Shown one piece after another: positions 1-64,000 of a stretch of DNA of 64,000 bases; position 1 is the first letter of the stretch; every line of letters starts with the position of its first letter. Location of the stretch: assembly GCA_030830965.1 (NCBI GenBank), contig JAURLX010000019.1, positions 62,001 to 126,000 of the forward strand, in the 5' to 3' direction. The notes under the pieces were generated by a model. That model made no database searches and was not told where the DNA came from. It saw only the letters and a program-made list of their open reading frames with translations. This DNA is from Verrucomicrobiota bacterium (GTDB lineage Bacteria > Verrucomicrobiota > Verrucomicrobiia > Opitutales > UBA953). Made by a program: the position numbers and the translations under genes.

Positions 1-690
1 CGCCAAGACCGCAGCCTTCCATGGTACCATGAAACTGAGGCCAAGCGGTCCGGAACACAGCCAGGCGAAGGCGGCGGACGACAGGGCGGAGAGCAGAAGC
101 CCGCCGGCGCAGCCTTCCCAGCTCTTCGCGGGACTGATTTCGGGCGCGATCTTGTGCCGTCCGAAGGGAACCCCGACGAGCAGCCCGCCGACGTCGGTGA
201 ACTTGGTCGCTACGACCACCCAGAGGACATAGTACAGCCCCACGGGCTGGCGGGCGAGCATCGCGCCGTCCTCCATGCGGGCTATTCCGACCAGGGATGA
301 GAGCATGAAAGGCAGGTACAGGAAACCGTACAGGGCCGGAAGGGTGCGGAGCAGGGCCGGGGTCTCGGTCGGCCGGCGTAGCATCAGCAGCAGATGCACG
401 CCGAAGGCGAGGGCGGCGAAGTTGAGGGCGTGACTGTAGCGGAGTCGCTCGGGCGCCAGGAAGAACAGGCCGAACAGCAGCGCCGCTCCGGCCAGCAGGC
501 CGCCTGACCCGCTCCGGCGCGTTCCGGGAATCCGGTCGGCAAGCCGGTAGAACTCATGCTGCGCGAGCAGGATGAGCGTCGCCAGCAGCAGGAACGCCGC
601 CTGCTCCGCGACCGAGAACATGCCTCCCACCCAGACGACCAGGCCGACCACGGTCCAGAGCCCGATGGTGCTGAACGCGCGGTGCCTCAT
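1..690 (-). CDS. cdsA: Phosphatidate cytidylyltransferase, partial (C-terminus beyond window)
   Basis: Membrane enzyme that makes CDP-diacylglycerol from phosphatidate and CTP, the branch point of phospholipid synthesis. The complementary strand reads open from the ATG at 690 to the window edge, giving 230 residues. They are dominated by hydrophobic segments, and residues about 165-193 match the family (FTDVGG, then GRHKIAPEISPAKSWEG). Family members are about 260-290 residues, so roughly the last 50, including the C-terminal signature, are missing here. The start codon overlaps the uppS stop in an ATGA junction, so the two are probably translationally coupled. It is the last visible gene of an operon that also holds plsY, another phospholipid gene. 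Identity is well supported despite the truncation by the window. Confidence 0.9.
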   Translation of the reverse strand, partial: MRHRAFSTIGLWTVVGLVVWVGGMFSVAEQAAFLLLATLILLAQHEFYRLADRIPGTRRSGSGGLLAGAALLFGLFFLAPERLRYSHALNFAALAFGVHLLLMLRRPTETPALLRTLPALYGFLYLPFMLSSLVGIARMEDGAMLARQPVGLYYVLWVVVATKFTDVGGLLVGVPFGRHKIAPEISPAKSWEGCAGGLLLSALSSAAFAWLCSGPLGLSFMVPWKAAVLA

Positions 691-1448
691 GGCGATGGCG
701 GCGCCCCCTGCACCTGCGCCCCGGTCAGGCCGAAACGACGTTCGCGTCGGCGGTAGTCGCTGAGCGCGGCCTCGAGCTGCTCTTTCCCGAAATCGGGCCA
801 GTATTCGGGCGCGATGTGGATCTCGGCGTAGGCCGACTGCAGCAGGAGGAAGTTGCTGAGGCGGAACTCGCCCGAGGTCCGGATGATGAGGTCGGGGTCG
901 GGCAGGCCCGCCGTATCCAGCCGGGATTCAAACGCCCTCCAGTCAATCTGCTCCGTCTGGAGCGCGCCCGAGGCCACGTCCCTGGCGATTCGTCGCGCCG
1001 CCTCGACGGCTTCCTGCCTGGCGCCGTAGTTCAGCGCCACCACGAGGTCGAGGGTCGTGTTATCCTTGCTGGCTGCGATGGCCTCTTCCAGCGGCGTTCG
1101 CGCGAAGTCGGGCAGGGAGGTCACGTCGCCGATCACCTTGAGGCGCACGTTTCTTTTATCGAGCCGGGCGAGGTGGGCGCGGAGCAGCCATTCGCCGAGC
1201 TTGAAAAGCCCGCTGACCTCGGCCGGAGGCCGCTTCCAGTTCTCGGCGGAGAAGGCGAAGACGGTCAGCGTGCCGATGCCGAGGTCGACGCACGCGTCGA
1301 TGATCTCGAACAGCCGTTCCGCCCCCCGACGATGTCCCTCCAGCCTAGGAAGTCCGCGGGCCGCAGCCCAGCGCCCGTTGCCGTCCATGATGATGCCGAC
1401 ATGCCGGGGCAGGGGGCGGTCGGGCGGCGTGTCATCGGACGGAGGCAC
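687..1448 (-). CDS. uppS: Isoprenyl transferase (undecaprenyl diphosphate synthase)
   Basis: Cytosolic cis-prenyltransferase that condenses isopentenyl diphosphates onto farnesyl diphosphate to make undecaprenyl diphosphate, the lipid carrier for peptidoglycan and surface polysaccharides. The 253-residue product has the diagnostic N-terminal motif IIMDGNGRWA (residues 19-28, catalytic Asp22), followed by GHRRGAE, FSAENWKRP and, near the C-terminus, the RTSGEFRLSNFLL block. The start is a GTG; no nearer in-frame ATG precedes the active-site motif. It sits 42 bases after the exbD-like gene and overlaps cdsA by four bases, the common uppS-cdsA pairing. Length is normal for the family. Confidence 0.95.
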   Translation of the reverse strand: MPPSDDTPPDRPLPRHVGIIMDGNGRWAAARGLPRLEGHRRGAERLFEIIDACVDLGIGTLTVFAFSAENWKRPPAEVSGLFKLGEWLLRAHLARLDKRNVRLKVIGDVTSLPDFARTPLEEAIAASKDNTTLDLVVALNYGARQEAVEAARRIARDVASGALQTEQIDWRAFESRLDTAGLPDPDLIIRTSGEFRLSNFLLLQSAYAEIHIAPEYWPDFGKEQLEAALSDYRRRERRFGLTGAQVQGAPPSP

Positions 1449-1490
1449 GCGAGAGGATGTGTCCCTGCGGACGGCTCTGGCAACCGAGAA

Positions 1491-2000
1491 TCAGCGGCCC
1501 GCGTCCCGCCCCTGCTGTGCGTCGTCTTTCTTCGGCGGATTGTTCGCGGCGATGAGCACGCCGGGAAATCCGTGCTTCCGTGCCATCGCGCAGACTTCCA
1601 TGAAATCCCTCATCATCAAAGCGCCATCCGCCTTGATGAGCACGGGGCGATGGTTCGCCCCGCCCGTCTTCTTCAGCCCCAGATGCTGGTCGAGCTCCTT
1701 GTAGCTCATCACCTGTCCGTCCGCGACGCATAGGCCGGTGCCGCGCGTGGAGATCAGCGTGACGGTGGCCGAAGTGAGGGCCATCTCCGTCGTCTTGACC
1801 GCCGGCACCTCCAGGGTGCGAAGCATGGCCGGGGACCGCGAGCCGTCGAAGCCGACGTACATCCCGGGGGCGTAGACGAAGTCCGAGGACAGGGCCCCGA
1901 CCAGAGCCGCGCAGACGATGGCCAGGGCCAGCGGCGCGGCGTCCACGCCCTGTCGGGCCGTGCGGACTCGCCGCAGGACGCCCAGAGGGGTCTCGATCAT
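1491..2000 (-). CDS. ExbD/TolR-like protein lacking the transmembrane Asp
   Basis: Predicted inner-membrane protein of 169 residues: a short cytoplasmic start, one transmembrane helix (about residues 22-38) and a periplasmic domain. That domain carries ExbD features, for example a VADGQVMSYKELDQ strand-helix and RPVLIKADGALMMRDFMEV. In ExbD and TolR the helix begins T-P-(F/L)-I-D and the Asp is the proton-binding residue. Here the stretch is AAPLALAI (residues 21-28) and the aligned position is Leu26, with no acidic residue inside the helix. It overlaps the exbB-like gene upstream by an ATGA junction, so the two surely act together. The fold assignment is good; a proton-driven motor role is doubtful. 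Confidence 0.75.
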   Translation of the reverse strand: MIETPLGVLRRVRTARQGVDAAPLALAIVCAALVGALSSDFVYAPGMYVGFDGSRSPAMLRTLEVPAVKTTEMALTSATVTLISTRGTGLCVADGQVMSYKELDQHLGLKKTGGANHRPVLIKADGALMMRDFMEVCAMARKHGFPGVLIAANNPPKKDDAQQGRDAGR

Positions 2001-2641
2001 GGCTTATCCGCCGCGCGTTCGGCCGGCAGTTCGTGCGTGACGAAGGTGTGCAGCGAATGGGAGGCGAACTCCATCTCCGTGACGATCGAGCGCACCCTGC
2101 CGACGAGGAAGTGATGCGCGAGCGAGCAGACGGCGGAGAGGGTGAGGGCGAAGCCGGCCACCGACAGCGCCTCCTGGGCGTGGACGAGCAGGTGCTCTCC
2201 CGAGGCGTAGATGCTGCCGTCGCGCATCGCGGTCACGAAATCGAAGCCGGCGAGGACGGCTCCGGCCAGGCCGATCAGGGGGGCGGACCGCCCGATCGAA
2301 GCGATGGTGCCGAGGCGTCTTTCCAGCACGGGAAGCTCGAGCAGGGCGGCCTCAATCGCCGCCGCCCTCATGGCATCGCCGCCCGTCTCCATCCGCAGGA
2401 GAGCGGCCTTCACCACGCGGGGCACGGGCCCGGGAGAGTCCTCGCAGGCCGCGAGCGCCTCAAGCGGCCGGCGCGCGCGCAGGTTGTTGCGCACGCCTTC
2501 GATGAAGTCCGACGAGAGCACGAGGCCGCGGTGGAGGAACATGGCGCGCTCGATGATGAAGACGACGGCGATGAAGGCCATCGGGATGAGGATCCACGCG
2601 AAGGGGCCCGCGTCCAAAGGGAAGGTGAATGCGACGGTCAT
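1997..2641 (-). CDS. MotA/TolQ/ExbB-family protein with altered channel residues
   Basis: Predicted inner-membrane protein of 214 residues with three transmembrane helices (about 13-30, 114-134 and 158-178) and the cytoplasmic loop typical of ExbB/TolQ between the first two. The block LERRLGTIAS, then APLIGLAG, then AQEAL aligns well with ExbB. The two conserved channel threonines (in G-T-V of helix 2 and A-T-A of helix 3 in Escherichia coli ExbB) are both Ala here (Ala128 and Ala162), and the conserved Pro of helix 3 is missing. It overlaps the 970-residue TPR gene and the exbD-like gene by ATGA junctions. Family membership is clear; coupling to proton flow is questionable. Confidence 0.8.
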   Translation of the reverse strand: MTVAFTFPLDAGPFAWILIPMAFIAVVFIIERAMFLHRGLVLSSDFIEGVRNNLRARRPLEALAACEDSPGPVPRVVKAALLRMETGGDAMRAAAIEAALLELPVLERRLGTIASIGRSAPLIGLAGAVLAGFDFVTAMRDGSIYASGEHLLVHAQEALSVAGFALTLSAVCSLAHHFLVGRVRSIVTEMEFASHSLHTFVTHELPAERAADKP

Positions 2642-5514
2642 CTCGGGGTCTTGGGATTGGACTGAGGTCCCTCGAGGGCGGCAAGTTTGCTTTCTGCCAG
2701 GGCGTGCCCCGGGAGCCTGGCCTCGGTGTCTTTCGCGCCCTGATTGAACTCCAGCAGGAGCCGGCAGGCGGCCGCGGCCTCCCTGCGGTCACCCGACTGC
2801 TCGCAGAGCTCGGCGAGCAGCAGCACAGAGCGGGAAATCCAGAGCCTCGCGGAGGAGGAGGACGCATCGCCGGGGCTGGAGCGAAGGGTCGCGCCATTGG
2901 CCACCAGCAGGGCCTTCGCCTCGGCGCTTGAAGCGGTCCTGTCGGAGCCGCTCTCGGCCTTGGACCTTTCCAGAAGCGCGAGGGCCTGCTTGTGCCGCGC
3001 CTCTAGGCGGATGTCCGGGGAATCCTTCCCCCAGGTGTCCGCCACCCGTTCGTAGGCCGCCGCCGCGCGGGAGGCGCGCTGGCGGTCCACCCTGTTGTCC
3101 TTCGTCCGCAGGGCGACGAGGCCGAGCAGCGTGTCGCCGCGGGCCAGCTCCGCCCGCGGTCGAGAGGGATCTGAAGGCATCTCGCGGATGAGGTCGTCGA
3201 GCAGACGCAGCGAGAGGTCGAACTCTCCGAGGGCGCGGAGCATCTCGGAGCGCCGCATCGCGGCATGGAAGGCCAGTGTGCCCTCGGCGCCTGATTCGGC
3301 GAAGCGTTCCAGCAGCACGACGGCCTCGCGCAGGCGGCCGTCGCCCTCCGACGGGTAGAGCAGGGCGGCCTGTTCGGCGGCCTCGTAGAGTCCGAGGCGT
3401 GAGAAGTGGCGCAGGTTGGGCACGTCCTTGAAGCCGTCGGCCAGCGCCGTGAAGGCGGCCTGGGCCTCGGCATGCCGGCCGGACCGGGAGAGTTCGCGGC
3501 CTTCAAAGAGATAGGAGGAGGCCGCGGCGGCGGTCTTCGGGTATTTCAGCCGAAGGTCCTTTATTTCCTCGCGACTACGCGCCGAGAGGGACTCCCCCTC
3601 GGCTCCGGTGAGGGCGCGGATCTTGAGCAGGGCGACCTGGCCGCGCAGCGAAGCGAGGTCGGCCAGCAGCTCTGGCGGCGCATCGGCGGGCAGCGACTCC
3701 AGCCGTTTCGAGATGCCATCGGCGATCTGCGCGGCCAGCGGACGTTGCGCAAGCGCCAGCGCGATAAGCGCGCGCTGCCATTCGAAGCGCAGCGTGAAGT
3801 CGACGCTCGCTCCCGTCAGCACGGGCTGGAGCCGCGCAAGGGTCCTGCCGGCCTCCCCGGCCTGTCCGGCGCGCCGGATTGTGTCGACCAGGTTCCATGC
3901 GGAGGACCATCTCGCCGGCGCCTCGACCACGGCGCGACCGCGCGCGGCATCCTCGATGACCTCGGTCGCGCGTTTCCAGAGCGCGGGGTCGTCGCCCTGG
4001 CGCAGGAGGCAGTGCACGCGCTGACGGAACGCGCTGGTCATGATGTCGGGCGCGGAAGTCTCGGCCTGCACGGAGGCGTAAGCCTTCTCGGCCAGCATGT
4101 AGTCGCTGGCGAGGAACAGGCAGTCGGCCGCGGCGGAGCGCAGCACGTCCCTGCGCATCGCCTGGGCGCCTTCGGCGAGGGCCGACAGGTGGGTCGCGGT
4201 GAGGCGGTACGCGCCCTCGCCCCAGGCGGACAGCGCCAGGACGCGCGTCGCCTCGCGGCTGAGCGGGGAGGCGGGCGCCTCCTTGAGCAGATCTTCCGCC
4301 GCCAGCCGTGCTTTCTCGAAATTACCCGCGTCCAGCATCAGCTGGGCCCTGGTCAGATGTATGGCGTCGAGGACCTCGGGGTTGCGGGGGCAGAGGTAGC
4401 CGTCGCCGGAAGACGCGGGCCGCATCAAGAAGTCGTAGGTCTCGTTGGCGATGCCGGCCGCCGCCGTCCGGTCGTCAGCGGGCGAGACGGCGGCGACCAG
4501 CGACCTCAGGGCCGTCACCCGGATCCTGAGGTCGGAAGGGTTGCGCGCCGCCTTCCGCAGGAAGTCCCGGGCGTCTTTGCGCAGGAAATCCCGTTCCTCC
4601 TTCGTCAGGTAGTCGCGCCCCTTCTTTTGGAAGATGTCCTTAATCTGTCTTTCGTCCTTGCCCTCCTTCCTGAGCACGGCGGCGTCCTGTTCGATCTGAC
4701 GGGCCTTCTGCTCGAGCATCAGGCCCGCCAGCAGGTCCGCCTCGGACTGACGTCCCGGGGGGAGCGGGGCGGCCGCGGAGAGCACTTTTACCCCCTCCTC
4801 GGCCTTGCCGATCCTGGAATAAGCGAGCGCAAGGTTCCGTGAGTAGGCAAAATGCAGCGGGGTGCCGCGGCTCGTGTCGGTGAGTTCGCGCAGGGCGACG
4901 ATCGAGTTCTTGAGATCCTCGTCCTCATGGTAGCGCACGAGGGCCAGCCCCCCCAGCGCCTCGATTCGGCCGCGTTGGTCCGTGGATGTCGCAGCCCGGA
5001 GGGCTTCCTCCCTGGCCGTGAGCGCCGCCGCCGTATCTTTGGCGGCTTCGGCCAGCATCCACCGCAGCGTCCACGCCCAGCTACGCTCCTGGGCTGGCAC
5101 GGAGTCGGGCGAGGCGGCTGCCGCATGGATTCGGGCGGCGGGGAGGTTGTTCTCCAGCGCGTCGAGGAGCCCCTCGCGCAACGCCTTGGCCGGGGAGGCC
5201 GGGATGAACGTCAGCGCGGCCCTGGCCTCCGCCATCCTTCCGCGCTCGATGAGGCCTGCCGTGAGGCCGAGCCCCGCCCGCTCGCGGTCCGGGGCTGAAA
5301 GAGCGGGGTCGGCCAAGGCCTGTCCGAAAAGCTCGGCCGCCGAGCCGGCGAGACCTGCGGCCAGGGCCTCTTCAGCCAGGTTGATGCGTGCACGGCGGGA
5401 GTGCAGGGGGGCGCCTCCGGAGCTCGGGTCGGCATCCAGGGCGGTCGGCGGGGTCTGCTGGCCCGCGCAACGCAGCGCAAGCAGCAGGAGGGCGACGAGG
5501 AGCGTCCGCGGCAT
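2638..5514 (-). CDS. Large secreted tetratricopeptide-repeat protein
   Basis: Protein of about 958 residues when started at the ATG at 5514; an upstream in-frame TTG at 5550 would put 12 extra charged residues before the signal peptide. The N-terminus is a typical export signal (PRTLLVALLLLALRCAG). The rest is almost entirely alpha-helical, Ala/Leu/Arg-rich, with repeated 30-40 residue helical pairs of TPR type, for example around SRNLALAYSRIGKAEEGVKVL and GRELSRSGRHAEAQAAF. There is no catalytic motif. It overlaps the exbB-like gene by ATGA, so it probably works in the periplasm with the ExbB/ExbD-like pair as a scaffold or load protein. Exact function is unknown. Confidence 0.75.
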   Translation of the reverse strand: MPRTLLVALLLLALRCAGQQTPPTALDADPSSGGAPLHSRRARINLAEEALAAGLAGSAAELFGQALADPALSAPDRERAGLGLTAGLIERGRMAEARAALTFIPASPAKALREGLLDALENNLPAARIHAAAASPDSVPAQERSWAWTLRWMLAEAAKDTAAALTAREEALRAATSTDQRGRIEALGGLALVRYHEDEDLKNSIVALRELTDTSRGTPLHFAYSRNLALAYSRIGKAEEGVKVLSAAAPLPPGRQSEADLLAGLMLEQKARQIEQDAAVLRKEGKDERQIKDIFQKKGRDYLTKEERDFLRKDARDFLRKAARNPSDLRIRVTALRSLVAAVSPADDRTAAAGIANETYDFLMRPASSGDGYLCPRNPEVLDAIHLTRAQLMLDAGNFEKARLAAEDLLKEAPASPLSREATRVLALSAWGEGAYRLTATHLSALAEGAQAMRRDVLRSAAADCLFLASDYMLAEKAYASVQAETSAPDIMTSAFRQRVHCLLRQGDDPALWKRATEVIEDAARGRAVVEAPARWSSAWNLVDTIRRAGQAGEAGRTLARLQPVLTGASVDFTLRFEWQRALIALALAQRPLAAQIADGISKRLESLPADAPPELLADLASLRGQVALLKIRALTGAEGESLSARSREEIKDLRLKYPKTAAAASSYLFEGRELSRSGRHAEAQAAFTALADGFKDVPNLRHFSRLGLYEAAEQAALLYPSEGDGRLREAVVLLERFAESGAEGTLAFHAAMRRSEMLRALGEFDLSLRLLDDLIREMPSDPSRPRAELARGDTLLGLVALRTKDNRVDRQRASRAAAAYERVADTWGKDSPDIRLEARHKQALALLERSKAESGSDRTASSAEAKALLVANGATLRSSPGDASSSSARLWISRSVLLLAELCEQSGDRREAAAACRLLLEFNQGAKDTEARLPGHALAESKLAALEGPQSNPKTPR

Positions 5515-5564
5515 CTCCCGCAAAGATGGCCGAACCCGGAGCGCGGGCAAGAAGCGAGTGCCTC

Positions 5565-6782
5565 TCAGGCCTTGTCCAGTCCGAAGGCCGTGTGGACCGC
5601 CCTGACCGCGGCGTCCGCCTTGGCAGGGTCGACCGCAACCGAGATCTTTATCTCCGAGGTCGTGATTAGCTCGCTGTTGACCCCCACGGAGGCGAGCGCC
5701 TTGAAGAGCGTGCCGGCCACTCCGGGGTGGGAGATCATGCCCACGCCGACGATGGAAAGCTTGGAGATCTCACCGGCCGAGCGGACCGAGCCGCTGCCGA
5801 GACGTTTCAACGTCCGTCCGACCGCTTTCTCGACCTGGGCGAACTGGTCCGTCGTGACCGAGAAGGTGAGATTGGCCCGGCCGTCCTTGCCTAGGTTCTT
5901 GATGATCATGTCGACGCTCAGCCCGGCCTCGCCGAGGTCGTCGAACAAGGCGGCCACGGCCTCGGGGGAGTCGGGGAGGTCGGAGACCGTCACGCGGGTC
6001 TGCAGGCGGTCGAGCGCGACGCCGGCGATGGCGGCGTCCTCCAGGGTCTTGTCGATGGCTTTCACGATAGTTCCGGGTTGGTCGTTGAAGGAGGAGCGCA
6101 CCTCGAAGGGCACCTGGTATTTCTGGGCGAACTCGACGGAGCGCGACTGCATGACCTTGGATCCGCTCGAAGCCAGCTCCAGCATCTCCTCGTAGGAGAT
6201 CTCCGGGAGCTTGCTGGCGGTCAGCACGATGCGGGGGTCGGCGGTGTAGACGCCGTCGACGTCGGTGAAGATCTGGCAGAGGTCGGCCTTGATGGCGGCG
6301 GCCACCGCGATGGCGGTCAGGTCGGAGCCCCCGCGGCCGAGGGTGGTCACCTCGCCCTGTTCCGTCACGCCCTGGAAGCCGGCCACGACCACGACCTTGC
6401 CCTCGTCCAGTCGTTCGCGGATGTCGCCGCCGGTGATCCGCGTGATGCGGGCGCGCGTGTGCACGCCGTCGGTGAAGATGCCGGCCTGGGCACCCGTCCG
6501 CGAGACGGCGGGCACGCCGATGGCGTGGAGGGCCATGACGGTCAGGGCGATGGTCTCCTGCTCGCCGACGGCCATGAGCACGTCCATCTCGCGCTCATCG
6601 GGGAGTTTCTGCAGGGCCTTGGCGCGCGCGATGAGGTCGTTGGTGACCCCGCTGCGGGCGGAGACCACGACGACCATGCGGTTGCCTTTGGACCACTGCT
6701 CCTTGATCTTGGCCGCGACGTTCTGGATGCGATCGACGCTTCCGACCGAGGTGCCGCCGTACTTCTGGACGATGAGGGGCAT
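5565..6782 (-). CDS. lysC: Aspartate kinase
   Basis: Cytosolic kinase that phosphorylates aspartate, the first step to lysine (and diaminopimelate for peptidoglycan), threonine and methionine. The 405-residue product begins with the canonical VQKYGGTSVG motif and contains the GRGGSDLTA nucleotide/substrate motif and FTDVDGVYTADPR. The C-terminal third (from about residue 260) holds the paired ACT domains for feedback inhibition, including VGVGMISHPGVAGTLF. Length and layout are those of the monofunctional class with alpha- and beta-type overlap. It follows hom by only two bases, a functional pairing. An internal start making a separate regulatory subunit is possible, as in Bacillus, but I cannot show one. 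Confidence 0.96.
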   Translation of the reverse strand: MPLIVQKYGGTSVGSVDRIQNVAAKIKEQWSKGNRMVVVVSARSGVTNDLIARAKALQKLPDEREMDVLMAVGEQETIALTVMALHAIGVPAVSRTGAQAGIFTDGVHTRARITRITGGDIRERLDEGKVVVVAGFQGVTEQGEVTTLGRGGSDLTAIAVAAAIKADLCQIFTDVDGVYTADPRIVLTASKLPEISYEEMLELASSGSKVMQSRSVEFAQKYQVPFEVRSSFNDQPGTIVKAIDKTLEDAAIAGVALDRLQTRVTVSDLPDSPEAVAALFDDLGEAGLSVDMIIKNLGKDGRANLTFSVTTDQFAQVEKAVGRTLKRLGSGSVRSAGEISKLSIVGVGMISHPGVAGTLFKALASVGVNSELITTSEIKISVAVDPAKADAAVRAVHTAFGLDKA

Positions 6783-6784
6783 GC

Positions 6785-8116
6785 TCAGGCCTCGGGGGAG
6801 AAGATACGGAGGACGACCGGCTCCTCAAGGACCGTGCGCAGGCGCCTCAGGCCCTTCAGCACGGCGAGCATGCGCCGTTCGTTGACCGGGTAGGTCGAGA
6901 GCGTGACCGTCCCGCGCCCCTTGTTGGGGTGCTCATACTGAATGACGCGCGCGATGGAGACCTTCTCGCGGGAGAAGACCCGGTAGACGCCCTCGGACAC
7001 GCCGGCCTTGTCGAGCAGGGAGAGCCGGAGGTAGAACGGGGAGACGATCTCGGCGTCGTCGGCCATGCGGAGCGCGCGACCGGCCTTCTCGCGGGAGGCG
7101 AGCGCCTCCGCAGAGAGCCCCTGCGGGGCTGTCCCGGCGAGGGTGCCGATGGCGTCGACGATGTCCCCGATGACGGCGGAGGCGGTGGCGTCGCCGCCAG
7201 CACCGCGACCCGCGAGCGTCGTCGCCCCGACCACGTCGCCGCGGAGGGTGATGCCGTTGTTCACGCCGGAGACGCGTGCGAGGATGTCGCGGTTCGGGAC
7301 GAGGGCGGGGTAGACCCCGACGGTCATCCAGTCGCGGCCAAAGTCGCGGCGGATGACCGCGAGGTGCTTGAGCGCGAAGCCGAACCGCCGGGCGAAGTCG
7401 ATGTCGGCCGGGCCGATCCTGCGGATACCCTCGACGAGCGTGCGGTTGCGCGGGGCCCACTTGCCGTGGGCGAGCCAGGCGAGGATGGATGCCTTGTGCC
7501 AGGCGTCGACGCCCTCGATGTCGAGCGTCGGGTCTGCCTCGGCGTAGCCGAGCTCCTGCGCCTCGCGGAGCGCGTCGGGGAAGGACAGGCCGTCCTCGCC
7601 CATGCGCGTGAGGATGTGGTTGCAGGTGCCGTTGAGGATGCCGACGATGAGCTCGAAACGGTTGGCGACCAGGCCCTCGCGGATGGCCTTGATGATGGGG
7701 ATACCGCCGGCCACGCTGGCCTCGAACAGGAATTGCCCCCCGTGCCGACGGACGGCCCGGAAGATCTCGGGCCCGTGGTCGCAGAGGAGCGCCTTGTTGG
7801 CCGAGACGACGACCTTGCCGAGGCGGAGGGCGCGCAGGGTGAGCTCGCGGGCGCGCGTGGTGCCGCCGATGAGCTCGCACACGACGTGCACTTTCGGGTC
7901 GTCGATGATCTTGTGCGGGTCGGAGGTGAGCCGCGAGGCGGCGACGCGGACCGTCCGGCGCTTGCGCAGGTTGCGCACGGAGGCCCCGCGTAGGTCGATG
8001 CGGACGCCCAGCCGGGCCTCGAGGTCGGCCTTCTTCTCGGTCAGGTGCTTCCAGACCCCCTGCCCGACCGTGCCGAGTCCGAGGATGCCGATGCCGATGG
8101 TGCGAGGGGCGGTCAT
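6785..8116 (-). CDS. hom: Homoserine dehydrogenase
   Basis: NAD(P)-dependent enzyme that reduces aspartate semialdehyde to homoserine for threonine and methionine synthesis. Starting at the ATG at 8116 gives 443 residues. The Rossmann motif GILGLGTVGQG lies at the N-terminus, followed by a conserved core (VSANKALL, SVAGGIPI, LNGTCNHILTRM, EADPTLDIEG) with the catalytic Lys/Asp region, and a C-terminal ACT domain from about residue 350. The frame stays open further upstream, but that extension is Arg/Pro-rich antisense of plsY and serA and is not real. The gene lies two bases before lysC and eight after plsY. Confidence 0.95.
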   Translation of the reverse strand: MTAPRTIGIGILGLGTVGQGVWKHLTEKKADLEARLGVRIDLRGASVRNLRKRRTVRVAASRLTSDPHKIIDDPKVHVVCELIGGTTRARELTLRALRLGKVVVSANKALLCDHGPEIFRAVRRHGGQFLFEASVAGGIPIIKAIREGLVANRFELIVGILNGTCNHILTRMGEDGLSFPDALREAQELGYAEADPTLDIEGVDAWHKASILAWLAHGKWAPRNRTLVEGIRRIGPADIDFARRFGFALKHLAVIRRDFGRDWMTVGVYPALVPNRDILARVSGVNNGITLRGDVVGATTLAGRGAGGDATASAVIGDIVDAIGTLAGTAPQGLSAEALASREKAGRALRMADDAEIVSPFYLRLSLLDKAGVSEGVYRVFSREKVSIARVIQYEHPNKGRGTVTLSTYPVNERRMLAVLKGLRRLRTVLEEPVVLRIFSPEA

Positions 8117-8124
8117 GAGGGAGT

Positions 8125-8766
8125 TCAGGCTTTCCTGACGAAGCGGTTTTCGGTGCCGTTGAACAGCCGGCCGATGTTCGAGCGGTGCGTCCAGACGTTG
8201 AAGGCCGCGATGGCCGCGGCGAACCAGAACTGGACTGGTCCGAACTTCAGGTCGGTGAACTGAGGCAGGATCCAGCAGGACAAGGGCAGGGAAAGGCCCA
8301 GCGCCAGCGAGGCGAGGGAGACGTAGCGTGAGGCGAGGAACACCAGTCCCCAGAGCGTTGCGCCGATGAGGATCGGGACGGGCAGGAGCACCAGGAGGCC
8401 GCCGATGGTGGAGGCCACGCCCTTGCCGCCCCTGAACCTGAGGAAACAGGAGAAGCAGTGCCCGAGCAGCGTGCCGACGAAGCCGGCGACGCTGACGACG
8501 AAGAGGGCGTCCGCGAGGGGGGTGTCCGGATCCACGCGGAGCAGCAGCTGCGGCAGGCCGGCGCCGACGAATCCCTTCAGCACGTCGAGCGCGAAGACGA
8601 GATTTCCGGGGCCCTTGCCGAGGACGCGTTTGACGTTGGTCGCGCCCGGGTTTCCGGAGCCTTCCTTGAGGATGTCGACGCCGTGCTTCTTCGCCACGAG
8701 TACAGCGAAGTTGACGGAACCGACGAGGTAGCCGAGCAGGGCGAAGATCCCAAGGGCCGCGAACAT
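8125..8766 (-). CDS. plsY: Acyl-phosphate:glycerol-3-phosphate acyltransferase
   Basis: Integral membrane enzyme that transfers the acyl group from acyl-phosphate to glycerol-3-phosphate, giving lysophosphatidate, the first step in phospholipid synthesis. The 213-residue product has several transmembrane helices and the PlsY signatures: LLGYLVGSVNFA near the start, the GSGNPGATN motif (about residues 37-45), GHCFSCFLRFRGGKGVA in the middle and HRSNIGRLFNGTENRF at the C-terminus. It is packed between serA and hom with gaps of three and eight bases. Its partner plsX is not in the window. Length is standard. Confidence 0.96.
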   Translation of the reverse strand: MFAALGIFALLGYLVGSVNFAVLVAKKHGVDILKEGSGNPGATNVKRVLGKGPGNLVFALDVLKGFVGAGLPQLLLRVDPDTPLADALFVVSVAGFVGTLLGHCFSCFLRFRGGKGVASTIGGLLVLLPVPILIGATLWGLVFLASRYVSLASLALGLSLPLSCWILPQFTDLKFGPVQFWFAAAIAAFNVWTHRSNIGRLFNGTENRFVRKA

Positions 8767-8769
8767 CGC

Positions 8770-10374
8770 TCAGGCTTCGATCAGCTTGGCGCTGACGATC
8801 GCCGGATTGCGCAGGATCTCGGCCAGGGCGGAGGCGCCCGGGGCGCTGTCGAGCTGGTAGACGGCCAGCGCGTTGGCGCCGCCGGAACGGCTCAGGGCCA
8901 TGTTGGCGATGTTCACGCGCTCCTTGGCGAGCAGGGTGCCGAGGGCGCCGATGATGCCGGGCTGGTCCTGGTTTTCGATCAGCAGCAGCTTGCCTTCGGG
9001 GATGAACTCGAGGGTGCGGCCGTTGACCGAGACGATGCGCGGCGACTGGGCCTTGCCGATCACGGTTCCGGCCACGGAGACCGACTTGCCGCCGCCGAGC
9101 GAGGCCTCCACGTGCAGGAGCTCCTTGTAGTCCGCCTCGGCCGAGGACCGGACCGTCTGGACCTCGACGCCGAGGGCCTTGAGCTTGCCGGGGGCGTTGA
9201 CGTCGGTCACGCCCTCCATGATCCCGCGAAGGTAGCCGCGCTGGAAGCTGCGCGCGATGGCGTTCGCGCCCTGGTCGGAGCCGGCTCCGTAAGTGGTGAG
9301 GCGCAGCGACTCGATGCGTCCTGGCGCGGCCAGCTGACGGGCGATGGAGCCTAGCGTCTGGGCGAGGGAGAGGAAGGGGCGGATGGCGGAGAGGGTCTGG
9401 GAGTCGACCGCGGGGAGGTTGACCGCGTTGGCCGGCGAGCCGCCCCCGAGCACGGTGATGGCGGCCTCCGCGACTTCGACGCCGACGTTCTCCTGGGCCT
9501 CGGCGGTGGAGGCGCCGAGGTGAGGGGAGAGGTGGGCCTTGGGCAGGGCGCGCAGAGGGTGCTCCTTGGGCAGGGGCTCCTCGACGAAGACGTCGAAGCC
9601 GCAGCCGCCGCATCTTCCGGACTTGAGGGCCTCGGCCAGGGCGGCCTCGTCGACGATGCCTCCGCGGGCGCAGTTCACGATCTTGACGCCCTTCTTCATC
9701 TTAGCGAAGGCGGCCTCGTCGACCATCCCCTCGGTCGCGCCTTGCTTGCCCTTCTCGATGAGGGGCATGTGGACCGTGATGTAGTCGGAGAGGGCGAACA
9801 CCTCGTCGAGGGTCGCGACGGTGACCCCTAGGGCCTTGGCGCGGGCCTCGGTGAGATAGGGGTCGTAGGCCAGGACCTTCATGTTGAAGGCCAGGGCGCG
9901 CTTGGCGACCTCGGCTCCGATGCGGCCGAGCCCGAGCACCCCGAGGGTCTTGCCATTGAGTTCGGAGCCCGAGAGGGTCTTCCGGTCCCACTTTCCTTCC
10001 TTCATGGACTGGACGGCCTCCGGCACGGGGCGGGCGAGGGAAAGGAGGTGGGTGAAGGTGAGTTCGGCGGTCGCGATGGTGTTGCCGGAGGGGGTGTTCA
10101 TCACGATGACCCCGCGTTCGGTGGCGGCGTCGACGTCGATGTTGTCCACCCCGACCCCGGCTCTACCCACGCAGACCAGGCGCTGGGCTGCATCGAGGAC
10201 CTCGCGGGTGATCTGGGTCTCGGACCGGACGAGGATGGCGTCCACGTCGGCCACGAGGGAGAGTACCTGCTCGGGGGTGGAGCCGTAGGCCTCCACGACC
10301 TCGTAGCCTGGCTGAGCCTTGAGTAGGGCGACGCCGGTGGGTGAAATCTTGTCTGCTACGAGTACCTTGGGCAT
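8770..10374 (-). CDS. serA: D-3-phosphoglycerate dehydrogenase
   Basis: First enzyme of serine synthesis: oxidises 3-phosphoglycerate to phosphohydroxypyruvate with NAD. The ATG at 10374 gives 534 residues starting MPKVLVADKIS; a longer frame from 10431 adds 19 residues unlike the family. The NAD-binding GLGRIG is at residues 148-153, with the catalytic Arg/Glu/His set in RGGIVDE and HLSPHLGAST. There follow the intervening allosteric-substrate-binding-type domain and a C-terminal ACT domain (IENQDQPGIIGALGTLLA). This is the long, three-domain form (about 525 residues) as in Bacillus and Mycobacterium. It heads the long minus-strand operon, with a candidate promoter just upstream. Confidence 0.95.
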   Translation of the reverse strand: MPKVLVADKISPTGVALLKAQPGYEVVEAYGSTPEQVLSLVADVDAILVRSETQITREVLDAAQRLVCVGRAGVGVDNIDVDAATERGVIVMNTPSGNTIATAELTFTHLLSLARPVPEAVQSMKEGKWDRKTLSGSELNGKTLGVLGLGRIGAEVAKRALAFNMKVLAYDPYLTEARAKALGVTVATLDEVFALSDYITVHMPLIEKGKQGATEGMVDEAAFAKMKKGVKIVNCARGGIVDEAALAEALKSGRCGGCGFDVFVEEPLPKEHPLRALPKAHLSPHLGASTAEAQENVGVEVAEAAITVLGGGSPANAVNLPAVDSQTLSAIRPFLSLAQTLGSIARQLAAPGRIESLRLTTYGAGSDQGANAIARSFQRGYLRGIMEGVTDVNAPGKLKALGVEVQTVRSSAEADYKELLHVEASLGGGKSVSVAGTVIGKAQSPRIVSVNGRTLEFIPEGKLLLIENQDQPGIIGALGTLLAKERVNIANMALSRSGGANALAVYQLDSAPGASALAEILRNPAIVSAKLIEA

Positions 10375-10397
10375 GGCGGTCAAAGTTTGCTTTGAGT

Positions 10398-10425
10398 CAT
10401 AAATGCCCGTCTTTGGCAATGGCAA
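10398..10425 (-). promoter_or_regulatory. Candidate sigma-70 promoter for the serA operon
   Basis: On the minus strand a TTGCCA (10425-10420) is separated by 16 bases from TTTATG (10403-10398), a plausible -35/-10 pair. Transcription would start near 10391, about 17 bases before the serA ATG. A short inverted repeat CAAAG-TTTG-CTTTG (10381-10394) lies over the expected start region. The -10 match is only three of six, so this is tentative; the 79-base gap after the helicase gene is the only obvious place for a promoter of this operon. Confidence 0.35.
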
Positions 10426-10453
10426 GAGCACCCTTGCCGCGTCATAGCCGAGC

Positions 10454-12505
<2,052 letters not shown>

Positions 12506-12507
12506 GG

Positions 12508-13395
12508 TCAGGTTCCCTCGGCCTGGCGCCGTTCAAGCAGGCGGAACTTCACGGCCTGCTCGTCGGCTCGGTAGGAAGAGCGCACGAGGGGCCCTGATTC
12601 GACGTGCTTGACGCCGGCCTCGAGGGCGAAGGCCTTCCACTCGGCGAATTCGTCAGGATGCACCCAACGGTCCATCGGGGCGTGCTCCTTGCTGGGCGAG
12701 AGGTACTGGCCGACCGTGAGGATGTCGACGTCGGCCGCCGCGATGTCGCGAAGCAACGCGGCCACCTCCTCCTTGCGTTCACCGATGCCGAGCATGACGC
12801 CGGTCTTGGTCACGAATCCGCGGGACTTGGCGTGCTTCAGCACCCAGAACGAGCGGTCATAGCGGGCCGTCTTGCGCACGGGCCTCTGCAGCCGCTCGAC
12901 GGTCTCCAGGTTGTGGTTGAGGATGTCAGGCCGCGCGTCGAGCAGGGTGTCGAGATGCTCCTGCTCCCCGCGGAAGTCGGCCGGGAGCACCTCGATGGTC
13001 GTGGTGGGGCAGCGGCGGCGGGTGGCCCGGACGGTGGCCGCCCAGACCGATGCCCCGCCGTCCTTCAGGTCGTCCCGCGCGACGGAGGTGATGACGACGT
13101 GGCGCAGGTTCATCAGCGCGATCGATTCGGCCACCCGGGCGGGCTCGCCCAGGTCCAGCTCGCTGGGCCGTCCGGACTGCACGGCGCAGAAGGTGCAGGA
13201 TCGGGTGCAGACGTTGCCCAGGATCATGACCGTGGCGCTGCCGCGCGACCAGCATTCGCCCATGTTAGGACACTGGGCGGACTGGCAGACCGTGTGCAGT
13301 TTGTGCCGGTCGACGTTGTCCTTCGTGGCCTGGTAATCGGGTCCGCTGGGGAGCCTGGCCCTGAGCCAGTCGGGCTTGCGCGCGGATTCGAGCAT
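12508..13395 (-). CDS. lipA: Lipoyl synthase
   Basis: Radical SAM enzyme that inserts two sulfurs into octanoylated lipoyl domains of pyruvate dehydrogenase and related complexes. From the ATG at 13395 the protein has 295 residues. The auxiliary cluster cysteines lie in CQSAQCPNMGEC (Cys37, 42, 48), the radical SAM cluster in CTRSCTFC (63, 67, 70), and the conserved C-terminal serine in VRSSYRADE. A longer open frame upstream (to 13491) crosses a terminator-like hairpin and is unlikely. The octanoyltransferase gene lipB is not in the window. It leads the lipA-helicase pair. Confidence 0.96.
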   Translation of the reverse strand: MLESARKPDWLRARLPSGPDYQATKDNVDRHKLHTVCQSAQCPNMGECWSRGSATVMILGNVCTRSCTFCAVQSGRPSELDLGEPARVAESIALMNLRHVVITSVARDDLKDGGASVWAATVRATRRRCPTTTIEVLPADFRGEQEHLDTLLDARPDILNHNLETVERLQRPVRKTARYDRSFWVLKHAKSRGFVTKTGVMLGIGERKEEVAALLRDIAAADVDILTVGQYLSPSKEHAPMDRWVHPDEFAEWKAFALEAGVKHVESGPLVRSSYRADEQAVKFRLLERRQAEGT

Positions 13396-13446
13396 CGGAG
13401 GTAGCAAGATTCCCTTCCGCCCGGGTTTTTCAATCCAACAAAAGGG

Positions 13447-13476
13447 AGGGGCGCCCGTCTCACGACGGGCGCCCCT
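13447..13476 (-). terminator. Strong rho-independent terminator
   Basis: Perfect 13-base-pair stem (AGGGGCGCCCGTC on the plus strand, 13447-13459, with its complement at 13464-13476) closed by a four-base loop. On the minus strand the loop reads GTGA, a GNRA tetraloop, and the stem is followed by TCCCTTTTGTT, a T-rich tract. It lies about 95 bases downstream of the porin-like gene and upstream of lipA, so it separates the two transcription units. Confidence 0.8.
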
Positions 13477-13536
13477 GGTGCTATGCTGCAATCTCCCGGT
13501 TCTGAAACTTTCTCAGGCCGGGAATTTCACCGATCG

Positions 13537-13568
13537 GATGCGGGGCGTTCCGAGGAACGCCCCGCATC
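13537..13568 (-). terminator. Second hairpin directly after the porin-like gene
   Basis: Perfect 14-base-pair inverted repeat (arms 13537-13550 and 13555-13568, GATGCGGGGCGTTC and complement) with a four-base loop, starting three bases beyond the porin stop codon. No T tract follows on the minus strand, so it may be an mRNA-stabilising or pausing element rather than a terminator by itself. Together with the hairpin at 13447-13476 it forms a tandem pair. Confidence 0.6.
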
Positions 13569-13571
13569 GGG

Positions 13572-14366
13572 TCAGAAGACGGCCTTGAGGGACGCTCCGA
13601 AGAAGAACTGGTCCTCTTCGCCTCCCAGGTTGGCGGCTTCGGCTCCCGCATTGGTCTCCTCACGGCCGGCGCCGGACATGTTGTAGGCGATGTAGGGCGT
13701 GAAGGTGGCCGTATTGGAGATGGCGATCGGAAGCGAGGCCTGCAGAAGGACGTGGGTCCAGACGCTCTCGTTGCCGACGTTGAAGCCCGCACCGTTGAAC
13801 GACGTGTAATAGCCGTCAATGGAGTAGCCGGCCTTGGCCGCAAGCACGAGCGAGGTGCTGTCGGTCAGCCCGAAGGTCTTGTCGACGGCGAGTTCGGCGT
13901 AGCCGGCATCGATGTACAGGTCGTAAGCGTAGGTGGCGGTGACGTTCACCGGGCCGACCGTCTTGGCGGCGCTCACATAGAACTCCTGAGCGAAGGTCTG
14001 GCCGGCGCCGTTTCCGACGTAGCCGTTCAGGAAGAAGAAGTAGGTGTAGCCCGCGGTGAGGGTCGCGAAGCCCGCGTCGTAAGCCAGTGAGGCTCCGAGG
14101 TCGAACTCCTGGTAGAGGGAGCGGCGGTCATTGCTGGCGGTGTAGTAAGCAAGACCGTTCAGCGTGAGGCTGTCGGACAGCTTCTTGCTGGCTCCGATGT
14201 TGTACCAGGCGTTCTGGTTCGAGAACCAGAGGCCGCGGTAGATGTACTCGCTGTCATAGCCCGCGGAGAGGTCGAACGCGATCGGCGAGGCGGCCGGCGC
14301 GGTCGACTGCGCCAGGGCGGCGGCAGCGAGGAGGGTGGTCGTGGTGATGGAGGTGATGTGCTTCAT
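13572..14366 (-). CDS. Secreted outer-membrane beta-barrel (porin-like) protein
   Basis: Protein of 264 residues from the ATG at 14366, which has a GGGGGG ribosome-binding stretch just upstream. The N-terminus is a signal peptide (MKHITSITTTTLLAAAALAQS). The mature part alternates aromatic and small residues in beta strands (DLSAGYDSEYIYRGL, FATLTAGYTYFFF, VNVTATYAYDLYI) and ends in Phe, the outer-membrane insertion signature. The RGLWFSNQNA region resembles the TorF/Gcw_chp putative porin family, but I cannot confirm this without a profile search. It is monocistronic: a 131-base leader separates it from glgA and two hairpins follow it. Confidence 0.7.
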   Translation of the reverse strand: MKHITSITTTTLLAAAALAQSTAPAASPIAFDLSAGYDSEYIYRGLWFSNQNAWYNIGASKKLSDSLTLNGLAYYTASNDRRSLYQEFDLGASLAYDAGFATLTAGYTYFFFLNGYVGNGAGQTFAQEFYVSAAKTVGPVNVTATYAYDLYIDAGYAELAVDKTFGLTDSTSLVLAAKAGYSIDGYYTSFNGAGFNVGNESVWTHVLLQASLPIAISNTATFTPYIAYNMSGAGREETNAGAEAANLGGEEDQFFFGASLKAVF

Positions 14367-14497
14367 GGCATCCCCCCTTACGCACCCCCCGTGCCAACAG
14401 GCATGCCGGGGTTCTTTGGCGAATATTTGCATCCATAAAGACGCAAAACGACCCCTCTCGGGCTTAAAACCTGCCAGCCGTGCCTAATTTGCGGCAG

Positions 14498-15943
14498 TCA
14501 TCCGCGGGCTCCTGCTGCTCGGTAGGCCGTCAAGTGCCTGTCGGCTGAGAGCTTCCAGCTGAATTCGGTCCGCATGCCGTTGACTTGGACTTTGCGATAG
14601 GCCTTGGGCTCCGAGAAAAGCCGCAAGGCGTGTCCGATGGCCCACTCGATGCCCTGAAGGTCTGCGTGCTCGAAGACGATGCCGGTCGCATCCTTCGCCC
14701 CGGGCGACCAAGGCCTGACCGTGTCGGCGAGCCCGCCGGTGGCACGCACGACCGGCGGCGTTCCATAGGCCATGGAGTACATCTGGTTGAGCCCGCATGG
14801 CTCGAAGCGGCTGGGCATCAGAAAGAAATCCGACCCTGCCTCGATCCGGTGCGAGAGACCGTGGTCGTACCCGATCCGCACGCCGCACCGAGATGGGAAC
14901 TCGGCGGCCAGGGCGCGGTAGGCGTCCTCGAGCGCCGGATCCCCGCTGCCGAGCAGCACGAAACGCAGGCGGTTGTCGCGCAGGAAGGAGGCGAGCGCGG
15001 CGGCGGCCAGGTCGAGCCCCTTCTGCTCCCAGAGGCGAGAGATGACCCCGAAGATCGGCGGCGCTCCCGGTCCGTCGGCCAGCCCGAATTCCTGCGTGAG
15101 CGCCTTGCGGCAGGCCTGCTTGCCTTTGAGGCTGCGCGAGGAGTAGTTGGCCGGCAGGAGCGGGTCGGTGCGCGGGTTCCATTCGTCGGCGTCGACGCCG
15201 TTGAGTATGCCCTCGAGTGCGGACTCCCTTCGTCGTACGACCTCGTGCAGGCCGTAGCCGAACTCGGGCGTGAGGATCTCGCGCGCGTACGTCGGGCTGA
15301 CGGTGATCACGCGGCCGGCATGCAGGATCCCGCCCTTGAGGAAGTTGACCCCCCCGAGGCATTCGAGCTCAGAGGCCTGCCAGAGCCGTCCGGGCAAGCC
15401 CAGGAAGTCCATGATGCCGCGGTGCGCCACGCCTTGATGCTGGAGGTTGTGCACGCTGATGGCCGTCGCGGCCGCGCCCAGCGCGGTCTGCTTCAGCACG
15501 GTGTTGAGCAGCGGGGGCACGAGGCCGGCGGTCCAGTCATGGCAGTGGATGACGTCCGGGGTCCAGCCCGAGTCGAGGCATGCGTCGAGCGCGGCGCGCG
15601 CGTAGAAGGCGGCGCGCTCGGCGAAATCAGGACGGGCGGGGTAGATCTCCCGGGCTCCGTAGTAGTCGTGGTGCTCGATGAACCAGGCCTCGAAGCCGGG
15701 CGACGCCTGCAGGGAAAGGACGCGGCAGCCCGCCTTCTCCTCGGGGCCGCCCACTCCCACCGCGAGCGAGGGGATTGCGACGCGCATGCCTTCTCGTCCC
15801 GGGACGGATCCGTAAAGGGGCGTGACCGCCTTCACGTCATGACCGAGCGCGCCTTGCGCCTTCGCCAGGGCCGCCGTCGCGTCGCCGAGGCCTCCGGCCT
15901 TCGACCAGGGAGCGAGTTCGGGCGTGATGTGGAGGATCTTCAT
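14498..15943 (-). CDS. glgA: Glycogen synthase (ADP-glucose type)
   Basis: GT5 glycosyltransferase that extends alpha-1,4-glucan from ADP-glucose. The 481-residue protein has the ADP-glucose binding motif KAGGLGD (residues 15-21), GVAHRGIMDFLGLP in the N-terminal domain, and the C-terminal catalytic block SRFEPCGLNQMYSMAYGTPPVVRATGGLADTV. All landmarks are intact and length is normal. It overlaps the exosortase gene upstream by ATGA and is the last gene of a peptide-transporter operon, an unusual setting. Glycogen phosphorylase lies about 10 kb away on the other strand, so both synthesis and breakdown are represented in the window. Confidence 0.95.
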   Translation of the reverse strand: MKILHITPELAPWSKAGGLGDATAALAKAQGALGHDVKAVTPLYGSVPGREGMRVAIPSLAVGVGGPEEKAGCRVLSLQASPGFEAWFIEHHDYYGAREIYPARPDFAERAAFYARAALDACLDSGWTPDVIHCHDWTAGLVPPLLNTVLKQTALGAAATAISVHNLQHQGVAHRGIMDFLGLPGRLWQASELECLGGVNFLKGGILHAGRVITVSPTYAREILTPEFGYGLHEVVRRRESALEGILNGVDADEWNPRTDPLLPANYSSRSLKGKQACRKALTQEFGLADGPGAPPIFGVISRLWEQKGLDLAAAALASFLRDNRLRFVLLGSGDPALEDAYRALAAEFPSRCGVRIGYDHGLSHRIEAGSDFFLMPSRFEPCGLNQMYSMAYGTPPVVRATGGLADTVRPWSPGAKDATGIVFEHADLQGIEWAIGHALRLFSEPKAYRKVQVNGMRTEFSWKLSADRHLTAYRAAGARG

Positions 15944-16950
15944 CGTTCAGGCGAGGTCCGGCCGGCACGGTTGAGCAGCGGTACCAGGGCCGTGAGCAGG
16001 AGCAACGCGACCACCATGGCGACGTTGCCCGCAAGGTCGTGCACGGTGCCCAGCGAGGAGAAGCCCGGGGCGCCGTGCGGCACGCCCCACGGGTCGAGGT
16101 CGAGCGACTTGGATCCGTGGGCTAGGGCGTGGCTGGCAAGGAAGACGTTGCGTCCGAGGTTGAGCAGGATCGCGACGAGTCCGCCCGCGGCGATCAGCAG
16201 GGCCTTGCGGATCAGGACGCCCAGCCGGCCGCCCTCGATGAAGACCGCGCCGAGGAAGGCGGCCGCGAAGACGCAGGCGGAGAGGGAGCGGATCCCCGAG
16301 CAGGCGTCGGCGACGCCGACGGCGTCGTTGTTGGCGAAGATGATGGTGTTTCCGCTGGTGCGAATGACGTGTCCGGAGGCACGTAGGATGCCGGACACGA
16401 CCTCCGTCACGAGCGTCAGCAGCCCGCCCTTCACCTGGTTGTCCACGAGGTAGAGGAAAGGTCCGGAGACGATCCAGACGCAGGCGGGGAAGGTCAGAAG
16501 GGACGCCGCACGCAGGCGCGAGGCGCCCGAAGGCTCGGCGCCGGCCCGTCCGCGGGCCGAGAGATAAGCGAAGGTCAGGCCGCTTCCTGCCAGACCGAAG
16601 GCGATGGCGAGCGTGGGCACCGGCCCGGTTCCGAAAATCGCGCGACCGGCCGCACCCAGGGCGAAGACGCCCAGAGAGAGGAAGGCCACGGCGGTCGCGG
16701 CTCCCGTCGCAGCCGGTCGCGCGGGCGGCCCGTCGACGCCTTGGCCGACGAGCTCGGCGCGCAACGAATCCCATCGGTCCCAAAGGACGTAGGCGGCGAG
16801 AAACGGCACGAGGTAGCCGAAGGTGTAGTCATCCTTGGTACTCCACACGGCCCACTGGTCCCAGGCCGCGAAGGCCGACATGGAAGCCAGTAGCGCGCCA
16901 AGACCGAGGGTCACCGCATCGACCCTCCCGGGCTGCCGTGCGGGGTCCAT
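15940..16950 (-). CDS. Exosortase/archaeosortase-family transpeptidase
   Basis: Polytopic membrane cysteine protease/transpeptidase of 336 residues, started at the ATG at 16950. Exosortases cut C-terminal PEP-CTERM-type sorting signals. The catalytic triad is visible: Cys217 in ADACSGIRSL, Arg267 in LNLGRN and His304 in VHDLAGN, each in or next to a predicted transmembrane helix. About eight hydrophobic segments are present. The frame stays open to 17685 but that part is antisense-like. The start shares one base with the stop of the upstream ATPase gene and its stop overlaps glgA. No PEP-CTERM protein is found in the window, so its substrates lie elsewhere; which exosortase subtype this is I cannot tell. 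Confidence 0.85.
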   Translation of the reverse strand: MDPARQPGRVDAVTLGLGALLASMSAFAAWDQWAVWSTKDDYTFGYLVPFLAAYVLWDRWDSLRAELVGQGVDGPPARPAATGAATAVAFLSLGVFALGAAGRAIFGTGPVPTLAIAFGLAGSGLTFAYLSARGRAGAEPSGASRLRAASLLTFPACVWIVSGPFLYLVDNQVKGGLLTLVTEVVSGILRASGHVIRTSGNTIIFANNDAVGVADACSGIRSLSACVFAAAFLGAVFIEGGRLGVLIRKALLIAAGGLVAILLNLGRNVFLASHALAHGSKSLDLDPWGVPHGAPGFSSLGTVHDLAGNVAMVVALLLLTALVPLLNRAGRTSPER

Positions 16951-17753
16951 CAGAACCTCGGCACCGCGGCCAGCAGGCGCCGGGTGTACTCCTCCTTCGG
17001 ATTCCCGAGGATGGCGTCCGGCGGGCCCTGCTCGACAATCTTCCCGGCGTTCATGACCAGGACGTGGTCGCTGACATGTTCGATGACGGCCAGGTCGTGG
17101 CCGATGAAAAGGTAGGTGAGCCCCAGCTTGTCCTGGAGGTCTTGGAGGAGGTTCACGACCTCCGCCTGCACAGAGACGTCCAGGGCGGAGACGGGCTCGT
17201 CGCAGATGATCAGCTCGGGCTGCACGGCCAGAGCCCGCGCGATGCCGATGCGCTGCCGTTGGCCGCCGGAGAACTCGTGCGGATGCTTGCGCAGGTCGTC
17301 GGCCGAGAGCTGCACGGCCAGCAGCAGCTCTTCGCAGCGCGCCTCCTTCTCCGCGCTCGACATGCCGGGGAAGTGGATCTCGAGCGGTTCGGAGACGATG
17401 CCCAGCACGTCGGTCCGCGGGTTGAGCGAGTTGTACGGATCCTGGAAGATCATCTGGATCCGCTTGCGGTAGGGATGGAAGTCGGCGGGCGAAAGACCGA
17501 TCAGGTCGACGCCTCCGTAGAGAATCGCGCCTCGGGTGACCGGCGCGAGACGGATCACGGCCTTGCCGGTCGTGCTCTTGCCGGAGCCCGACTCTCCGAC
17601 GATGCCGACGGTCTGGCCCCGAAGGACGGAGAAGCTCACGCCGTCCACGGCCTTCTTGGGCTGCGGGGCCGGCATGAAGAACCAAGGCGCTCGCACCGGG
17701 TAGTGCACGGCGAGGTCGCGGACCTCGAGCAGGGTTGCGGCAGGCTGCGTCAT
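16950..17753 (-). CDS. Peptide ABC transporter ATP-binding protein (OppF/DppF-like)
   Basis: Cytoplasmic ATPase of 267 residues that powers uptake through the neighbouring permeases. Walker [10 protein letters not shown] is at residues 53-61, the ABC signature is SGGQRQRIGIARAL, Walker B is LIICDEPVSALD, and the switch His is in FIGHD. The segment LVMNAGKIVEQGPPDAI and the C-terminal EEYTRRLLAAVP are typical of the OppF branch. It overlaps its OppD-like partner by an ATGA junction and abuts the exosortase gene. Confidence 0.92.
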   Translation of the reverse strand: MTQPAATLLEVRDLAVHYPVRAPWFFMPAPQPKKAVDGVSFSVLRGQTVGIVGESGSGKSTTGKAVIRLAPVTRGAILYGGVDLIGLSPADFHPYRKRIQMIFQDPYNSLNPRTDVLGIVSEPLEIHFPGMSSAEKEARCEELLLAVQLSADDLRKHPHEFSGGQRQRIGIARALAVQPELIICDEPVSALDVSVQAEVVNLLQDLQDKLGLTYLFIGHDLAVIEHVSDHVLVMNAGKIVEQGPPDAILGNPKEEYTRRLLAAVPRF

Positions 17754-18601
17754 GAGGCGCGCAGTTCGTCCTTGAGGGTGGTGAGGCGGCGCCGCTTCTC
17801 GCCGAGCCGCGGTATGCAGGCGATCAGCCCGCGCGTATAGGCGTCGCGAGGGGAGCCCATCACCTGCGCCGTCGGCCCCTGCTCGACGATCCGGCCGTTG
17901 CGCATCACCTGGACGTGGTCGGCGAAGCTGGCCACGACGCCGAAATTGTGGGTGATGAGGAGGATGGCCATGTTCTTTTCCGCCCGCAGTCGCGCCAGCA
18001 GGTCCATGATTTCCTTCTGGATGGTGACGTCGAGCGCGGTGGTGGGCTCATCCGCCACCAGGAGGTCTGGTCCGCAAGCGAGGGCCATGGCGATCATCGC
18101 TCGCTGCTGCATGCCGCCCGAGAGCTCGTGCGGATAGCTGCGGGCGACGCGCGCCGGGTCGTCGATCCGCACGTCGGCGAGGGCCCGGAGCACGGCGGCC
18201 CGGACGTCGGCCTCTTCGGGCCGGTGCAGCCGCACGGCCTCGCCGATCTGGAAGCCGATGTCGTAGACGGGATTGAGGGATGTCCCTGGCTCCTGGAAGA
18301 TGTAAGCGATCCGCCGTCCCCGCACCGCCGAAAGACCGGCCTCGTCCATGCCGACGAGCTCCACGCCGCCCAGTCGGGCCGAGCCGGTGACGACGCAGGA
18401 GGGGGGCGGGGGGAGCAGGCCGGTCAGGGCTAGGGATGAGACGGACTTGCCCGAGCCGGACTCGCCGACCACGGCGAGCACCTCTCCCGACCGCAGGTCG
18501 AAGGAGACGCCCGTGGCCGCGACGGTGGTGCGCGAGCCGGACTGGAAGGTCACGCCCAGGTCGCGTACCTGCAGGAGCGTCTCGGAGGACATGGGTTGCA
18601 T
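17750..18601 (-). CDS. Peptide ABC transporter ATP-binding protein (OppD/DppD-like)
   Basis: Second ATPase of the peptide importer, 283 residues. Walker A GESGSGKS is at residues 46-53, signature [14 protein letters not shown], Walker [13 protein letters not shown] and switch LITHNFG. The Q-loop carries [12 protein letters not shown], and the C-terminus has the [15 protein letters not shown] element that in this family precedes an iron-sulfur or oligopeptide-binding tail. Two possible starts exist, ATG at 18601 and ATG at 18592 (MSSETLL); the second fits the family better. It lies 34 bases after the binding-protein gene. Confidence 0.92.
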
Positions 18602-18635
18602 CGTGGATTAGGCGGGGCCCCGGGGGAAGCCAGAA

Positions 18636-20519
18636 TCAGTCGGTGCGCCAGCGGTCGTGCACCTCCGTGCGCGGCGGGCCGCGCCGGACGCCGGCGCGGT
18701 AGTCGCGGAGGTCCTTCTCGCGGGCGGCCTGGTCGATCCAGAGCAGGCCGAAGCTCGAGGGGTCTTCGGACGACCGCACGTCGAAGCCGGCGGGGAAGCG
18801 CACCCAGCTCCAGTGGGCGATGCGGTAGCCGGGCACCTTGTAGCCCGGGATGAAGTCGGCCTCGTCGTGGATGATGCGCTGCATCTGGTGCGCGAGGTCG
18901 ACCATCTCCTTCTCCTCGGTGGCGGCGCGGAAGCGGTCGATGAGCGTGTCGAGACTGGGATCGGCGACGCCGGTGATATTGTTGGTCTGGCGCTTCGGGA
19001 CACGGCGTCCGTCGGCCAGCCTTTCCAGCGCGTTGTCCGAATGGTGCGATTCCCAGAGGGCGGGGATCCGGCTCGAGACGGACCAGGCCCAGAAGCAGAT
19101 GTCATGGTTCTTCTCCATGACCTTACGGTACATCGTCGTGTGTTCGAGGGTCTCCGGACGGAACTCCACCCCGCACTTCCGGGCCGATTCGACCAGGGTC
19201 GCGAGGTACTTGCGCCGGTCGGAGAGATCGAAGGTCAGGCGGAAGGAGAGCCGCTGTCCGTCCTTGTCGGCGAGGATGCCGTCCGGTCCCTCGCGGTCGA
19301 AGCCGGCGCGCGCGAAGGCGGCCCGCGCCAGTTCGGGGCTGAACTGCCGGGCGCGGATCGACGGGTCGGTGAACTTGCCGAGTCCCTCGGAGAACTGGTT
19401 CAGCCGCTCGTAGTCGCCGCGGTAGAAGCCGTCGAGCACCCGCTGCCAGTCGGTGGCGTGCTGGAGGCCGACGCGGACGTCCCGGCGGTCGAGCGGCGGG
19501 TGCTGCGTGTTGAGGTAGAGGCCGTAGGGCGGCCGCGGGATGTCGTTGTAGAACTGCGCCTTCGTCAGGTAGCCGGCGAGGTAGGGCTGCTTCTCGTTGG
19601 TCCCGTACCAGTAGCGGGGCATGCCGATTGGCATGTAGTCGAGGTCGCCCGCCAGGAGGGTCTGATAGGCCCCGTCGATGTCCCGGATGACGGTGTAGTT
19701 CACCGCTTCCGGGTTGTAGCGGTTGCGGTAGAACCGCCGGCCGTCTCCCCACCAATTCGCGACCCGGGTCATCGTGACCGAGCTTTCACGCCGGAAGCCC
19801 TCGGGCCTCACCTCGTAGGCCCCGGTGGTCGGCTGGAAGCGGTCGTTGTATTTCTTTTCGTAGTCCGGACCGAAGTCGCGGAAGAAGCCCCGCGGGGTGG
19901 GCCTGAGCCCGCCGAGCCATTCGAGCTGGTAGGGTCGCCGCCTGGGAGCGTGGACGGCGATGGTATGGTCGTCGAATTTCGTGATGCCCGCGAACTCGCG
20001 TGTGTAGTAGTCGGCGTACCACTCGGCGTTGGCCCAGGGGGACCGGTGGAAGTAGAAGGTGAAGAGGAAGTCGTCGGCCGTGACGGGCTGGCCGTCGGTG
20101 AAGCGGGCGCCGGGATCGAGGCGGAAGTAGGCGGTCATCCCGTCCTGTGAGATCGCCCAGGAGAGGGCGACGCCGGGAATCGGCTCGTCGGTGTCGGGAT
20201 GAGAGGCGAGCAGGCCGACGTCGTTGTTGTCGTAGAGCTCGCCGCGGAAGCCGTTGTTCGCGTTGGGGCCGACGCGCCGTAGCGTCGGCGGCGTCGAAGT
20301 GGTGAAGAGCCGCAACGTGCCGCCGCGGACGGCGGCCGGATCCGCGAACTCCTTCTGCTCCGCGCCGTCCTTCCACTCCAGGTCCTTTGGAAGGTCGGCC
20401 GGGCTCGCGAACCGGAAGAACCCGGGGAGCGAGCGGTAGAAGGCCTCGGCCCTCTCGTCGCGGGGGACGTCGGCGGCCGCGCACGCGCAGCAGAGCAGGG
20501 TGGCGAGCAGGCGTGTCAT
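18636..20519 (-). CDS. Extracellular solute-binding protein of a peptide ABC transporter
   Basis: Periplasmic receptor of 627 residues from the ATG at 20519. A signal peptide (MTRLLATLLCCACAAA) is followed by the family-5 binding-protein fold: GGTLRLFTTSTPPTL, PIPGVALSWAISQDG, FRLDPGARFTDGQPVTADDFLFTF and, later, RRDVRVGLQHATDWQRV. Length and the early YRSLPGFFRF region resemble YejA-type proteins, which deliver peptides, but substrate cannot be read from sequence. The start overlaps the stop of the OppC-like permease (ATGA). The order permease-permease-receptor-ATPase-ATPase is unusual because the receptor is internal rather than first. Confidence 0.9.
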   Translation of the reverse strand: MTRLLATLLCCACAAADVPRDERAEAFYRSLPGFFRFASPADLPKDLEWKDGAEQKEFADPAAVRGGTLRLFTTSTPPTLRRVGPNANNGFRGELYDNNDVGLLASHPDTDEPIPGVALSWAISQDGMTAYFRLDPGARFTDGQPVTADDFLFTFYFHRSPWANAEWYADYYTREFAGITKFDDHTIAVHAPRRRPYQLEWLGGLRPTPRGFFRDFGPDYEKKYNDRFQPTTGAYEVRPEGFRRESSVTMTRVANWWGDGRRFYRNRYNPEAVNYTVIRDIDGAYQTLLAGDLDYMPIGMPRYWYGTNEKQPYLAGYLTKAQFYNDIPRPPYGLYLNTQHPPLDRRDVRVGLQHATDWQRVLDGFYRGDYERLNQFSEGLGKFTDPSIRARQFSPELARAAFARAGFDREGPDGILADKDGQRLSFRLTFDLSDRRKYLATLVESARKCGVEFRPETLEHTTMYRKVMEKNHDICFWAWSVSSRIPALWESHHSDNALERLADGRRVPKRQTNNITGVADPSLDTLIDRFRAATEEKEMVDLAHQMQRIIHDEADFIPGYKVPGYRIAHWSWVRFPAGFDVRSSEDPSSFGLLWIDQAAREKDLRDYRAGVRRGPPRTEVHDRWRTD

Positions 20520-21799
20520 CGGTTGCGCTTGAGGTCGAAGGCGTCCTGCAGCCCCTCGCCCACGGCGTTGATCAGCACCATGAGGCCGACCAGGCAGGCC
20601 ACGGTGGGGACGAGGATCCACCAGGCGGCCGGGTTCTCGTTGGCCTGCCGCAGGAGCTCGCCCCACGTCGGCTCGGTAGGGGGCAGGCCGAAGCCGAGGT
20701 AGTCGAGCGAGGAGAGGGAGAAGATCAGTCCGTGCAGGCTGAAGGGCACGGTGGTCAGTATCACCGTCGAGCAGTTGGGCAGCACGTGGCGCCAGATGAT
20801 GCGGAAGTGGCCCGCGCCGAGGGCGCGCGACGCGGTCACGTAGTCGCGCGCGGCGGCCTGGTAAGCCGAGGCGCGGAGCTGCTGCGCGAGCCCGATCCAG
20901 GAGAAGGCGACGAGCAGCAGGGAGAGCAGGGCGAGCGACGGTTCGAGCAGGCTGGCCAGGAAGATGATGGCGTAGAGGAAGGGCACGTTGGACCAGATCT
21001 CCATGACGCGCTGCAGCGCCATGTCGAAGCGGCCGCCGAAATAACCCATCGCGCCGCCCAGCAGGAGCCCGACGAGGTATACGGCGGGCAGGAAGACGAG
21101 CGCCGCGGCGAGCAGCAGCCGGAAGCCGCCGAAGAGCCGGGCCACCACGTCGTGCCCGGATTCGTCGGTGCCCAGCCAGTGGCCGTCCAGTCCGGGCGGA
21201 CAGGGCGAGGGCACGAGGGTGCGCACGTCGCCGGAGGGTTTCCAGTCGTCCGGGCCGCCCGACGTGGCCGAGACGAACTTGCCCTCGTTGAATTTCGCGC
21301 GGGCGACCGTCACGCCGTGGTCGAGCCTGCGCGCTTCGCCGTGCAGGCGGCCGTCCACCACGTACCAGGAACGGCTGCGCGAGCCGTCGTCGGCCAGCAC
21401 GAAGACACGTCCTTCGACGATCGGCCCGCGCGGATCATGCCAGCGGTCGTCCTTGGCGAAGGCGGGCGGCTGGACTTCGCAGACCTGTCCGGGCGCGAAC
21501 GGCACCAGGGGCATCAGCGCCCAGCCTCGCCCTTCCGCCCGCAGGCGCGCGTCGAGCAGACGGTAGTTCGGCTCCTGGCGGCCGGGCATCCCGAACGCCT
21601 CCGCTGGAATGAAGCCGCTCAGCGCCGGGAACCTCAGGCCCCGCTCGGTGCTCACCACCAGGGGGCGGTGGCCGACGAGGAGCGGCCCGAGTGCGGCGAG
21701 CAGGATGAGCGCGCCGAGCAGCAGGAAGGACCACCAGGCGGCGCGCGAGCCCCGGAAGCGCTCCAGGCGCCGTCGTGTCAGCGGGTCGACGAGGCTCAT
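20516..21799 (-). CDS. Peptide ABC transporter permease (OppC/YejE-like)
   Basis: Inner-membrane permease of 427 residues. After a first transmembrane helix (about residues 22-42, WWSFLLLGALILLAALGPLL) there is a long periplasmic insert of about 150 residues. The conserved permease core follows with five helices and the EAA loop (ASRALGAGHFRIIWRHVLPN). The C-terminal SSLDYLGFGLPPTEPTWGELL motif is characteristic of OppC/DppC/YejE. The insert makes it longer than most OppC (about 300) and longer than YejE (about 340). It overlaps its neighbours on both sides by ATGA junctions. Confidence 0.92.
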   Translation of the reverse strand: MSLVDPLTRRRLERFRGSRAAWWSFLLLGALILLAALGPLLVGHRPLVVSTERGLRFPALSGFIPAEAFGMPGRQEPNYRLLDARLRAEGRGWALMPLVPFAPGQVCEVQPPAFAKDDRWHDPRGPIVEGRVFVLADDGSRSRSWYVVDGRLHGEARRLDHGVTVARAKFNEGKFVSATSGGPDDWKPSGDVRTLVPSPCPPGLDGHWLGTDESGHDVVARLFGGFRLLLAAALVFLPAVYLVGLLLGGAMGYFGGRFDMALQRVMEIWSNVPFLYAIIFLASLLEPSLALLSLLLVAFSWIGLAQQLRASAYQAAARDYVTASRALGAGHFRIIWRHVLPNCSTVILTTVPFSLHGLIFSLSSLDYLGFGLPPTEPTWGELLRQANENPAAWWILVPTVACLVGLMVLINAVGEGLQDAFDLKRNR

Positions 21800-23049
21800 C
21801 GACGTCGGTCGAAGCGAATGCGCGGGTCGGCCGCGGCCACGCAGAGGTCGGAGACGATGTTGCCGATGAGCATCGCCAGGCTGGAGAGGGTGAGCAGACC
21901 GAGGAACACCGGGAAGTCCCGGTGCATGAGCGCGTCATATCCGAGCAGCCCGATGCCGGGGATGTTGAAGGTCACCTCGATCAGGAACGAGCCCGTGAGG
22001 AAGAAGCCGAGGTTGCCCCCCACGGTGGCGGCCAGCGGGATCAGGGAGTTCCGCAGGGCGTGCACGGCGACGGTGCGCCGCCAGGGGAGCCCTTTCGCGC
22101 GGGCGGTCCGCACGTAGTCGGCGGCGAGGTTGTCGAGCAGGCTGTTGCGGGTGAAGAGGGTGAGCGCGGTGAACGATCCGATGGTCATGCAGGCCAGCGG
22201 GAGCACGGTGTGGTCGAGCCGTCCCGCCCAGTCGAGGCGCTCCCAGTCGAAGCCCTTGCTGGGAAACCATCCCAGCCCGTAGGCCAGCTTGTTACGCAGG
22301 GCCACGGCGAGGGCGAGTCCCGGCACGGAGTAGAGGATGATGAGCGCGTAGGATGTGGCTCGATCGAAAGCCCCGTCCTTGCGGAGGGCCTTGGCCACGC
22401 CGAGCGGCAGCGACACGCCGTAGGCGATCGCGATGGAGAGGAGGCCGAACCACGCCGAGAGCGGGATGCGCGCGGCGATCTCCGCCCACACCGGGCGGTC
22501 GCTCACGGAGGAGTCCCCGAGCTCGAGCTGCAGCACGCCGCGATAAGCCCTGCGGCTGACGAGCACGCGCCTTTCCTTGGAAGGGTCGTCGGGCAGCGGG
22601 GCGTCCTCCGCCGTCCAGCCTTCGGCCGGGCCGCCTTCCTTCGTCGAGACCTTGAGCAAGGTCCCTTCGGCTCTGACCGAGAGCCTGCGCACGCCGTCGG
22701 CGGAGTCCGGATCCCTGACCTCGATCGTCGCGGAGCCGCTCTTCACGTCGAGCCGCGTGACGACCCAGTCCGCAGGCCCGGGCCAGACGCCGAGCCAGAT
22801 GGCGTAGGCCTCGACGAGCGGACGGTCGAAGCCGTATCGGCGACGGAGATTATCGAGCTCCTCCGGGGATGCCGGTCCGCTGGGCCTTGCCCCGAGGGCG
22901 CTGCGTTTCTGGTCGGCCTGCTGCCGTTCAGCCATGGCCCGCTCGATGGGTCCGCCCGGCACGAACCGCGTGAAGCAGAAAGTCACGAAGGTGATGCCCA
23001 CGAAGGTCAGTGGGACCAGCAGCAGACGTCGCAGGACGTAGTCGCGCAT
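21796..23049 (-). CDS. Peptide ABC transporter permease (OppB/YejB-like)
   Basis: Inner-membrane permease of 417 residues from the ATG at 23049, first gene of the transporter operon. The N-terminus MRDYVLRRLLLVPLTFVGIT with FTRFVPGGP is the classic OppB/DppB/YejB start. A periplasmic insert of about 170 residues separates helix 1 from the permease core, which contains YVRTARAKGLPWRRTVAVHALRNSLIP, the EAA loop. The C-terminal FNIPGIGLLGYDALMHRD element is also conserved. It diverges from the acyltransferase/ligase gene across a 90-base gap, which probably holds both promoters. The frame continues open upstream of 23049, but that part is antisense. Confidence 0.92.
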   Translation of the reverse strand: MRDYVLRRLLLVPLTFVGITFVTFCFTRFVPGGPIERAMAERQQADQKRSALGARPSGPASPEELDNLRRRYGFDRPLVEAYAIWLGVWPGPADWVVTRLDVKSGSATIEVRDPDSADGVRRLSVRAEGTLLKVSTKEGGPAEGWTAEDAPLPDDPSKERRVLVSRRAYRGVLQLELGDSSVSDRPVWAEIAARIPLSAWFGLLSIAIAYGVSLPLGVAKALRKDGAFDRATSYALIILYSVPGLALAVALRNKLAYGLGWFPSKGFDWERLDWAGRLDHTVLPLACMTIGSFTALTLFTRNSLLDNLAADYVRTARAKGLPWRRTVAVHALRNSLIPLAATVGGNLGFFLTGSFLIEVTFNIPGIGLLGYDALMHRDFPVFLGLLTLSSLAMLIGNIVSDLCVAAADPRIRFDRRR

Positions 23050-23139
23050 GGGGCCACGTGAAGGGCATCTCCACCCCGCGGTTTTTTCAACCTTTAAGGA
23101 CTCGCTTGCCCCGGCCGGGGGCGGGGGCATCGTGTCGTC

Positions 23140-25470
23140 GTGAACGCCCTCGACCTGCTCGGACGATGCCTGGCCGTGCTCGCCCTCTCGGCCGTCGGTC
23201 TGGTCCTGCTCACGCTGGCGGCGTTCCTCGTCCTGTTCCTCCTGCGGCTGCCCGGACGTCATCCGACCATGGGGCCCGGCTACTGCGCGGTGCGCACGCT
23301 CTGCTGGATGTTCACGAAGCTCTTCTACCGTCTGAAGGTGAAGGGCCTGGAGAACGTGCCCGCGGAGGGAGGGGCCCTGGTGGTGTGCAACCATGTGTCC
23401 TATGTCGACGTGGTCATCATCGGCGTCGCGCTCGACAGACCGGTCCGGTTCCTCTCGTGGGAGGGGTTCGAGCACATGCGCTCGATGCGGTGGATCATGC
23501 GCATGATGGGCACGATCCCTGTCGATGAGCGACGGGCCAAGGAGGCCGTGCAGCGCGCGGCGGACGCCCTCAGGGCCGGCGAGCTGGTTTGCATCTTCCC
23601 CGAGGGGCACGTCACCCGCAACGGTGGGGTGCAGGAGCTGCGGCGCGGGTTCGAGCTGATCGCACGACGCGCCGGCGCGCCCATCCTTCCCCTGGCGCTC
23701 GATGGACTGTGGGGCTCGATCTTCAGCTTCAGCGGAGGCAAGTTCTTCTGGAAGCGCCCCAGGCATTTCCCGCGCCCTGTCTCGCTGGTGGCGGGCCGAC
23801 CCTATCCCTGCGAGGAGCACGCCACCACCCGGTTGCGACTGCTCGAGCTGGCCTCCGACGCCTTCGCGATGCGCCCCTCGCTGGACGGCGGTCTCGTGCG
23901 CGAGGTGGTGCTCGGGCTCGCGCGCAGGGCGGGGCAGGTCGTGCTCGTCGACCGCACGGCCGGGCGCCGTGAGGTCAGCGGAGCCTTGCTGCTCGCGCTC
24001 GCCGCCGAGGTGGCCCGACATCTCCGTCGTGCGACGCAGGCCGGCCGGGTCGCGGTCGTGCTTCCTCCGGGGCTCGGCGCAGCCGCAGTCAATCTCGGCT
24101 GTCTCATGGCCGGCAAGGTCCCCGTGAACCTGAACTTCACGCTCGGCCGGGAGCAGGCGGCCTCCTGCCTTCGACGCGCCGGCGTCGACCTGCTCGTCAC
24201 GGCCGGGGCTTTCCGTTCGAAGGTGAGCGAGAAGGCCCCCGACTTCCCCTGGGGCGACAGGGTGTGCGACGTCGCCGAGCTCCTGGGCGCCGCCCCACGC
24301 TGGCGTCTCGCCCTAAGGATGGGCCTGCTGCGGCTGCTGCCCGCGGCCTGGACGTCCCTCCTCGTCGGCGCGTCCGTCGCGGGCGGCGACAGAGAGGCCG
24401 CGCTGCTCTTCACCAGCGGCAGTTCGGGCGAGCCCAAGGGCGTCGTGCTCACCCATCGCAACCTTCTGGCCAACCTGCGTCAGATCGAGGATGCGGACAT
24501 CCTGCCCGACGGCGCCGTGCTCCTCAGCAGCCTGCCGGTCTTCCACAGTTTCGGCTTCACCGTCGGCGTCTGGTACGCGCTTTCCCGTCAGGTTCGTCTC
24601 GTCACCCTGCCTTCGCCGCTCGACTCGGCCGCCGCTGTCCGCGCGATCCGCGAAGAGAAGGTCACGGTCGTCGTGGGGACGCCCACCTTCCTTCGCCCGT
24701 ACCTGAGGCGGGGGACGAAGGAGGATTTAGCCTCGCTGGAATGGGCCGTGGTCGGCGCCGAGAAGTGCCCGCAGGACCTCGTCGACGCCTTCCGCGACCA
24801 GTTCGACGTCCGCATGCTGGAGGGCTACGGCATCACCGAGACCAGCCCCGTCCTCTCCGTCAACGTTCCCGACCGGCCCGATCCCGACGCTCCCGGCGGC
24901 GTCTGGGTCGGCAACGTCACCGGGTCCGTCGGCCGCCCGGTGATGGGCGTGGCCGTGCGCATCGTCTCGCCCGAAGACGGGCGGGTCATGCCGCCCGGCG
25001 CAAGCGGGCTCCTGGAAGTCAAGGCGCCCAACGTCTTCGGCGGCTACCTTGGCGATGCCTCCCGCACGGCGGAGGCGCTCCGCGACGGCTGGTATCGCAC
25101 CGGCGACCTCGCCCGCATTGACGACGCCGGCTTCCTCCATCTGGCCGGCCGTCTGTCCCGCTTCTCCAAGATCGGCGGCGAGATGGTTCCGCACGGCACG
25201 GTCGAGGACGCGCTGCGCCGCGTCCTTCGTCCCGACGAATCCGCCGGCCCGGCCTTCGCCGTCTCGGCCTCTTCCGATCCCGTCAAGGGCGAGCAACTGG
25301 TCGTGCTGCACGCATGCGACATCGACGTCGACTTCGTGCGCGAAGCCCTCGTCAAGGAGGGCTTGGCCAATCTCTGGATCCCCCGCGTGTTCAAGAAAGT
25401 GCCGGCCGTGCCCGTATTGGGCACGGGCAAGCTGGATTTGAGCAGGATGAGGGCCCTGGCGCAGGACTGA
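23140..25470 (+). CDS. Acyltransferase / AMP-dependent acyl ligase fusion (Aas-like)
   Basis: Two-domain protein of 776 residues, starting at a GTG. After an N-terminal transmembrane helix (about 12-36) comes a PlsC-type glycerolipid acyltransferase domain with the HxxxxD motif NHVSYVD (His85, Asp90), FPEGHVTRNGG near residue 150 and a PILPLALDGLW strand. From about residue 260 there is an AMP-forming ligase with FTSGSSGEPKGVVLTHRN (about 423-440), GYGITETSPVLSVN (about 562) and RTGDLARID. The order matches Aas, which re-acylates lysophosphatidylethanolamine using acyl-ACP, so a lysophospholipid repair role is likely. The major-facilitator domain fused to some Aas homologues is absent. Confidence 0.88.
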   Translation: MNALDLLGRCLAVLALSAVGLVLLTLAAFLVLFLLRLPGRHPTMGPGYCAVRTLCWMFTKLFYRLKVKGLENVPAEGGALVVCNHVSYVDVVIIGVALDRPVRFLSWEGFEHMRSMRWIMRMMGTIPVDERRAKEAVQRAADALRAGELVCIFPEGHVTRNGGVQELRRGFELIARRAGAPILPLALDGLWGSIFSFSGGKFFWKRPRHFPRPVSLVAGRPYPCEEHATTRLRLLELASDAFAMRPSLDGGLVREVVLGLARRAGQVVLVDRTAGRREVSGALLLALAAEVARHLRRATQAGRVAVVLPPGLGAAAVNLGCLMAGKVPVNLNFTLGREQAASCLRRAGVDLLVTAGAFRSKVSEKAPDFPWGDRVCDVAELLGAAPRWRLALRMGLLRLLPAAWTSLLVGASVAGGDREAALLFTSGSSGEPKGVVLTHRNLLANLRQIEDADILPDGAVLLSSLPVFHSFGFTVGVWYALSRQVRLVTLPSPLDSAAAVRAIREEKVTVVVGTPTFLRPYLRRGTKEDLASLEWAVVGAEKCPQDLVDAFRDQFDVRMLEGYGITETSPVLSVNVPDRPDPDAPGGVWVGNVTGSVGRPVMGVAVRIVSPEDGRVMPPGASGLLEVKAPNVFGGYLGDASRTAEALRDGWYRTGDLARIDDAGFLHLAGRLSRFSKIGGEMVPHGTVEDALRRVLRPDESAGPAFAVSASSDPVKGEQLVVLHACDIDVDFVREALVKEGLANLWIPRVFKKVPAVPVLGTGKLDLSRMRALAQD

Positions 25471-25512
25471 TTCGTTTTGGCTCGCTTGCGGCTTACGCTC
25501 GGCTGTTTTTCG

Positions 25513-28059
25513 ATGCCGACCATGCCCAAGACGAAGAAGGCCGCGAAGAAGAGCTCCCGGGCGACCCGCCGCCGCCCGCGAAAGGCCCCGGCCCGCCAGG
25601 CCGCACACGCGCCGGCCTCCGCCGCCGCCGTGACGGCCTTCAAGGGCGCCATCCTCCGCCACCTCAAGAGCACGTTCGCACGCGACCCCGGCACCGCCAC
25701 GCGCAGCGACTGGTGGATGGCCACGTGCATGGCCGTGCGCGACCAGATTCTCGAGAACTACATCGACACCCAGGCGCGTCATGCCTCCCGCAATGTGCGC
25801 AGGGTCTACTACCTGTCCCTTGAGTACCTCATGGGGCGGGTGCTCACCAACAACCTCGTGAACGCCGGCCTGCGGGATGTCGCCGCGAGGGCGTTGGCCG
25901 CCCTCGGGCAGGACCTCGAGCAGGTCGCCGACGAGGAGGCCGACATGGGGCTGGGCAACGGCGGACTCGGCCGTCTCGCCGCCTGCTTCCTGGACTCGAT
26001 GGCCTCGCTAGACCTCCCGGCGATCGGCTACGGCATCCATTACGAGTTCGGCCTCTTCCGGCAGACCTTCGACGGGGGCCGGCAGGTCGAGGTGGCGGAC
26101 AACTGGCTCGCTTCCAACAACCCGTGGCTGATCCGCCGCCCCAACTTCCGCGTCACCGTGCCCCTCTACGGCAAGGTCGAGCATGGCGTCGACGACCGTG
26201 GCAACCATCGCGCCCTCCTCGTCGGCACGCGCGACCTGGTCGGCGTCCCTTGGGACATCCCGGTGGCCGGCTTCGGCGCCGGCACGGTGAACTTCCTCCG
26301 CCTCTGGGAGTCCAAGGCCGCGACCGAGTTCGACTTCCGCGCCTTCGACCGGGGCGGCTACGTCGAGGCCGTGCGCGACCGCACCTCCAGCGAGACCGTC
26401 TCCAAGGTGCTCTACCCCAACGACAGCACCGAGAGCGGCAAGGAGCTGCGCCTCGTCCAGCAGATCTTCTTCGTCTCCTGCTCCTTGCAGGACATCCTGC
26501 GTCGCCATCGTCGCTCCAATCCCGATTTCTCCAACCTGCCCGCCAAGGCTGCGGTGCAGCTCAACGACACCCATCCGGCCGTCGCCGTCGCCGAGCTCAT
26601 GCGCCTGCTGGTCGACGTCGAGCGTCTGGGCTGGGACGAGGCCTGGGGAATCTGCCGTCGGGTCTTTAGCTACACCAACCACACCCTCCTGCCCGAGGCC
26701 CTCGAGACCTGGTCGGTGCCGCTCTTCGAAAAAGTCCTGCCGCGCCACCTCGAGATCATCTACGAAGTCAACCGCCGTCACCTCGACGAGGTCGCCGCCC
26801 GCTGGCCCGGCGACGGGCTGGCGCTCTCCGAGCTCTCCATCATCGACGAAGGCCAGCCCAAGCGGGTGCGCATGGCGCACCTCGCCGTGGTCGGCTCCCA
26901 CAGGGTCAACGGCGTGGCCGAGCTGCACACCCGCCTCCTGCGCTCCACGCTCTTCCCCGGCTTCGATGCCCTCTGGCCGGACAGGTTCGTGAACGTGACC
27001 AACGGCGTCACGCCCCGCCGCTGGATGCGCGGCTGCAACCCCGGGCTTTCCGCGCTCTGTGACGAAGCGGTGGGTCCCGGCTGGGAGGCGGACCTCGGCC
27101 GGCTGGCGAAACTGGACGGCCTGGCGGACAGGCCGGCCTTCCAGGAGCGGTTCATGGCCGTCAAACGCGCCAACAAGCTCCGTCTCGTCGAGACCATCCG
27201 GTCCTGCGCCGGCGTCACGGTCTCGCCCGACGCGATGTTCGACGTCCAGATCAAGCGACTGCACGAATACAAGCGGCAGCACCTCAACCTGCTGCACATC
27301 CTGCACCTCTACCGCCGGATCCTCAACGACCCCTCGGCGGAGGTCACCCCGCGCGTCTGCATCTTCGGCGCCAAGGCTGCGCCGGGCTATGCGCTGGCCA
27401 AGGACATCATCCATGCGATCAATCGCGTCGCCGAGGTCGTCAACTCGGACCCGCGCGTGCGCGGCCTGCTGAAGATCGTCTTTCTGCCGGACTACCGCGT
27501 CTCTCTCGCCGAGCGCATCATACCGGCGGCCGACCTCTCCGAGCAGATCTCGACCGCCGGCAAGGAGGCCTCCGGCACGGGCAACATGAAGCTGGCCCTG
27601 AACGGCGCGGTGACGATCGGCACGCTCGACGGGGCCAACGTCGAGATCCGCGACGAGGTCGGCGACGACAACATCTTCATCTTCGGCCTGGAGGTCGATG
27701 GCGTGGCGGACCTGCGGGCCCGGGGCTACGACCCCGGCGCCGTCCTGGCCGGAGACCCCGAACTGGCTTCGCTTCTGGAGTGGCTCGAATCCGACACCTT
27801 CACGCCGGGCAGCCCCGGTCTGCTTTCACCGGTGGTCGATTCGCTCACCAAAGGGGGAGACCCCTTCCTCGTGCTCGCGGATTTCCGCAGCTACGTCGAG
27901 GCGCAGGGCAGGGCGGAGCGGGCGTTCGTGGACCGGCGCCGCTGGGCCGCCATGGCCATCCGCAATGTCGCGCGATGCGCCAAGTTCTCGTCCGACCGCT
28001 CGATCAGGGACTACGCCAGGCTCATCTGGAAGGTCCGTCCGGAGCCCGCCCGGGGCTGA
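25513..28059 (+). CDS. glgP: Glycogen/alpha-glucan phosphorylase
   Basis: PLP-dependent GT35 enzyme that releases glucose-1-phosphate from alpha-1,4-glucan ends. From the ATG at 25513 it has 848 residues; ATG at 25522 is a close alternative, and a TTG at 25477 would add 12 more. The core shows [49 protein letters not shown] and the cofactor-lysine block [16 protein letters not shown]. The first 35 or so residues are a Lys/Arg/Ala-rich tail ([20 protein letters not shown]) not seen in ordinary phosphorylases. It follows the Aas-like gene by about 40 bases on the same strand. Confidence 0.95.
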
Positions 28060-28102
28060 GGCGAGTGTTGTGGTCCGCCGGGAATTCTGCCAAAGTGTCC
28101 GG

Positions 28103-28963
28103 GTGTCCCGTCCCTTTCCACTCTGCCTGCTGACGCTCGCCGCCTTGGCTTCGGGCGCGCCGCAGCCTGCCGCGCCGGTCACCAGCGGCTTCACGGTGAC
28201 GACCGAGGGGGGTGTCGAAGGCAAGCAGGTCATCCACTATGACGCGCAGGGCAGGCCCGTGGGCGGCAATGTCCAGCCTCCTCCCATGAAGGTTCGCTCC
28301 GATGGTCCGCCGTCAGGGGTTCCCGCCCCGCCCCCCGTCAAGGGCTCGACGCCGCCTGCTCCGGCCGCCGTCAAGGGCCCCGCTGGCATGGTCACCTCGG
28401 ACGGGCGCCGGCTTCCCTTCACGATGCAGGGCAACGGCGTGAAGAATGTCGACGCATCGGTCGATCCTGATGCCGCGTTGCGCTCCATCGGCAAGCCCAA
28501 CGACCTGGCCACCCGACGTTTCGACGCAGGCAAGGCGCCCATCGACATGGACCCTCGCTATTCGCGCGCCGACCTCGTCACGCTCGAATCTTGGCATGGC
28601 CGGTTTGACACGTTCGGACGTCCGCGCGCGGACATCGAGCTGCGCGACGACCTCGATGCCGCGGTGCGTCCTAAGAACGTCATGACCGTCAAGGCCGTCG
28701 CCCGGGAGACCTCTGCGCTTTCCGGAACCACCGCCTCCATCCTCGGGTTCGGCTCCCGTGAGAAACCCCGTCCGACCGACGTCATCGACACGACGCCCCG
28801 CGCCCCGAAGCTGTCCGAGCGTGCCGCCAAGAGCCTCGACCAAATCTCGATGCAGGATATCAACCGCTTCCAGTTCCGTCGCAGCCGCTCGGACGCCCCG
28901 GGCATTCCGACCGTAAGGCCGGGCTCCGAATCCATACAAACGACTGGTTCTGAGCGGCGTTAG
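28103..28963 (+). CDS. Hypothetical secreted proline-rich protein
   Basis: No family recognised. The GTG at 28103 gives 286 residues beginning with a signal peptide (SRPFPLCLLTLAALASGAP). Next comes a low-complexity Pro/Val/Lys segment (about residues 50-90, PPPVKG and TPPAPAAVKG). A polar, Arg/Asp-rich second half with no membrane helix follows (RRFDAGKAPIDMDPRYSRADL, FGRPRADIELRDDLD). In-frame GTGs slightly upstream (near 28073) would place charged residues before the signal peptide and are less likely. It is 43 bases after glgP and 60 before the adenylate-kinase-like gene, so it could be the third gene of that plus-strand unit. Probably periplasmic or cell-surface. Confidence 0.6.
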   Translation: MSRPFPLCLLTLAALASGAPQPAAPVTSGFTVTTEGGVEGKQVIHYDAQGRPVGGNVQPPPMKVRSDGPPSGVPAPPPVKGSTPPAPAAVKGPAGMVTSDGRRLPFTMQGNGVKNVDASVDPDAALRSIGKPNDLATRRFDAGKAPIDMDPRYSRADLVTLESWHGRFDTFGRPRADIELRDDLDAAVRPKNVMTVKAVARETSALSGTTASILGFGSREKPRPTDVIDTTPRAPKLSERAAKSLDQISMQDINRFQFRRSRSDAPGIPTVRPGSESIQTTGSERR

Positions 28964-29023
28964 CCCTTTTTTCGCCTCGCACGGCGGGGCGGGGCGGTGT
29001 TACCTCTCCGCCTTTGCCCCTGC

Positions 29024-30232
29024 ATGAGCGAATCGCAACCCAGACCCTCCGGCAACGGAGTGAGCGACCTGGAGGTCAAGGATGGCCAGATCATCTTTGA
29101 TGCCGTCTGGTCCAGTCTGGAGAAGGAGTTCGGTCGGGAGAAGCTTTCCTTCCCTCGGGAGATCTTCTGGCTCAACGGCGCGCCGGGCGCGGGCAAGGGC
29201 ACCAACACCCAGTTCATCCTGAAGTACCGGGATTACGACGCCGAGCCGGTCGTCGTCAGCGACCTCCTCTCCAGCCCCGAGGCCCGCAAGCGCATCGACG
29301 CCGGGATGCTCGTCGGCGACCGCGAGGTCGTGGAGCTTCTTTTTCGCAAGCTGCTCTCCGCAGAGTACGAAAGCGGTGCCATCGTCGACGGCTTCCCGCG
29401 CTCGATGGTGCAGGTGGAGTGCCTCAAGCACCTCTTCGCCAGGCTCAACGACCTCCGCACGGAATTCCGGGGCACGGCCCACGGGCCGCGTTTCCCCAAG
29501 CCGCATTTCCACATCCTCGTCCTGTTCGTCGACGAGAACGAGTCGGTCCGTCGCCAGATCAAGCGCGGACTCGAGGCCCAGGAGGCCAACGAGAAGGCGC
29601 GCCGGGAGGGGCAGCCCGCCCCCCATGAGGTCCGCAAGACCGACCTCAGCGAGGAGGCGGCCCGCAACCGCTACCGGGTCTTCAAGGAGCGCACCTACGA
29701 GCCGCTGCAGTCGTTGCGGACCATCTTCCACTACCACTTCATCAACGCCCAGGGCACGTTGCCCGAGGTGCAGGCGCGCATCATCAAGGAGCTCCAGTAC
29801 CAGAGCTCGCTGGAGCTCTCCGAGGAGAGCCATGACCTCATCTCGCCCATCCCCCTGGCCTCGCAGATCGTCCAGCACGCCCGGCAGGATCTCGTCCGTC
29901 GCCTCGACGACTACGCCGAGCGCAACGCCGAAATCTTCCGTCAGGTGATCGAGCTGATCCAGGGCAAGTTCCTGCCCATCATCAAGGCCCATGCGATCTC
30001 GGGCCAGGCGCACGTAAACATCGAGACCCCGGTCTTCGACGACCCGCTCGCGATCTCCATGTTCATCGACATCTTCTCCGAACGGGGTTTCCACGCCGTG
30101 GTCGACCAGCACCGCATCGAGATTCCCGAGACCATCGTCGCCGGCACCGGTAAGGTGATCACACGGGTCAAGAAGGTCTGGCGCGTGTCGATCCGCTTCG
30201 AGGGCTCCGAGATCCGCCGCGGCGGCGCCTGA
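29024..30232 (+). CDS. Adenylate-kinase-like nucleoside monophosphate kinase with long C-terminal extension
   Basis: Protein of 402 residues (ATG at 29024). The P-loop GAPGAGKGT is at residues 52-60, the NMP-binding turn and DGFPR motif at 122-126, and VLFVDENESVRRQIKRG corresponds to the strand-helix before the LID, so the N-terminal 240 residues have an adenylate-kinase fold. Ordinary adenylate kinases are about 190-220 residues; here a preceding 45-residue segment and a C-terminal region of about 150 residues (from LISPIPLASQIVQHARQDL) are extra and resemble nothing I know. It may phosphorylate a nucleotide other than AMP or be regulatory. It converges with the beta-helix gene, whose stop lies two bases beyond. 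Confidence 0.75.
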   Translation: MSESQPRPSGNGVSDLEVKDGQIIFDAVWSSLEKEFGREKLSFPREIFWLNGAPGAGKGTNTQFILKYRDYDAEPVVVSDLLSSPEARKRIDAGMLVGDREVVELLFRKLLSAEYESGAIVDGFPRSMVQVECLKHLFARLNDLRTEFRGTAHGPRFPKPHFHILVLFVDENESVRRQIKRGLEAQEANEKARREGQPAPHEVRKTDLSEEAARNRYRVFKERTYEPLQSLRTIFHYHFINAQGTLPEVQARIIKELQYQSSLELSEESHDLISPIPLASQIVQHARQDLVRRLDDYAERNAEIFRQVIELIQGKFLPIIKAHAISGQAHVNIETPVFDDPLAISMFIDIFSERGFHAVVDQHRIEIPETIVAGTGKVITRVKKVWRVSIRFEGSEIRRGGA

Positions 30233-30234
30233 GC

Positions 30235-31614
30235 CTACCGCGCGGTCGACGGCCCGGATTCGATCCGGTTGTCCTCGCCGCCCTGGACGAGCAGGGGTGC
30301 CGCGGGGTTTCGTCCGCCGGCCGGTCGGTCGTCGCGCAGGAGGTTGCCTGACACGAGGCTGCGGCTGAGGCGGGTGAGCCGCAGGGCGTGCCCGTCGCTG
30401 TCGAGGATGCTGTTGTCCGTGATCCGGAGGCGGGCGCCGTCCTCGACGTCCACGGCGGCCTCCCGCCCGCGGACGCCGACCACGACGTTGCCGGAGAAGG
30501 CGGAGTCGTTCACGCGCCGCAGCAGGACGCCGTTCTTCTCGGCTAGGCCGTTGCCGTTGACGAGGTAGCGCGGATTGCGGTCGAAGTTGTTCCCGGAGAT
30601 GACGACATTCTGGCTGTCCTCGACGAGCAAGTCGTGGTCGAAGCCCTCCCAGAAGGTGTTCGCCGACACGGTGACGCCCCGGGACTGGCGAATCTCGACG
30701 TTCACCTGCACGTCGCTGAATACGTTGCCGACGATGGTCACGTGCCCCTCGCGGGTGTGCTCGCGGCCTTCGCGACGGAGCAGCGAGGGGTCCGTACCGG
30801 CGCCCAGGAGCCGGATATTGGCGGACCCGGGCGCCTTGTGGGTGTGCTGGATGGTGCAGCCGGTGACGGCGACTTCGGCGATCGAGCCGCCGGTGGAGTC
30901 CAGGAGGATGTTGGCCGAGGGCGGGCCGTTCTCGTCGTGGTTAGCCTCGATGTCGCAGGTGCCGACGTGCAGGTTGCGCACCTCGCCGCCGATGGCGACG
31001 ATGCCGCCGCCGAGGTTGTAGCTGATGTGGCAGCCGGTGACGTTGGTCTGGTGCTGGTTGACGCGGTCGAGGAAAAGGCCGACGCCACGGTTGCGGTACA
31101 GGTGGCAGTCGGCGACGACCACGTTGCGGTTGCGTTCGGTCAGGTGGATGCCGTGCCGGCATTCGCGGATGGTCAGGCGCGCGAGGGTGAGCTGCATCGT
31201 GCCGCTGGCTTCGATGCCGTTCGCCCCGGGATGCGCTCCGATGATCTCGAAGCCTTGGATGAGGGGCGTGCGTTGGGCCCAGGTCTCGGGTTTGAAGGAC
31301 TTGGGCGCCGCGGTGCCGCCGTGCGTTCCGACGACCTTCAGGGCCGGTCCCGGGCCCTCCATGACGAGCGTGGCAGTGCCGTCGGACGATATCCCCGCGG
31401 CGCCGAGCTTGGCGAGGTCGACCGTGACCGTCTTCGTCAGCCGGTAGCGTCCCTTGGGCAGCTGCACGCTGCCGCCCGCGTCAACGAGCTTCTGGAGGGC
31501 AGCGGAGTCATCCGCCCGCCCGTCGCCGACGAGCGTCTGGGCGGACATCGCCGCGGGCGTCGCCAGCAGGACCAGCCCGACCGCGATCCGGATGAGGCGG
31601 GCCGGCGAATTCAC
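30235..31614 (-). CDS. Secreted right-handed beta-helix protein
   Basis: Protein of 459 residues starting at a GTG that overlaps the upstream esterase stop (GTGA). A signal peptide (about residues 1-25, ending AAMSAQ) leads into GDGRADDSAALQKLVDAGG, the opening typical of pectate-lyase-like/GH28-type beta-helix proteins. Then come many repeated Asn/Gly-rich rungs (LTIRECRHGIHLTERNRNVVV, VVISGNNFDRNPRYLVNGNG) of the NosD/parallel beta-helix kind. No glycosidase catalytic residues can be assigned with confidence. With two esterases upstream in the same operon it probably binds or cleaves a decorated polysaccharide outside the cytoplasm. Confidence 0.75.
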   Translation of the reverse strand: MNSPARLIRIAVGLVLLATPAAMSAQTLVGDGRADDSAALQKLVDAGGSVQLPKGRYRLTKTVTVDLAKLGAAGISSDGTATLVMEGPGPALKVVGTHGGTAAPKSFKPETWAQRTPLIQGFEIIGAHPGANGIEASGTMQLTLARLTIRECRHGIHLTERNRNVVVADCHLYRNRGVGLFLDRVNQHQTNVTGCHISYNLGGGIVAIGGEVRNLHVGTCDIEANHDENGPPSANILLDSTGGSIAEVAVTGCTIQHTHKAPGSANIRLLGAGTDPSLLRREGREHTREGHVTIVGNVFSDVQVNVEIRQSRGVTVSANTFWEGFDHDLLVEDSQNVVISGNNFDRNPRYLVNGNGLAEKNGVLLRRVNDSAFSGNVVVGVRGREAAVDVEDGARLRITDNSILDSDGHALRLTRLSRSLVSGNLLRDDRPAGGRNPAAPLLVQGGEDNRIESGPSTAR

Positions 31615-32657
31615 TGCTTGAGCAGTTCGACCATGGCTCGGCCCATCGCTTCTCCTACGGCCATGTAGGTCTCGGCGTTGCCGTTGTAATGGCTGTTGCC
31701 CGAGCCGCCCTTGGACAGCGGGTGCGCGTAGACCGTCGCGACGTTGCCCTTGAACTCAGGATGCCTCCCGGCGGCCCCGTCGACCGCCAGCTGCGCCTCG
31801 AGGATGCGGCCGCCGTTGCCGCCTGAGCCCTTCACGGCTTCGCCCAGGGTCGCCAGCACGAACTTGGCATCGGGGGCGTCAAAATCCTTGCGCAGCTGCT
31901 TGATGAAGCGGACGAGATTGGCCTCGTAGGCCGACGCGTGCCCGGCGTTTCCGCCGTCCTTCTCGCCCTGCCAGAAGAAGAAGCCCGCCACCACGTGCCG
32001 CTGAGAGCCGGGGCAGTGCTTGGGCAGCTCCGACAGGATCTTCTTGGCGTTGGCGACGTCGTCGTCGTACTGCTTCCCGGCGTACCACTCGATGGGCTTG
32101 CCTTTCTTGTCGAGCCAGGCCGCGGGCGGCGGCGTCTCGATTCCCTTGGCGGGGTCCGCCGGCCAGGAATCAGGCTTTTCCTTGTAGGCGGCGTGGACTT
32201 TGCCGTCGAAGAGGACACGTCCGCTGCCGGGCGGGAGCAGGTCCCAGCCGAGGCTGCGGTTGCCGATGCAGCTCTTGAGCAGCATCACCGTCTCGGGGAC
32301 GGCGTCGCCGAGGACATGTCCGATGCCGTACTCCGGGCCGAGCGTACGGCCACCGACCTTGAGCCACTCGTCGTTGAAGATCTGCATGCCGCCCCCGCGC
32401 CCGACCATTACGCGTACGTTGCGAACGTCTTCCCGGGTCTTCCATGCGCCCTGTGCGTCGACGAGATAGGGGAACAGACCCTTGGTCTTCACCGCATGCT
32501 CGAGCGATCCGTCGGGGCCGCTGACCTTGCCCAGGCCCAGCATGTTCGACTGCCCCATGAGGATGAAGACCTGCACGGGCTTCTGTGCTTCGGCCTGGGC
32601 CAGCCCCAACGTGGCGGCAACCAGGATTCCGAGGGAGAGGAGGGTTCTCATGTTCAT
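31611..32657 (-). CDS. Secreted SGNH-type carbohydrate esterase (sialate O-acetylesterase family)
   Basis: Exported esterase of 348 residues. The signal peptide MRTLLSLGILVAATLGLAQA (from the second ATG at 32651, the likelier start) is followed by VQVFILMGQSNMLGLGKV, with the catalytic Ser in the GQSN block I motif of the SASA domain. Later motifs include VAGFFFWQGEKDG (block with the conserved Gln/Glu) and SHYNGNAETYMAVGEAMG containing the C-terminal His. Family members remove O-acetyl groups from sialic acid or from plant and algal polysaccharides, and the latter is more likely here. Overlaps both neighbours (ATGA upstream, GTGA downstream). Confidence 0.85.
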   Translation of the reverse strand: MNMRTLLSLGILVAATLGLAQAEAQKPVQVFILMGQSNMLGLGKVSGPDGSLEHAVKTKGLFPYLVDAQGAWKTREDVRNVRVMVGRGGGMQIFNDEWLKVGGRTLGPEYGIGHVLGDAVPETVMLLKSCIGNRSLGWDLLPPGSGRVLFDGKVHAAYKEKPDSWPADPAKGIETPPPAAWLDKKGKPIEWYAGKQYDDDVANAKKILSELPKHCPGSQRHVVAGFFFWQGEKDGGNAGHASAYEANLVRFIKQLRKDFDAPDAKFVLATLGEAVKGSGGNGGRILEAQLAVDGAAGRHPEFKGNVATVYAHPLSKGGSGNSHYNGNAETYMAVGEAMGRAMVELLKQ

Positions 32658-33529
32658 TTGGAGGGATTGAGGAAGCTCTCAGCGCGCATCCATTCCGCGG
32701 CCGCCTTCGTCCATCCGTCGACGGGGAACTTGGTCTGGCGGGTGCCGAAGCCGTGCCCGCCCTTGGAGTAGACGTGGATCTCGGCCGGGAGGTTCTGTCG
32801 CTTGTATTCGATGTAGAGCTTCGCCGCTTCGAGGGGGTTGGCGCCGTCGTTGTGGGCGACCACGAAGAAGCAGGGCGGAGCATCGGCCGGGACGGAGAAG
32901 CCCTCGCGGAACCTGGTCTTGTCCTCCTTCTCGAGGAAGCCGCCGCCGTAGACGAAGATCGTGAAGTCCGGGCCGCGCGGGTCGTCGACGCCGTCCTTCT
33001 GCACGTAGGTGCGGGGCGTGCGGTCCCAGGAGGCGTGGCCGACGAGGTTGGCCCCGGCGGAAAAGCCGATCACGCCGACGCGCTTCGGGTCGATGTTCCA
33101 TTCCTTGGCGTGGGCGCGCACGAGGCCGAGCGAGCGCTGCAGGTCCTGGACCGGATAGTTGTGGGGCAGCGTCTCGTCCGCCGTCGGGGTGCGGTAGCGG
33201 AGGAGGATGCCCGTGACGCCGATGCTGTTGAGCCATTCGCAGACGCCCGTGCCTTCGTTCTTGGTCGAGAGGAACCAGTAGCCCCCGCCCGGGCAGACGA
33301 TGACCGCCGCGCCGTTCGGGTTGGCGGCCGGGTAGACCGTGATCGAAGGCTCATCGATGTGCGTCTCATGGCCGGCGTAGCTGCCTTTCGGGCCGATACG
33401 GTCGAGCACCGACTTCGAGGGCGCGACGCGCTTGCCCGGGGCGCCTTCGGGCCAGAGGGGCAGGACGGTTTCGGCGGCGTGGGCGCCAGCGCAGGCAAGG
33501 GCCAGGAAGAGGAGTGTGTGGGGGCGCAT
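32654..33529 (-). CDS. Secreted alpha/beta-hydrolase (acetyl-xylan esterase-like)
   Basis: Exported hydrolase of 291 residues from the ATG at 33529; a more distal in-frame ATG at 33562 would precede the signal peptide with charged residues. The signal peptide ends CAGAHA. The fold shows the oxyanion strand VIVCPGGGYWFLS, the nucleophile elbow IGFSAGANL (Ser near residue 157), an Asp in VAHNDGANPLEAA and the catalytic His in SKGGHGFG. The PGGGY start and the linked PLWPEGAPG segment are typical of BD-FAE/acetyl-xylan-esterase-like enzymes of polysaccharide-degrading bacteria. First gene of the three-gene module; exact substrate unknown. Confidence 0.85.
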   Translation of the reverse strand: MRPHTLLFLALACAGAHAAETVLPLWPEGAPGKRVAPSKSVLDRIGPKGSYAGHETHIDEPSITVYPAANPNGAAVIVCPGGGYWFLSTKNEGTGVCEWLNSIGVTGILLRYRTPTADETLPHNYPVQDLQRSLGLVRAHAKEWNIDPKRVGVIGFSAGANLVGHASWDRTPRTYVQKDGVDDPRGPDFTIFVYGGGFLEKEDKTRFREGFSVPADAPPCFFVVAHNDGANPLEAAKLYIEYKRQNLPAEIHVYSKGGHGFGTRQTKFPVDGWTKAAAEWMRAESFLNPSK

Positions 33530-33575
33530 CGGGGTACGACCCGAGAACAGCACAGCTGGCAAGGCGTGCCAAACA

Positions 33576-33601
33576 AAGAAGCGGCCGTCCGGCCGCTTCT
33601 T
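33576..33601 (-). terminator. Rho-independent terminator after superoxide dismutase
   Basis: Perfect 12-base-pair inverted repeat (AAGAAGCGGCCG at 33576-33587 and its complement at 33590-33601) with a two-base spacer that in RNA would open into a small loop. On the minus strand the stem is followed by TTTGTTT. It lies 22 bases past the superoxide dismutase stop codon, which fits termination of that gene before the esterase module. Confidence 0.8.
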
Positions 33602-33623
33602 GGGGAAAAATCGTCGGAAATCC

Positions 33624-34346
33624 TCAGGCGATGGCCTTGACGTAGATCTCGTTGGCCTTCTTCCAGTCGACGACCTTCCAGAAGGCGTCCACGTAGTCGG
33701 GGCGTCGGTTCTGGTACTTGAGGTAGTAGGCGTGTTCCCAGACGTCGAGGGCTAGGATCGGGGTGCCGTTCACGTCGGCGACGCCCTTCATGAGGGGGCT
33801 GTCCTGGTTCGGCGTGGAGGTCACGGCGATGGACTTGTCGGCCTTGACGACGAGCCAGGCCCAGCCGGAACCGAAGCGCGTGGTCGCGGCGGCCTTGAAG
33901 GCGGCCTTGAGGCCCTTCTCGCCTTCGAGGCCACCGAAGGCCTTCTGGATGGCTTCGCCGAGGGCGCCGACGGGTTCGCCGCCGCCGTTCGGGGAGAGGA
34001 TGTTCCAGAAGAAGGTATGGTTGGCATGGCCGCCGGCGTTGTTGCGGACAGCGGTGCGGATCGACTCAGGGACCTTGGAGAGGTCGGCGATGAGGGCGTT
34101 AACGTCGGTCGGAGCGGCGAAGCCGGCTTCCTTGGCGAGGGCGGCGTTCAGGTTGGTGACGTAGGCGTTGTGGTGCTTGCCATGGTGGATCTCCATCGTC
34201 GCCTGGTCGATGTGCGGCTCGAGCGCGTTGTGAGGGTAGGGCAGGGGTGCGAGGGTGTAGCTCATGGTGGAATTGGCGGCGTGAAGGCGGGCGGTGACGG
34301 CGAGGGCCGCCGCGGCGGCGGAGGCGATGAAGTCGCGTCTTTGCAT
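33624..34346 (-). CDS. Superoxide dismutase (Fe/Mn) with Tat-type signal peptide
   Basis: Metalloenzyme of 240 residues that dismutates superoxide. The first 23 residues are a twin-arginine style signal ([22 protein letters not shown]), so the enzyme is predicted to be exported folded with its metal. The mature part has all ligands in place: His in MEIHHGKHH, His in [13 protein letters not shown], and Asp and His in [24 protein letters not shown]. Length of the mature part (about 215) is normal. Metal choice (Fe or Mn) cannot be fixed from these motifs. It ends at a clear terminator and lies 31 bases after tadA. Confidence 0.93.
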
Positions 34347-34377
34347 TGCAATGAACGATGCTGAATTGTCGCCGGGG

Positions 34378-34923
34378 TCAAGCCGTGCCGAGGCCGTCCT
34401 TGCCCCGCTTCAGCTCGAAATAGGCGCGGAGGATGTCTCGGCAGGGGCCTTCGAGGACGCCGGTCGTCACTGCGACGCGATGATTGAGCCGGGGTAGCTC
34501 ATGAAGGGAAGTCGCTCCGCCCATGCAGCCCATCTTGGGGTCGCCCCATCCGTAGATCACCCGCCCGAGCCGGCTCATGATCGTGGCGCCTGCGCACATC
34601 GGGCAGGGCTCCTTGGTCACGTAGAGTTCACATTCGTTCAGCCGCCAGTCCCCCACCTTCCTTGCCGCCTGGGTGATGGCCAGCATCTCGGCGTGGGCCG
34701 TGGGGTCCTGGGCCCGTTCGACCTCGTTGTGCGAGGCTGCGATGACCTCGCCTGCTCGCACCACCACCGCGCCGACCGGGACCTCGTCGGCTCTCCATGC
34801 GTCCACGGCCAGGTTGAAGGCCAGCGACATGAAGAAGGCGTCATCCCTGGTCAGCTGGGAAGGGCGCAGCTTCTCGAAGGGGCAGGTCAGGCCCCGCGGG
34901 CCGTTGGTTTCGTCTCCAGCCAT
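34378..34923 (-). CDS. tadA: tRNA-specific adenosine deaminase
   Basis: Zinc deaminase that converts A34 to inosine in the anticodon of tRNA-Arg(ACG). The ATG at 34923 gives 181 residues, slightly longer than the usual 150-170 because of an N-terminal extension. Catalytic motifs are intact: AHAEML (His77, Glu79) and PCPMCAGA (Cys107, Cys110). [10 protein letters not shown] and NHEV-like SHNEVE precede them, as in TadA rather than other nucleoside deaminases. The frame stays open further upstream but the extra residues are not conserved-looking and overlap the infA promoter region. Divergent from infA across about 100 bases. Confidence 0.93.
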
Positions 34924-35026
34924 GGTTCGACAATCCCCTGCGACGGGCGCTTGGCAAGAGGACAGGGCCGTCGCTGCAAGGGGGGTTGACTCCCGCAATC
35001 CTGCCCTCCCTACTCGGACCCCATAG

Positions 35027-35287
35027 ATGGCCGAAGAACCCGTAATTGAACTCGAAGGCAAGATTCTCCAGGTGCTGCCCGGCACCATGTTCCGGATCGA
35101 GCTGCCCAACAAGCACGTGGTGCTCGGACGGATCTCAGGCCGCCTTCGCAAGAACTTCATCCGCATCAACCCCGGGGACCGTGTGAAGGTGGAGATGAGC
35201 CCGTCGGATCTTTCTCAGGCTCGTATCGTGTTCAGGCTGAAGGAAACTTCCCGTCCGCCCGGCCCCCCGCCTCCTCGCCGGCGTTAA
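35027..35287 (+). CDS. infA: Translation initiation factor IF-1
   Basis: Ribosomal A-site factor of 86 residues. The S1-like OB fold is evident: [20 protein letters not shown], then a [34 protein letters not shown] block containing the basic loop. IF-1 is normally about 72 residues; here there is a short Pro/Arg tail ([11 protein letters not shown]) after the conserved IVFRLK end. Monocistronic: a terminator follows immediately, and a TTGACT at 34986 could be its -35 element, though no good -10 is seen. No clear Shine-Dalgarno sequence precedes the ATG. Confidence 0.95.
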
Positions 35288-35306
35288 ACCCTCCGGCAGG
35301 GTTTTG
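35286..35306 (+). terminator. Rho-independent terminator after infA
   Basis: Inverted repeat AAACCCT (35286-35292) - CCGGC - AGGGTTT (35298-35304) followed by TT. It begins inside the infA stop codon region and ends 57 bases before cysK, so infA and cysK are separate units. Confidence 0.75.
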
Positions 35307-35363
35307 GTTGCTACCGGGAGCAGCTTATCCTTTAAAGATGGGCTCACAACCCACGATTAAGCC

Positions 35364-36341
35364 ATGCCCGTATACAATAGCGTTCTGGACACCATCGGTC
35401 GGACCCCCCTCGTGCGTCTCAACCGTGTCACCGAGGGCCTGAAGGCCGAGGTGCTGGTTAAGCTCGAATTCTTCAACCCGCTTTCGAGCGTCAAAGACCG
35501 TATCGGTCGCGCGATGATCGACGCCGCCGAACGCGACGGTCACCTCAAGCCCGGGGGCACCATCGTGGAACCCACCTCTGGCAACACCGGCATCGCCCTC
35601 GCCTTCGTCGCCGCCGCCCGCGGCTACCGCTGCATCCTGACCATGCCCGAGACCATGTCGGTCGAGCGCCGCGTGCTGCTCCGCCTGCTCGGCGCCGAGA
35701 TCGTCCTCACCCCGGGCGCCAAGGGCATGCGCGGCGCCATCGAGCGCGCGACGCAGATCCGCGACGAATCGAAGGGCGCGGCGTTCATGCCGATGCAGTT
35801 CGACAACCCCGCCAACCCCGAGGTGCACCGGCGAACCACGGCCGAGGAGATCTGGAGCGACACGGCCGGACAGGTCGACGCAATCGTCTCCGGCGTCGGC
35901 ACCGGCGGAACCATCACGGGCGTGGCCTCCGTCATCAAGAGCCGGAATCCTCAATTCAAGGCCGTCGCAGTCGAGCCCTCCGCCAGCCCCGTCATCACCC
36001 AGACCCGTTCCTCCCAGCCCGTGCAGCCCGCTCCGCATAAGATCCAGGGCATCGGTGCCGGCTTCGTGCCCAAGAACTGCGACCTCTCCCTGGTCGACGA
36101 TGTCATCCAGGTCTCGAACGAGGACGCTTTTGCCACCGCGCAGGACGTCTCGGTCCGCGAGGGTCTTGCGGTCGGCATCTCCTCGGGGGCCAACATCTGG
36201 GCGGCCCTCCAGCTCGCCAGACGTCCTGAGTTCGCCGGCAAGCGCATCGTCACGATCGCCTGCTCGCCTTCCGAGCGCTACCTTTCGACCGCCTTGGCCG
36301 AGAAGGTCCGCGCCGAGGTGACCGCGCTCACGGCCTCCTGA
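35364..36341 (+). CDS. cysK: Cysteine synthase A (O-acetylserine sulfhydrylase)
   Basis: PLP enzyme that makes cysteine from O-acetylserine and sulfide, the end point of the sulfate assimilation genes found at 50-55 kb. The 325-residue product has the cofactor lysine in LSSVKDRIG (Lys44), the substrate loop PTSGNTGIA (about residues 70-78), the GTGGTITG phosphate-binding loop and the C-terminal [10 protein letters not shown]. Length and motifs are those of CysK rather than CysM or cystathionine beta-synthase. It stands alone between two terminators. A TTGGTT/TATCCT pair at 35303-35330 is a possible promoter. Confidence 0.95.
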
Positions 36342-36364
36342 GGCCGGCGCGACGGGCTTCATCC

Positions 36365-36395
36365 AGGGCGGGGGCCGCGGCTCCCGCCCTTTTTC
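36365..36395 (+). terminator. Rho-independent terminator after cysK
   Basis: Stem AGGGCGGG (36365-36372) with CCCGCCCT (36383-36390), a GC-rich loop, then TTTTT at 36391-36395. It begins 23 bases past the cysK stop and precedes the promoter region of the Y-family polymerase gene. Confidence 0.85.
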
Positions 36396-36400
36396 GTAAT

Positions 36401-36445
36401 TTGACATCCGGCCGCGGGACGTCTGGATGGTGAACGGGTGTTCAC
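36401..36445 (+). promoter_or_regulatory. Candidate LexA-type (SOS) operator and -35 element upstream of the Y-family polymerase
   Basis: A perfect TTGACA (36401-36406) is followed 23 bases later by the palindrome GTGAAC-GGGT-GTTCAC (36430-36445). The palindrome core GAAC-N4-GTTC, with spacer GGGT, fits the Gram-positive-type SOS box pattern GAACRNRYGTTC. It lies where a -10 element and transcription start would be, a typical repressor position, 47 bases before the polymerase start codon. I recall a reversed motif (TGTTC-N4-GAACA) being described for Verrucomicrobia, so which LexA would bind is uncertain. Confidence 0.5.
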
Positions 36446-36492
36446 ACGCACGAACAGAGGCGCTCCCGGCGCCGCCATCTGAGGAGGTCGCG

Positions 36493-37797
36493 ATGCTCCG
36501 CGCCCTCGCCGACTGCAACAACTTCTACGCCTCCTGCGAGCGCGCCTTGGATCCGTCGCTGATCGGCGTTCCGATTGTGGTGCTGTCGAACAACGACGGC
36601 TGCGTCGTCGCGCGTTCCGCGGAGTCGAAGGCCCTGGGCATCCCGATGGGCGCGCCCTACTTCCAGGTAAGACGTCTCTGCGAGGCGCATGGCGTCCGCG
36701 TGTTCTCCTCGAACTTCTCCGTCTACGGCGAGTTCTCCGATCGTGTCATGGGCGCCCTCGGCGAGCAGGCGCGCGACCTCGAGATCTATTCGGTCGACGA
36801 GGCCTTCCTCGGCTTCCCCGACATGCCTGACGCCGACGCGAAGGCGCTCGGGCTTCGCATCCGGGCCGACGTGCTGAAGCGCACCGGCATCCCGATCTCG
36901 CTGGGCATGGCCCCGACGAAGGTGCTCTGCAAGCTGGCGAACGAGCGGGCTAAGGCCGACAAGACGAGCGGCGGCGTGATCGTGGTCCCGTCCGACGCCG
37001 CAGGGCGCACGGCCTTCCTGCGCGGCGTCGAAGCGGAGGACGTCTGGGGCGTCGGCCCGGGTCTGGCGGCTCGTTTCCGATCGCACGGCATCATCTCGGC
37101 CATCGACCTCGCAGAAGCCGATACCGGCTTCATCCGGCGGATCGCCGGCGTCGTCGGCGAACGTCTCGCTCTCGAGCTTCGCGGCGTCTCCTGCCACGAC
37201 ATCGTCGAGGACGCCGGTCCGCGGAAGAGCGTGCTCGTGTCGCGTTCCTTCGGCCGGCCTATCACCGAAGCGTTCGAGCTCCTCGAAGCCATCGCCGCGC
37301 ACGCCGCGCGCGCCGCGGAAAAGCTCCGCGAAGACGGCCTGGTGGCCTCCTCGGTCATCGTGTTTATCCGGACCAACAAGCATCGCATCGACCAGGAGCA
37401 GTATCACGGCGACGAGCTCGAGCCGTTGGATCCACCGACCGACGACGCCCGGGCGATCTGCGCCGCGGCCGCCCGCGCGCTCGCCCGGGTGCGCCGCGAC
37501 GGCTATCTGTACAAGCGGGCCGGCGTGATGCTCCAGGGCCTGACGTCCGCCGACGTCGTACAGCCTTCCTTGCCCGGCCTAGGCGGCCAGATCGATCCCA
37601 ACAAGGACCGCCTGATGAAGGCCGTCGACGCCTTGAACCATAAGCTCGGTCGCGACGCCGTACGCCTCGCGAGCACGGGCTTCGAACGCGAATGGAAAGG
37701 GAAGTCCGAACTCCAGTCCGGCGCCTCGCTCGCCGACCCCGCCAACCTGCCCAAGGCCAAGGACGGCCCCAAGCCGCGGATCCGGTTCCACGAGTGA
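36493..37797 (+). CDS. Y-family DNA polymerase, UmuC-like
   Basis: Translesion polymerase of 434 residues. The ATG at 36493 is preceded by GAGGAGG, a strong ribosome-binding site, and starts at [16 protein letters not shown], exactly the family N-terminus; a longer frame from 36427 runs through the operator. The catalytic carboxylates are Asp7 in ADCNNFY and the Asp-Glu pair in YSVDEAF. Next come [19 protein letters not shown], a helix-hairpin-helix ([12 protein letters not shown]) and the little-finger domain. The C-terminus carries the UmuC-specific region ending in a clamp-binding-like QPSLPGL. No umuD or imuA/imuB partner is adjacent. Confidence 0.9.
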
Positions 37798-37856
37798 GCG
37801 GTCACTCTTGGCACGCATTTACGCATCCATTCGGCTGAAAAGGACGCTCCCGCGGG

Positions 37857-37873
37857 TTTGCCACTTCGGCAAA
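37857..37873 (+). repeat. Small inverted repeat in the leader of the ceramidase-like gene
   Basis: TTTGCC (37857-37862) - ACTTC - GGCAAA (37868-37873), a six-base-pair hairpin 20 bases upstream of the start codon and 59 after the polymerase stop. No T tract follows, so it is not a convincing terminator; it could be an mRNA leader hairpin or an operator. Confidence 0.35.
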
Positions 37874-37893
37874 TGGGCTTCATGTTCTGTCGC

Positions 37894-39384
37894 ATGAGCT
37901 CACCCCGTCTCGCCGCCTGCCTTTTCCTGGTCCTTGCCGCAATCTGCGCACGAGCCGAACTCAAGGTCGGCTTCGCCGAGCGTGACATCACCCCCGAGGT
38001 CGGTCTGGAAGTCCCCGGCGGCTACGGCAAGTCGTTCTCCAAGGTCATCACCGACCCCTGCAAGGTGCGCGCTTCGGTCTTCGATGACGGGAAGCGTCGG
38101 GTGGCGCTGGTCGGACTCGACGCGCTTATCGTGCCTCGCGACCTGGTCCTCGCCGCCCGTCGGCAGATCGTGGCCCGTTGCGGCGTCGCCGACGTGATGA
38201 TCGGCGCCTCGCACACGCATTCAGCCGGCCCAATCGGCATGGTGCAGCCCGGCGAATACGACCACGCCGACGACCTGGTGAAGGACCTTGCCTACAACAA
38301 GTCCTCCGCCGCCGATGCCAAGTACCTCGCCCGTGTCCTCGAGGCGATGGTCGCCGCGGTCGTGGCGGCGGACGCTGCCAAGGAGCCCGCCCAGACGGGC
38401 TTCGGTTCCGGACACGAGGCCACCGTCGGTTTCAACCGGCGTGTGCGCATGAAGAACGGCCTCTCGTTCTCCCATCCCGGCAAGAACAACCCTGACAACG
38501 TCGAATACGCCAACCCCGTGGACCCCGAAGTCGGCGTCATCGGCGTCTGGGACCTCAAGGGCGCCTTCAAGGGCTGCGTGGTCAACTTCGCCTGCCATGC
38601 CACGACCTCCTCGGGCGGCATCGGCGCCAGCTGGATCCGTTACACCGAGAAGGTCATCCAAGGCTACTACGGAGCCGACGCCAAGGTCGTCTTCCTGCAG
38701 GGCGCCTGCGGGGACATCACCCAAGTGGACAACCTCGACCCGACCGTCAGTCCTGCGGCCGACGACTGGAGCCAGTTCGTCGGAGGACGGGTCGGGGCCG
38801 AAGCGCTCAAGGTCCTGCTCGGCATGTCCCGCGTCCGGGTCAAGGATGCGCCCGTCGCGGCCGCCAGCAAGGTCTGGGACATCCCCAGGCGCGTGCCCGC
38901 TCCCGAACGCGTCACCGCGGCCCGTGAGCTCATCCTCAAGGACACTCCCAAGAACCCCGACTGGGTCTGGGCGAAGGAGACGCTGATGCTCGACGCCCTG
39001 ATCGCCAAGCATCCCAAGGTCGAGGTCGAGGTTCAGGCCATCCAGGTCGGTCCGGTGGTGTGCATCTCCAATCCCGCCGAATATTTCGTCTCCTACGGCC
39101 TACAGCTCAAGAAGCGCAGCGGCTTTCCGCTGACCTTCCCCGTGGAGCTCTGCAACGGCATCGTGGGCTACGTGCCCGATGAGGAGGCCTTCGGGCCCAA
39201 CGGCGGCGGCTACGAGACGCGCCTGACGAGCTACAGCAACCTGGAGGTCACCGCCGGCACGCAGATGATGGAAGCGGGCGTCGCCCTCGCCAAAGGCTTC
39301 AAGCCGATGCCGCTTCCCGTCCCGCCCAAGGCGCCGGTCGGCAGGCCCTGGCTTTACGGCAACCAGCCTCCTCAGCTGAAGTGA
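37894..39384 (+). CDS. Secreted neutral/alkaline ceramidase N-terminal domain protein
   Basis: Exported protein of 496 residues. The ATG at 37894 begins the signal peptide (SSPRLAACLFLVLAAICARA); ATGs at 37873 and 37882 are possible but add residues before it. The mature start LKVGFAERDITPEVGLEVPGGYGK, the zinc-ligand stretch IGASHTHSAGP and VNFACHATTSSGG are hallmarks of the neutral ceramidase N-terminal family. Verrucomicrobial and planctomycetal members usually lack the eukaryotic C-terminal domain, as here, and their substrates are not established; a lipid or glycoside amidase role is possible. It overlaps the following heme protein by a GTGA junction. Confidence 0.85.
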   Translation: MSSPRLAACLFLVLAAICARAELKVGFAERDITPEVGLEVPGGYGKSFSKVITDPCKVRASVFDDGKRRVALVGLDALIVPRDLVLAARRQIVARCGVADVMIGASHTHSAGPIGMVQPGEYDHADDLVKDLAYNKSSAADAKYLARVLEAMVAAVVAADAAKEPAQTGFGSGHEATVGFNRRVRMKNGLSFSHPGKNNPDNVEYANPVDPEVGVIGVWDLKGAFKGCVVNFACHATTSSGGIGASWIRYTEKVIQGYYGADAKVVFLQGACGDITQVDNLDPTVSPAADDWSQFVGGRVGAEALKVLLGMSRVRVKDAPVAAASKVWDIPRRVPAPERVTAARELILKDTPKNPDWVWAKETLMLDALIAKHPKVEVEVQAIQVGPVVCISNPAEYFVSYGLQLKKRSGFPLTFPVELCNGIVGYVPDEEAFGPNGGGYETRLTSYSNLEVTAGTQMMEAGVALAKGFKPMPLPVPPKAPVGRPWLYGNQPPQLK

Positions 39385-41903
39385 TCCTTTTCGCCTCCAT
39401 CTTCCTCGCGGCCGCGCCGGTCCAGAGCCCCCTGTCCCCGGGGGAGGCGCTCAAGGCGTTCGAGACCGCGCCCGGCCTGAAGGTCGAGCTCGTGGCCGCC
39501 GAACCGCTCACGGCTTCGCCCTGCGCCGTCGCCTTCGACGGCGAGCGTCGGATGTTCGTCGCGGAGAACCGCGGCTACCCGATCGGACCGAAAGAGGGCG
39601 AGAAGCCCGCCGGAGTGATCGCATTGCTGGAGGACGCCGATGGCGACGGACGCATAGACAAGCGGACCGTCTTCGCCGACGGACTGACCTTCCCCAACGG
39701 CGTCCTGCCCTGGAAGGGCGGGCTCATTGTCACCTGCGCGCCAGACGTGCTGTTCCTCAAGGACAACGACGGCGACGGCATCGCCGACGAGCGTAAGGTG
39801 CTCCTGACCGGCTTCGCGACGACCGGTAGCACCCAGCTGCGGGTGAACGACCCGACGCTCGGACCTGACGGATGGATCTATCTGGCAGCCGGGCTCAGCG
39901 GCGGCCTCATCACCTGTCCTTCCTATCCTGATCGTCCGGCGCTCAAGATGACCTCGGACGTGCGCTTCCATCCCGACACCCTCGAGGTGCGGTCCGTGGA
40001 CGGACGTTCCCAGTTCGGCATCAGCTTTGACGCCGCCGGCAACCGTTTCATCTGCATGAACCGCGTGCCGGTACAGCACGTGGTCTTTGACTCCAAATGG
40101 CTACGGCGCAATCCGGGCCTGGCCTTCAGCGAGACCGTGCAGGACTGCAACGAGCGCAACGCCTTCAACGGCATCAACGGCGGTCATGACGGCGTCAGGC
40201 TTTTCCCGATCAGTTCCAACATCACCACGGCCGACGGCCACGCAGGGTCCTTCAGCGCGGCCTGCGGCGTGACCGTCTGGCAGGGAAGGGGGGCGCTCAC
40301 CCCCGAGTGCGAAGACGCAGTATTCTCCTGCGACCCGACGGGCAACCTGATCCATGCCGACCGTCTTTCCCCCAGGGGCGCGACTTTCTCCGCTTCTCCG
40401 CTTTACGCGGGGCGCGAGTTCCTGGCCTCCCGTGACGACTGGTTCCGTCCGGTGTTCATCGCCCGAGGTCCGGAGGGAGCCCTTTACGTCGCGGACATGT
40501 ATCGCAAGGTCATCGAGCACCCGGACTACCTTCCGGAGGAGGTGCGCAAGCACACCGACTTCGCGACCGGCAAGAGTCTCGGGCGCATCTGGAGGGTCAG
40601 GGCCGAATCCCGTCCGGCCGCCAAGCTCGCCCCGGGCCCGCTGGAGACCCACCTCGGGGCGAAGACCCCGCGACAGCTCTTCGAGGGGGTCATCCGGCTC
40701 GGCGACGAGGCCACGCCCGACGCCGCACACCTGCTCGCCCAGGCCGCGCTGCGCGAGTCGGAGGACAAGTGGATGCGCGCCGCGGTGCTTAGCGGCGTGC
40801 AAGGTCGTGAGCGCGTCGTGCTGGAGACGATGCTCATCCATCTTCCTGAAGGCAGGAAGATCGGCTCCGGTCTGGCCGAGACGCTCGCCTTCCTGGCCCG
40901 TTCCCTTCCCGCGCCTTCCGATCTGTCCCTCGCCGAGCAGGCTCCCGAGACGGCACGACTTGCCATCCTCTCGGGTTATCTTGACGCCAAGGGCCGCAAG
41001 GTCGCAGGACTGCCTCCGTCCTTCCAGTCACTGCTCGATGATTCCGCCCGCGTGGCCGCGGATCCTTCCAAGTCCGTCGAAGAGCGCGTCGTCGCGGTGA
41101 AGCTTCTTTCACGCCTTCCTTGGGAACGAAGCGGTCAAGCGCTGCTCACTTTGGCGCAGGATGAGTCCGTGCCCGAACTCTCCGTGGCCGCGCTCAAGGC
41201 CGTCGTCACCCACCCGAAGACCGAAGTCACCGACGCTTTGCTGGCAGGGTGGTCCCGCTTCGCCCCGGCGCGACGTGACGCCCTGCTCGGGTCCCTGCTC
41301 GGCGTCCCGTTCCACGTGAAGGGCGTCCTTTCCGCCGTGGAGACCAAGCGACTGCCCGCCAGCGCCCTCGCGGGCGTGCGTCGCCGTCAGATCCTCGCTT
41401 CCAAGGACCCCGCCATCAAGGCGCAGGCGGAGCGTCTGCTGACCGCATCCGTCCGTCCTGAGGCCTTGGCCGAGGCCAAGCGGTCCTTGGACCTAAAGCC
41501 CGACCCTGCGGCCGGCCGTGCCTCCTTCCAGGCCCTTTGCTCATCCTGCCACCGGCTTGAGCGCGAAGGACACGCCGTCGGTCCGGACCTCTTCGACATC
41601 CGTCGCCAGACCAAGGAGAACATCCTCTTCCACATCGTGAATCCTGACGCCGAGATCGCGCCGGCCTTCACCGCCTATCTGGCGGAGGCCAAGGACGGGC
41701 GTGTCCTGAGCGGCGTCCTCGTGGGTGACACCCCGACGTCGATCACCTTGCGCGGTCCCTTGGGCGTAGAATCGACCCTTCTCCGCTCGGATCTGGCCAA
41801 ACTCGAGTCCCTGCCCAGTTCCCTCATGCCCACCGGCCTCGAAGCCGGCCTGAGCAAGCAGCAGCTGGCGGACCTTCTGGCCTACCTCAAGGGAGAGAAG
41901 TAA
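39381..41903 (+). CDS. PVC-type heme-binding CxxCH protein
   Basis: Secreted protein of 840 residues starting at a GTG that overlaps the previous stop. A short signal peptide (ILFASIFLAAAPVQS) is followed by a beta-propeller dehydrogenase-like domain (PCAVAFDGERRMFVAENRGYP, DADGDGRIDKRTVFADGL, DNDGDGIADE repeats, LGPDGWIYLAAG), with three Asp-rich calcium-type loops. A helical HEAT-like segment (about 430-700) follows, and then a cytochrome c domain with CSSCH at residues 720-724. This architecture is nearly confined to Planctomycetes and Verrucomicrobia, where many paralogues are linked to sugar oxidation. Redox partner and substrate are unknown. Confidence 0.92.
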   Translation: MILFASIFLAAAPVQSPLSPGEALKAFETAPGLKVELVAAEPLTASPCAVAFDGERRMFVAENRGYPIGPKEGEKPAGVIALLEDADGDGRIDKRTVFADGLTFPNGVLPWKGGLIVTCAPDVLFLKDNDGDGIADERKVLLTGFATTGSTQLRVNDPTLGPDGWIYLAAGLSGGLITCPSYPDRPALKMTSDVRFHPDTLEVRSVDGRSQFGISFDAAGNRFICMNRVPVQHVVFDSKWLRRNPGLAFSETVQDCNERNAFNGINGGHDGVRLFPISSNITTADGHAGSFSAACGVTVWQGRGALTPECEDAVFSCDPTGNLIHADRLSPRGATFSASPLYAGREFLASRDDWFRPVFIARGPEGALYVADMYRKVIEHPDYLPEEVRKHTDFATGKSLGRIWRVRAESRPAAKLAPGPLETHLGAKTPRQLFEGVIRLGDEATPDAAHLLAQAALRESEDKWMRAAVLSGVQGRERVVLETMLIHLPEGRKIGSGLAETLAFLARSLPAPSDLSLAEQAPETARLAILSGYLDAKGRKVAGLPPSFQSLLDDSARVAADPSKSVEERVVAVKLLSRLPWERSGQALLTLAQDESVPELSVAALKAVVTHPKTEVTDALLAGWSRFAPARRDALLGSLLGVPFHVKGVLSAVETKRLPASALAGVRRRQILASKDPAIKAQAERLLTASVRPEALAEAKRSLDLKPDPAAGRASFQALCSSCHRLEREGHAVGPDLFDIRRQTKENILFHIVNPDAEIAPAFTAYLAEAKDGRVLSGVLVGDTPTSITLRGPLGVESTLLRSDLAKLESLPSSLMPTGLEAGLSKQQLADLLAYLKGEK

Positions 41904-41933
41904 GCCAGGCCGAGGCTTGAGGCCGAAGTCCCT

Positions 41934-44270
41934 TCACCGAGATTGTCCGGAACTGGCGCCTGCGTCGACTCCTCTGACGTCCAGGTCGGGCCTGGTGTTC
42001 CAGCGCGGCTTCCAGCCCGGCTTGTCGACCTTGGTGCGGAAGATGACGGTGTTGTCCAGGGCGAGGTCGTCGCTCCAGATGAACTTGGCGCCCTTGAAGT
42101 CGTGTTCAAAGTAGGGCTGCTTGGGGTCAACCTCCTGGACGGTGTATTCCTTGGCGAAGGACCATTGGCTGTCGTCGAAGTCCACGGCCCACCAGTTGGC
42201 GGGGAGGGGATCGTGACGGACGGTCGGAGCCTTGGTGTCGCCTTTCAGCGGACCATGGAAGAAGCTGCGGGCCTTCCAGCGTCCGTCGGTGACCGTGCCG
42301 TCGGCGAACTTGAGGCAGAAGCCGCCGTCGCCGATGCTGGAACCGTATTCCATTCCCGTCTTGGGATCGGCGTTGTCCTTGGCGAGCACTGCTACCGTCA
42401 TCGGGTACTCTGGCAGGAAGTCGACGCTGACGACGTTATGCGGGGTGAAGGGGATCGGGTCGACGGCGACCAGGCGCCCGTTGACGTAGAGCATGAACCA
42501 GTTGTCGGCGTAGACGTTCAGCTTCATGGTGTCGGCGATCGTCGGCTTGACGAGGCCGGCATCCTGCCCCGCCGGCTTGCGCCGCTTGCCGTTCTCCGGT
42601 TTGGCCTTCGCTTCCGTCGGCAAGGCCGCCTCCGTGGGGGTGGCGCTGCGGGCGTAGGTGACGGTCAGCGAGGCTGAACCGAGGACCTTGCCCTTCATGG
42701 CAGCGAGGACCGTGTCGCGGGTGACTTTCGTCTCGGCGCCGGGGATGACGAGCGGAGCGGAAAGCGCGTAGACGGTGATGACGTAATGTTTGTCACCCGG
42801 ACCTTGGGAGTGCGGGGGCTCGTAGCCGACGGCGCCGCGGGAGCTCACGCCCGCCTTGCCCGGAGGCTTGGCCGCCTTGCTCAACGTGTTGAGGGACGCC
42901 GGCAGGTCCCAGAGCAGCCAGCAGGTCTTGATGCTCTCGTCGGGTGTCAGGTGATCCATCACGAGGGCGAAGCCCCGCGTCCCTGCTGGCGCGCCTTTCC
43001 ACTGCAACGAGGGCGTGATGCCGGCGCCGTCGCCCGTGAACTCGACCGGGTAGTGGGTCGGATCGGGAATGTCGGCGCTCCGCAGCACGAAGCCGGGCAG
43101 AGGCTTCTTGAGGGCATCCATGCCGAAGGCCGAAGGCGCTTCCGTCGGTTCGGGTTTCTTGCCTCCTTCGGGGCGTTTGCCTTCATCCGGCCCCTTGCCC
43201 TTGCCCTTGCCTTTGCCCCCTTTGCCGCCTTTTTCGCCTCCCTTGCCTTCGCCGCCTGGGCGCCTGCCTTCGCGGTCGTCGCCAAGGTAGGTTTCTTCTC
43301 GCTTGGAGCCGTCGGGTTCCGCGAACGTGAATTTCCAACCACCGCCTTGGGCGGGCGTGAAGTCAACCGAGCCGTTCTTGCCGCCCACCGCATAGGTCAG
43401 GTGGCCGCCTTGGCCGTTCGCTCCGGCGGTGAAGCCCGTGATCTCAGCTCCGCGTAGCGCTTGCAGGGCTGGGCGGACGGACTGGGCCCGGGGTTGCGGG
43501 TCGACCTGACCCTCCGCTTCGACGACTTCCCCGTGGAAGCCCCCGTTGATGAACGGGTAGCGCGTGGAGGCGTGGTAATGGTAACCGAGGGCCGGCGTGG
43601 TGTGTCCGTTGAAGGCGTCGAGGCCCTTCGGAGCGGAACCATCCGGCTCCGCCAGGCCATAGATGGCGTAACCATCGAGTGCGTAAGCGATCGGCAGGGT
43701 CTTGCCCAAGGTCTCCTGCAGGTGCAGCGGCGCGGCATGGTAGTGGTAGTCGTCGGCGCGGCCGCAATGACCGCCCCAGCGGTCGAGCTCGCCGATGTCG
43801 GCCGAGATCTCACCGCGATTGTTCTGCGGATTGAAGATCGGGATGCCGTTCGCCGCGATGGCGATGGCGCCGCGGAGGAACCGATTCTTGATGCTGGCGG
43901 GCGTCTTCGACGGCACGGGCTTCAGCGGGATGCGCCAGGCGTTCGTGCCGACGTAGTTCTGTGGCAGCGGTACCTGCTGTTGCCACGCCGTGATCCCGGT
44001 CATCATCCCGTGCGCCGGCAGGCCGTCGCCTTCGACGTAAAGGAACTGGTCATCATGCCGGACGCGGACTTTCGGGCTGAACAGCGCGAAGGGCTTGGCC
44101 TGCGGCGGGCCGCTGACAACGCCCACGGACGGTTTGGCCTGGGCGATCAGGGGCGGGATGCCTGCGAAGGACGCGATCGGGGCGCGCGCCTGAGCGTGTT
44201 CGGAAGAATCGTGGGCACGCAGCCAGGCGGCCGGCAGGCTGAGGCAGAGCAGGAGAAGGGAGGGGCGCAT
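41934..44270 (-). CDS. Secreted YHYH domain - PEBP-like domain fusion
   Basis: Exported protein of 778 residues from the ATG at 44270 (signal peptide ending AAWLRA). First comes a YHYH domain with the name-giving DDYHYH (about residues 172-177) and GYHYHAST (about 227-234). Then comes a Gly/Lys linker (about 335-370, repeated GGKGKGKGK). A phosphatidylethanolamine-binding-protein-like domain (about 390-540; PGFVLRSADIPDP, WLLWDLPASLNTL, HYVITVYALSAPL) follows. The C-terminal region of about 210 residues (from KLNVYADNWFMLYVNGRLVAV) looks like a galactose-binding beta sandwich. It follows the first sulfatase by four bases. Function unknown; probably periplasmic or surface-attached carbohydrate processing. 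Confidence 0.8.
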   Translation of the reverse strand: MRPSLLLLCLSLPAAWLRAHDSSEHAQARAPIASFAGIPPLIAQAKPSVGVVSGPPQAKPFALFSPKVRVRHDDQFLYVEGDGLPAHGMMTGITAWQQQVPLPQNYVGTNAWRIPLKPVPSKTPASIKNRFLRGAIAIAANGIPIFNPQNNRGEISADIGELDRWGGHCGRADDYHYHAAPLHLQETLGKTLPIAYALDGYAIYGLAEPDGSAPKGLDAFNGHTTPALGYHYHASTRYPFINGGFHGEVVEAEGQVDPQPRAQSVRPALQALRGAEITGFTAGANGQGGHLTYAVGGKNGSVDFTPAQGGGWKFTFAEPDGSKREETYLGDDREGRRPGGEGKGGEKGGKGGKGKGKGKGPDEGKRPEGGKKPEPTEAPSAFGMDALKKPLPGFVLRSADIPDPTHYPVEFTGDGAGITPSLQWKGAPAGTRGFALVMDHLTPDESIKTCWLLWDLPASLNTLSKAAKPPGKAGVSSRGAVGYEPPHSQGPGDKHYVITVYALSAPLVIPGAETKVTRDTVLAAMKGKVLGSASLTVTYARSATPTEAALPTEAKAKPENGKRRKPAGQDAGLVKPTIADTMKLNVYADNWFMLYVNGRLVAVDPIPFTPHNVVSVDFLPEYPMTVAVLAKDNADPKTGMEYGSSIGDGGFCLKFADGTVTDGRWKARSFFHGPLKGDTKAPTVRHDPLPANWWAVDFDDSQWSFAKEYTVQEVDPKQPYFEHDFKGAKFIWSDDLALDNTVIFRTKVDKPGWKPRWNTRPDLDVRGVDAGASSGQSR

Positions 44271-44274
44271 CGCG

Positions 44275-45642
44275 TTATTTGGAATTCTTGCCGCCTTTGC
44301 CGCCCTTGCGCCCTTCACGTCCACGGTCCGGAATCGTCCTGGGGTCATAGGCCGGGTTGGGTTTGACGACGCGCGGCGCGTCGGTGGCGGTCTGCCACGC
44401 CCGCAGTTTGCCGAGCAGCTCGGCGGCGCGCTTCGGATCGGAGGCGGCCAGGTCCCGGGATTCCCCGGGATCGGCCGCGAGGTCGTAGAGTTCGATTTTC
44501 TGCCCTTCGAAGAATTCGATCAGCTTCCAGTCGCCGGAGCGGATGGCGCTGCAGGGCCCGCCTCCGCCTATGTAGCTGGGGAAGTGCCAGAACACGTCCC
44601 GCGAAAGCTTGGCCTGCGGGTCTTGGAGGACCGGCACGAGGCTGCGGCCGTCAAGGTTGGCGGGGTTCGGCCTGCCGGCCAGCTGCATCAGCGTCGGGAA
44701 CCAGTCCATGCTCAGTGTCGTCACGCGGGAGGTGCCGGGCTTGATCCCGGGGGCGCGGATGACGGCGGGCACGCGGAGACCGCCTTGATACAAGGTGCCT
44801 TTCCCGCCCTTGAGCGGCGCCACATATTGGCGGGTGCCACCGTTGTCCGAGGTGAACACCACGACGGTGTTCTCCTTGAGGCCGAGTTTGTCCAGGGCGG
44901 CGAGGACGCGGCCGACGTTCACGTCCATCGCCTCGACGGTGGCGGCGAGCGCCGCGTCGGCTACGCCTTTGCGGGCCTGATATTTCTTCAGCAGCTCCGG
45001 CTTGGGGTCGAACGGCGCATGCACGTCATGGTAGGCCAGGTAGAGGAAGAACGGCTTGGCTTTGACCGACTCGACCCACTTCAAGGCGGCGTCGGTGAGG
45101 ACGTCCGGGGAGTAGCGGCCTTTCTCGTCCCGGTAGGCGTCTTTTTCGAAACCCATCTGCTTGGGTTCGACAAACACGTCGAAACCTTGTCCCGTCGGGG
45201 TGGCCGGACCCGTACGGCCACGGCCGAGGTTCCACATTCCGAAGAGTGAGGTCGCATACCCGTGGGGTTTGAGGGCTTCGGCCAGCGTGAGGCTTTCGGT
45301 CGGCATGGCCTCACGGCTCTCGGCGGCGAGCAGCTTGTGATGCGGCGAGCCTGGCGCATGACGATCGTCGACCACGGTGAAGACCCCGTGTCGCGGCGTA
45401 TACTGTCCGGTCAGCAGGCACGCCCGTGTCGGGGCGCAGTTGGGGGCGCTTGCGCAGGCTTCTGTGAAGGTCACGCCTTCGCGGGCGAGCCGGTCGAGGT
45501 TGGGCGTGTCCACGAAGCGGTTGCCGGCGAAGGCCGGGTCGTTCCAACCCATGTCATCCGCGAGGATGAAGACGATGTTGGGCTGGGCGGCCGAGGCTTC
45601 GATGACGAAGGCCAGCAGGGAAAGCAGGAGGCGGTGACGCAT
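44275..45642 (-). CDS. Secreted sulfatase with Gly/Lys-rich C-terminus
   Basis: Type I sulfatase of 455 residues that hydrolyses sulfate esters, most likely of a sulfated polysaccharide. A signal peptide (about residues 1-19) is followed by NIVFILADDMGWND (metal-binding Asp pair) and the formylglycine motif CAPTR (Cys69-Arg73). VVFTSDNGGTRQY supplies further metal ligands. The Cys form needs a formylglycine-generating or anaerobic maturase, and none is in the window. The last 15 residues are a Gly/Lys tail (EGRKGGKGGKNSK). It lies between the second sulfatase gene (20 bases upstream) and the YHYH gene. Confidence 0.92.
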   Translation of the reverse strand: MRHRLLLSLLAFVIEASAAQPNIVFILADDMGWNDPAFAGNRFVDTPNLDRLAREGVTFTEACASAPNCAPTRACLLTGQYTPRHGVFTVVDDRHAPGSPHHKLLAAESREAMPTESLTLAEALKPHGYATSLFGMWNLGRGRTGPATPTGQGFDVFVEPKQMGFEKDAYRDEKGRYSPDVLTDAALKWVESVKAKPFFLYLAYHDVHAPFDPKPELLKKYQARKGVADAALAATVEAMDVNVGRVLAALDKLGLKENTVVVFTSDNGGTRQYVAPLKGGKGTLYQGGLRVPAVIRAPGIKPGTSRVTTLSMDWFPTLMQLAGRPNPANLDGRSLVPVLQDPQAKLSRDVFWHFPSYIGGGGPCSAIRSGDWKLIEFFEGQKIELYDLAADPGESRDLAASDPKRAAELLGKLRAWQTATDAPRVVKPNPAYDPRTIPDRGREGRKGGKGGKNSK

Positions 45643-45662
45643 GACGGGGGGTCGGAGGGTGA

Positions 45663-47078
45663 TCAGGCGCCCTTCTTGCCGCCTTTGCCGCCCTTGCCGC
45701 CGCCTTTGCGCGTGGGCGGCTCCTCGCCCGGCTTGTAGGACGTCGAGGCCACGGGCAGCTTGGCGCCGGCTTCTTGCAGTCGGGCGCGCAACTTGGCTTC
45801 CAGCCTGGCGGCATCCTCCTTGCGGGAGTCGACGAGGTTGTTCCGTTCGGACGGATCCTTGGCCAGGTCGAAGAGCATGCGGGTTCCGTTCTCGTAATAG
45901 AAAACGAACTTAAGGTCCCCGTCGCGGAGACTGGAGACCGGGCTGTCACCCTGGTAATGGGGGAAGTGGAAGAGCAGGGCGCTGTCCCGTCGGACCACGG
46001 GTTGGATGCCGCCGGCGAGCAGGGGGGACAGGTCGCCGCCGTCCAGGAGGGCGGGCAGCTTTTCTTTCACGCCGGCCCAGCGGCAGAAAGTCGGGAAGAA
46101 ATCGTAGCCGACGACGGGCTGATGGCACCATGAGCCGGGAGCGACGCCCGGTCCGCGGACGATGAAAGGCACGCGGATGCCGCCTTCCCAGAGTCCGCCC
46201 TTGCCGCCGCGCAGGCCTTGGGACGTCCCTTTGCCTCCTTTGCCGCCCCCGCCCCCGCCGCCGTTGTCGCCCATGTAGATCACGTAGGTGTTCTTCTCAA
46301 GGCCCAGCGCCGCGATGGTCGCCAGCAGCTTGCCGACGCCCGTATCGAGGTCGTAAGCGATGGCCGCCCGAGCGGGGTCATGGTGCAGTTTGCCAGGGGT
46401 CTTGGCCTCGAACTTGGCCAGGCTGGAGCGGTTGGCGTTCTCGGGCACGTGCAGGGCATGATAGGACATCTGCAGGTAGAAAGGCTTACCCGCCTTGACG
46501 TTCTTCTCCATGAACGTCTTGGCGCGGTCGGTCATCCCGAAGATGTCGACGGGGTTAGGATCCTTGTGCGCGTCGGCGTCGCGGTTGCCGGTGTCGCCGT
46601 CGCTCACGTCATAGCCGTGTTTCTCGGGGCCGCTGCCGCCCAGGTGCCATTTGCCGAAGTGGGCCGTCGCGTAGCCGCTCCTGCGCAGCAGCTCGGCGAA
46701 GGTCACCTCCTCGTCACGGATCGCCTTGCGGTTGTCGCCTTCGGTCAGTTTGTGGCCGGTCTCGGCCGGGGCGGCCTTGGTCCAGCCCAGCCGGGCCGGC
46801 GTCATCCCGGTCTGCAGGCTGATGCGGGTCGGGGAGCAGACGGGCGCCGGCGCGTAGCCGTTGCTGAAGCGCATGCCCTGGGCCGCGAACTTCTCCAGGT
46901 TGGGCGTCTCGAAGAAGTCGCTACGCGATTCGGGGATGTCCGGATGCATGCGGACGGAGAGTCCGTTCCAGTCCTGGTCGTCCGACAGCAGCAGGATGAT
47001 GTTCGGACGCGGATCGGCGGCCAGGGCCGGGACGATGCCGCATGACAGCAGGGTGACGATGATGGCTAGCGTTCTCAT
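45663..47078 (-). CDS. Secreted sulfatase with Gly/Lys-rich C-terminus (second copy)
   Basis: Type I sulfatase of 471 residues. A signal peptide ends PALAAD, NIILLLSDDQDWNG supplies metal ligands and the formylglycine motif is CSPTR (Cys81-Arg85). The active-site loop YMGDNGGGGGGGKGGKG has an enlarged run of glycines. The C-terminus ends in GGGKGGKGGKKGA. Only moderately similar to its neighbour (different linker and specificity loops), so probably a different sulfate position. Start is at the ATG at 47078, overlapping the anti-sigma-like gene stop by an ATGA junction, so expression is coupled to the regulator. Confidence 0.92.
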   Translation of the reverse strand: MRTLAIIVTLLSCGIVPALAADPRPNIILLLSDDQDWNGLSVRMHPDIPESRSDFFETPNLEKFAAQGMRFSNGYAPAPVCSPTRISLQTGMTPARLGWTKAAPAETGHKLTEGDNRKAIRDEEVTFAELLRRSGYATAHFGKWHLGGSGPEKHGYDVSDGDTGNRDADAHKDPNPVDIFGMTDRAKTFMEKNVKAGKPFYLQMSYHALHVPENANRSSLAKFEAKTPGKLHHDPARAAIAYDLDTGVGKLLATIAALGLEKNTYVIYMGDNGGGGGGGKGGKGTSQGLRGGKGGLWEGGIRVPFIVRGPGVAPGSWCHQPVVGYDFFPTFCRWAGVKEKLPALLDGGDLSPLLAGGIQPVVRRDSALLFHFPHYQGDSPVSSLRDGDLKFVFYYENGTRMLFDLAKDPSERNNLVDSRKEDAARLEAKLRARLQEAGAKLPVASTSYKPGEEPPTRKGGGKGGKGGKKGA

Positions 47079-48049
47079 GGTTCTGAAATGACGGGGCGGT
47101 CCGCCTCATGATGGGTCTCATGGCGGAAGAAATCGTCGGACAAGGTCTCCCCTGGCTGAAGAAGCAGTTCGATGCTTCGGGGGCCGCCTTGGCCCCTGGG
47201 CATCTGCCGCAGGATGAGTCGTTCGATGGAGCCGTCCGCGGGGTCGTACCAGATCTCGACCTCCTTGGGGCCGCCGAGTTCGGAATCATCGCGCAGCGCG
47301 CGCAGCTTGCGCACATCCGGCGAATGCCGGTCGACCCACTCCACTCGGTATCGCCTTCTGATGCTGTCAAGATGGTCTCTCACCTCGAGGAAGGCCACGT
47401 TGCCCGTCGGCGCGAAGAGGGCACGTCCGAAGCGGGCCGGATCCGCGCTGACTCTGACCGGTCCGGTGCCGCGCATCATCCAGCTCCCGGTCCGATCGCC
47501 GCCGAACATGCGAATTTCGCCATTGGGCAGGCTCTGACGGAGCAGGAAATCGCCCCGGCCCCTGATCCAAAGGGTCGCTCCATCCAGATGGTTGTTGGGA
47601 GGGTAGGCGCCGCGCCCTTCGGATGAGTCCTCAGGTCTGCCTGGCTCAAGAACCCGGACCGCGTAGGTCCGGGTCAATGGCTTCTCGGCCGCGAGGGCGA
47701 GCTGTTCGAGCGAGGCCATCGCATCGGACGGACGAAGCAGGAAGGTGGCCGTCATGACGGCGGCCGCCACGGCGGCGGCCGCGAGCCAGGCGCCCCGCCT
47801 CCAGGGGGAGGCGGCACGGTGTTCACCGATGCGTCTGAAGAACGCGTCGGGATCCCTGCCGAGGGCGCCCTCGAGTCCCTCCTGGCATAGCATGGCATGC
47901 AGGACTGCATGATCGGCCATGCGGCGTCGGTGCCGCGGACTCCGCCTCAGAAGCTCGGCCAGGGCGGCGCGGCCGGAATCGTCCGTCATTCCGTGCAGCA
48001 TCTCCAGCGCAAGGTCATCCAGCTCCTTCATGTCATCGGAGTCGTTCAT
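47075..48049 (-). CDS. Putative transmembrane anti-sigma factor
   Basis: Protein of 324 residues from the ATG at 48049. An N-terminal cytoplasmic helical part of about 85 residues (LDDLALEMLHG, LAELLRRSPRHRRRMADHAVLHAML) resembles anti-sigma/FecR-type inhibitor domains. One transmembrane helix (about 87-105, AWLAAAAVAAAVMTATFLL) follows, then a periplasmic domain of about 215 residues of unknown fold. It overlaps the sigma factor gene by ATGA, the usual arrangement of a sigma factor with its own inhibitor. The regulatory role is inferred from this context and topology; no HxxxCxxC zinc motif is present. A plain regulator of the sulfatase genes downstream is the simplest reading. Confidence 0.65.
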   Translation of the reverse strand: MNDSDDMKELDDLALEMLHGMTDDSGRAALAELLRRSPRHRRRMADHAVLHAMLCQEGLEGALGRDPDAFFRRIGEHRAASPWRRGAWLAAAAVAAAVMTATFLLRPSDAMASLEQLALAAEKPLTRTYAVRVLEPGRPEDSSEGRGAYPPNNHLDGATLWIRGRGDFLLRQSLPNGEIRMFGGDRTGSWMMRGTGPVRVSADPARFGRALFAPTGNVAFLEVRDHLDSIRRRYRVEWVDRHSPDVRKLRALRDDSELGGPKEVEIWYDPADGSIERLILRQMPRGQGGPRSIELLLQPGETLSDDFFRHETHHEADRPVISEP

Positions 48050-48564
48050 GGGCTTCCCAGCTTTCTTTCGACGCAGGCGGACAGCGCCAGATGAGCCTGC
48101 TTGATCGCCTTGTAGACCGCCATGGGGGTCCTGCGCCACAATTCGGCGATTCTCGCGACCGGCGTGGATTCCTCGTAGCGCTGTCGGAGCATCTCTCTCT
48201 GGCGGTCCGTCAGGCCGCCCAGGCAGTCGCGCAAAGCGTCGAGGCGATCGGCGTAAGCCGTGACGGCCGCTTCGGCCTCGTCAGCCAGGCCTTCCAGGGT
48301 CGCCTCGTCGAGCGGCAGGGGGAGCCTGCGTTGACGACGGCGCCATTCCATCGCCAGCAGCCGCGCGAATCCGATTCCCCATGCGACGAAGGGCCGGTCC
48401 TTGTCGTATGTCCCGAACTTGAGCCAGAGCCGTTCGGCCAGCTCCTGGATGAGTTCATCCGCCGCCTGCCGGTCGTGCACCAGCGACATCAGGTAGCCGT
48501 AGAGGGACGGCTGGGCGGCGACGAAGAGCTTCGTGAAAGCGATGTGGGATTCGTCAGAGGCCAT
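48046..48564 (-). CDS. ECF-type RNA polymerase sigma factor (Rhodopirellula/Verrucomicrobium-like)
   Basis: Sigma factor of 172 residues from the ATG at 48564 (MASDESHIAFTKLF). Region 2 shows QPSLYGYLMSLVHDRQAADELIQELAERLWLKFGTYDKDRPFVAWGIGFARLLAMEWRRR, in which the helix-rich promoter-melting segment is clear. Region 4 shows CLGGLTDRQREMLRQRYEE and the recognition helix RRTPMAVYKAIKQAHLAL. The pattern resembles the sigma-70 subfamily common in Planctomycetes and Verrucomicrobia. An open frame runs further upstream to 48765 but crosses the promoter region of the divergent gene. It heads the operon sigma - anti-sigma-like - sulfatase - sulfatase - YHYH protein. Confidence 0.88.
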   Translation of the reverse strand: MASDESHIAFTKLFVAAQPSLYGYLMSLVHDRQAADELIQELAERLWLKFGTYDKDRPFVAWGIGFARLLAMEWRRRQRRLPLPLDEATLEGLADEAEAAVTAYADRLDALRDCLGGLTDRQREMLRQRYEESTPVARIAELWRRTPMAVYKAIKQAHLALSACVERKLGSP

Positions 48565-48609
48565 GGGGGCTTCAATAAGTATTGTCCGAGAGCCTCGCCT
48601 ATTAAACCA

Positions 48610-48644
48610 CGCCGGGTCGAATAAGTTGAAGATGCGCCGGGTCG
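48610..48644. repeat. Direct repeat in the divergent sigma factor / oxidoreductase region
   Basis: The decamer CGCCGGGTCG occurs at 48610-48619 and again at 48635-48644, 25 bases start to start, in the 157-base gap between the divergently transcribed sigma factor gene and the Gfo/Idh/MocA gene. The spacing of roughly two and a half helical turns and the position are compatible with a regulator-binding pair, but in GC-rich DNA a chance repeat is also possible. I see no convincing -35/-10 pair in this gap. Confidence 0.4.
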
Positions 48645-48721
48645 GCCTTCCGTCCTGTGCGTCGACAGGGTGCTTTACGCGGTTGCATGGAAGGCATGAC
48701 CGACCTAGGAGATGCGGGTCC

Positions 48722-49819
48722 ATGAGCCCCACGCGTCGCACCTTTCTCGGATCCCTAGGCGGCATGGCCGCCGGCTATGCCCTCGCTCCGGCCCTCCGTG
48801 CGGCGGAATCGGGCGACAAGCCCCTCGGCCTGGCCCTCTGCGGGCTGGGCAACTACTCGAACGGCGAGCTTTCCCCGGCGCTGCTGGAGACCAAGAACGT
48901 GAAGCTGGTGGCCGCCATCACCGGCACCCGTGAGAAGGGCGTGAAGCTCGCCAAGCTGCACGGATTCGACGAGGCGAACGTCTATTCCTATGACCAGTGG
49001 GACAAGGTCGCCGCCAACAAGGCCATCGACATCGTCTACGTCGTCACGCCTCCGGGCGTGCACGCCCAGAACGTCCTCGACGCCTTCGGCGCCGGCAAGC
49101 ACGTCATCTGCGAGAAGCCCATGGCCACCTCGGTGGCCGATTGCGACGCGATGATTGCCGCCGGAAAGAAGGCCGGCAAGCGGCTGGCCATCGGTTACCG
49201 TCTGCACTTCGACCCCTATCACCAGGAACTCGTCCGCCTGGCCAAGACGCAGGAGTTCGGGCCCTTCATGAAGATGACGACCGCCAACGGCTTCACCCTC
49301 CGTCGCAAGGTCTGGCGGATCGAGAAGAAGCTGGCCGGCGGCGGCGCGCTCCTCGACATGGGGGTGTATTCCATCCAGGCGTGCTGCATGGCGGCTGACG
49401 CCAATCCCGTCTCGGTCATCGCCAAGGAGCTGCCCAAGACGATGCCCGAGCTCTACACCGAGGTCGAGGAGGCCATGGAGTTCAGGCTGGAGTTCGCCAA
49501 CGGCGCCGTGGCGGACGTCTGGACGGGCTACAATGACAACCGTGCGCTCTTCCACGCCGAGGCGGCCAAGGGCTGGTTCAAGGGGGAGAAGCCCGTCTTC
49601 AGCTACCGCAACCTGAACATCTCCACCTCGGCCAAGGGCAAGCTGGACTTCGGCGTGTTCCGTCAGCAGCAGCGTCACATGGACGGGGTCGTCGCGGCGT
49701 TCCGCAACGGCACCGAGGTCACCTGCACCGGCGAGGTCGGCCGGCGCGACATGGTGATCGTCGAGGGCATCTACGAGTCCCTCCGCACCGGCAGGAAGGT
49801 CGGACTTAAGTACGCCTGA
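48722..49819 (+). CDS. Secreted Gfo/Idh/MocA-family oxidoreductase
   Basis: NAD(P)-dependent sugar oxidoreductase of 365 residues. The ATG at 48722 follows an AGGAG box and begins a twin-arginine signal (SPTRRTFLGSLGGMAAGYALAPALRAA), so the folded protein with its cofactor is predicted to be exported. The Rossmann motif is GLGNYS (41-46) and the signature Lys lies in EKP (131-133). The C-terminal sheet with GGGALLDMGVYSIQACC is intact and resembles glucose-fructose oxidoreductase, which is also periplasmic with bound NADP. The frame stays open upstream to 48533 but crosses the intergenic region. It diverges from the sulfatase operon and converges with cysNC. Confidence 0.9.
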   Translation: MSPTRRTFLGSLGGMAAGYALAPALRAAESGDKPLGLALCGLGNYSNGELSPALLETKNVKLVAAITGTREKGVKLAKLHGFDEANVYSYDQWDKVAANKAIDIVYVVTPPGVHAQNVLDAFGAGKHVICEKPMATSVADCDAMIAAGKKAGKRLAIGYRLHFDPYHQELVRLAKTQEFGPFMKMTTANGFTLRRKVWRIEKKLAGGGALLDMGVYSIQACCMAADANPVSVIAKELPKTMPELYTEVEEAMEFRLEFANGAVADVWTGYNDNRALFHAEAAKGWFKGEKPVFSYRNLNISTSAKGKLDFGVFRQQQRHMDGVVAAFRNGTEVTCTGEVGRRDMVIVEGIYESLRTGRKVGLKYA

Positions 49820-49876
49820 GGTCGCCGAGACGGAGCCTGCCGGGCCCGCCACAGCGACTTCCCTCCGACGCCACCT

Positions 49877-51766
49877 TCAGACTTCCCAGTCTTCGCCCTT
49901 GCCGGCGAGGATGCGGTCGATGGCCTGCAGGACCTGGTCCGCGGCCTGTTCGGTCGTGGTGCGGTCGGTACGGACGTGGACTTCGGGGGATTCGGGCGTC
50001 TCGTAGGGCGAGGAGATGCCGGTGAATTCGGCGATCTCACCCTTGCGGGCCTTCGCGTAGAGTCCCTTCACGTCACGCTTTTCACAGACTTCCAGCGGGG
50101 CGTCGACGAAGACCTCGATGAAGGGATGGTTGGCTAGCGCGGCCCGCGCCTTGGCGCGGTCGGCGGCCAGCGGTGCGATGAGCGTGACCAGCGCGATCTG
50201 GCCGGCGTTGGCGTGCAGTCCCGCCACGGCGGCGGCGCGACGCACGCTTTCGGCACGGTCGGCGGCGGAGAAGCCCAGGTCGCGGTTCAGCCCGGCGCGC
50301 AGGTCGTCACCGTCGACCCGGATTACGTTGCGTCCCGCGTCGAAGAGGCGACGTTCGACCAGTTCGGCGACGGTCGACTTGCCCGAGCCCGACAGGCCCG
50401 TGAACCAGACCACCGCGGGCGGGTGTCCGGCTCGTGCGGTCCGTTCGGCCGCGGTGACCTTGCCGGAGCCCTTGCCGCCTTCGGAGCGGGCTTCGAGGAT
50501 GATGCCGCCTCCGTGGATGCGTCCGCCTTCCTCCAGGGCGAAGCGGCCCGTCACCGGGCACTCGTGATGCAGGTCGAAGGCGATGGGGCGCGTGGCGCGG
50601 ACGATGATTTCGCAGATGGAGTCACGCGGCACCGAATCGGACGGCACGGATTCGAGCGTCGAGGCGTCGGTGACCTTCTCGATCTTTGCCACGACCGCCT
50701 CGACGTTCTGGGTCAGCAGTCGCAGACGGTAGGTCTTGGAGGGCACCAGAGGCTCCTTGCCCAGCCAGAAGACACGGGCGCGGAACTCACGTCCGACGCG
50801 GGGCTGGGACGTGGCGTGCGAGGCGATCTGGCCGCGTTCGACGAAGATCTGCTCGGTCAGCGTCACGCTGGCGGAGCCGCCCGTGCCGACGACGTCCCGG
50901 GAAGGGCCGGACCAGTCCTCGAAAGTCTTGGCCACGCTGCGACGGCCTCCCGGCTGGAAGACCAGCTCCTCTCCGGGGCGGACGGCTCCGGCCTCGACGC
51001 GGCCGGCGACGATGCGCCGGTGGTCGAATCGGTAGATATCGGAGACCGGCAGACGGAGCGGGAGACCCGTGAGGTCGTCCTCGTGCGCGAAGGTGTCCAG
51101 CGCTTCCGTGACCGTCGGGCCGCGCCACCAGGCCATCTTGGCCGAGCGTTCGACCACGTTCTCTCCGTGCTTGGCGGCGATCGGGATGAAATGGGCGGCC
51201 TGCAGGCCGAGCGACTTCAGGAAGGCGGAGTATTCGGCGACGATGCGACGGTAGGTCTCCTCCGAGTGATCCACCAGGTCCATCTTGTTCACCAGCACGA
51301 CCAGCTGACGCACCCCGAGCAGGGAGAGCAGGAACGCGTGACGCCGTGACTGGTCCATCACGCCCTCATGGGCGTCGATGAGCAGCAGGGCGGCCGAGGC
51401 CGAGGCGGCGCCGGTGACCATGTTCTTGAGGAACTCCTTGTGGCCCGGGGCGTCGATGATCGCGTAGGCGCGCTTCTTGGTGCGGAAGAAGATGCGCGTG
51501 GTGTCGATGGTGATGTTCTGCTCCTGCTCCTCGATGAGGGCGTCGAGCAGGAAGGCGTATTCGAACTCCATGCCTTCGGCGGCGCAGTTGCGACGGACCT
51601 GGTCCATCTTGCCGTTGGGCAGCGAGTCGGTGTCGTGCAGGAGCCGCCCGACGAAGGTCGACTTGCCGTGGTCGACATGGCCGACGACCACCACGTGCAT
51701 CTTGCGTTGGTCCTCGGCTTGTTCGGCCGCGGGTGCGTTGGGAAGGGGGGAAGGGGAGGTGGACAT
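49877..51766 (-). CDS. cysNC: Bifunctional sulfate adenylyltransferase large subunit / APS kinase
   Basis: Fusion of 629 residues. Residues about 1-430 are the GTPase subunit of ATP sulfurylase (with CysD makes APS): GHVDHGKS (29-36), DAPGHKEF and VNKMDLVD, followed by EF-Tu-like beta domains. From about residue 445 is APS kinase (CysC): P-loop GLSGSGKST (about 455-463), VDGDDLRAGLNRDLGFS and a complete C-terminal part (FVDAPLEVCEKRDVKGLY, GISSPYE). The ATG at 51766 lies 11 bases after the cysD stop; the long open frame upstream overlaps cysD and is not coding. The product should be PAPS. Confidence 0.95.
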   Translation of the reverse strand: MSTSPSPLPNAPAAEQAEDQRKMHVVVVGHVDHGKSTFVGRLLHDTDSLPNGKMDQVRRNCAAEGMEFEYAFLLDALIEEQEQNITIDTTRIFFRTKKRAYAIIDAPGHKEFLKNMVTGAASASAALLLIDAHEGVMDQSRRHAFLLSLLGVRQLVVLVNKMDLVDHSEETYRRIVAEYSAFLKSLGLQAAHFIPIAAKHGENVVERSAKMAWWRGPTVTEALDTFAHEDDLTGLPLRLPVSDIYRFDHRRIVAGRVEAGAVRPGEELVFQPGGRRSVAKTFEDWSGPSRDVVGTGGSASVTLTEQIFVERGQIASHATSQPRVGREFRARVFWLGKEPLVPSKTYRLRLLTQNVEAVVAKIEKVTDASTLESVPSDSVPRDSICEIIVRATRPIAFDLHHECPVTGRFALEEGGRIHGGGIILEARSEGGKGSGKVTAAERTARAGHPPAVVWFTGLSGSGKSTVAELVERRLFDAGRNVIRVDGDDLRAGLNRDLGFSAADRAESVRRAAAVAGLHANAGQIALVTLIAPLAADRAKARAALANHPFIEVFVDAPLEVCEKRDVKGLYAKARKGEIAEFTGISSPYETPESPEVHVRTDRTTTEQAADQVLQAIDRILAGKGEDWEV

Positions 51767-51777
51767 GGTTCCGGAAA

Positions 51778-52599
51778 TCACATGAAGCCCTTGGCGCGCA
51801 GCTCCTGCATGGAGTTGCGTCCGACGTGATCCTGGGCGCGGCCGGCGCGTTCGCTCACCTTCGTGCGCCGGAGCTCCTCGATGACCTCGTCGATGTTGCT
51901 GGCGTCGCTGTCGACGGGGTGGGTGATCGGATGGCAGCCGAGGGAGCGGAAGCGCTTGCCGTTGCGGGAGTAGTAGAGGGTGGGGTTCGGGATGTTCTCG
52001 CGGCGGATGTACTCCCAGATGTCGAGCTCGGTCCACTCCAGGAGCGGCTGGACGCGGATGTGGCCGCCCTCGGGGGCGACGCTGGCGAACTGTCCCCAGA
52101 ACTCCGGCGGCTGGTCCTTGTAATCCCAGGTGCTGTCGGCGGTGCGGGGGGAGAACCAGCGCTCCTTGGCCCGGGTGGGGTCTTCGTCGCGGCGGATCCC
52201 GGTCACCAGGGCGTCCCACTTGTATTCGGCAAGCGCCTGCTTGAGCGCCACGGTCTTGAGCTCGTGCGTGACCGTCACGGGGTCGTGCGTCGCGTATCCG
52301 ACCCCTCTCCGGATGGCGTCCTCGTTGATGCGGACGATCAGGTCGATGCCATGGATCGCCTTCGCCTTCTCCCGGAACTCGTACATCTCAGGGAACTCGT
52401 AGGTCGTGTCGATGTGCAGGAGCGGGAAGGGAATCTTGCCGCAGAACGCCTTGCGGGCGAGCCAGATGAGGACGTTGGAGTCCTTGCCCATCGACCAAGG
52501 CATGCAGACGGAGCGGAAGTTGGCGAAGGCCTCGCGGAAGACGTGGATGGACGTCTGCTCGAGGCGGGTCAGATGGTCGTTCTGTGCGGTTCGTGACAT
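51778..52599 (-). CDS. cysD: Sulfate adenylyltransferase small subunit
   Basis: Catalytic PP-loop subunit of ATP sulfurylase, making APS from sulfate and ATP together with CysN. From the ATG at 52599 it has 273 residues. The PP-loop is SMGKDS (36-41), followed by PLLHIDTTYEFPEMYEFR, VTGIRRDEDPTRAKERWFSPR and the Cys-containing GCHPITHPV near the C-terminus, which ends KGFM. E. coli CysD is about 300 residues; the difference is at the start. It lies 43 bases after cysH. The N-terminal frame extends further open but over cysH. Confidence 0.95.
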   Translation of the reverse strand: MSRTAQNDHLTRLEQTSIHVFREAFANFRSVCMPWSMGKDSNVLIWLARKAFCGKIPFPLLHIDTTYEFPEMYEFREKAKAIHGIDLIVRINEDAIRRGVGYATHDPVTVTHELKTVALKQALAEYKWDALVTGIRRDEDPTRAKERWFSPRTADSTWDYKDQPPEFWGQFASVAPEGGHIRVQPLLEWTELDIWEYIRRENIPNPTLYYSRNGKRFRSLGCHPITHPVDSDASNIDEVIEELRRTKVSERAGRAQDHVGRNSMQELRAKGFM

Positions 52600-52642
52600 T
52601 GGCTGGAGAAAGACAGGTGGACGATGAAGGGCGTCTGGCGGC

Positions 52643-53353
52643 TCACTTTCTGGTGCGGGTGTGGAGCCCGCACTCCTTCTTGTCGAAGCCGGGCCAGCGG
52701 CCGGCACGCTCGTTGCCGGCCGAGGTGGGCGCGGTGCAGGGAGCACAGCCGATCGAACGGTATCCGCGGTCCATCAGCGGATTGTGCGGCAGTCCGTGGC
52801 GGGAGAGGTACTCCTGGACGCGCTCCCTGGTCCAATCGACGAGCGGGTTGAGCTTCCAGACATCCGACCCGTCCGGACGTCCGGCGAGGCTGAGGAGCGG
52901 CGTGGAGGCGCGTTCGGCGCTTTGGTCCCGGCGGAGTCCGGAGATCCAGAGGTCGAGTCCGAAGAGATGTCGCCCGAGCGGCTGCACCTTGCGCAGCTCG
53001 CAGCATTTTTCCGGGTCGCGTTTCCAGAGCTCAGCCCCGTGCTCGGCGGCCTGCTGTTCGACCGTCCGTTCCGGCTCCACGTCGTCGACGACGATGCCGA
53101 GGATGCGTTCGATCTCGGTCTTGAAGGTGAGCGTCTCCGGAAAGAGCAGGCCCGTGTTCAGCGTGAAGGCCCGGATGGGCAACCCTGCGGTCTTCGCCAG
53201 GTGCAGGATGACCACGCCTGCAGGCTGGAAACTGGTCCCGATGCCGGCGCGGTCGCCGAAGGTCTCGTGGGCCCAGCGCAGACGATCCACCGGCGCCAGC
53301 GACGACAGATGGGCGTCGAGTTCCGGGATGCGGGCTGGATCGAGTTCGGCCAT
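52643..53353 (-). CDS. cysH: Assimilatory (P)APS reductase with 4Fe-4S cysteines
   Basis: Thioredoxin-dependent reductase of 236 residues (ATG at 53353) that reduces APS or PAPS to sulfite. The active-site Cys is in the C-terminal ECGLH (227-231). In addition it has the CC (117-118) and CxxC (CAPC, 203-206) pairs that bind a 4Fe-4S cluster in APS reductases and in the dual-specificity enzyme of Bacillus subtilis; E. coli-type PAPS reductases lack them. LNTGLLFPETL and ISGLRRDQS line the substrate site. It follows the sulfite reductase gene by eight bases. Substrate preference is therefore uncertain given the APS kinase domain nearby. Confidence 0.93.
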   Translation of the reverse strand: MAELDPARIPELDAHLSSLAPVDRLRWAHETFGDRAGIGTSFQPAGVVILHLAKTAGLPIRAFTLNTGLLFPETLTFKTEIERILGIVVDDVEPERTVEQQAAEHGAELWKRDPEKCCELRKVQPLGRHLFGLDLWISGLRRDQSAERASTPLLSLAGRPDGSDVWKLNPLVDWTRERVQEYLSRHGLPHNPLMDRGYRSIGCAPCTAPTSAGNERAGRWPGFDKKECGLHTRTRK

Positions 53354-53361
53354 CGGCTTGC

Positions 53362-55113
53362 TCAGGCTGCCGGAGGGGCGGGCCAGATCGCGGCCTCGTT
53401 CGCCCAGTCGCCGAAGGCCTGGCCGCTCCTGCGTTCGCCGGCGTACTGCCTGAACAGCGTCCCGATGACGGACGGGATCTCGTCGGCGAGGACGGACTCC
53501 TTGAACAGTCGTGCGAGCCGGGTGCCCTCGCGGTTGCCGCCGAGCATGACGTTGTATTTGCCGGGCGCCTTGCCGACGAACCCGATTTCGGCGTTGTAGG
53601 GCCGGGCGCAGCCGTTCGGGCATCCGGTCATGCGGACGACGAGTTCTTCGCCGCCGAAGCCGGCCTCGGCCTGGGCTTCCTCCAGCTTGGCCAGGAGCGT
53701 CGGGAAGAAGCGCTCGGACTCGGCGAGGGAGAGGCCGCAGGTGGGGAGGGCGGGGCAGGCCATGCCCCGTCCTTTGACGAGGCCGGGATCGAAGACGATG
53801 CCGCAGCCGTGGTCGCGCAGCACCTTCTCGAGCGCGTCCTTATCCGTCTCCTTCACGTCGGAAAGGATGAGGTTCTGCGTCGCGGTGAGGCGGAAGGTGG
53901 GCGCGAACTGCTCGGCGATCTTGCGGAGCGCGGTCTTGAGACGGTAGTCGCCGGCGTCCTTGATGCGGCCGGTCTCGACAAAGAGCCCCAGGAACCAGTG
54001 GCCGTCGGCCTGCCTGGTCCAGCCGAAGGCGTCGCCTTGGCCCTTGAAGAGGAAAGGTCTGGCGGGGGGCAGCGGCGCGCCGAGGCGCTGGGCGAGCTCG
54101 GCCTTGAACCACGCGACGCCCTTTTCCTGCAGGACGTACTTGATGCGGGCGTGCCTGCGGTCCGTGCGGTCGCCCCAGTCGCGGTGAATCTTGATGACGG
54201 CCTCGCCGACGGCGACGATCTGTTCGCGGGTGACGAAGCCGATGACGTCGGCTAGGCGCGGGTAGGTGGCCTTGTTGCCGTGGGAGGTGCCGAGGCCGCC
54301 GCCGACGAGCAGATTGTAGCCGGCGAGCTTGCCGCCTTCGACGATGGCGACAAAGCCCATGTCGTTGGTGAAGATGTCGACGTCGTTGTTGGGCGGAAGG
54401 GCGAAGCCGGTCTTGAACTTGCGCGGCAGGTAGGTCTTGCCGTACAGGCTGTCCGTTGGCGCGCCGCTGTCGTCGTGGTCAGCCGGCGGCGGGAGGTAGG
54501 GGTTGGCCTGGTCGACGGAGGCGCGGACCTTGGCGATCTTCTCGCCGAGGCCGAGGTCGAGCTGCACGCCGTCGACCCAGATGGAGTGATAGGCCGTGGT
54601 CTTCGGGAGTAGGGCGCGGGTGAGGGTGAAGGCGTCGTCCTCGATGGCTTGGGTGATGGCGTCCACCGGCGGGTTGGACGGCGCGGTCACGTTACGGTTT
54701 ACGTCACCGCAGGTAGCTAGGGTCGAGGAGAGGGCCTCGTTGATCGATTTGATGAGGTTCCCCACGCCTTTCTGGGCGACGCCGTGGAACTGGAAGGTTT
54801 GACGCGAGGTGATCCGCAGCGTGCCGTTGGCGAAACGCCCAGAAAGCTCGTCGTAGATCCGATACTGACTGGCCGGGACGATGCCGCCGGTCTGGCGCGT
54901 ACGCACCATCACCGAATATTCCTTCCCGGTCTTGCGCTTGTCGCGGTCGTCCTGCTGGTAGATGCCGTGGAACTTGATGAACTGCTCGTCATCGCCACTG
55001 AAGCGGTCGGCGGAGGGGTTGGCCAAAGTCTCCCTGATAGTCCCCGAAAGGTCCGGTTTGTCCGCCTTCAAGAGCTCGTTCTTGGTCAACGGTTTCTGCA
55101 ATGGCTCATTCAT
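53362..55113 (-). CDS. cysI: Assimilatory sulfite reductase, siroheme subunit
   Basis: Hemoprotein of 583 residues reducing sulfite to sulfide with six electrons. The siroheme/4Fe-4S cysteines lie in CPALPTCGLSLAES (about residues 451-457 for the pair) and GCPNGC (about 494-499). The N-terminal half has TLRITSRQTFQFHGV, the substrate-pocket Arg region, and the C-terminus ends with the PGKYNVMLGGNREGTRLARLF block. No cysJ flavoprotein is adjacent, so electrons may come from ferredoxin or from a distant CysJ. Promoter region is shared with divergent cobA across a 39-base AT-rich gap carrying an inverted repeat. First gene of the cysI-cysH-cysD-cysNC operon. Confidence 0.93.
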   Translation of the reverse strand: MNEPLQKPLTKNELLKADKPDLSGTIRETLANPSADRFSGDDEQFIKFHGIYQQDDRDKRKTGKEYSVMVRTRQTGGIVPASQYRIYDELSGRFANGTLRITSRQTFQFHGVAQKGVGNLIKSINEALSSTLATCGDVNRNVTAPSNPPVDAITQAIEDDAFTLTRALLPKTTAYHSIWVDGVQLDLGLGEKIAKVRASVDQANPYLPPPADHDDSGAPTDSLYGKTYLPRKFKTGFALPPNNDVDIFTNDMGFVAIVEGGKLAGYNLLVGGGLGTSHGNKATYPRLADVIGFVTREQIVAVGEAVIKIHRDWGDRTDRRHARIKYVLQEKGVAWFKAELAQRLGAPLPPARPFLFKGQGDAFGWTRQADGHWFLGLFVETGRIKDAGDYRLKTALRKIAEQFAPTFRLTATQNLILSDVKETDKDALEKVLRDHGCGIVFDPGLVKGRGMACPALPTCGLSLAESERFFPTLLAKLEEAQAEAGFGGEELVVRMTGCPNGCARPYNAEIGFVGKAPGKYNVMLGGNREGTRLARLFKESVLADEIPSVIGTLFRQYAGERRSGQAFGDWANEAAIWPAPPAA

Positions 55114-55121
55114 AGAAAATA

Positions 55122-55154
55122 ATACTTGATAACCTTACTAATGATTACAAGTAT
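55122..55154. promoter_or_regulatory. Inverted repeat between cysI and cobA, candidate operator
   Basis: ATACTTG (55122-55128) and its complement CAAGTAT (55148-55154) flank a 19-base AT-rich spacer in the short divergent cysI-cobA region, an AT-rich island in very GC-rich surroundings. A TTGATA (55126-55131) with AAGTAT 17 bases later would be a weak promoter for cobA, and TATTAT on the minus strand a -10 for cysI. The arms would overlap both, so a repressor binding here could control sulfite reduction and siroheme synthesis jointly. No known regulator site was matched. Confidence 0.45.
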
Positions 55155-55170
55155 GCGTCAAGTCCAATCC

Positions 55171-55938
55171 ATGGTAAATTCTAAAGTCAGCAAGGTGGTG
55201 TTCGTGGGGGCGGGGCCCGGAGCCGCCGACCTCATCACTGTCCGTGGGCTGAAGCTCCTCCGGGCCGCTGACACGGTCATCCATGATTCTCTGCCCGGTG
55301 ACGCTTTGCTGGCCGAGGTGAGTCCGCTCACGCGTCTGGTGCCGGTGGGTAAGCGCTGCGGTCAGCATTCGATGACGCAGGATGAGATCAACGCCCTGCT
55401 CGCCCGCGAGGCCCTGACCGGCGGTCTTGTCGTCCGTCTCAAAGGTGGAGACCCGGGCGTCTTCGGACGTCTCGGGGAGGAGATGGACCACCTTGCCTCG
55501 CTCGGCATTCCCTTCGAAGTCGTACCCGGCGTCACCGCCGCCACCGCCGCGGCCGCCGATGCCTGCTTCCCGCTCACGCATCGCGGCCTGGCCCAGGCGG
55601 TCACTTTCCTCACGGGGCACTGTGCCGACGGTTCCGAACCCGATTGGAGCGCTCACGTCAGCACCGGCGCCACGCTCTGCCTCTACATGGGCGCAAGATC
55701 GCTGCCGCAGGCTGCCTCGCGGATCGTCGCCGCCGGCGCCGACGTGGGCATGCCGGTGCGACTGCTCTCAAAAGTCTCGCAGCCCGGCTCTTCCGACGTG
55801 CTCACGACGCTCGGCGAACTGGCCGCAGGCCGGGTCGACACGTCCGCCTTGCCGACGCCTCTCATCGCGGTGATCGGAGCGGTCGTCGCCCCTCTCCGCG
55901 GGGCGGGCCTGCTGGCCCGCATCGCCGAAAGGACCTGA
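55171..55938 (+). CDS. cobA: Uroporphyrinogen-III C-methyltransferase
   Basis: SAM-dependent enzyme that methylates uroporphyrinogen III twice to give precorrin-2, the first step of siroheme and cobalamin synthesis. Three in-frame starts are possible (55126, 55153, 55171). The last gives 255 residues (MVNSKVSKVVFVGAGPG), is closest to the family's usual start and lies beyond the inverted repeat. Motifs: VGAGPGAADLITVRG at the N-terminus, DSLPGDALL, RLKGGDPGVFGRLGEE, VPGVTAATAAAA and LTHRGLAQAVTFLTGH. It lacks the CysG dehydrogenase/ferrochelatase half, so other enzymes must finish siroheme. Divergent from cysI, whose product needs siroheme. Confidence 0.9.
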   Translation: MVNSKVSKVVFVGAGPGAADLITVRGLKLLRAADTVIHDSLPGDALLAEVSPLTRLVPVGKRCGQHSMTQDEINALLAREALTGGLVVRLKGGDPGVFGRLGEEMDHLASLGIPFEVVPGVTAATAAAADACFPLTHRGLAQAVTFLTGHCADGSEPDWSAHVSTGATLCLYMGARSLPQAASRIVAAGADVGMPVRLLSKVSQPGSSDVLTTLGELAAGRVDTSALPTPLIAVIGAVVAPLRGAGLLARIAERT

Positions 55939-55941
55939 GCT

Positions 55942-56904
55942 TCACGCCTTCCGCGTCCTGCGGGCCCACCCCAGTAAGCCTCCCAGGAGGATGGCGAAGG
56001 TGAGGAGCCCGCGCCAGATCGCGTGCTGCGGCAGCACGAACTGCAACCCGACCGGAACCAGGATCATCGCGGCTATGAATAGGAGGGCTACGACCTGGAT
56101 TTCCTTCTTGGAGGGCGGCACGTAGTCCAGCCTCATGCCGAGCAGGGCCGCCAGCATGTCGTGAGAGGCGATGAGCGGGCTGAGCTTCCAGCGCACGCCG
56201 GCCGGCGCGCAGTCCTTGGCGATGGCGGCGACGTCGCCGTCCGGTCCCGCATGGCGGCCGGGCAGGAGGAACATCATCAGGATCACGGCGTCGCCCTCCG
56301 CGTGCTGGATCGCCCGTTCGAGCAAGGGCTCGTTGAAATCATATTCCGCGCCCTCGCGCCGCTCCATCGAGCAGGCGATGAGCTGATCCGGCTTCAGCTT
56401 GAGTTCCTTGCGCAAGGTCTGGGCCAGGCGGTCGCGGCACGCGGTGACCTCCTTGACCGGAGAACCATGGTCGCAGAGCAGCACCGTGCCGGAGCCCTTC
56501 TTCCACCCGGTTGCCCGGAGGTTCTCTTCCAGGATGTGCGCGAGGTCGGAACCGTCCTCATCGAAGAGCGTCGGGAGCACCTTGAGGCGCATGCCGGCTC
56601 CGGCGTTCTCCTTGAACGCCTTGGGGATGAATTCCGTGACCGCCCGACTGGGGCCGATGAAGAGCGGCAGCACCACTACCTCCTCGACGCCGTCGGCTTT
56701 GGCCTGACGCACGGCCTGTTCAAAGATCGCCGCGGGGACCCCGCCAAGCAGGGCGGGGTCGACCTTGTCGGAATGCATGACGGAGACGGGCAGGACCTTC
56801 TCCTTGCGGCCCGCATTGATCACCTCGGCCAGTTCCCGTAGCGCAATCGTGGCCGCAGGCTCAAGGGAACCGTTGTCGACGAGCAGGATGCGGCGGACGC
56901 CCAT
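55942..56904 (-). CDS. CbiX-like sirohydrochlorin chelatase with C-terminal membrane helices
   Basis: Protein of 320 residues made of two CbiX/SirB-like halves plus a membrane tail. Class II chelatases use a His in an N-terminal HGS motif and a second His in a G(x)H motif. In the first half these are replaced (DNGS, Asn11; LFIGPSRAV, Ser/Arg86-87). In the second half both are present (CDHGSPV, His146; LLPGRHAGPDGD, His218). Two hydrophobic helices follow (about 270-290 and 297-314), with a basic end (RRTRK). Next to cobA and cysI, the likely job is inserting iron into sirohydrochlorin, at the membrane. It ends three bases from cobA, in the opposite direction. Confidence 0.75.
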   Translation of the reverse strand: MGVRRILLVDNGSLEPAATIALRELAEVINAGRKEKVLPVSVMHSDKVDPALLGGVPAAIFEQAVRQAKADGVEEVVVLPLFIGPSRAVTEFIPKAFKENAGAGMRLKVLPTLFDEDGSDLAHILEENLRATGWKKGSGTVLLCDHGSPVKEVTACRDRLAQTLRKELKLKPDQLIACSMERREGAEYDFNEPLLERAIQHAEGDAVILMMFLLPGRHAGPDGDVAAIAKDCAPAGVRWKLSPLIASHDMLAALLGMRLDYVPPSKKEIQVVALLFIAAMILVPVGLQFVLPQHAIWRGLLTFAILLGGLLGWARRTRKA

Positions 56905-56984
56905 CCGGCGAACTTAGGGCGATTTGGCCTGAAATCAACGCATAGCGGGATTGCCTGCCATCGGCCGCGGCACACTATCAAGGC

Positions 56985-57782
56985 ATGCTCCTGCCGCACC
57001 GCCCCCTGCTGGCGTTCGTTCTCAGCGCCGCCTCCCTAGCCGCCGCCGAAGGCTGGCTGACCGACCTCGACGAGGCCAAGAAAGTCGCGGCCAAGGAGCA
57101 AAAGGCGATCCTCGTCGATTTCACCGGTAGCGACTGGTGTGGCTGGTGCATCCGCCTGCGCGAGGAGGTCTTCGACAAACCCGAGTTTAAGGAGGCGTCC
57201 AAGCACTTCGTGCTGGTCGAGCTAGACTTCCCGAGGAAGAAGCAGCTGCCGGCCGGACAGAAGGAGAAGAACGAGGCCCTCGCCAGGAAGTTCGACGTGC
57301 GAGGATTCCCCACGATCCTGCTCATGAACGCCTCGGGCGAGCCGTTCGCCAAGACCGGCTATGAACCGGGCGGTCCGGTGAAGTACGTCGCCGCCCTCCG
57401 TGACGCCCTCCAGCGCAACAATGCCGAAGGGGTGAAGTCGTTCCGTGAGCAGCTTGAGGCCGAAAGCCGTGCCGACGAACTCGGAGAGAAGATCGAAGAG
57501 GCCATCGCTTCGGCGGTCGAGAAGAAGGACCTCAAGGCCGCCGAGGCTGCCATCGAGGAGACCCTCAAGGCGGCCGGCGCCAAAGGTGAACTTCGCGTCA
57601 GCATGCTCGCGCGCTACCGGATCGGGGTCGTGGCCCGCTGTAAGCCCGGGGACTTTGGAGCGCTCCTCAAGGCCACCGACGAAATCATCGCCGAGGCCGC
57701 CGACTCGCCCCTGCTTCCCAAGCTTAAGGCCATGCGTGGGCGCATCGAGGAGGCCGCCGCCCGCAAGTCCGAAGGCAAGTGA
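56985..57782 (+). CDS. Secreted thioredoxin-family protein (CGWC)
   Basis: Exported thiol-disulfide protein of 265 residues. A signal peptide (about residues 1-21) is followed by a thioredoxin-like domain with DFTGSDWCGWCIRL (active-site Cys52 and Cys55) and the cis-proline motif RGFPTILLM. After about residue 150 comes a charged helical C-terminal extension (EKIEEAIASAVEKKDLKAAEAAIEE) with no known match. The CGWC site suggests reductase or isomerase activity, as in thioredoxin-7-like proteins, but no partner is known. The stop overlaps the next gene in a GTGA junction; together the two form a tandem paralogous pair. Confidence 0.88.
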   Translation: MLLPHRPLLAFVLSAASLAAAEGWLTDLDEAKKVAAKEQKAILVDFTGSDWCGWCIRLREEVFDKPEFKEASKHFVLVELDFPRKKQLPAGQKEKNEALARKFDVRGFPTILLMNASGEPFAKTGYEPGGPVKYVAALRDALQRNNAEGVKSFREQLEAESRADELGEKIEEAIASAVEKKDLKAAEAAIEETLKAAGAKGELRVSMLARYRIGVVARCKPGDFGALLKATDEIIAEAADSPLLPKLKAMRGRIEEAAARKSEGK

Positions 57783-58600
57783 TTCGCCGGGCGTTCATCC
57801 TGCTGGCTTCGGCCGGCATGTCAGCCGCCGCTTGGGCCGCGGAGACCTGGCACGTCGACCTCGAGGTCGCGCGGGCCTTGGCGATCAAGGAGCGCAAGGA
57901 GCTCCTCGTTGAGTTCACCGGGAGCGATTGGAGCCCGGGTTGCATCGCTCTCCGTAAACAGGTGTTCGATTCGGATGATTTCGCCCGCTTCGCGCGACGC
58001 TTCGTCCTCGTGAGAGTCGATTTCCCCCGCAAGACGCGGCTGCCCGAGGAGGCCGCAAACCGCAACGCGTCCGTCGCCGCCACCTTCGCCGTCGCCGCCT
58101 ATCCCACCGTCCTGCTGCTGGATGCGAAAAGCGGCGAGGTCTTCGGGCGGATCGCCGGCTACAACGGCAGCGCCGCCGCCGTCTACCTCGCGGAACTATC
58201 CGCCTTCCAGAACACGGAGACGGCCCGACTGTCGTTACGGGAGGCGGAGCGCATGCGCGTCATGCAGCACGATGAGATCGTCCGGAATGAGCGCATGATC
58301 GAAGAGACGATCAAGAACCGTGACTTCCCGGGCGCCGTTGCGGTGATCGATGAGATCTACCGCGGCCTGAAGGGTCCGCGCCGCGCCATCGGCACGCTCA
58401 ACAAGGCCATCTTGTCCCATCGCATCGACCCGGCCGCCCTCGACCGCACGTGGTCGCTTCTTCGGCAGGCCCTCCTGGAGGCTGAGGATGACGCCGACAT
58501 CGCGAAGCCTGTCGTGGAGCTGGCTCGTCGCATCGCTCCCGATAGGAAGCTCGAGAAAGCCAAGCCCGCCCCCAAGGACAAGCCCGAGAAGGGGGCTTGA
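57779..58600 (+). CDS. Secreted thioredoxin-like protein lacking the nucleophilic Cys
   Basis: Tandem paralogue of the preceding gene, 273 residues from a GTG that overlaps its stop. A signal peptide (about 1-20, ending WAAE) precedes EFTGSDWSPGCIALRKQVF. The CGWC motif is changed to S-P-G-C, so the nucleophilic first Cys is Ser52 and only Cys55 remains. The downstream AAYPTVLLL cis-proline and the long helical C-terminal extension (RMIEETIKNRDFPGAVAVIDE) are kept. It cannot work as a dithiol oxidoreductase; a binding, chaperone or mixed-disulfide-capture role is inferred. Ends immediately next to the convergent gluQRS gene. Confidence 0.85.
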   Translation: MIRRAFILLASAGMSAAAWAAETWHVDLEVARALAIKERKELLVEFTGSDWSPGCIALRKQVFDSDDFARFARRFVLVRVDFPRKTRLPEEAANRNASVAATFAVAAYPTVLLLDAKSGEVFGRIAGYNGSAAAVYLAELSAFQNTETARLSLREAERMRVMQHDEIVRNERMIEETIKNRDFPGAVAVIDEIYRGLKGPRRAIGTLNKAILSHRIDPAALDRTWSLLRQALLEAEDDADIAKPVVELARRIAPDRKLEKAKPAPKDKPEKGA

Positions 58601-59455
58601 TCAAGGCGACAACTGGGAGAGGTCTGCAGAAAGGACGTCTGCGGGGCTAAACCCCCGGTCCCTCAGCTCGCGGATTGACAGTCCGGAGGCGCGTTTGGCC
58701 AGTCGTCGTCCGAACAGGTCGGTGACGAGCGGCGCATGGGCCCATGCCGGCGGCGGCCAGCCGAGGGCCTCGAAGAGCAGCAGCTGCCGTGCGGTCGAAA
58801 GAAGGAGGTCCGCACCCCGGACGACCTCGGTCACGCCCATGGCGTGGTCATCCGCCACCACCGCCAGCTCGTAGGCCGGCATGCCGTCCTTGCGCCAGAC
58901 GAGGAAGTCGCCGAAGTCGGTTCCTGCGGTGAAGCGTTGCGCTCCCCGGATGGCATCCATGAACCCGATGACCTTTCCGTCCGGCACCCTGAATCTCCAG
59001 TTGGTCGAGCCTGGATCGAAGGCGTCGCGGCCAGCGTCCGAGGCCGGGCGCAGGGAGGCGGGGAAGATCGGTTCGGCGTCATCTTCGGCATGCGGCGCGG
59101 ACAGGGCGCGTTCGACGTCCTTCCGGGATTTGTCACACGGATAGATGGTGCCGCTCGCGTGCAGCCTGCGCCAGACCTCGGCGAACCATGGCAGGCGCCG
59201 GGATTGAACGTAGGGGGCGTGGGGGCCTCCCGCGTCGGGGCCTTCCTGCCAATTGAGACCCAGCCAATGGAGGTCCTCGAGCGCCGCTTCGGAGAACTCC
59301 GGCCGGCAGCGTGAGCCGTCCAGGTCCTCGATGCGCATGATGAGCGAGCCTCCCGCCGCTTCCGTCCGACGGGCCGCGAGGGCGAAGGTGCGCGCATGGC
59401 CCACGTGCATTAGTCCGGTGGGGGTCGGCGCAAGGCGTCCGCGGTACGCCGCCAT
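58601..59455 (-). CDS. gluQRS: Glutamyl-Q tRNA(Asp) synthetase
   Basis: Truncated glutamyl-tRNA synthetase paralogue of 284 residues that attaches Glu to queuosine in tRNA-Asp. The N-terminal GRLAPTPTGLMHVGHARTF holds the HIGH-like HVGH (17-20), then RIEDLDGSRCR and VVRGADLL. The KMSKS equivalent is in LAKRASGLS, and there is no anticodon-binding domain, as expected. The zinc site of the E. coli enzyme (C-x-C ... Y ... C) is largely lost: only the first Cys (in IYPCDKSRKDV) is present. It follows the Nif3-family gene by four bases. Confidence 0.9.
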   Translation of the reverse strand: MAAYRGRLAPTPTGLMHVGHARTFALAARRTEAAGGSLIMRIEDLDGSRCRPEFSEAALEDLHWLGLNWQEGPDAGGPHAPYVQSRRLPWFAEVWRRLHASGTIYPCDKSRKDVERALSAPHAEDDAEPIFPASLRPASDAGRDAFDPGSTNWRFRVPDGKVIGFMDAIRGAQRFTAGTDFGDFLVWRKDGMPAYELAVVADDHAMGVTEVVRGADLLLSTARQLLLFEALGWPPPAWAHAPLVTDLFGRRLAKRASGLSIRELRDRGFSPADVLSADLSQLSP

Positions 59456-59459
59456 GGGG

Positions 59460-60215
59460 TCAGAGCGGATTGCCCGTGTCGACGAACTCCCAGGGCACGC
59501 GGAACTCGGCTGAAACCGAGGCCGCGAGAGCCTTCACGCCCCACGTTTCGGTGGCGTAGTGACCGCAGGGGTAGAGATTCCAGCCCTGTTCCTGGGCCTC
59601 GTTGAAATGCTCTTCCCTGAGCTCTCCGGTGATGAGCGTGTCACAGCCGGCGGCCCGGAGGAGGGGCAGGGCGCTGCGTCCGCTGCCGCTGAGGATCGCG
59701 ATGCGGGCGGGTCTGGCGGAACCGAATTCGATGGCCTTGAAGGTGCCAGGGTAGGCAGCCCGCAGCCGGCGGTGAAGGGTCTGCCTGGGAATGCCGCGGC
59801 ACAGGCAGGCGATGGGCAGGCCTTCATGATCGACGAACCATTCGACCACTCGGAGGCCGAGGTCGGCCGCGATCAGGGCGTTGTTGCCGATGACCGGATG
59901 GGCGTCGAGCGGGAGATGGCTGGAGTACAGTGAAAGTCCGTGCGTACGCAGCGCTTCACGACGGGCCCGGGCGACCTCCCTGGCCGGCGAAACAGGCTTC
60001 CAGTGCATGCCATGGTGGACGATCAGGAGATCGATGCCGCGTCGGGCGGCGGCCTTGAACACTTCCGTGCCGGCGTCGACCGCCGCACCCACCTTGCGGA
60101 CACGTTCCCTGCCGCGGTACTGCAGGCCGTTGCGGGCGCCGGGGAAATCCGGAATCTGGCGACGGTTGGTGATGGCGTCGCAGAATTTGACGATGTCGGC
60201 TAGCTTCGGCCTCAT
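59460..60215 (-). CDS. Nif3-like dinuclear metal centre protein
   Basis: Protein of 251 residues from the ATG at 60215. The family metal-binding motif is LIVHHGMHW (His67, His68), with SSHLPLDAHPVIGNNALIAADLGL in the middle and the second metal block near the C-terminus, LITGELREEHFNEAQEQGWNLYPCGHYATE. Members form toroidal hexamers with two metals per subunit; proposed roles include GTP cyclohydrolase-like activity and metal-chaperone functions, none settled. Length is standard for YbgI-type members without the inserted PII-like domain. It sits two bases after a hypothetical gene. Confidence 0.9.
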   Translation of the reverse strand: MRPKLADIVKFCDAITNRRQIPDFPGARNGLQYRGRERVRKVGAAVDAGTEVFKAAARRGIDLLIVHHGMHWKPVSPAREVARARREALRTHGLSLYSSHLPLDAHPVIGNNALIAADLGLRVVEWFVDHEGLPIACLCRGIPRQTLHRRLRAAYPGTFKAIEFGSARPARIAILSGSGRSALPLLRAAGCDTLITGELREEHFNEAQEQGWNLYPCGHYATETWGVKALAASVSAEFRVPWEFVDTGNPL

Positions 60216-60217
60216 GG

Positions 60218-61030
60218 TTACAGCGGAAGGAAATTCCCGGACGGCGTCGCCGGCGCCTGGAGGGACCCTTCGGTGAAGATCGAGTCGTCCAACCGCAGTC
60301 CAAGCGCCGCCTCGGTGAATCGGAGCAGGTCGGTGTCGCGGCTGAGCTCGTCGCGGATGCTGCAGGTGCCAATCACCCACTGGTCGCCCGCCTTGGCGAA
60401 ATCTTCCACTGCGAGCGTCCGGAGGGCCTTGTCGTCCGGCGACCTGACGGTGGCCTGCAGGATGGCGCCGTAGGCGCGGTCCACTCCGAAACTCACCTCG
60501 CCGGCGAAATCCTCCCGCTTCGCGGTGAAGACGTGCATCGGACGGCGGCCGCGTTCCGTCGCGACATAGCGGACGTCAGGCCAGTGCGTGAAGGGCAGCT
60601 GGAGGTCGAAGGCGCTCACCAGCAGCCCCGGGGAAAGGGCCTTGAAGGAGCCCGGAGCGACCGTGACGGTGGCCCCTGCGGCGCGCACGCTCACCGCGCT
60701 GCCGGAGGGGGATTTGCGAGCCAAGATACGCGTCGCGGCCTGGTCCTGCATTTCGATGCGGATCAGATGGGTGTCGCCGCGCGTGCCGGCCCAGAGCAGC
60801 CCCTTGACGGGCGGGGACTGCTCGCCCCGGCGCGGGCGATGCACGGTCTCGAATCTGAAGCAGACATCGGCGCCCAGCCGGGCACCCCGCACGTCGGCGA
60901 GCACCTTGGCCGACTCTTCGGGGCTGAGCTTCGGAAGCGTGAAGTCTTCCCGGCCCTGCCCGTAGAGGGATGTTAGCGAGAGGCAAAGGGCCAAGCGCAG
61001 CGTGATGCTGAACTGCCTTAGGCCCCCCAC
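60218..61030 (-). CDS. Hypothetical secreted protein
   Basis: Protein of 270 residues starting at a GTG (61030), since no in-frame ATG is near. The signal peptide (about residues 8-25, SITLRLALCLSLTSLYGQ) indicates export. The mature part is a beta-rich single domain (SGSAVSVRAAGATVTVAP, DLQLPFTHWPDVRYV, RRPMHVFTAKREDF). The layout is loosely like LolA or outer-membrane lipoprotein-sorting proteins, but I see no decisive motif and would not name it. It lies three bases after secG and two before the Nif3-family gene, in the same operon. Confidence 0.6.
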   Translation of the reverse strand: MGGLRQFSITLRLALCLSLTSLYGQGREDFTLPKLSPEESAKVLADVRGARLGADVCFRFETVHRPRRGEQSPPVKGLLWAGTRGDTHLIRIEMQDQAATRILARKSPSGSAVSVRAAGATVTVAPGSFKALSPGLLVSAFDLQLPFTHWPDVRYVATERGRRPMHVFTAKREDFAGEVSFGVDRAYGAILQATVRSPDDKALRTLAVEDFAKAGDQWVIGTCSIRDELSRDTDLLRFTEAALGLRLDDSIFTEGSLQAPATPSGNFLPL

Positions 61031-61033
61031 GGC

Positions 61034-61432
61034 TTACTTCTTGGCCGGAGCCTCGGGAGCCGGGGAGGGTGCAGAGGCAGCGGGGGCCGTCGCCGCGGCG
61101 GGAGCCGGAGCCGCCGGAGCCGTCGCGGAAGGTGCGGGCACGGCGGGGGCGGTTGCGGTCGCCTCGAGGGCGGTGGGGGCCTTCTTTTCACGAGCCACGA
61201 AGCCGAGGTAGAGACCGAAGCTTAGGATGAAAAGAATGACGGTGAGGGTGGTCGTCATGCGCGAAAGTACGTTGGCGGATTCGCCGCCGAACACGCTTTC
61301 AGCCGCACCTCCGCCGAGGGCCGCCCCCATGCCGGCGTTGGCGCTGGGGCGCTGCATGAGGATGATGAGCACCACGAGGATGCAGACCACGAAGAGAGCC
61401 ACCACGGAGGCGTATAGGATGAAGTCCTTCAT
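61034..61432 (-). CDS. secG: Preprotein translocase subunit SecG with Ala/Pro-rich tail
   Basis: Inner-membrane component of the SecYEG channel, 132 residues from the ATG at 61432; a TTG at 61444 would add four residues. Two transmembrane helices (about 3-24 and 58-78) flank the conserved cytoplasmic loop (LIILMQRPSANAGMGAALGGGA, ESVFGG, ANVLSRMTT). Beyond residue 85 is a 48-residue Ala/Pro/Thr tail (VPAPSATAPAAPAPAAATAP), not needed for the family and like a flexible linker. Usual SecG is 75-115 residues. It follows recF by 43 bases. Confidence 0.93.
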   Translation of the reverse strand: MKDFILYASVVALFVVCILVVLIILMQRPSANAGMGAALGGGAAESVFGGESANVLSRMTTTLTVILFILSFGLYLGFVAREKKAPTALEATATAPAVPAPSATAPAAPAPAAATAPAASAPSPAPEAPAKK

Positions 61433-61475
61433 CCCCCCATCCAAGAAGGCGGACCAGGCTTAAACAACGCCAAAA

Positions 61476-62534
61476 TCAGGTTCTGCGATAGGTTCCGGAG
61501 GACACTTCGTAGGTCAGCCAGCCGTGGCCCGGAGGGGGGCGCGTGCCGGTCGCGATGACCTGGTGCTCACCTCCGACCTCTTTCCAGAAGGCCGATCGCC
61601 GAAGATCGTCGAGCTCGCCGAGCACGTCGTCGGCCAGGATCACGGGAGGGGTGGGGGCCCGTTGCGAGTCCCTCCGCACACGGGCGAGGGTGAGACCAAG
61701 GACGATGAGGCGTTGCTGGCCCTCGCTGGCGTAGTCCGAGGCGTCCTGGCCGTCGAAGAGCACGTCGAAATCGTCCCGATGAGGCCCTTTGATCGTGGAG
61801 CCGGAGGCGATGTCGGCTGCGCGCATCCTTTTCCAGCATGCGTCGAGCTCGTCCGTCGGGGTGTCCGGACGGTGTCTCACCGAAGCCGGTGCGGAGAAGC
61901 CGGCCCGGTCGGCCACGGCCCGCAATGTCTCGGAGATCTCTGGCAGCTGTTGGGCGCGGGATTCGATGATGTGTCGTGCCGCGGGAAGCATGGCCGACTC
62001 AAAAGCGCATAGCTCCTCGTCCGAGGGATTCGGCGTCTTCAGCAGCGCGTTGCGTCCTTCCAGACCCTTCTGGTAGGTCCTGATCGACTCGAGGTAGGCG
62101 GGGTCGGTCCCGCCCAGGGCTGCGTCAAGCCAGCGACGGCGGTTGGAGGGCGACCCTCGCACCAGCCGGAGGTCGTCCGAGCAGAAGGCGACCGTGGGGA
62201 ATCTCCCCAGATGCGCGGACACAGAGGTCACGGGCGTTCCGTCGACCTGGCCGGAGCGGGAGCCCTTGGCCAGGCGCACCTCTACCGCCGTGTCGGCGCC
62301 CTCCTTGTCCCGCACGTCGATCCGGATACGTGCCTCCTTGGCCCCGCTGCGGATGAGCGGTGCGATCTCGGTCGTGCGGAAGGAACGGAAGGCCGAGACG
62401 AGCCCGGCGGCCTCGAGCAGGTTTGTCTTCCCCTGGCCGTTTTCTCCCAGCAGGAACACCCGTGTCCCGTCCGTGGACACGTCCGCGAAGGTAAGATTAC
62501 GGAAGTCGGCCGCCCGGATGCGGGTGATCCGCAT
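61476..62534 (-). CDS. recF: DNA replication and repair protein RecF
   Basis: SMC-like ATPase of 352 residues that loads RecA at gaps together with RecO and RecR. Walker A GENGQGKTN is at 30-38, the ABC signature is in YASEGQQRLIVLGLTLA, and Walker B is PPVILADDVLGELD. Start MRITRIRAADFRNLTF is typical. It is not next to dnaN or gyrB as in many bacteria; instead it sits between a TPR-LysM lipoprotein gene (three bases upstream) and secG. The missing C-terminal residues are few; length is within the family range of 350-380. Confidence 0.93.
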   Translation of the reverse strand: MRITRIRAADFRNLTFADVSTDGTRVFLLGENGQGKTNLLEAAGLVSAFRSFRTTEIAPLIRSGAKEARIRIDVRDKEGADTAVEVRLAKGSRSGQVDGTPVTSVSAHLGRFPTVAFCSDDLRLVRGSPSNRRRWLDAALGGTDPAYLESIRTYQKGLEGRNALLKTPNPSDEELCAFESAMLPAARHIIESRAQQLPEISETLRAVADRAGFSAPASVRHRPDTPTDELDACWKRMRAADIASGSTIKGPHRDDFDVLFDGQDASDYASEGQQRLIVLGLTLARVRRDSQRAPTPPVILADDVLGELDDLRRSAFWKEVGGEHQVIATGTRPPPGHGWLTYEVSSGTYRRT

Positions 62535-62537
62535 GGG

Positions 62538-63230
62538 TCACTCTGGGATGGCCAGGACCATCCCCGGTTTGAGCGACTGCGGGTTGGGCAGCTGGTCCTT
62601 GTTCGCACGCATGATGTCCGCGGCGCGGGATGCGTTGCCGAAAACCTTGACCGAAATGCGCGTCGGGTTGTCGCCGGGCACCACGGTATAGGTGCGGGCG
62701 GCGGCGATCGCGGGGGGCTTGACGGGCTGAGGGGAGGGCGGGGCCGATTCTCCCGGCCTGAGGCGCGTGTATTCGGAGAGACTCTTCTTGAGCTGGTCGT
62801 TCTCCAGCTGCAGGGCGCGGAGCCGCGCGTTGAGGTCGGCGCCGCCGGTTGCGTCCGGTTCCATCGGCTGCCCGGGCAGCTGCTTCATGTACTGCTTTTC
62901 GGCGGTCCTGATCATCTGCCCGACGATGGCGGTCTGTGGCGTGCCCGGCTTGAGCCGGATGTACTGTTTGAAGTGATAGATGGCCGGCAGGGGGTCGTTG
63001 AGGTCGAGGTACATGCGGCCGGCCTCCAGATGGGATTCGGCGGCGGCCTTGCGGTTGTCGATGACCTTGAGGAAGCATTCGAGGGCCCGTCGAGTCTCGC
63101 CCTGTTTCTGGAAGATCTGCCCCTGCTTGAAGTCAGGATCCTCGACGTCCAGCGAGGCCGTGCCGTTCCTCGGGGCTTCATCGCAGCCGACGATCAGCAA
63201 GGCGAGAAGGGCCAGGAGGACGCGCGGCAT
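62538..63230 (-). CDS. TPR-LysM lipoprotein
   Basis: Lipoprotein of 230 residues from the ATG at 63230 (an ATG at 63248 would add six residues before the signal). The lipobox is LIVGC with Cys16. The mature part has about two TPR-like helical pairs (QGQIFQKQGETRRALECFLK, AAAESHLEAGRMYLDLNDPLPAIYHFK), a coiled-coil segment (LNARLRALQLENDQLKKSLSE), a Pro-rich linker and a C-terminal LysM domain (YTVVPGDNPTRISVKVFGN to LKPGMVLAIP) that binds peptidoglycan. Probably outer-membrane anchored and cell-wall bound. Function unknown; in the same operon as recF, which is likely chance clustering. Confidence 0.8.
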   Translation of the reverse strand: MPRVLLALLALLIVGCDEAPRNGTASLDVEDPDFKQGQIFQKQGETRRALECFLKVIDNRKAAAESHLEAGRMYLDLNDPLPAIYHFKQYIRLKPGTPQTAIVGQMIRTAEKQYMKQLPGQPMEPDATGGADLNARLRALQLENDQLKKSLSEYTRLRPGESAPPSPQPVKPPAIAAARTYTVVPGDNPTRISVKVFGNASRAADIMRANKDQLPNPQSLKPGMVLAIPE

Positions 63231-63272
63231 GCCTCTGACAATCCGCACCGCGGGACTTCACTCAATCAAAAA

Positions 63273-64000
63273 TCAGCCGCGCAGGCAGTCCCTCAGCGCC
63301 CCGGCGATCGAGGGGCTGTTGAACGTGAAGCCGAGGGATAGGGCCTTGGCCGGCATGACGGCCAGGTCCGACAGGAGGGTCTCCCTTGCGAACGACCCGA
63401 GCGGAGCGAGAGCCCAGCGTGGCAGCGGCAGGAATGCCGGACGGCCGAGCGCGCTTGCCAGCGCGACCGCGAACGCTCTCTGGGTGACGGGCCCGGGCGC
63501 GACCGCGTTGACCGGGCCGGCGAGGCCTGGCTGATCCAGGGCCCAGACGATGAGCCGGGCGAGGTCCGGAAGGGTGATCCAGCTGACCATCTGGGCGCCG
63601 CCGGCGATCGGCCCGCCGAGGCCAAAACGAAAGGCCGGCAGCATAAGACGCAGCGGGCCACCCTCTTTGCCGAGCACCATGCCCGTCCTAAGGTACACCG
63701 TCCGTACGCCCGCTTCGACGGCCGGTGCGGCGGCCTCTTCCCAGCCGGCCGTCACCTGGGCAAGGAAGCCTTCCTCGAGCACGGCGGATGATTCGGTGAG
63801 CGTGCCCGACCTCACGGTGCCGTACCGATTCACACCTGACATGCAGAGGAACGTTGAGGGTCCGCCCGATGGCCTGAGTTCAGCCAGGGCGCGCGCGATT
63901 AGGCCGGTGGAATCGACCCTGCTCTCAAGGATGTCGTGGCGGGCCTGCCTGCCCCATCTACGGGCGATAGGCGCGCCTGCGAGGTGAATCACGGCTGAAC
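63273..64000 (-). CDS. SDR39U1-type NAD-dependent epimerase, partial (N-terminus beyond window)
   Basis: The frame is open on the complementary strand from the stop at 63273 to the window edge, giving about 242 residues. AVIHLAGAPIA at the edge is the strand after the Rossmann loop, so the missing N-terminus is about 55-60 residues. Other family features are the YGTVRSGTLTESSAV stretch in place of the classical YxxxK, RTGMVLGKEGGPLRLMLPAFRFGLGGPIAGG and VSWITLPDLARLIVWALD. This is the YfcH/TIGR01777 family; substrate unknown. Two other minus-strand genes follow within 50 bases. Edge position hides its start and any ribosome-binding site. Confidence 0.9.
   Translation of the reverse strand, partial: SAVIHLAGAPIARRWGRQARHDILESRVDSTGLIARALAELRPSGGPSTFLCMSGVNRYGTVRSGTLTESSAVLEEGFLAQVTAGWEEAAAPAVEAGVRTVYLRTGMVLGKEGGPLRLMLPAFRFGLGGPIAGGAQMVSWITLPDLARLIVWALDQPGLAGPVNAVAPGPVTQRAFAVALASALGRPAFLPLPRWALAPLGSFARETLLSDLAVMPAKALSLGFTFNSPSIAGALRDCLRG

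Follow-up and report, generated by a model that had tools for sequence, protein, structure and literature searches.

The exbB and exbD genes in the 64,000-nucleotide stretch of DNA analysed here (the window) supply the motor core of TPR-ExbB-ExbD-TonB-like, a module that is ancient in Verrucomicrobiota, and the proteins that they encode lack the residues of the known proton path. We consider it reasonably probable that this pair belongs to a Ton-like complex that is without proton-gradient coupling and has been retained as a scaffold of the cell envelope, where it would play an unpowered structural role. To the wider proposal, that it is a naturally de-energised relative of the 5:2 rotary motors that has taken on a new task as a static scaffold across the envelope, the Asp of ExbD having been shed repeatedly across Verrucomicrobiota, we give about an even chance. 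The source genome is a 1.8 Mb assembly, 87% complete, from a freshwater member of Verrucomicrobiota, and its close relatives with named records are mostly uncultured Opitutae/Opitutales metagenome-assembled genomes. The features of the locus are listed in Table 1.

Table 1. Genes of the exbB-exbD locus, with positions in the window
Feature	Positions	Strand	Basis
TPR-rich secreted protein gene, first in module	2638-5550	minus	weak TPR profile matches
exbB (ExbB/TolQ-like protein, 214 aa)	1997-2641	minus	Pfam PF01618, alignments, AlphaFold2
exbD (ExbD/TolR-like protein, 169 aa)	1491-2000	minus	alignment, Foldseek, Pfam PF02472 below cut-off
uppS (undecaprenyl diphosphate synthase)	687-1448	minus	NCBIfam TIGR00055 above cut-off

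The TPR gene, exbB and exbD are joined by ATGA overlaps, with uppS following downstream and an aspartate kinase gene also among the neighbours of the pair. The true start of the TPR gene is probably at 5514, where the signal peptide MPRTLLVALLLLALRCAGQQ begins, and not at the mechanical TTG start at 5550. Its orthologs carry Sec-type signal peptides, as judged by eye, one of them has clear TPR domains, and the gene lies upstream of ExbB in most of the genomes compared.

The window ExbB is a member of the MotA_ExbB family, scoring 36.5 bits on PF01618 against a cut-off of 22.9, and its AlphaFold2 model shows the expected three-transmembrane (TM) fold with a pLDDT of 90 and finds its best matches in TolQ and ExbB (TM-score ~0.7). 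E. coli ExbB serves here as the ruler for comparing residues. On this ruler, Ala128 (bases 2258-2260) aligns with T148, Ala162 (bases 2156-2158) with T181 and Val171 with P190, while Ala22 and Val26 stand at S34 and W38, respectively. The register of TM2 and TM3 is agreed upon by alignments to E. coli ExbB, to relatives and to solved TolQ/ExbB chains, and the same register results when a profile built from 22 module ExbBs is matched to solved TolQ and ExbB. The alignments bear out the original prediction that both threonines are replaced by alanines in a pair that keeps its fold and its overlapping genes. The same prediction also pointed to the loss of the helix-3 Pro. That residue is indeed replaced, but its loss is not diagnostic, and we ruled it out as a marker of uncoupling because most Asp-bearing module relatives (60 of 66) are without the Pro as well; it is present in 19 of the 23 Asp-less relatives outside the window family. 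A separate observation concerns the end of TM3, where a motif, HHFLxGRVR (ExbB residues 176-184), is near-invariant in the subfamily, whether or not the members have the Asp; the motif is missing from E. coli ExbB.

The window ExbD has a single TM segment at about residues 21-43 and a periplasmic ExbD domain at 62-152. It scores 21.8 bits on PF02472, under the cut-off of 25.4 and over the periplasmic part of the profile only; the ExbDs of its nearest relatives score 26.8 and 27.5. Its AlphaFold2 model is less certain (pLDDT 66), and the periplasmic domain matches TolR/ExbD by Foldseek. Leu26 (bases 1923-1925) aligns with the proton-binding Asp25 of E. coli, just as had been predicted from the sequence, and no acidic residue occurs in the helix at any register, in any member of the genus that was read; the nearest acid is D20, six residues cytoplasm-ward of Leu26. 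Given such a divergent ExbD, with a Pfam score under the cut-off, the substitutions might be thought an artefact of alignment, with a true Asp or Thr elsewhere. We regard the chance of this as next to negligible, since more than 100 relatives, many of which retain the residues, align consistently, no shift of register brings an acid into the helix, and the profile match to solved TolQ/ExbB points the same way.

Both ExbB threonines and the ExbD Asp are missing from all readable pairs of the genus, and the loci read in the genus and its sister genus (L036-L079, L097) contain no Asp and no canonical Thr pair, with ExbD falling outside this read-out in L073 (not readable) and L077 (beyond the contig end). 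In the sister genus, remnants are seen as a Ser at the T148 position in L074 and a Thr at the T181 position in L076. Leu26 is invariant across an alignment of 15 ExbD sequences, and Leu is found at this site in all members of the genus that were read. Compared with the closest two relatives, ExbB gives a dN/dS of 0.08-0.09 and ExbD one of 0.25-0.36; the medians are 0.11 and 0.20, respectively. These figures are rough because synonymous sites are close to saturation. ExbB is under strong purifying selection and ExbD under only moderate constraint, and from this selection signal it follows that the proteins are in use. The combination of Ala, Ala and Leu is thus not unique to the window genome but conserved together through the genus in genes under purifying selection, as expected of a real subfamily, and the search for a substitute acid in the ExbD helix, which would have spoken against the original prediction, gave none. 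One may still ask whether the pair is a decaying remnant on its way to being lost. Change is indeed faster in the pore helices than in the ExbB cytoplasmic domain (pN/pS of 0.26 in TM2 and 0.28 in TM3 versus 0.10 in the cytoplasmic domain, the most constrained part), and the TonB-like gene no longer lies with the TPR, ExbB and ExbD genes. However, the pair persists in most of the family genomes sampled (ExbB was found in 35 of 37 genomes of the genus and ExbD in 71 of 79 of the family), ExbB has a dN/dS of about 0.1, and position 26 stays Leu throughout the genus members read, all of which make decay highly implausible.

Another explanation is that ions still drive the complex by way of different residues, with ExbD Asp20, the ExbB pair His176-His177 and a polar residue at ExbB position 134 as examples. 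The genus conserves Asp20 and the two histidines, and at position 134 the usual residue is D, H or N. However, many Asp-bearing relatives have such residues at the same sites, so that none of them, D20 included, represents a compensating gain. Moreover, Asp20 is missing from the sister genus and from L097, position 134 can be Asn, and the His pair sits toward the cytoplasmic end. An alternative ion path is therefore, in our judgement, very improbable. The suggestion that the complex might be differently energised likewise found no footing, with no conserved substitute site detected and no motor ATPase among the genes neighbouring the pair. As for the broader claim of a conversion to a non-proton complex, the residue losses, the purifying selection and the lack of a substitute acid in the ExbD helix all speak for it, but the part of the argument that rested on the Pro fails, and a static structural complex would be a further, inferred step.

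Besides this pair, the same genome has genes for four more ExbB and five more ExbD proteins, which have canonical residues wherever they could be read, namely Thr and Thr in ExbB and Asp in ExbD. At one of these loci (L003; G000 C12:133657-134506), two canonical ExbD genes in tandem, both with the Asp, lie behind one ExbB gene. These paralogs raise the possibility that the Asp-less ExbD, and ExbB with it, serve as pseudo-subunits that enter mixed motors with canonical paralogs and modulate or limit their activity, and the tandem ExbD pair is in keeping with this. Most Asp-less lineages outside the genus also keep both ExbB threonines, so that another ExbD could serve there. This reading is harder to sustain in the window genus, because the Thr ring of ExbB itself is gone; with both Thr and Ser34 missing, a proton path to any ExbD is not expected, and exbB and exbD remain adjacent and overlapping. 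We consider pseudo-subunits rather unlikely here, and return to the uncoupled scaffold.

How the proton-path residues were lost can be followed in a table of 124 genomes, in 117 of which the ExbD site is readable. Ion-driven 5:2 motors are regarded as unable to work without the Asp of ExbD, TolR and MotB, and a change of this residue to Asn mimics protonation. The Asp is retained in 66 of the 117 genomes. In family f14, Asn is found at this site in 19 of 22 genomes (L086, L163, L164, L166-L170, L177, L179, L181-L184, L188, L192, L194, L198 and L222), and the ExbBs of these Asn genomes mostly have both Thr and the helix-3 Pro. Throughout the window family (f1) the site is occupied by Thr, Ser, Asn, Gly, Leu or Ala, and single genomes of f13, f16, f21 and f25 have Asn or Ala. 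Placed on a tree of TPR and ExbB sequences, the Asp trait must have changed at least five times in the order, a count that is approximate since this FastTree tree, built with the trait columns removed, has some weak deep branches and does not give the direction of gain or loss. In other orders and classes, 8 of 19 module ExbDs are without the Asp. The loss of Asp is specific to the module, because the Asp is present in each of the 28 ExbDs outside the module that were read, which come from seven of these genomes. Both Thr/Ser positions of ExbB are intact in all 66 Asp-bearing genomes versus 33 of the 51 Asp-less ones, and loss of a Thr is seen only where the Asp is already gone. In the window family, the Asp has disappeared from all five genera, whereas the Thr pair is kept in two of them (g22 and g24), one Thr is gone in a third (g23), both are gone in the window genus (g1), and they are mostly gone in its sister genus (g25). 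The order of loss thus reads as stepwise, with the Asp apparently going first and the Thr residues later.

The module itself is widespread. Across the order, the gene block runs from the TPR gene through ExbB and ExbD to a fourth gene of about 250 aa. In a sample of 145 genomes from the whole phylum, 123 have ExbB relatives at E <=1e-25, and those checked are mostly followed by a TM-anchored gene of similar size. The window locus agrees with the module in gene order and in its orthologous components, except that in the window genus the TonB-like gene is unlinked. We considered whether this gene had been lost along with the proton residues and ruled this out, as it is still encoded at another locus; in the window family it is present in 73 of 79 genomes. 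In many relatives tuf follows the TonB-like gene, and in L232, a locus of the window genus, the TonB-like gene is still placed directly before a tuf-like (EF-Tu-like) gene, its ancestral neighbour, which suggests that TPR-ExbB-ExbD is probably the part that moved, to its place beside uppS in the window genus. In two loci of this genus (L232 3770-4510 and L231 4194-4934), the TonB-like gene directly follows a gene whose start resembles that of an HtrA-type protease. uppS adjoins the module in the window genus and its sister genus, and it lies outside the ancestral module, because other families of the order have the TonB-like gene after ExbD.

The product of the fourth gene has an N-terminal TM helix, and a Pfam search gave it no family name. 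When a profile of 40 such proteins was run against the full set of PDB sequences, with E values up to 10 allowed, it returned two matches only, both of them weak (E ~0.01) and both TonB C-terminal domains. In the structure of E. coli TonB-ExbBD, Ser34 and Trp38 of ExbB are contacted by Ser16 and His20 of TonB and in turn contact Pro190, and the TM His of TonB is essential (PMC12215075). In the source genome, the TonB-like protein has a Phe at the TM-His position, and with Ala22 and Val26 in ExbB the contact between the TM His and Ser34/Trp38 is missing. The TM-His is found in 42 of 61 Asp-bearing genomes versus 3 of 39 Asp-less ones. All 46 genomes with the TM-His have Ser at ExbB position 34, and 48 of the 55 without it carry another residue there; the Trp38 position is Trp in none of the tabulated genomes. 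When independent pairs are compared, Ser34 and His agree in 5.3 of 8 and are opposed in none (median p 0.06), while Asp and His give at most four such pairs, too few for significance. This co-occurrence matches the contact pair of E. coli and therefore ties the unlinked TonB-like gene to the module ExbB, and it supports, across genomes, the TonB-ExbB contact seen by cryo-EM. A strict co-loss of Asp and TonB His throughout the phylum was rejected: it holds in most of the order, is likewise broken by three genomes of the family, and fails outside the order in L284, L286, L289 and L294, which are Asp-less yet keep the TM-His, as judged by eye. Among these, L284, L286 and L294 retain both TM-His and Ser34, so Asp loss outside the order need not mean an uncoupled system.

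The window system is within the Ton/Tol architecture yet is without the ExbD TM Asp, the ExbB Thr ring and the TonB/TolA TM His that define a proton-driven member. With the Ton system (TonB-ExbB-ExbD) it shares the ExbB fold, the topology and periplasmic fold of ExbD, the adjacent genes and a TonB-like partner whose TM-His co-occurs with ExbB Ser34 in relatives, but the window lineage lacks all of the ExbD Asp, the ExbB Thr pair, the TonB His and ExbB Ser34, and its module has an extra secreted TPR gene and an unlinked TonB-like gene. The Tol-Pal system (TolQ-TolR-TolA) is accompanied by a TPR protein, CpoB, and the window system resembles it in having a TPR protein alongside and in that TolQ chains are the best Foldseek matches of its ExbB. 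It differs in that ExbB scores 21.1 bits on the TolQ equivalog model against a cut-off of 221, neither tolB nor pal lies beside the pair, and the coupling residues are missing. A further likeness is to the TPR-TolQ-TolR-TolR-vWA modules of the PVC bacteria, in which a Verrucomicrobiota TPR gene precedes TolQ-like and TolR-like genes (Mol Biol Evol 2025, PMC12204202). Window-type modules differ in having one ExbD and, in place of the vWA domain, a TonB-like C-terminal domain. The sections of the paper considered here stress the conserved Asp and Thr ring and do not describe their loss (PMC12204202). We found no report of Asp-less ExbD modules in the open-access literature, which leaves out most subscription journals.

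What would such a complex do? Its ExbD pore helix is without an acid, two ExbB ring positions are without Thr, the TonB-like partner is without its TM His and the ExbB serine that would contact it is gone. Given these losses, carriage of protons of the known type through the ExbB/ExbD pore would be impossible, and the TonB-like protein would receive no proton-driven movement. On the simplest reading, the ExbB pentamer and the ExbD dimer would still assemble, guided by the conserved cytoplasmic domain, but would have ceased to move. The assembly would then probably be an inner-membrane platform that keeps the periplasmic domains of ExbD and the TPR protein in fixed contact with periplasmic partners, putatively peptidoglycan or the outer membrane, so that a parked stator would serve for tethering or as a scaffold. 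The Asn-bearing family and the genus without any known coupling residue offer natural experiments on complexes without proton flow, and the same lineages could show how a motor becomes a structural element. Finally, in two genera of the window family (L104-L117 and L126-L142), ExbB and ExbD are encoded at separate loci, an arrangement that is unusual for a motor pair.

Follow-up and report, generated by a model that had tools for sequence, protein, structure and literature searches.

Three consecutive minus-strand open reading frames, lying within positions 41934–47078 of the window (the whole 64,000-nucleotide stretch of DNA analysed here), encode two sulfatases and a YHYH protein of a freshwater bacterium whose genome measures 1.8 Mb and is 87% complete. 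The exported proteins S1 (45663..47078, minus strand, 471 aa) and S2 (44275..45642, minus strand, 455 aa) both contain the Pfam sulfatase domain (PF00884; 151 and 201 bits, respectively, cut-off 25), and the best solved match of each is an S1_16 kappa-carrageenan sulfatase (AMOR_S1_16A, PDB 9FO1). Their translations read CSPTR in S1 and CAPTR in S2, instances of the formylglycine motif C-x-P-x-R. Being roughly 40% identical, S1 and S2 are paralogues, so the three proteins represent two unrelated kinds rather than three; the earlier note's description of the domains as unrelated is right for the sulfatases versus the YHYH-PEBP protein and wrong for S1 versus S2. This third protein, also exported (41934..44270, minus strand, 778 aa from the ATG at 44270), is a fusion in which Pfam detects a YHYH domain, above cut-off, and a PEBP (PBP) domain; its open reading frame spans 41934–44348 (804 aa), and the start at 44270 agrees better with gene calls. 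Further along lie a gene for a protein without a family match (47075..48049, minus strand), putatively anti-sigma-like given its position, and the adjoining gene for an ECF sigma factor of the Rhodopirellula/Verrucomicrobium family (TIGR02989; 48046..48564, minus strand), with a gene order identical in the nearest relative, G027.

All three proteins contain a glycine/lysine-rich (G/K) segment. S1 ends in ..TRKGGGKGGKGGKKGA (tail at residues 454–471; 45666..45719, minus strand) and S2 in ..GREGRKGGKGGKNSK, a G/K/R-rich tail (residues 440–455; 44278..44325, minus strand) that follows the conserved NPAYDP. The translations thus bear out the GGKGGK tails reported earlier for both sulfatases, as well as the matching linker inside the YHYH protein, ..GGEGKGGEKGGKGGKGKGKGKGPDEGKR.., which lies between the YHYH part and the PEBP domain (residues 333–380; 43131..43274, minus strand) and is predicted to be disordered (model confidence about 30). 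The basic segments, predicted disordered, sit outside the catalytic fold. Beyond these three segments, a six-frame search of the window for GGKGGK gave a single further match, inside S1 (46247). It falls in a G/K-rich insert (residues 273–284; 46227..46262, minus strand) directly before the conserved LRGGKG segment, aligning near a variable active-site loop of structure 9FO1. This insert had been missed earlier, and a similar one is present in the protein L217.

In the YHYH-PEBP protein, the YHYH domain (PF14240; 43653..43937, minus strand) and the PEBP domain (PF01161; 42654..43049, minus strand) are followed by a second low-confidence linker, rich in Lys and Pro (residues 541–578; 42537..42650, minus strand), and by a C-terminal domain (41937..42590, minus strand). 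The full-length model came out poorly (mean pLDDT 51), so a second model was made of the C-terminal domain alone, with a pLDDT of 85.7. The model is a beta-sandwich of GH78-N/CBM67-like fold, matching 3w5n (Z 10.1, rmsd 3.4 over 120 residues, 24% identity) and 6kc2 (Z 9.8), and in sequence it weakly matches 2okx (E 0.025); likeness of fold by itself shows no function. Among 28 members of this domain there was no clear Pfam match, and two touch Bac_rhamnosid_N weakly (best E 0.12). A YHYH alignment profile retrieved no convincing relative among solved structures (best E 0.028).

The segments are rare in the source genome. A KGGKGG-coding DNA pattern has four matches there, three at the S1/S2/YHYH locus and the fourth within a protein on a 4-kb contig, where it is not a tail; read backwards, the pattern has none. 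Across three contigs, G/K-rich 16-mers occur in 2/526 proteins (S1 and the YHYH protein only), with 0.00 expected after residue shuffling. Using tail thresholds fixed after the first tails had already been seen and a home-made signal-peptide rule for export, we found Lys-rich tails on 12/31 exported sulfatases, 3/182 other exported proteins and 0/291 non-exported proteins. Under a strict rule, terminal Lys-rich tails are restricted to exported proteins, and 34 of the 50 sulfatases lack one. The check proposed in the earlier note gave a concordant result: in-frame KGGKGG matches in credible genes fall almost entirely in exported proteins. Lys-tailed sulfatases are scattered over the sulfatase tree, with 13 label changes, at least 9 of them forced by starred branches, and the tail trait is therefore recurrent.

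These distributions bear on the proposal that the Gly-rich, Lys-containing stretches are neutral flexible spacers, of a kind favoured by this lineage, which space domains or aid solubility and bind no ligand. The stretch in type-a YHYH proteins is a true interdomain linker, the low model confidence given above fits a spacer, and certain tails are Gly/Pro-rich with few charges. The C-terminal tails, however, connect nothing, Lys is biased to the sulfatases, and with 16-mers in so few proteins the G/K type cannot be the lineage's general linker. We regard neutral spacing as unlikely, if still a serious contender.

Homologues carry the segments, so the refutation named in the earlier note, tails absent in homologues with the same DNA repeat at random sites, does not hold. 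G/K or K tails terminate 12/12 complete S2 orthologues, with differing tail sequences, and of the type-a YHYH proteins whose sequence could be read across the junction, 21/21 have a G/K linker; in both sets composition is retained although sequence and length vary. In a paralogous YHYH-sulfatase-PEBP operon, where YHYH and PEBP are separate genes, G/K segments occur in 20/20, 20/20 and 18/18 proteins, that is, in 58/58 proteins and in 0/58 folded bodies. Four unrelated kinds of protein from common neighbourhoods are involved: sulfatase, YHYH, PEBP and metallophosphoesterase, the last adjoining S2 in other species. Placement differs among them: sulfatases and YHYH proteins carry the segment as a C-terminal tail, fused YHYH proteins as an internal linker, and PEBP and metallophosphoesterase proteins as an N-terminal extension. 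In 28 genomes, 88 of 123 KGGKGG matches fall within these loci. A wider search also showed some YHYH-adjacent tails of G/R/P-rich instead of G/K-rich make-up. The genome's second YHYH protein (L314, contig C12) has no adjoining sulfatase and only a short basic C-terminus.

Two further proposals can be weighed here. The segments could be protein–protein assembly tags that join operon partners, for example through acidic blocks of the type-a YHYH linker or by co-condensation with a polyanion. Their presence on operon partners of unrelated folds would fit, as would the alternation of basic and acidic blocks in type-a linkers and the existence of YHYH and PEBP as separate genes of one operon that are fused elsewhere. 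Against this, the sulfatase proteins have no visible acidic partner segment, and sulfatases outside YHYH clusters can bear free Lys-rich tails too; we consider assembly tagging distinctly unlikely. Alternatively, Lys side chains could link the enzymes covalently to one another or to the envelope, or a secretion machine could read the tail. Such a role is compatible with the restriction of terminal Lys-rich tails to exported proteins in the source genome under the strict rule, but segments that are N-terminal, central or C-terminal are unlike a sorting signal, and we think it very improbable.

The earlier note had offered spread of a repeat by local recombination as an alternative, and for the sulfatase tails this has limited support. 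The S1 and S2 tails have 25 identical bases in common and, compared with G027, fewer silent differences than the bodies (2/33 versus 247/806, p 0.0014). The YHYH linker, by contrast, has only 11 bases in common with either tail and more silent changes, not fewer (13/41 versus 118/679), and in other proteins and species the segments differ in sequence and codons. On the nucleotide comparisons, local recombination may have made the tails of S1 and S2 alike, but cannot account for the remaining segments. A wholly DNA-level origin, in which slippage and local gene conversion spread a GGC-AAG repeat with no selection on the peptide, draws on the same tail similarities and conflicts with the YHYH linker, with a repeat that is translated as Gly/Lys in these proteins and lies almost wholly in exported ones, and with segments that span G+C 0.54–0.67 in mixed codons; we judge it improbable. 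Translational coupling, in which ribosomes would bind the purine-rich tail to start on the following gene, was rejected because a same-strand gene lies within 60 bases downstream of 8/15 tailed and 10/17 untailed sulfatases. Lys codon choice does not differ between tails and bodies (p 0.36).

Lys tails are not general in the order, being rare or not found on the sulfatases of other genera. Order-wide generality was not found in the counts for G055 (0/10 and 0/7), G043 (0/8) and G047 (1/7), and two partly overlapping looks at G063 (2/12 and 0/7) are weak. The Lys-tail comparison in G058 gave 3/6 versus 3/101, and contig C12 of G064 contains no sulfatase.

In relatives, composition is retained without the exact sequence, which is suggestive of a sticky attachment to sugar polymers of negative charge. 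Position, composition and its retention, export, and occurrence across neighbouring genes are directly established; the explanation we favour, tentatively and at a little under an even chance, is that disordered polycationic segments tether enzymes sharing a pathway to a glycan that is anionic and probably sulfated. Lying outside the folded domains, the segments would make many weak electrostatic contacts and thereby keep the exported enzymes of a single degradative pathway on a common glycan. The ligand may be the enzymes' own sulfated substrate, or else a polymer of slime or envelope that concentrates the substrate. Desulfation would lower the local charge, so that the enzyme could slide or release. 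The Lys-tail bias to sulfatases is expected if tails bind a sulfated polymer, and in the named genomes 25/40 sulfatases beside YHYH genes are tailed versus 4/18 others, which we count in favour of the tether; the high Gly share, which equally fits a plain flexible linker, we count against it. The glycan context consists of S1_16-like sulfatases and a lectin-like C-terminal domain (Z 10). A broader version, to us doubtful, is that the segment is a module coded by composition: exported enzymes of four unrelated folds, encoded in common neighbourhoods, would each have gained a G/K segment at a different place and would partition into one anionic glycan phase, a bacterial extracellular counterpart of condensate-type recruitment in one Verrucomicrobiota lineage.

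We know of no explanation for how sulfatase-rich Verrucomicrobiota keep their exported enzymes on a substrate that is soluble and charged. A small, deletable segment common to the enzymes of one operon makes such retention testable, and the link to sulfatases offers a way into YHYH proteins and extracellular PEBP proteins, both little understood. One study suggests that sulfatase-rich Verrucomicrobiota break down sulfated glycans in both lakes and seas (PMC5615132). In the open-access literature searched, no paper came up that deals with G/K or Lys-rich tails on sulfatases of bacteria, or with a YHYH-sulfatase-PEBP cluster.

Among known systems, AMOR_S1_16A, described as an exo-acting kappa-carrageenan sulfatase (PMC11760155), matches S1 and S2 up to where the G/K tail starts and has no such tail in the aligned part. 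The YHYH domain, a predicted metal-dependent hydrolase in jumbo phages (PMC7824862), is here fused to PEBP and lectin-like domains and adjoins sulfatases; YbhB/PEBP genes are seldom fused or in conserved operons according to an excerpt that does not mention YHYH (PMC8793217). In fold, the modelled C-terminal domain resembles the carbohydrate-binding domain of GH78 rhamnosidase and the Pleurotus ostreatus lectin, and sugar binding here is putative. The closest functional analogy, not one of descent, is with human Sulf-1 and Sulf-2, which are likewise exported sulfatases bearing an extra region that is basic and has little structure; this HD domain is reported to be required for heparan sulfate recognition, action on the polymer and cell-surface localisation (PMC3890690). 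Whereas HD is central and a large part of the protein, the G/K segments are about 10–50 residues long, terminal or linker, Gly-rich, and present on non-sulfatases as well.

The sulfatases S1 (45663-47078) and S2 (44275-45642) and a YHYH-PEBP fusion protein (41934-44270) are encoded by three consecutive genes, all on the minus strand. Both sulfatases end in a GGKGGK tail, and a Gly/Lys-rich (G/K) linker joins the YHYH part of the third protein to its PEBP domain. The earlier note was right in this observation, which extends further than it stated: S1 also has a third G/K element, an internal insert (46227-46262) beside its predicted active-site loop, and similar segments recur in homologues and in other proteins. 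The S1-like sulfatase of locus L217 has a Gly-rich insert resembling that of S1. Upstream of S1, on the same strand, a gene for an ECF sigma factor (Rhodopirellula/Verrucomicrobium family) accompanies one for a protein without a family match. The gene run is kept in the nearest relative, G027, where the three proteins are 91-93% identical; the named relatives belong to freshwater Opitutae and to other groups of Verrucomicrobiota. Genes that by sequence resemble sulfate adenylyltransferase subunits (49877-52746) lie some 3 kb from the run and perhaps use sulfate freed by the sulfatases. Convergent with the run (37858-41903) are genes for a PVC-type haem-binding CxxCH protein and for a ceramidase-like protein whose match falls below the cut-off.

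Apart from the S1 insert, located in a loop, the G/K segments lie outside the folded domains, and it is their composition that is conserved. The nearest match of both S1 and S2 is 9FO1, an S1_16 kappa-carrageenan sulfatase. Its aligned part stops at an NPxYDP segment; the S2 tail begins after this segment, and the S1 insert aligns near a variable loop by the 9FO1 active-site pocket. A Pfam search with the C-terminal domain of the YHYH protein (41937-42590) returned no family. It models (pLDDT 85.7) as a lectin-like beta-sandwich similar to the non-catalytic domains of GH78 rhamnosidases, with matches to such a domain in the S. avermitilis rhamnosidase (Z 10.1), presumably the rhamnose-binding CBM67, and to a P. 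ostreatus lectin (Z 9.8). YHYH domains are predicted metal-dependent hydrolases (PMC7824862), and a study of freshwater Verrucomicrobia genomes reports abundant sulfatases and fucose and rhamnose degradation functions (PMC5615132).

Among S2 orthologues (at least 50% identity, excluding L082, truncated where its contig stops, and L091, with masked bases), all 12 with a complete C-terminus have G/K- or K-rich tails of differing sequence, a few mutually identical. YHYH proteins without PEBP (type a) have a bipartite G/K linker, its middle mostly acidic, in 21/21 loci readable across the junction, a count that omits L159 (too short), L154 and L155 (ending before the junction) and L181 and L182 (duplicates of L136 and L137). 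Many Verrucomicrobiota and a few other metagenome-assembled genomes encode fusions of PEBP with YHYH, often adjoining an S2-like sulfatase whose tail is basic. In Prosthecobacter-like relatives (L214, L215, L222, L227) the YHYH-PEBP linker has EF-hand-like repeats, a motif spotted by eye.

The segments occur on exported proteins and are common to operon partners. The genus also has a paralogous YHYH-sulfatase-PEBP operon, in which G/K 12-mers are present in the C-terminal tails of YHYH (20/20 loci) and the sulfatase (20/20), in the N-terminal extension of PEBP (18/18, two loci being without a PEBP match) and in none of the 58 folded bodies; some of the loci belong to very closely related species, such as the almost identical L164 and L165. 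In G027 (L176, L177), YHYH is fused to PEBP and the paralogous YHYH-sulfatase operon has no separate PEBP gene. In species with S2 at another site, the gene beside it encodes a metallophosphoesterase-like protein, in which a G/K stretch (e.g., KKGKGGKGG) comes straight after the N-terminal signal (L345, L346, L349, L350, L353, L354).

The KGGKGG DNA pattern occurs four times in the genome, three times at this locus and once in the interior of a different exported protein, encoded on a 4-kb contig. It is present in 42 of 55 genomes of the genus, with 173 matches against 16 for the reversed pattern (per-genome counts summed). Among the matches listed for the 28 genomes with known loci, those from other genomes being omitted, 88 of 123 map to YHYH, sulfatase, PEBP or S2-neighbour loci and the other 35 fall outside them. 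The 29 pattern loci opened, one per genome, comprised 14 YHYH, two PEBP and five metallophosphoesterase loci, assigned by sequence, and eight others; these last include an exported pilin-like protein, an exported HlyD-like protein and two small proteins with a G/K tail, one with a signal-like start (L327), the remaining four being judged chance frames or not placeable. Of the matches outside the YHYH, sulfatase, PEBP and S2-neighbour loci, 20 were examined: nine share the reading frame of a called gene, five fall within a gene but out of its frame, and six lie in no called gene. The search for other proteins that the earlier note had proposed bears out the link to export, with a signal-like N-terminal stretch in eight of the nine in-frame genes and the ninth truncated at the 5' end. 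L360, L367, L370 and L374 hold small exported proteins (about 130-170 residues) with G/K-rich stretches; Pfam searches with L327, which represents the gene of L360, and with the similar L328 gave no match. The gene calls of one genome (G064) include a cytoplasmic protein with a G/K 16-mer, which we take to be ribosomal protein L2.

A wider trait, a Lys-rich basic C-terminus, is concentrated on sulfatases in this genome. Under a strict rule (at least five Lys and a net charge of +4 across the final 20 residues), with thresholds chosen after the tails had been seen, it marks 12/31 exported sulfatases, 3/182 other exported proteins (p 3.7e-9) and 0/291 non-exported proteins on three contigs of the genome (526 called genes, 504 of at least 100 residues). 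Across the whole genome, 16 of the 50 sulfatases whose end is readable satisfy the rule; S2, with four Lys and three Arg, is not among them. The sulfatase bias holds under all five rules tried, and the contrast between exported and non-exported proteins weakens or disappears when Arg is weighted equally with Lys. On a quick tree of 48 sulfatases built without a mixture model, the tail (at least four Lys and net +4) is scattered and forms no single inherited block, because it needs 13 changes, of which starred branches force at least nine, compared with 15.1 when the labels are shuffled. Replication in other genomes is mixed: G058 has 3/6 sulfatases against 3/101 other exported proteins under a looser rule (p 0.0019) and 1/6 against 2/101 under the strict one (p 0.16), G063 has 2/12 and G047 1/7 sulfatases with basic tails, and none was found among the sulfatases of G055 (0/10) or G043 (0/8). 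At 80 YHYH loci in named genomes, basic tails occur on 25/40 sulfatases adjacent to YHYH versus 4/18 that are not adjacent (p 0.0096; 20/40 versus 4/18, p 0.08, under a second rule), several of the 40 being over-long or shifted frames kept in the count.

Local recombination of a repeat, the alternative raised in the earlier note, may account for the S1 and S2 pair alone. Homogenisation of these adjacent tails (45666-45719 and 44278-44325) is plausible because they have 25 identical bases in common and few silent differences from G027 (2/33 sites in the tails versus 247/806 in the bodies, p 0.0014). That a single DNA repeat spread to every one of the proteins is not plausible, since the YHYH linker has at most 11 bases in common with the tails and its silent differences are commoner than in the body (13/41 versus 118/679, p 0.034). 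The data do not support a role of the tail as a ribosome site for the gene that follows.

Polyanion binding, one of the functions originally suggested, is the best available reading of the G/K segments; cross-linking, another, finds no support. The segments would bind a polyanion, possibly a sulfated one, and such binding might co-recruit the enzymes. We claim family membership for the folded domains alone, not for the segments, for which our working comparison is human Sulf-1 and Sulf-2, where both action on heparan sulfate and localisation at the surface depend on a basic, poorly structured HD domain (PMC3890690).
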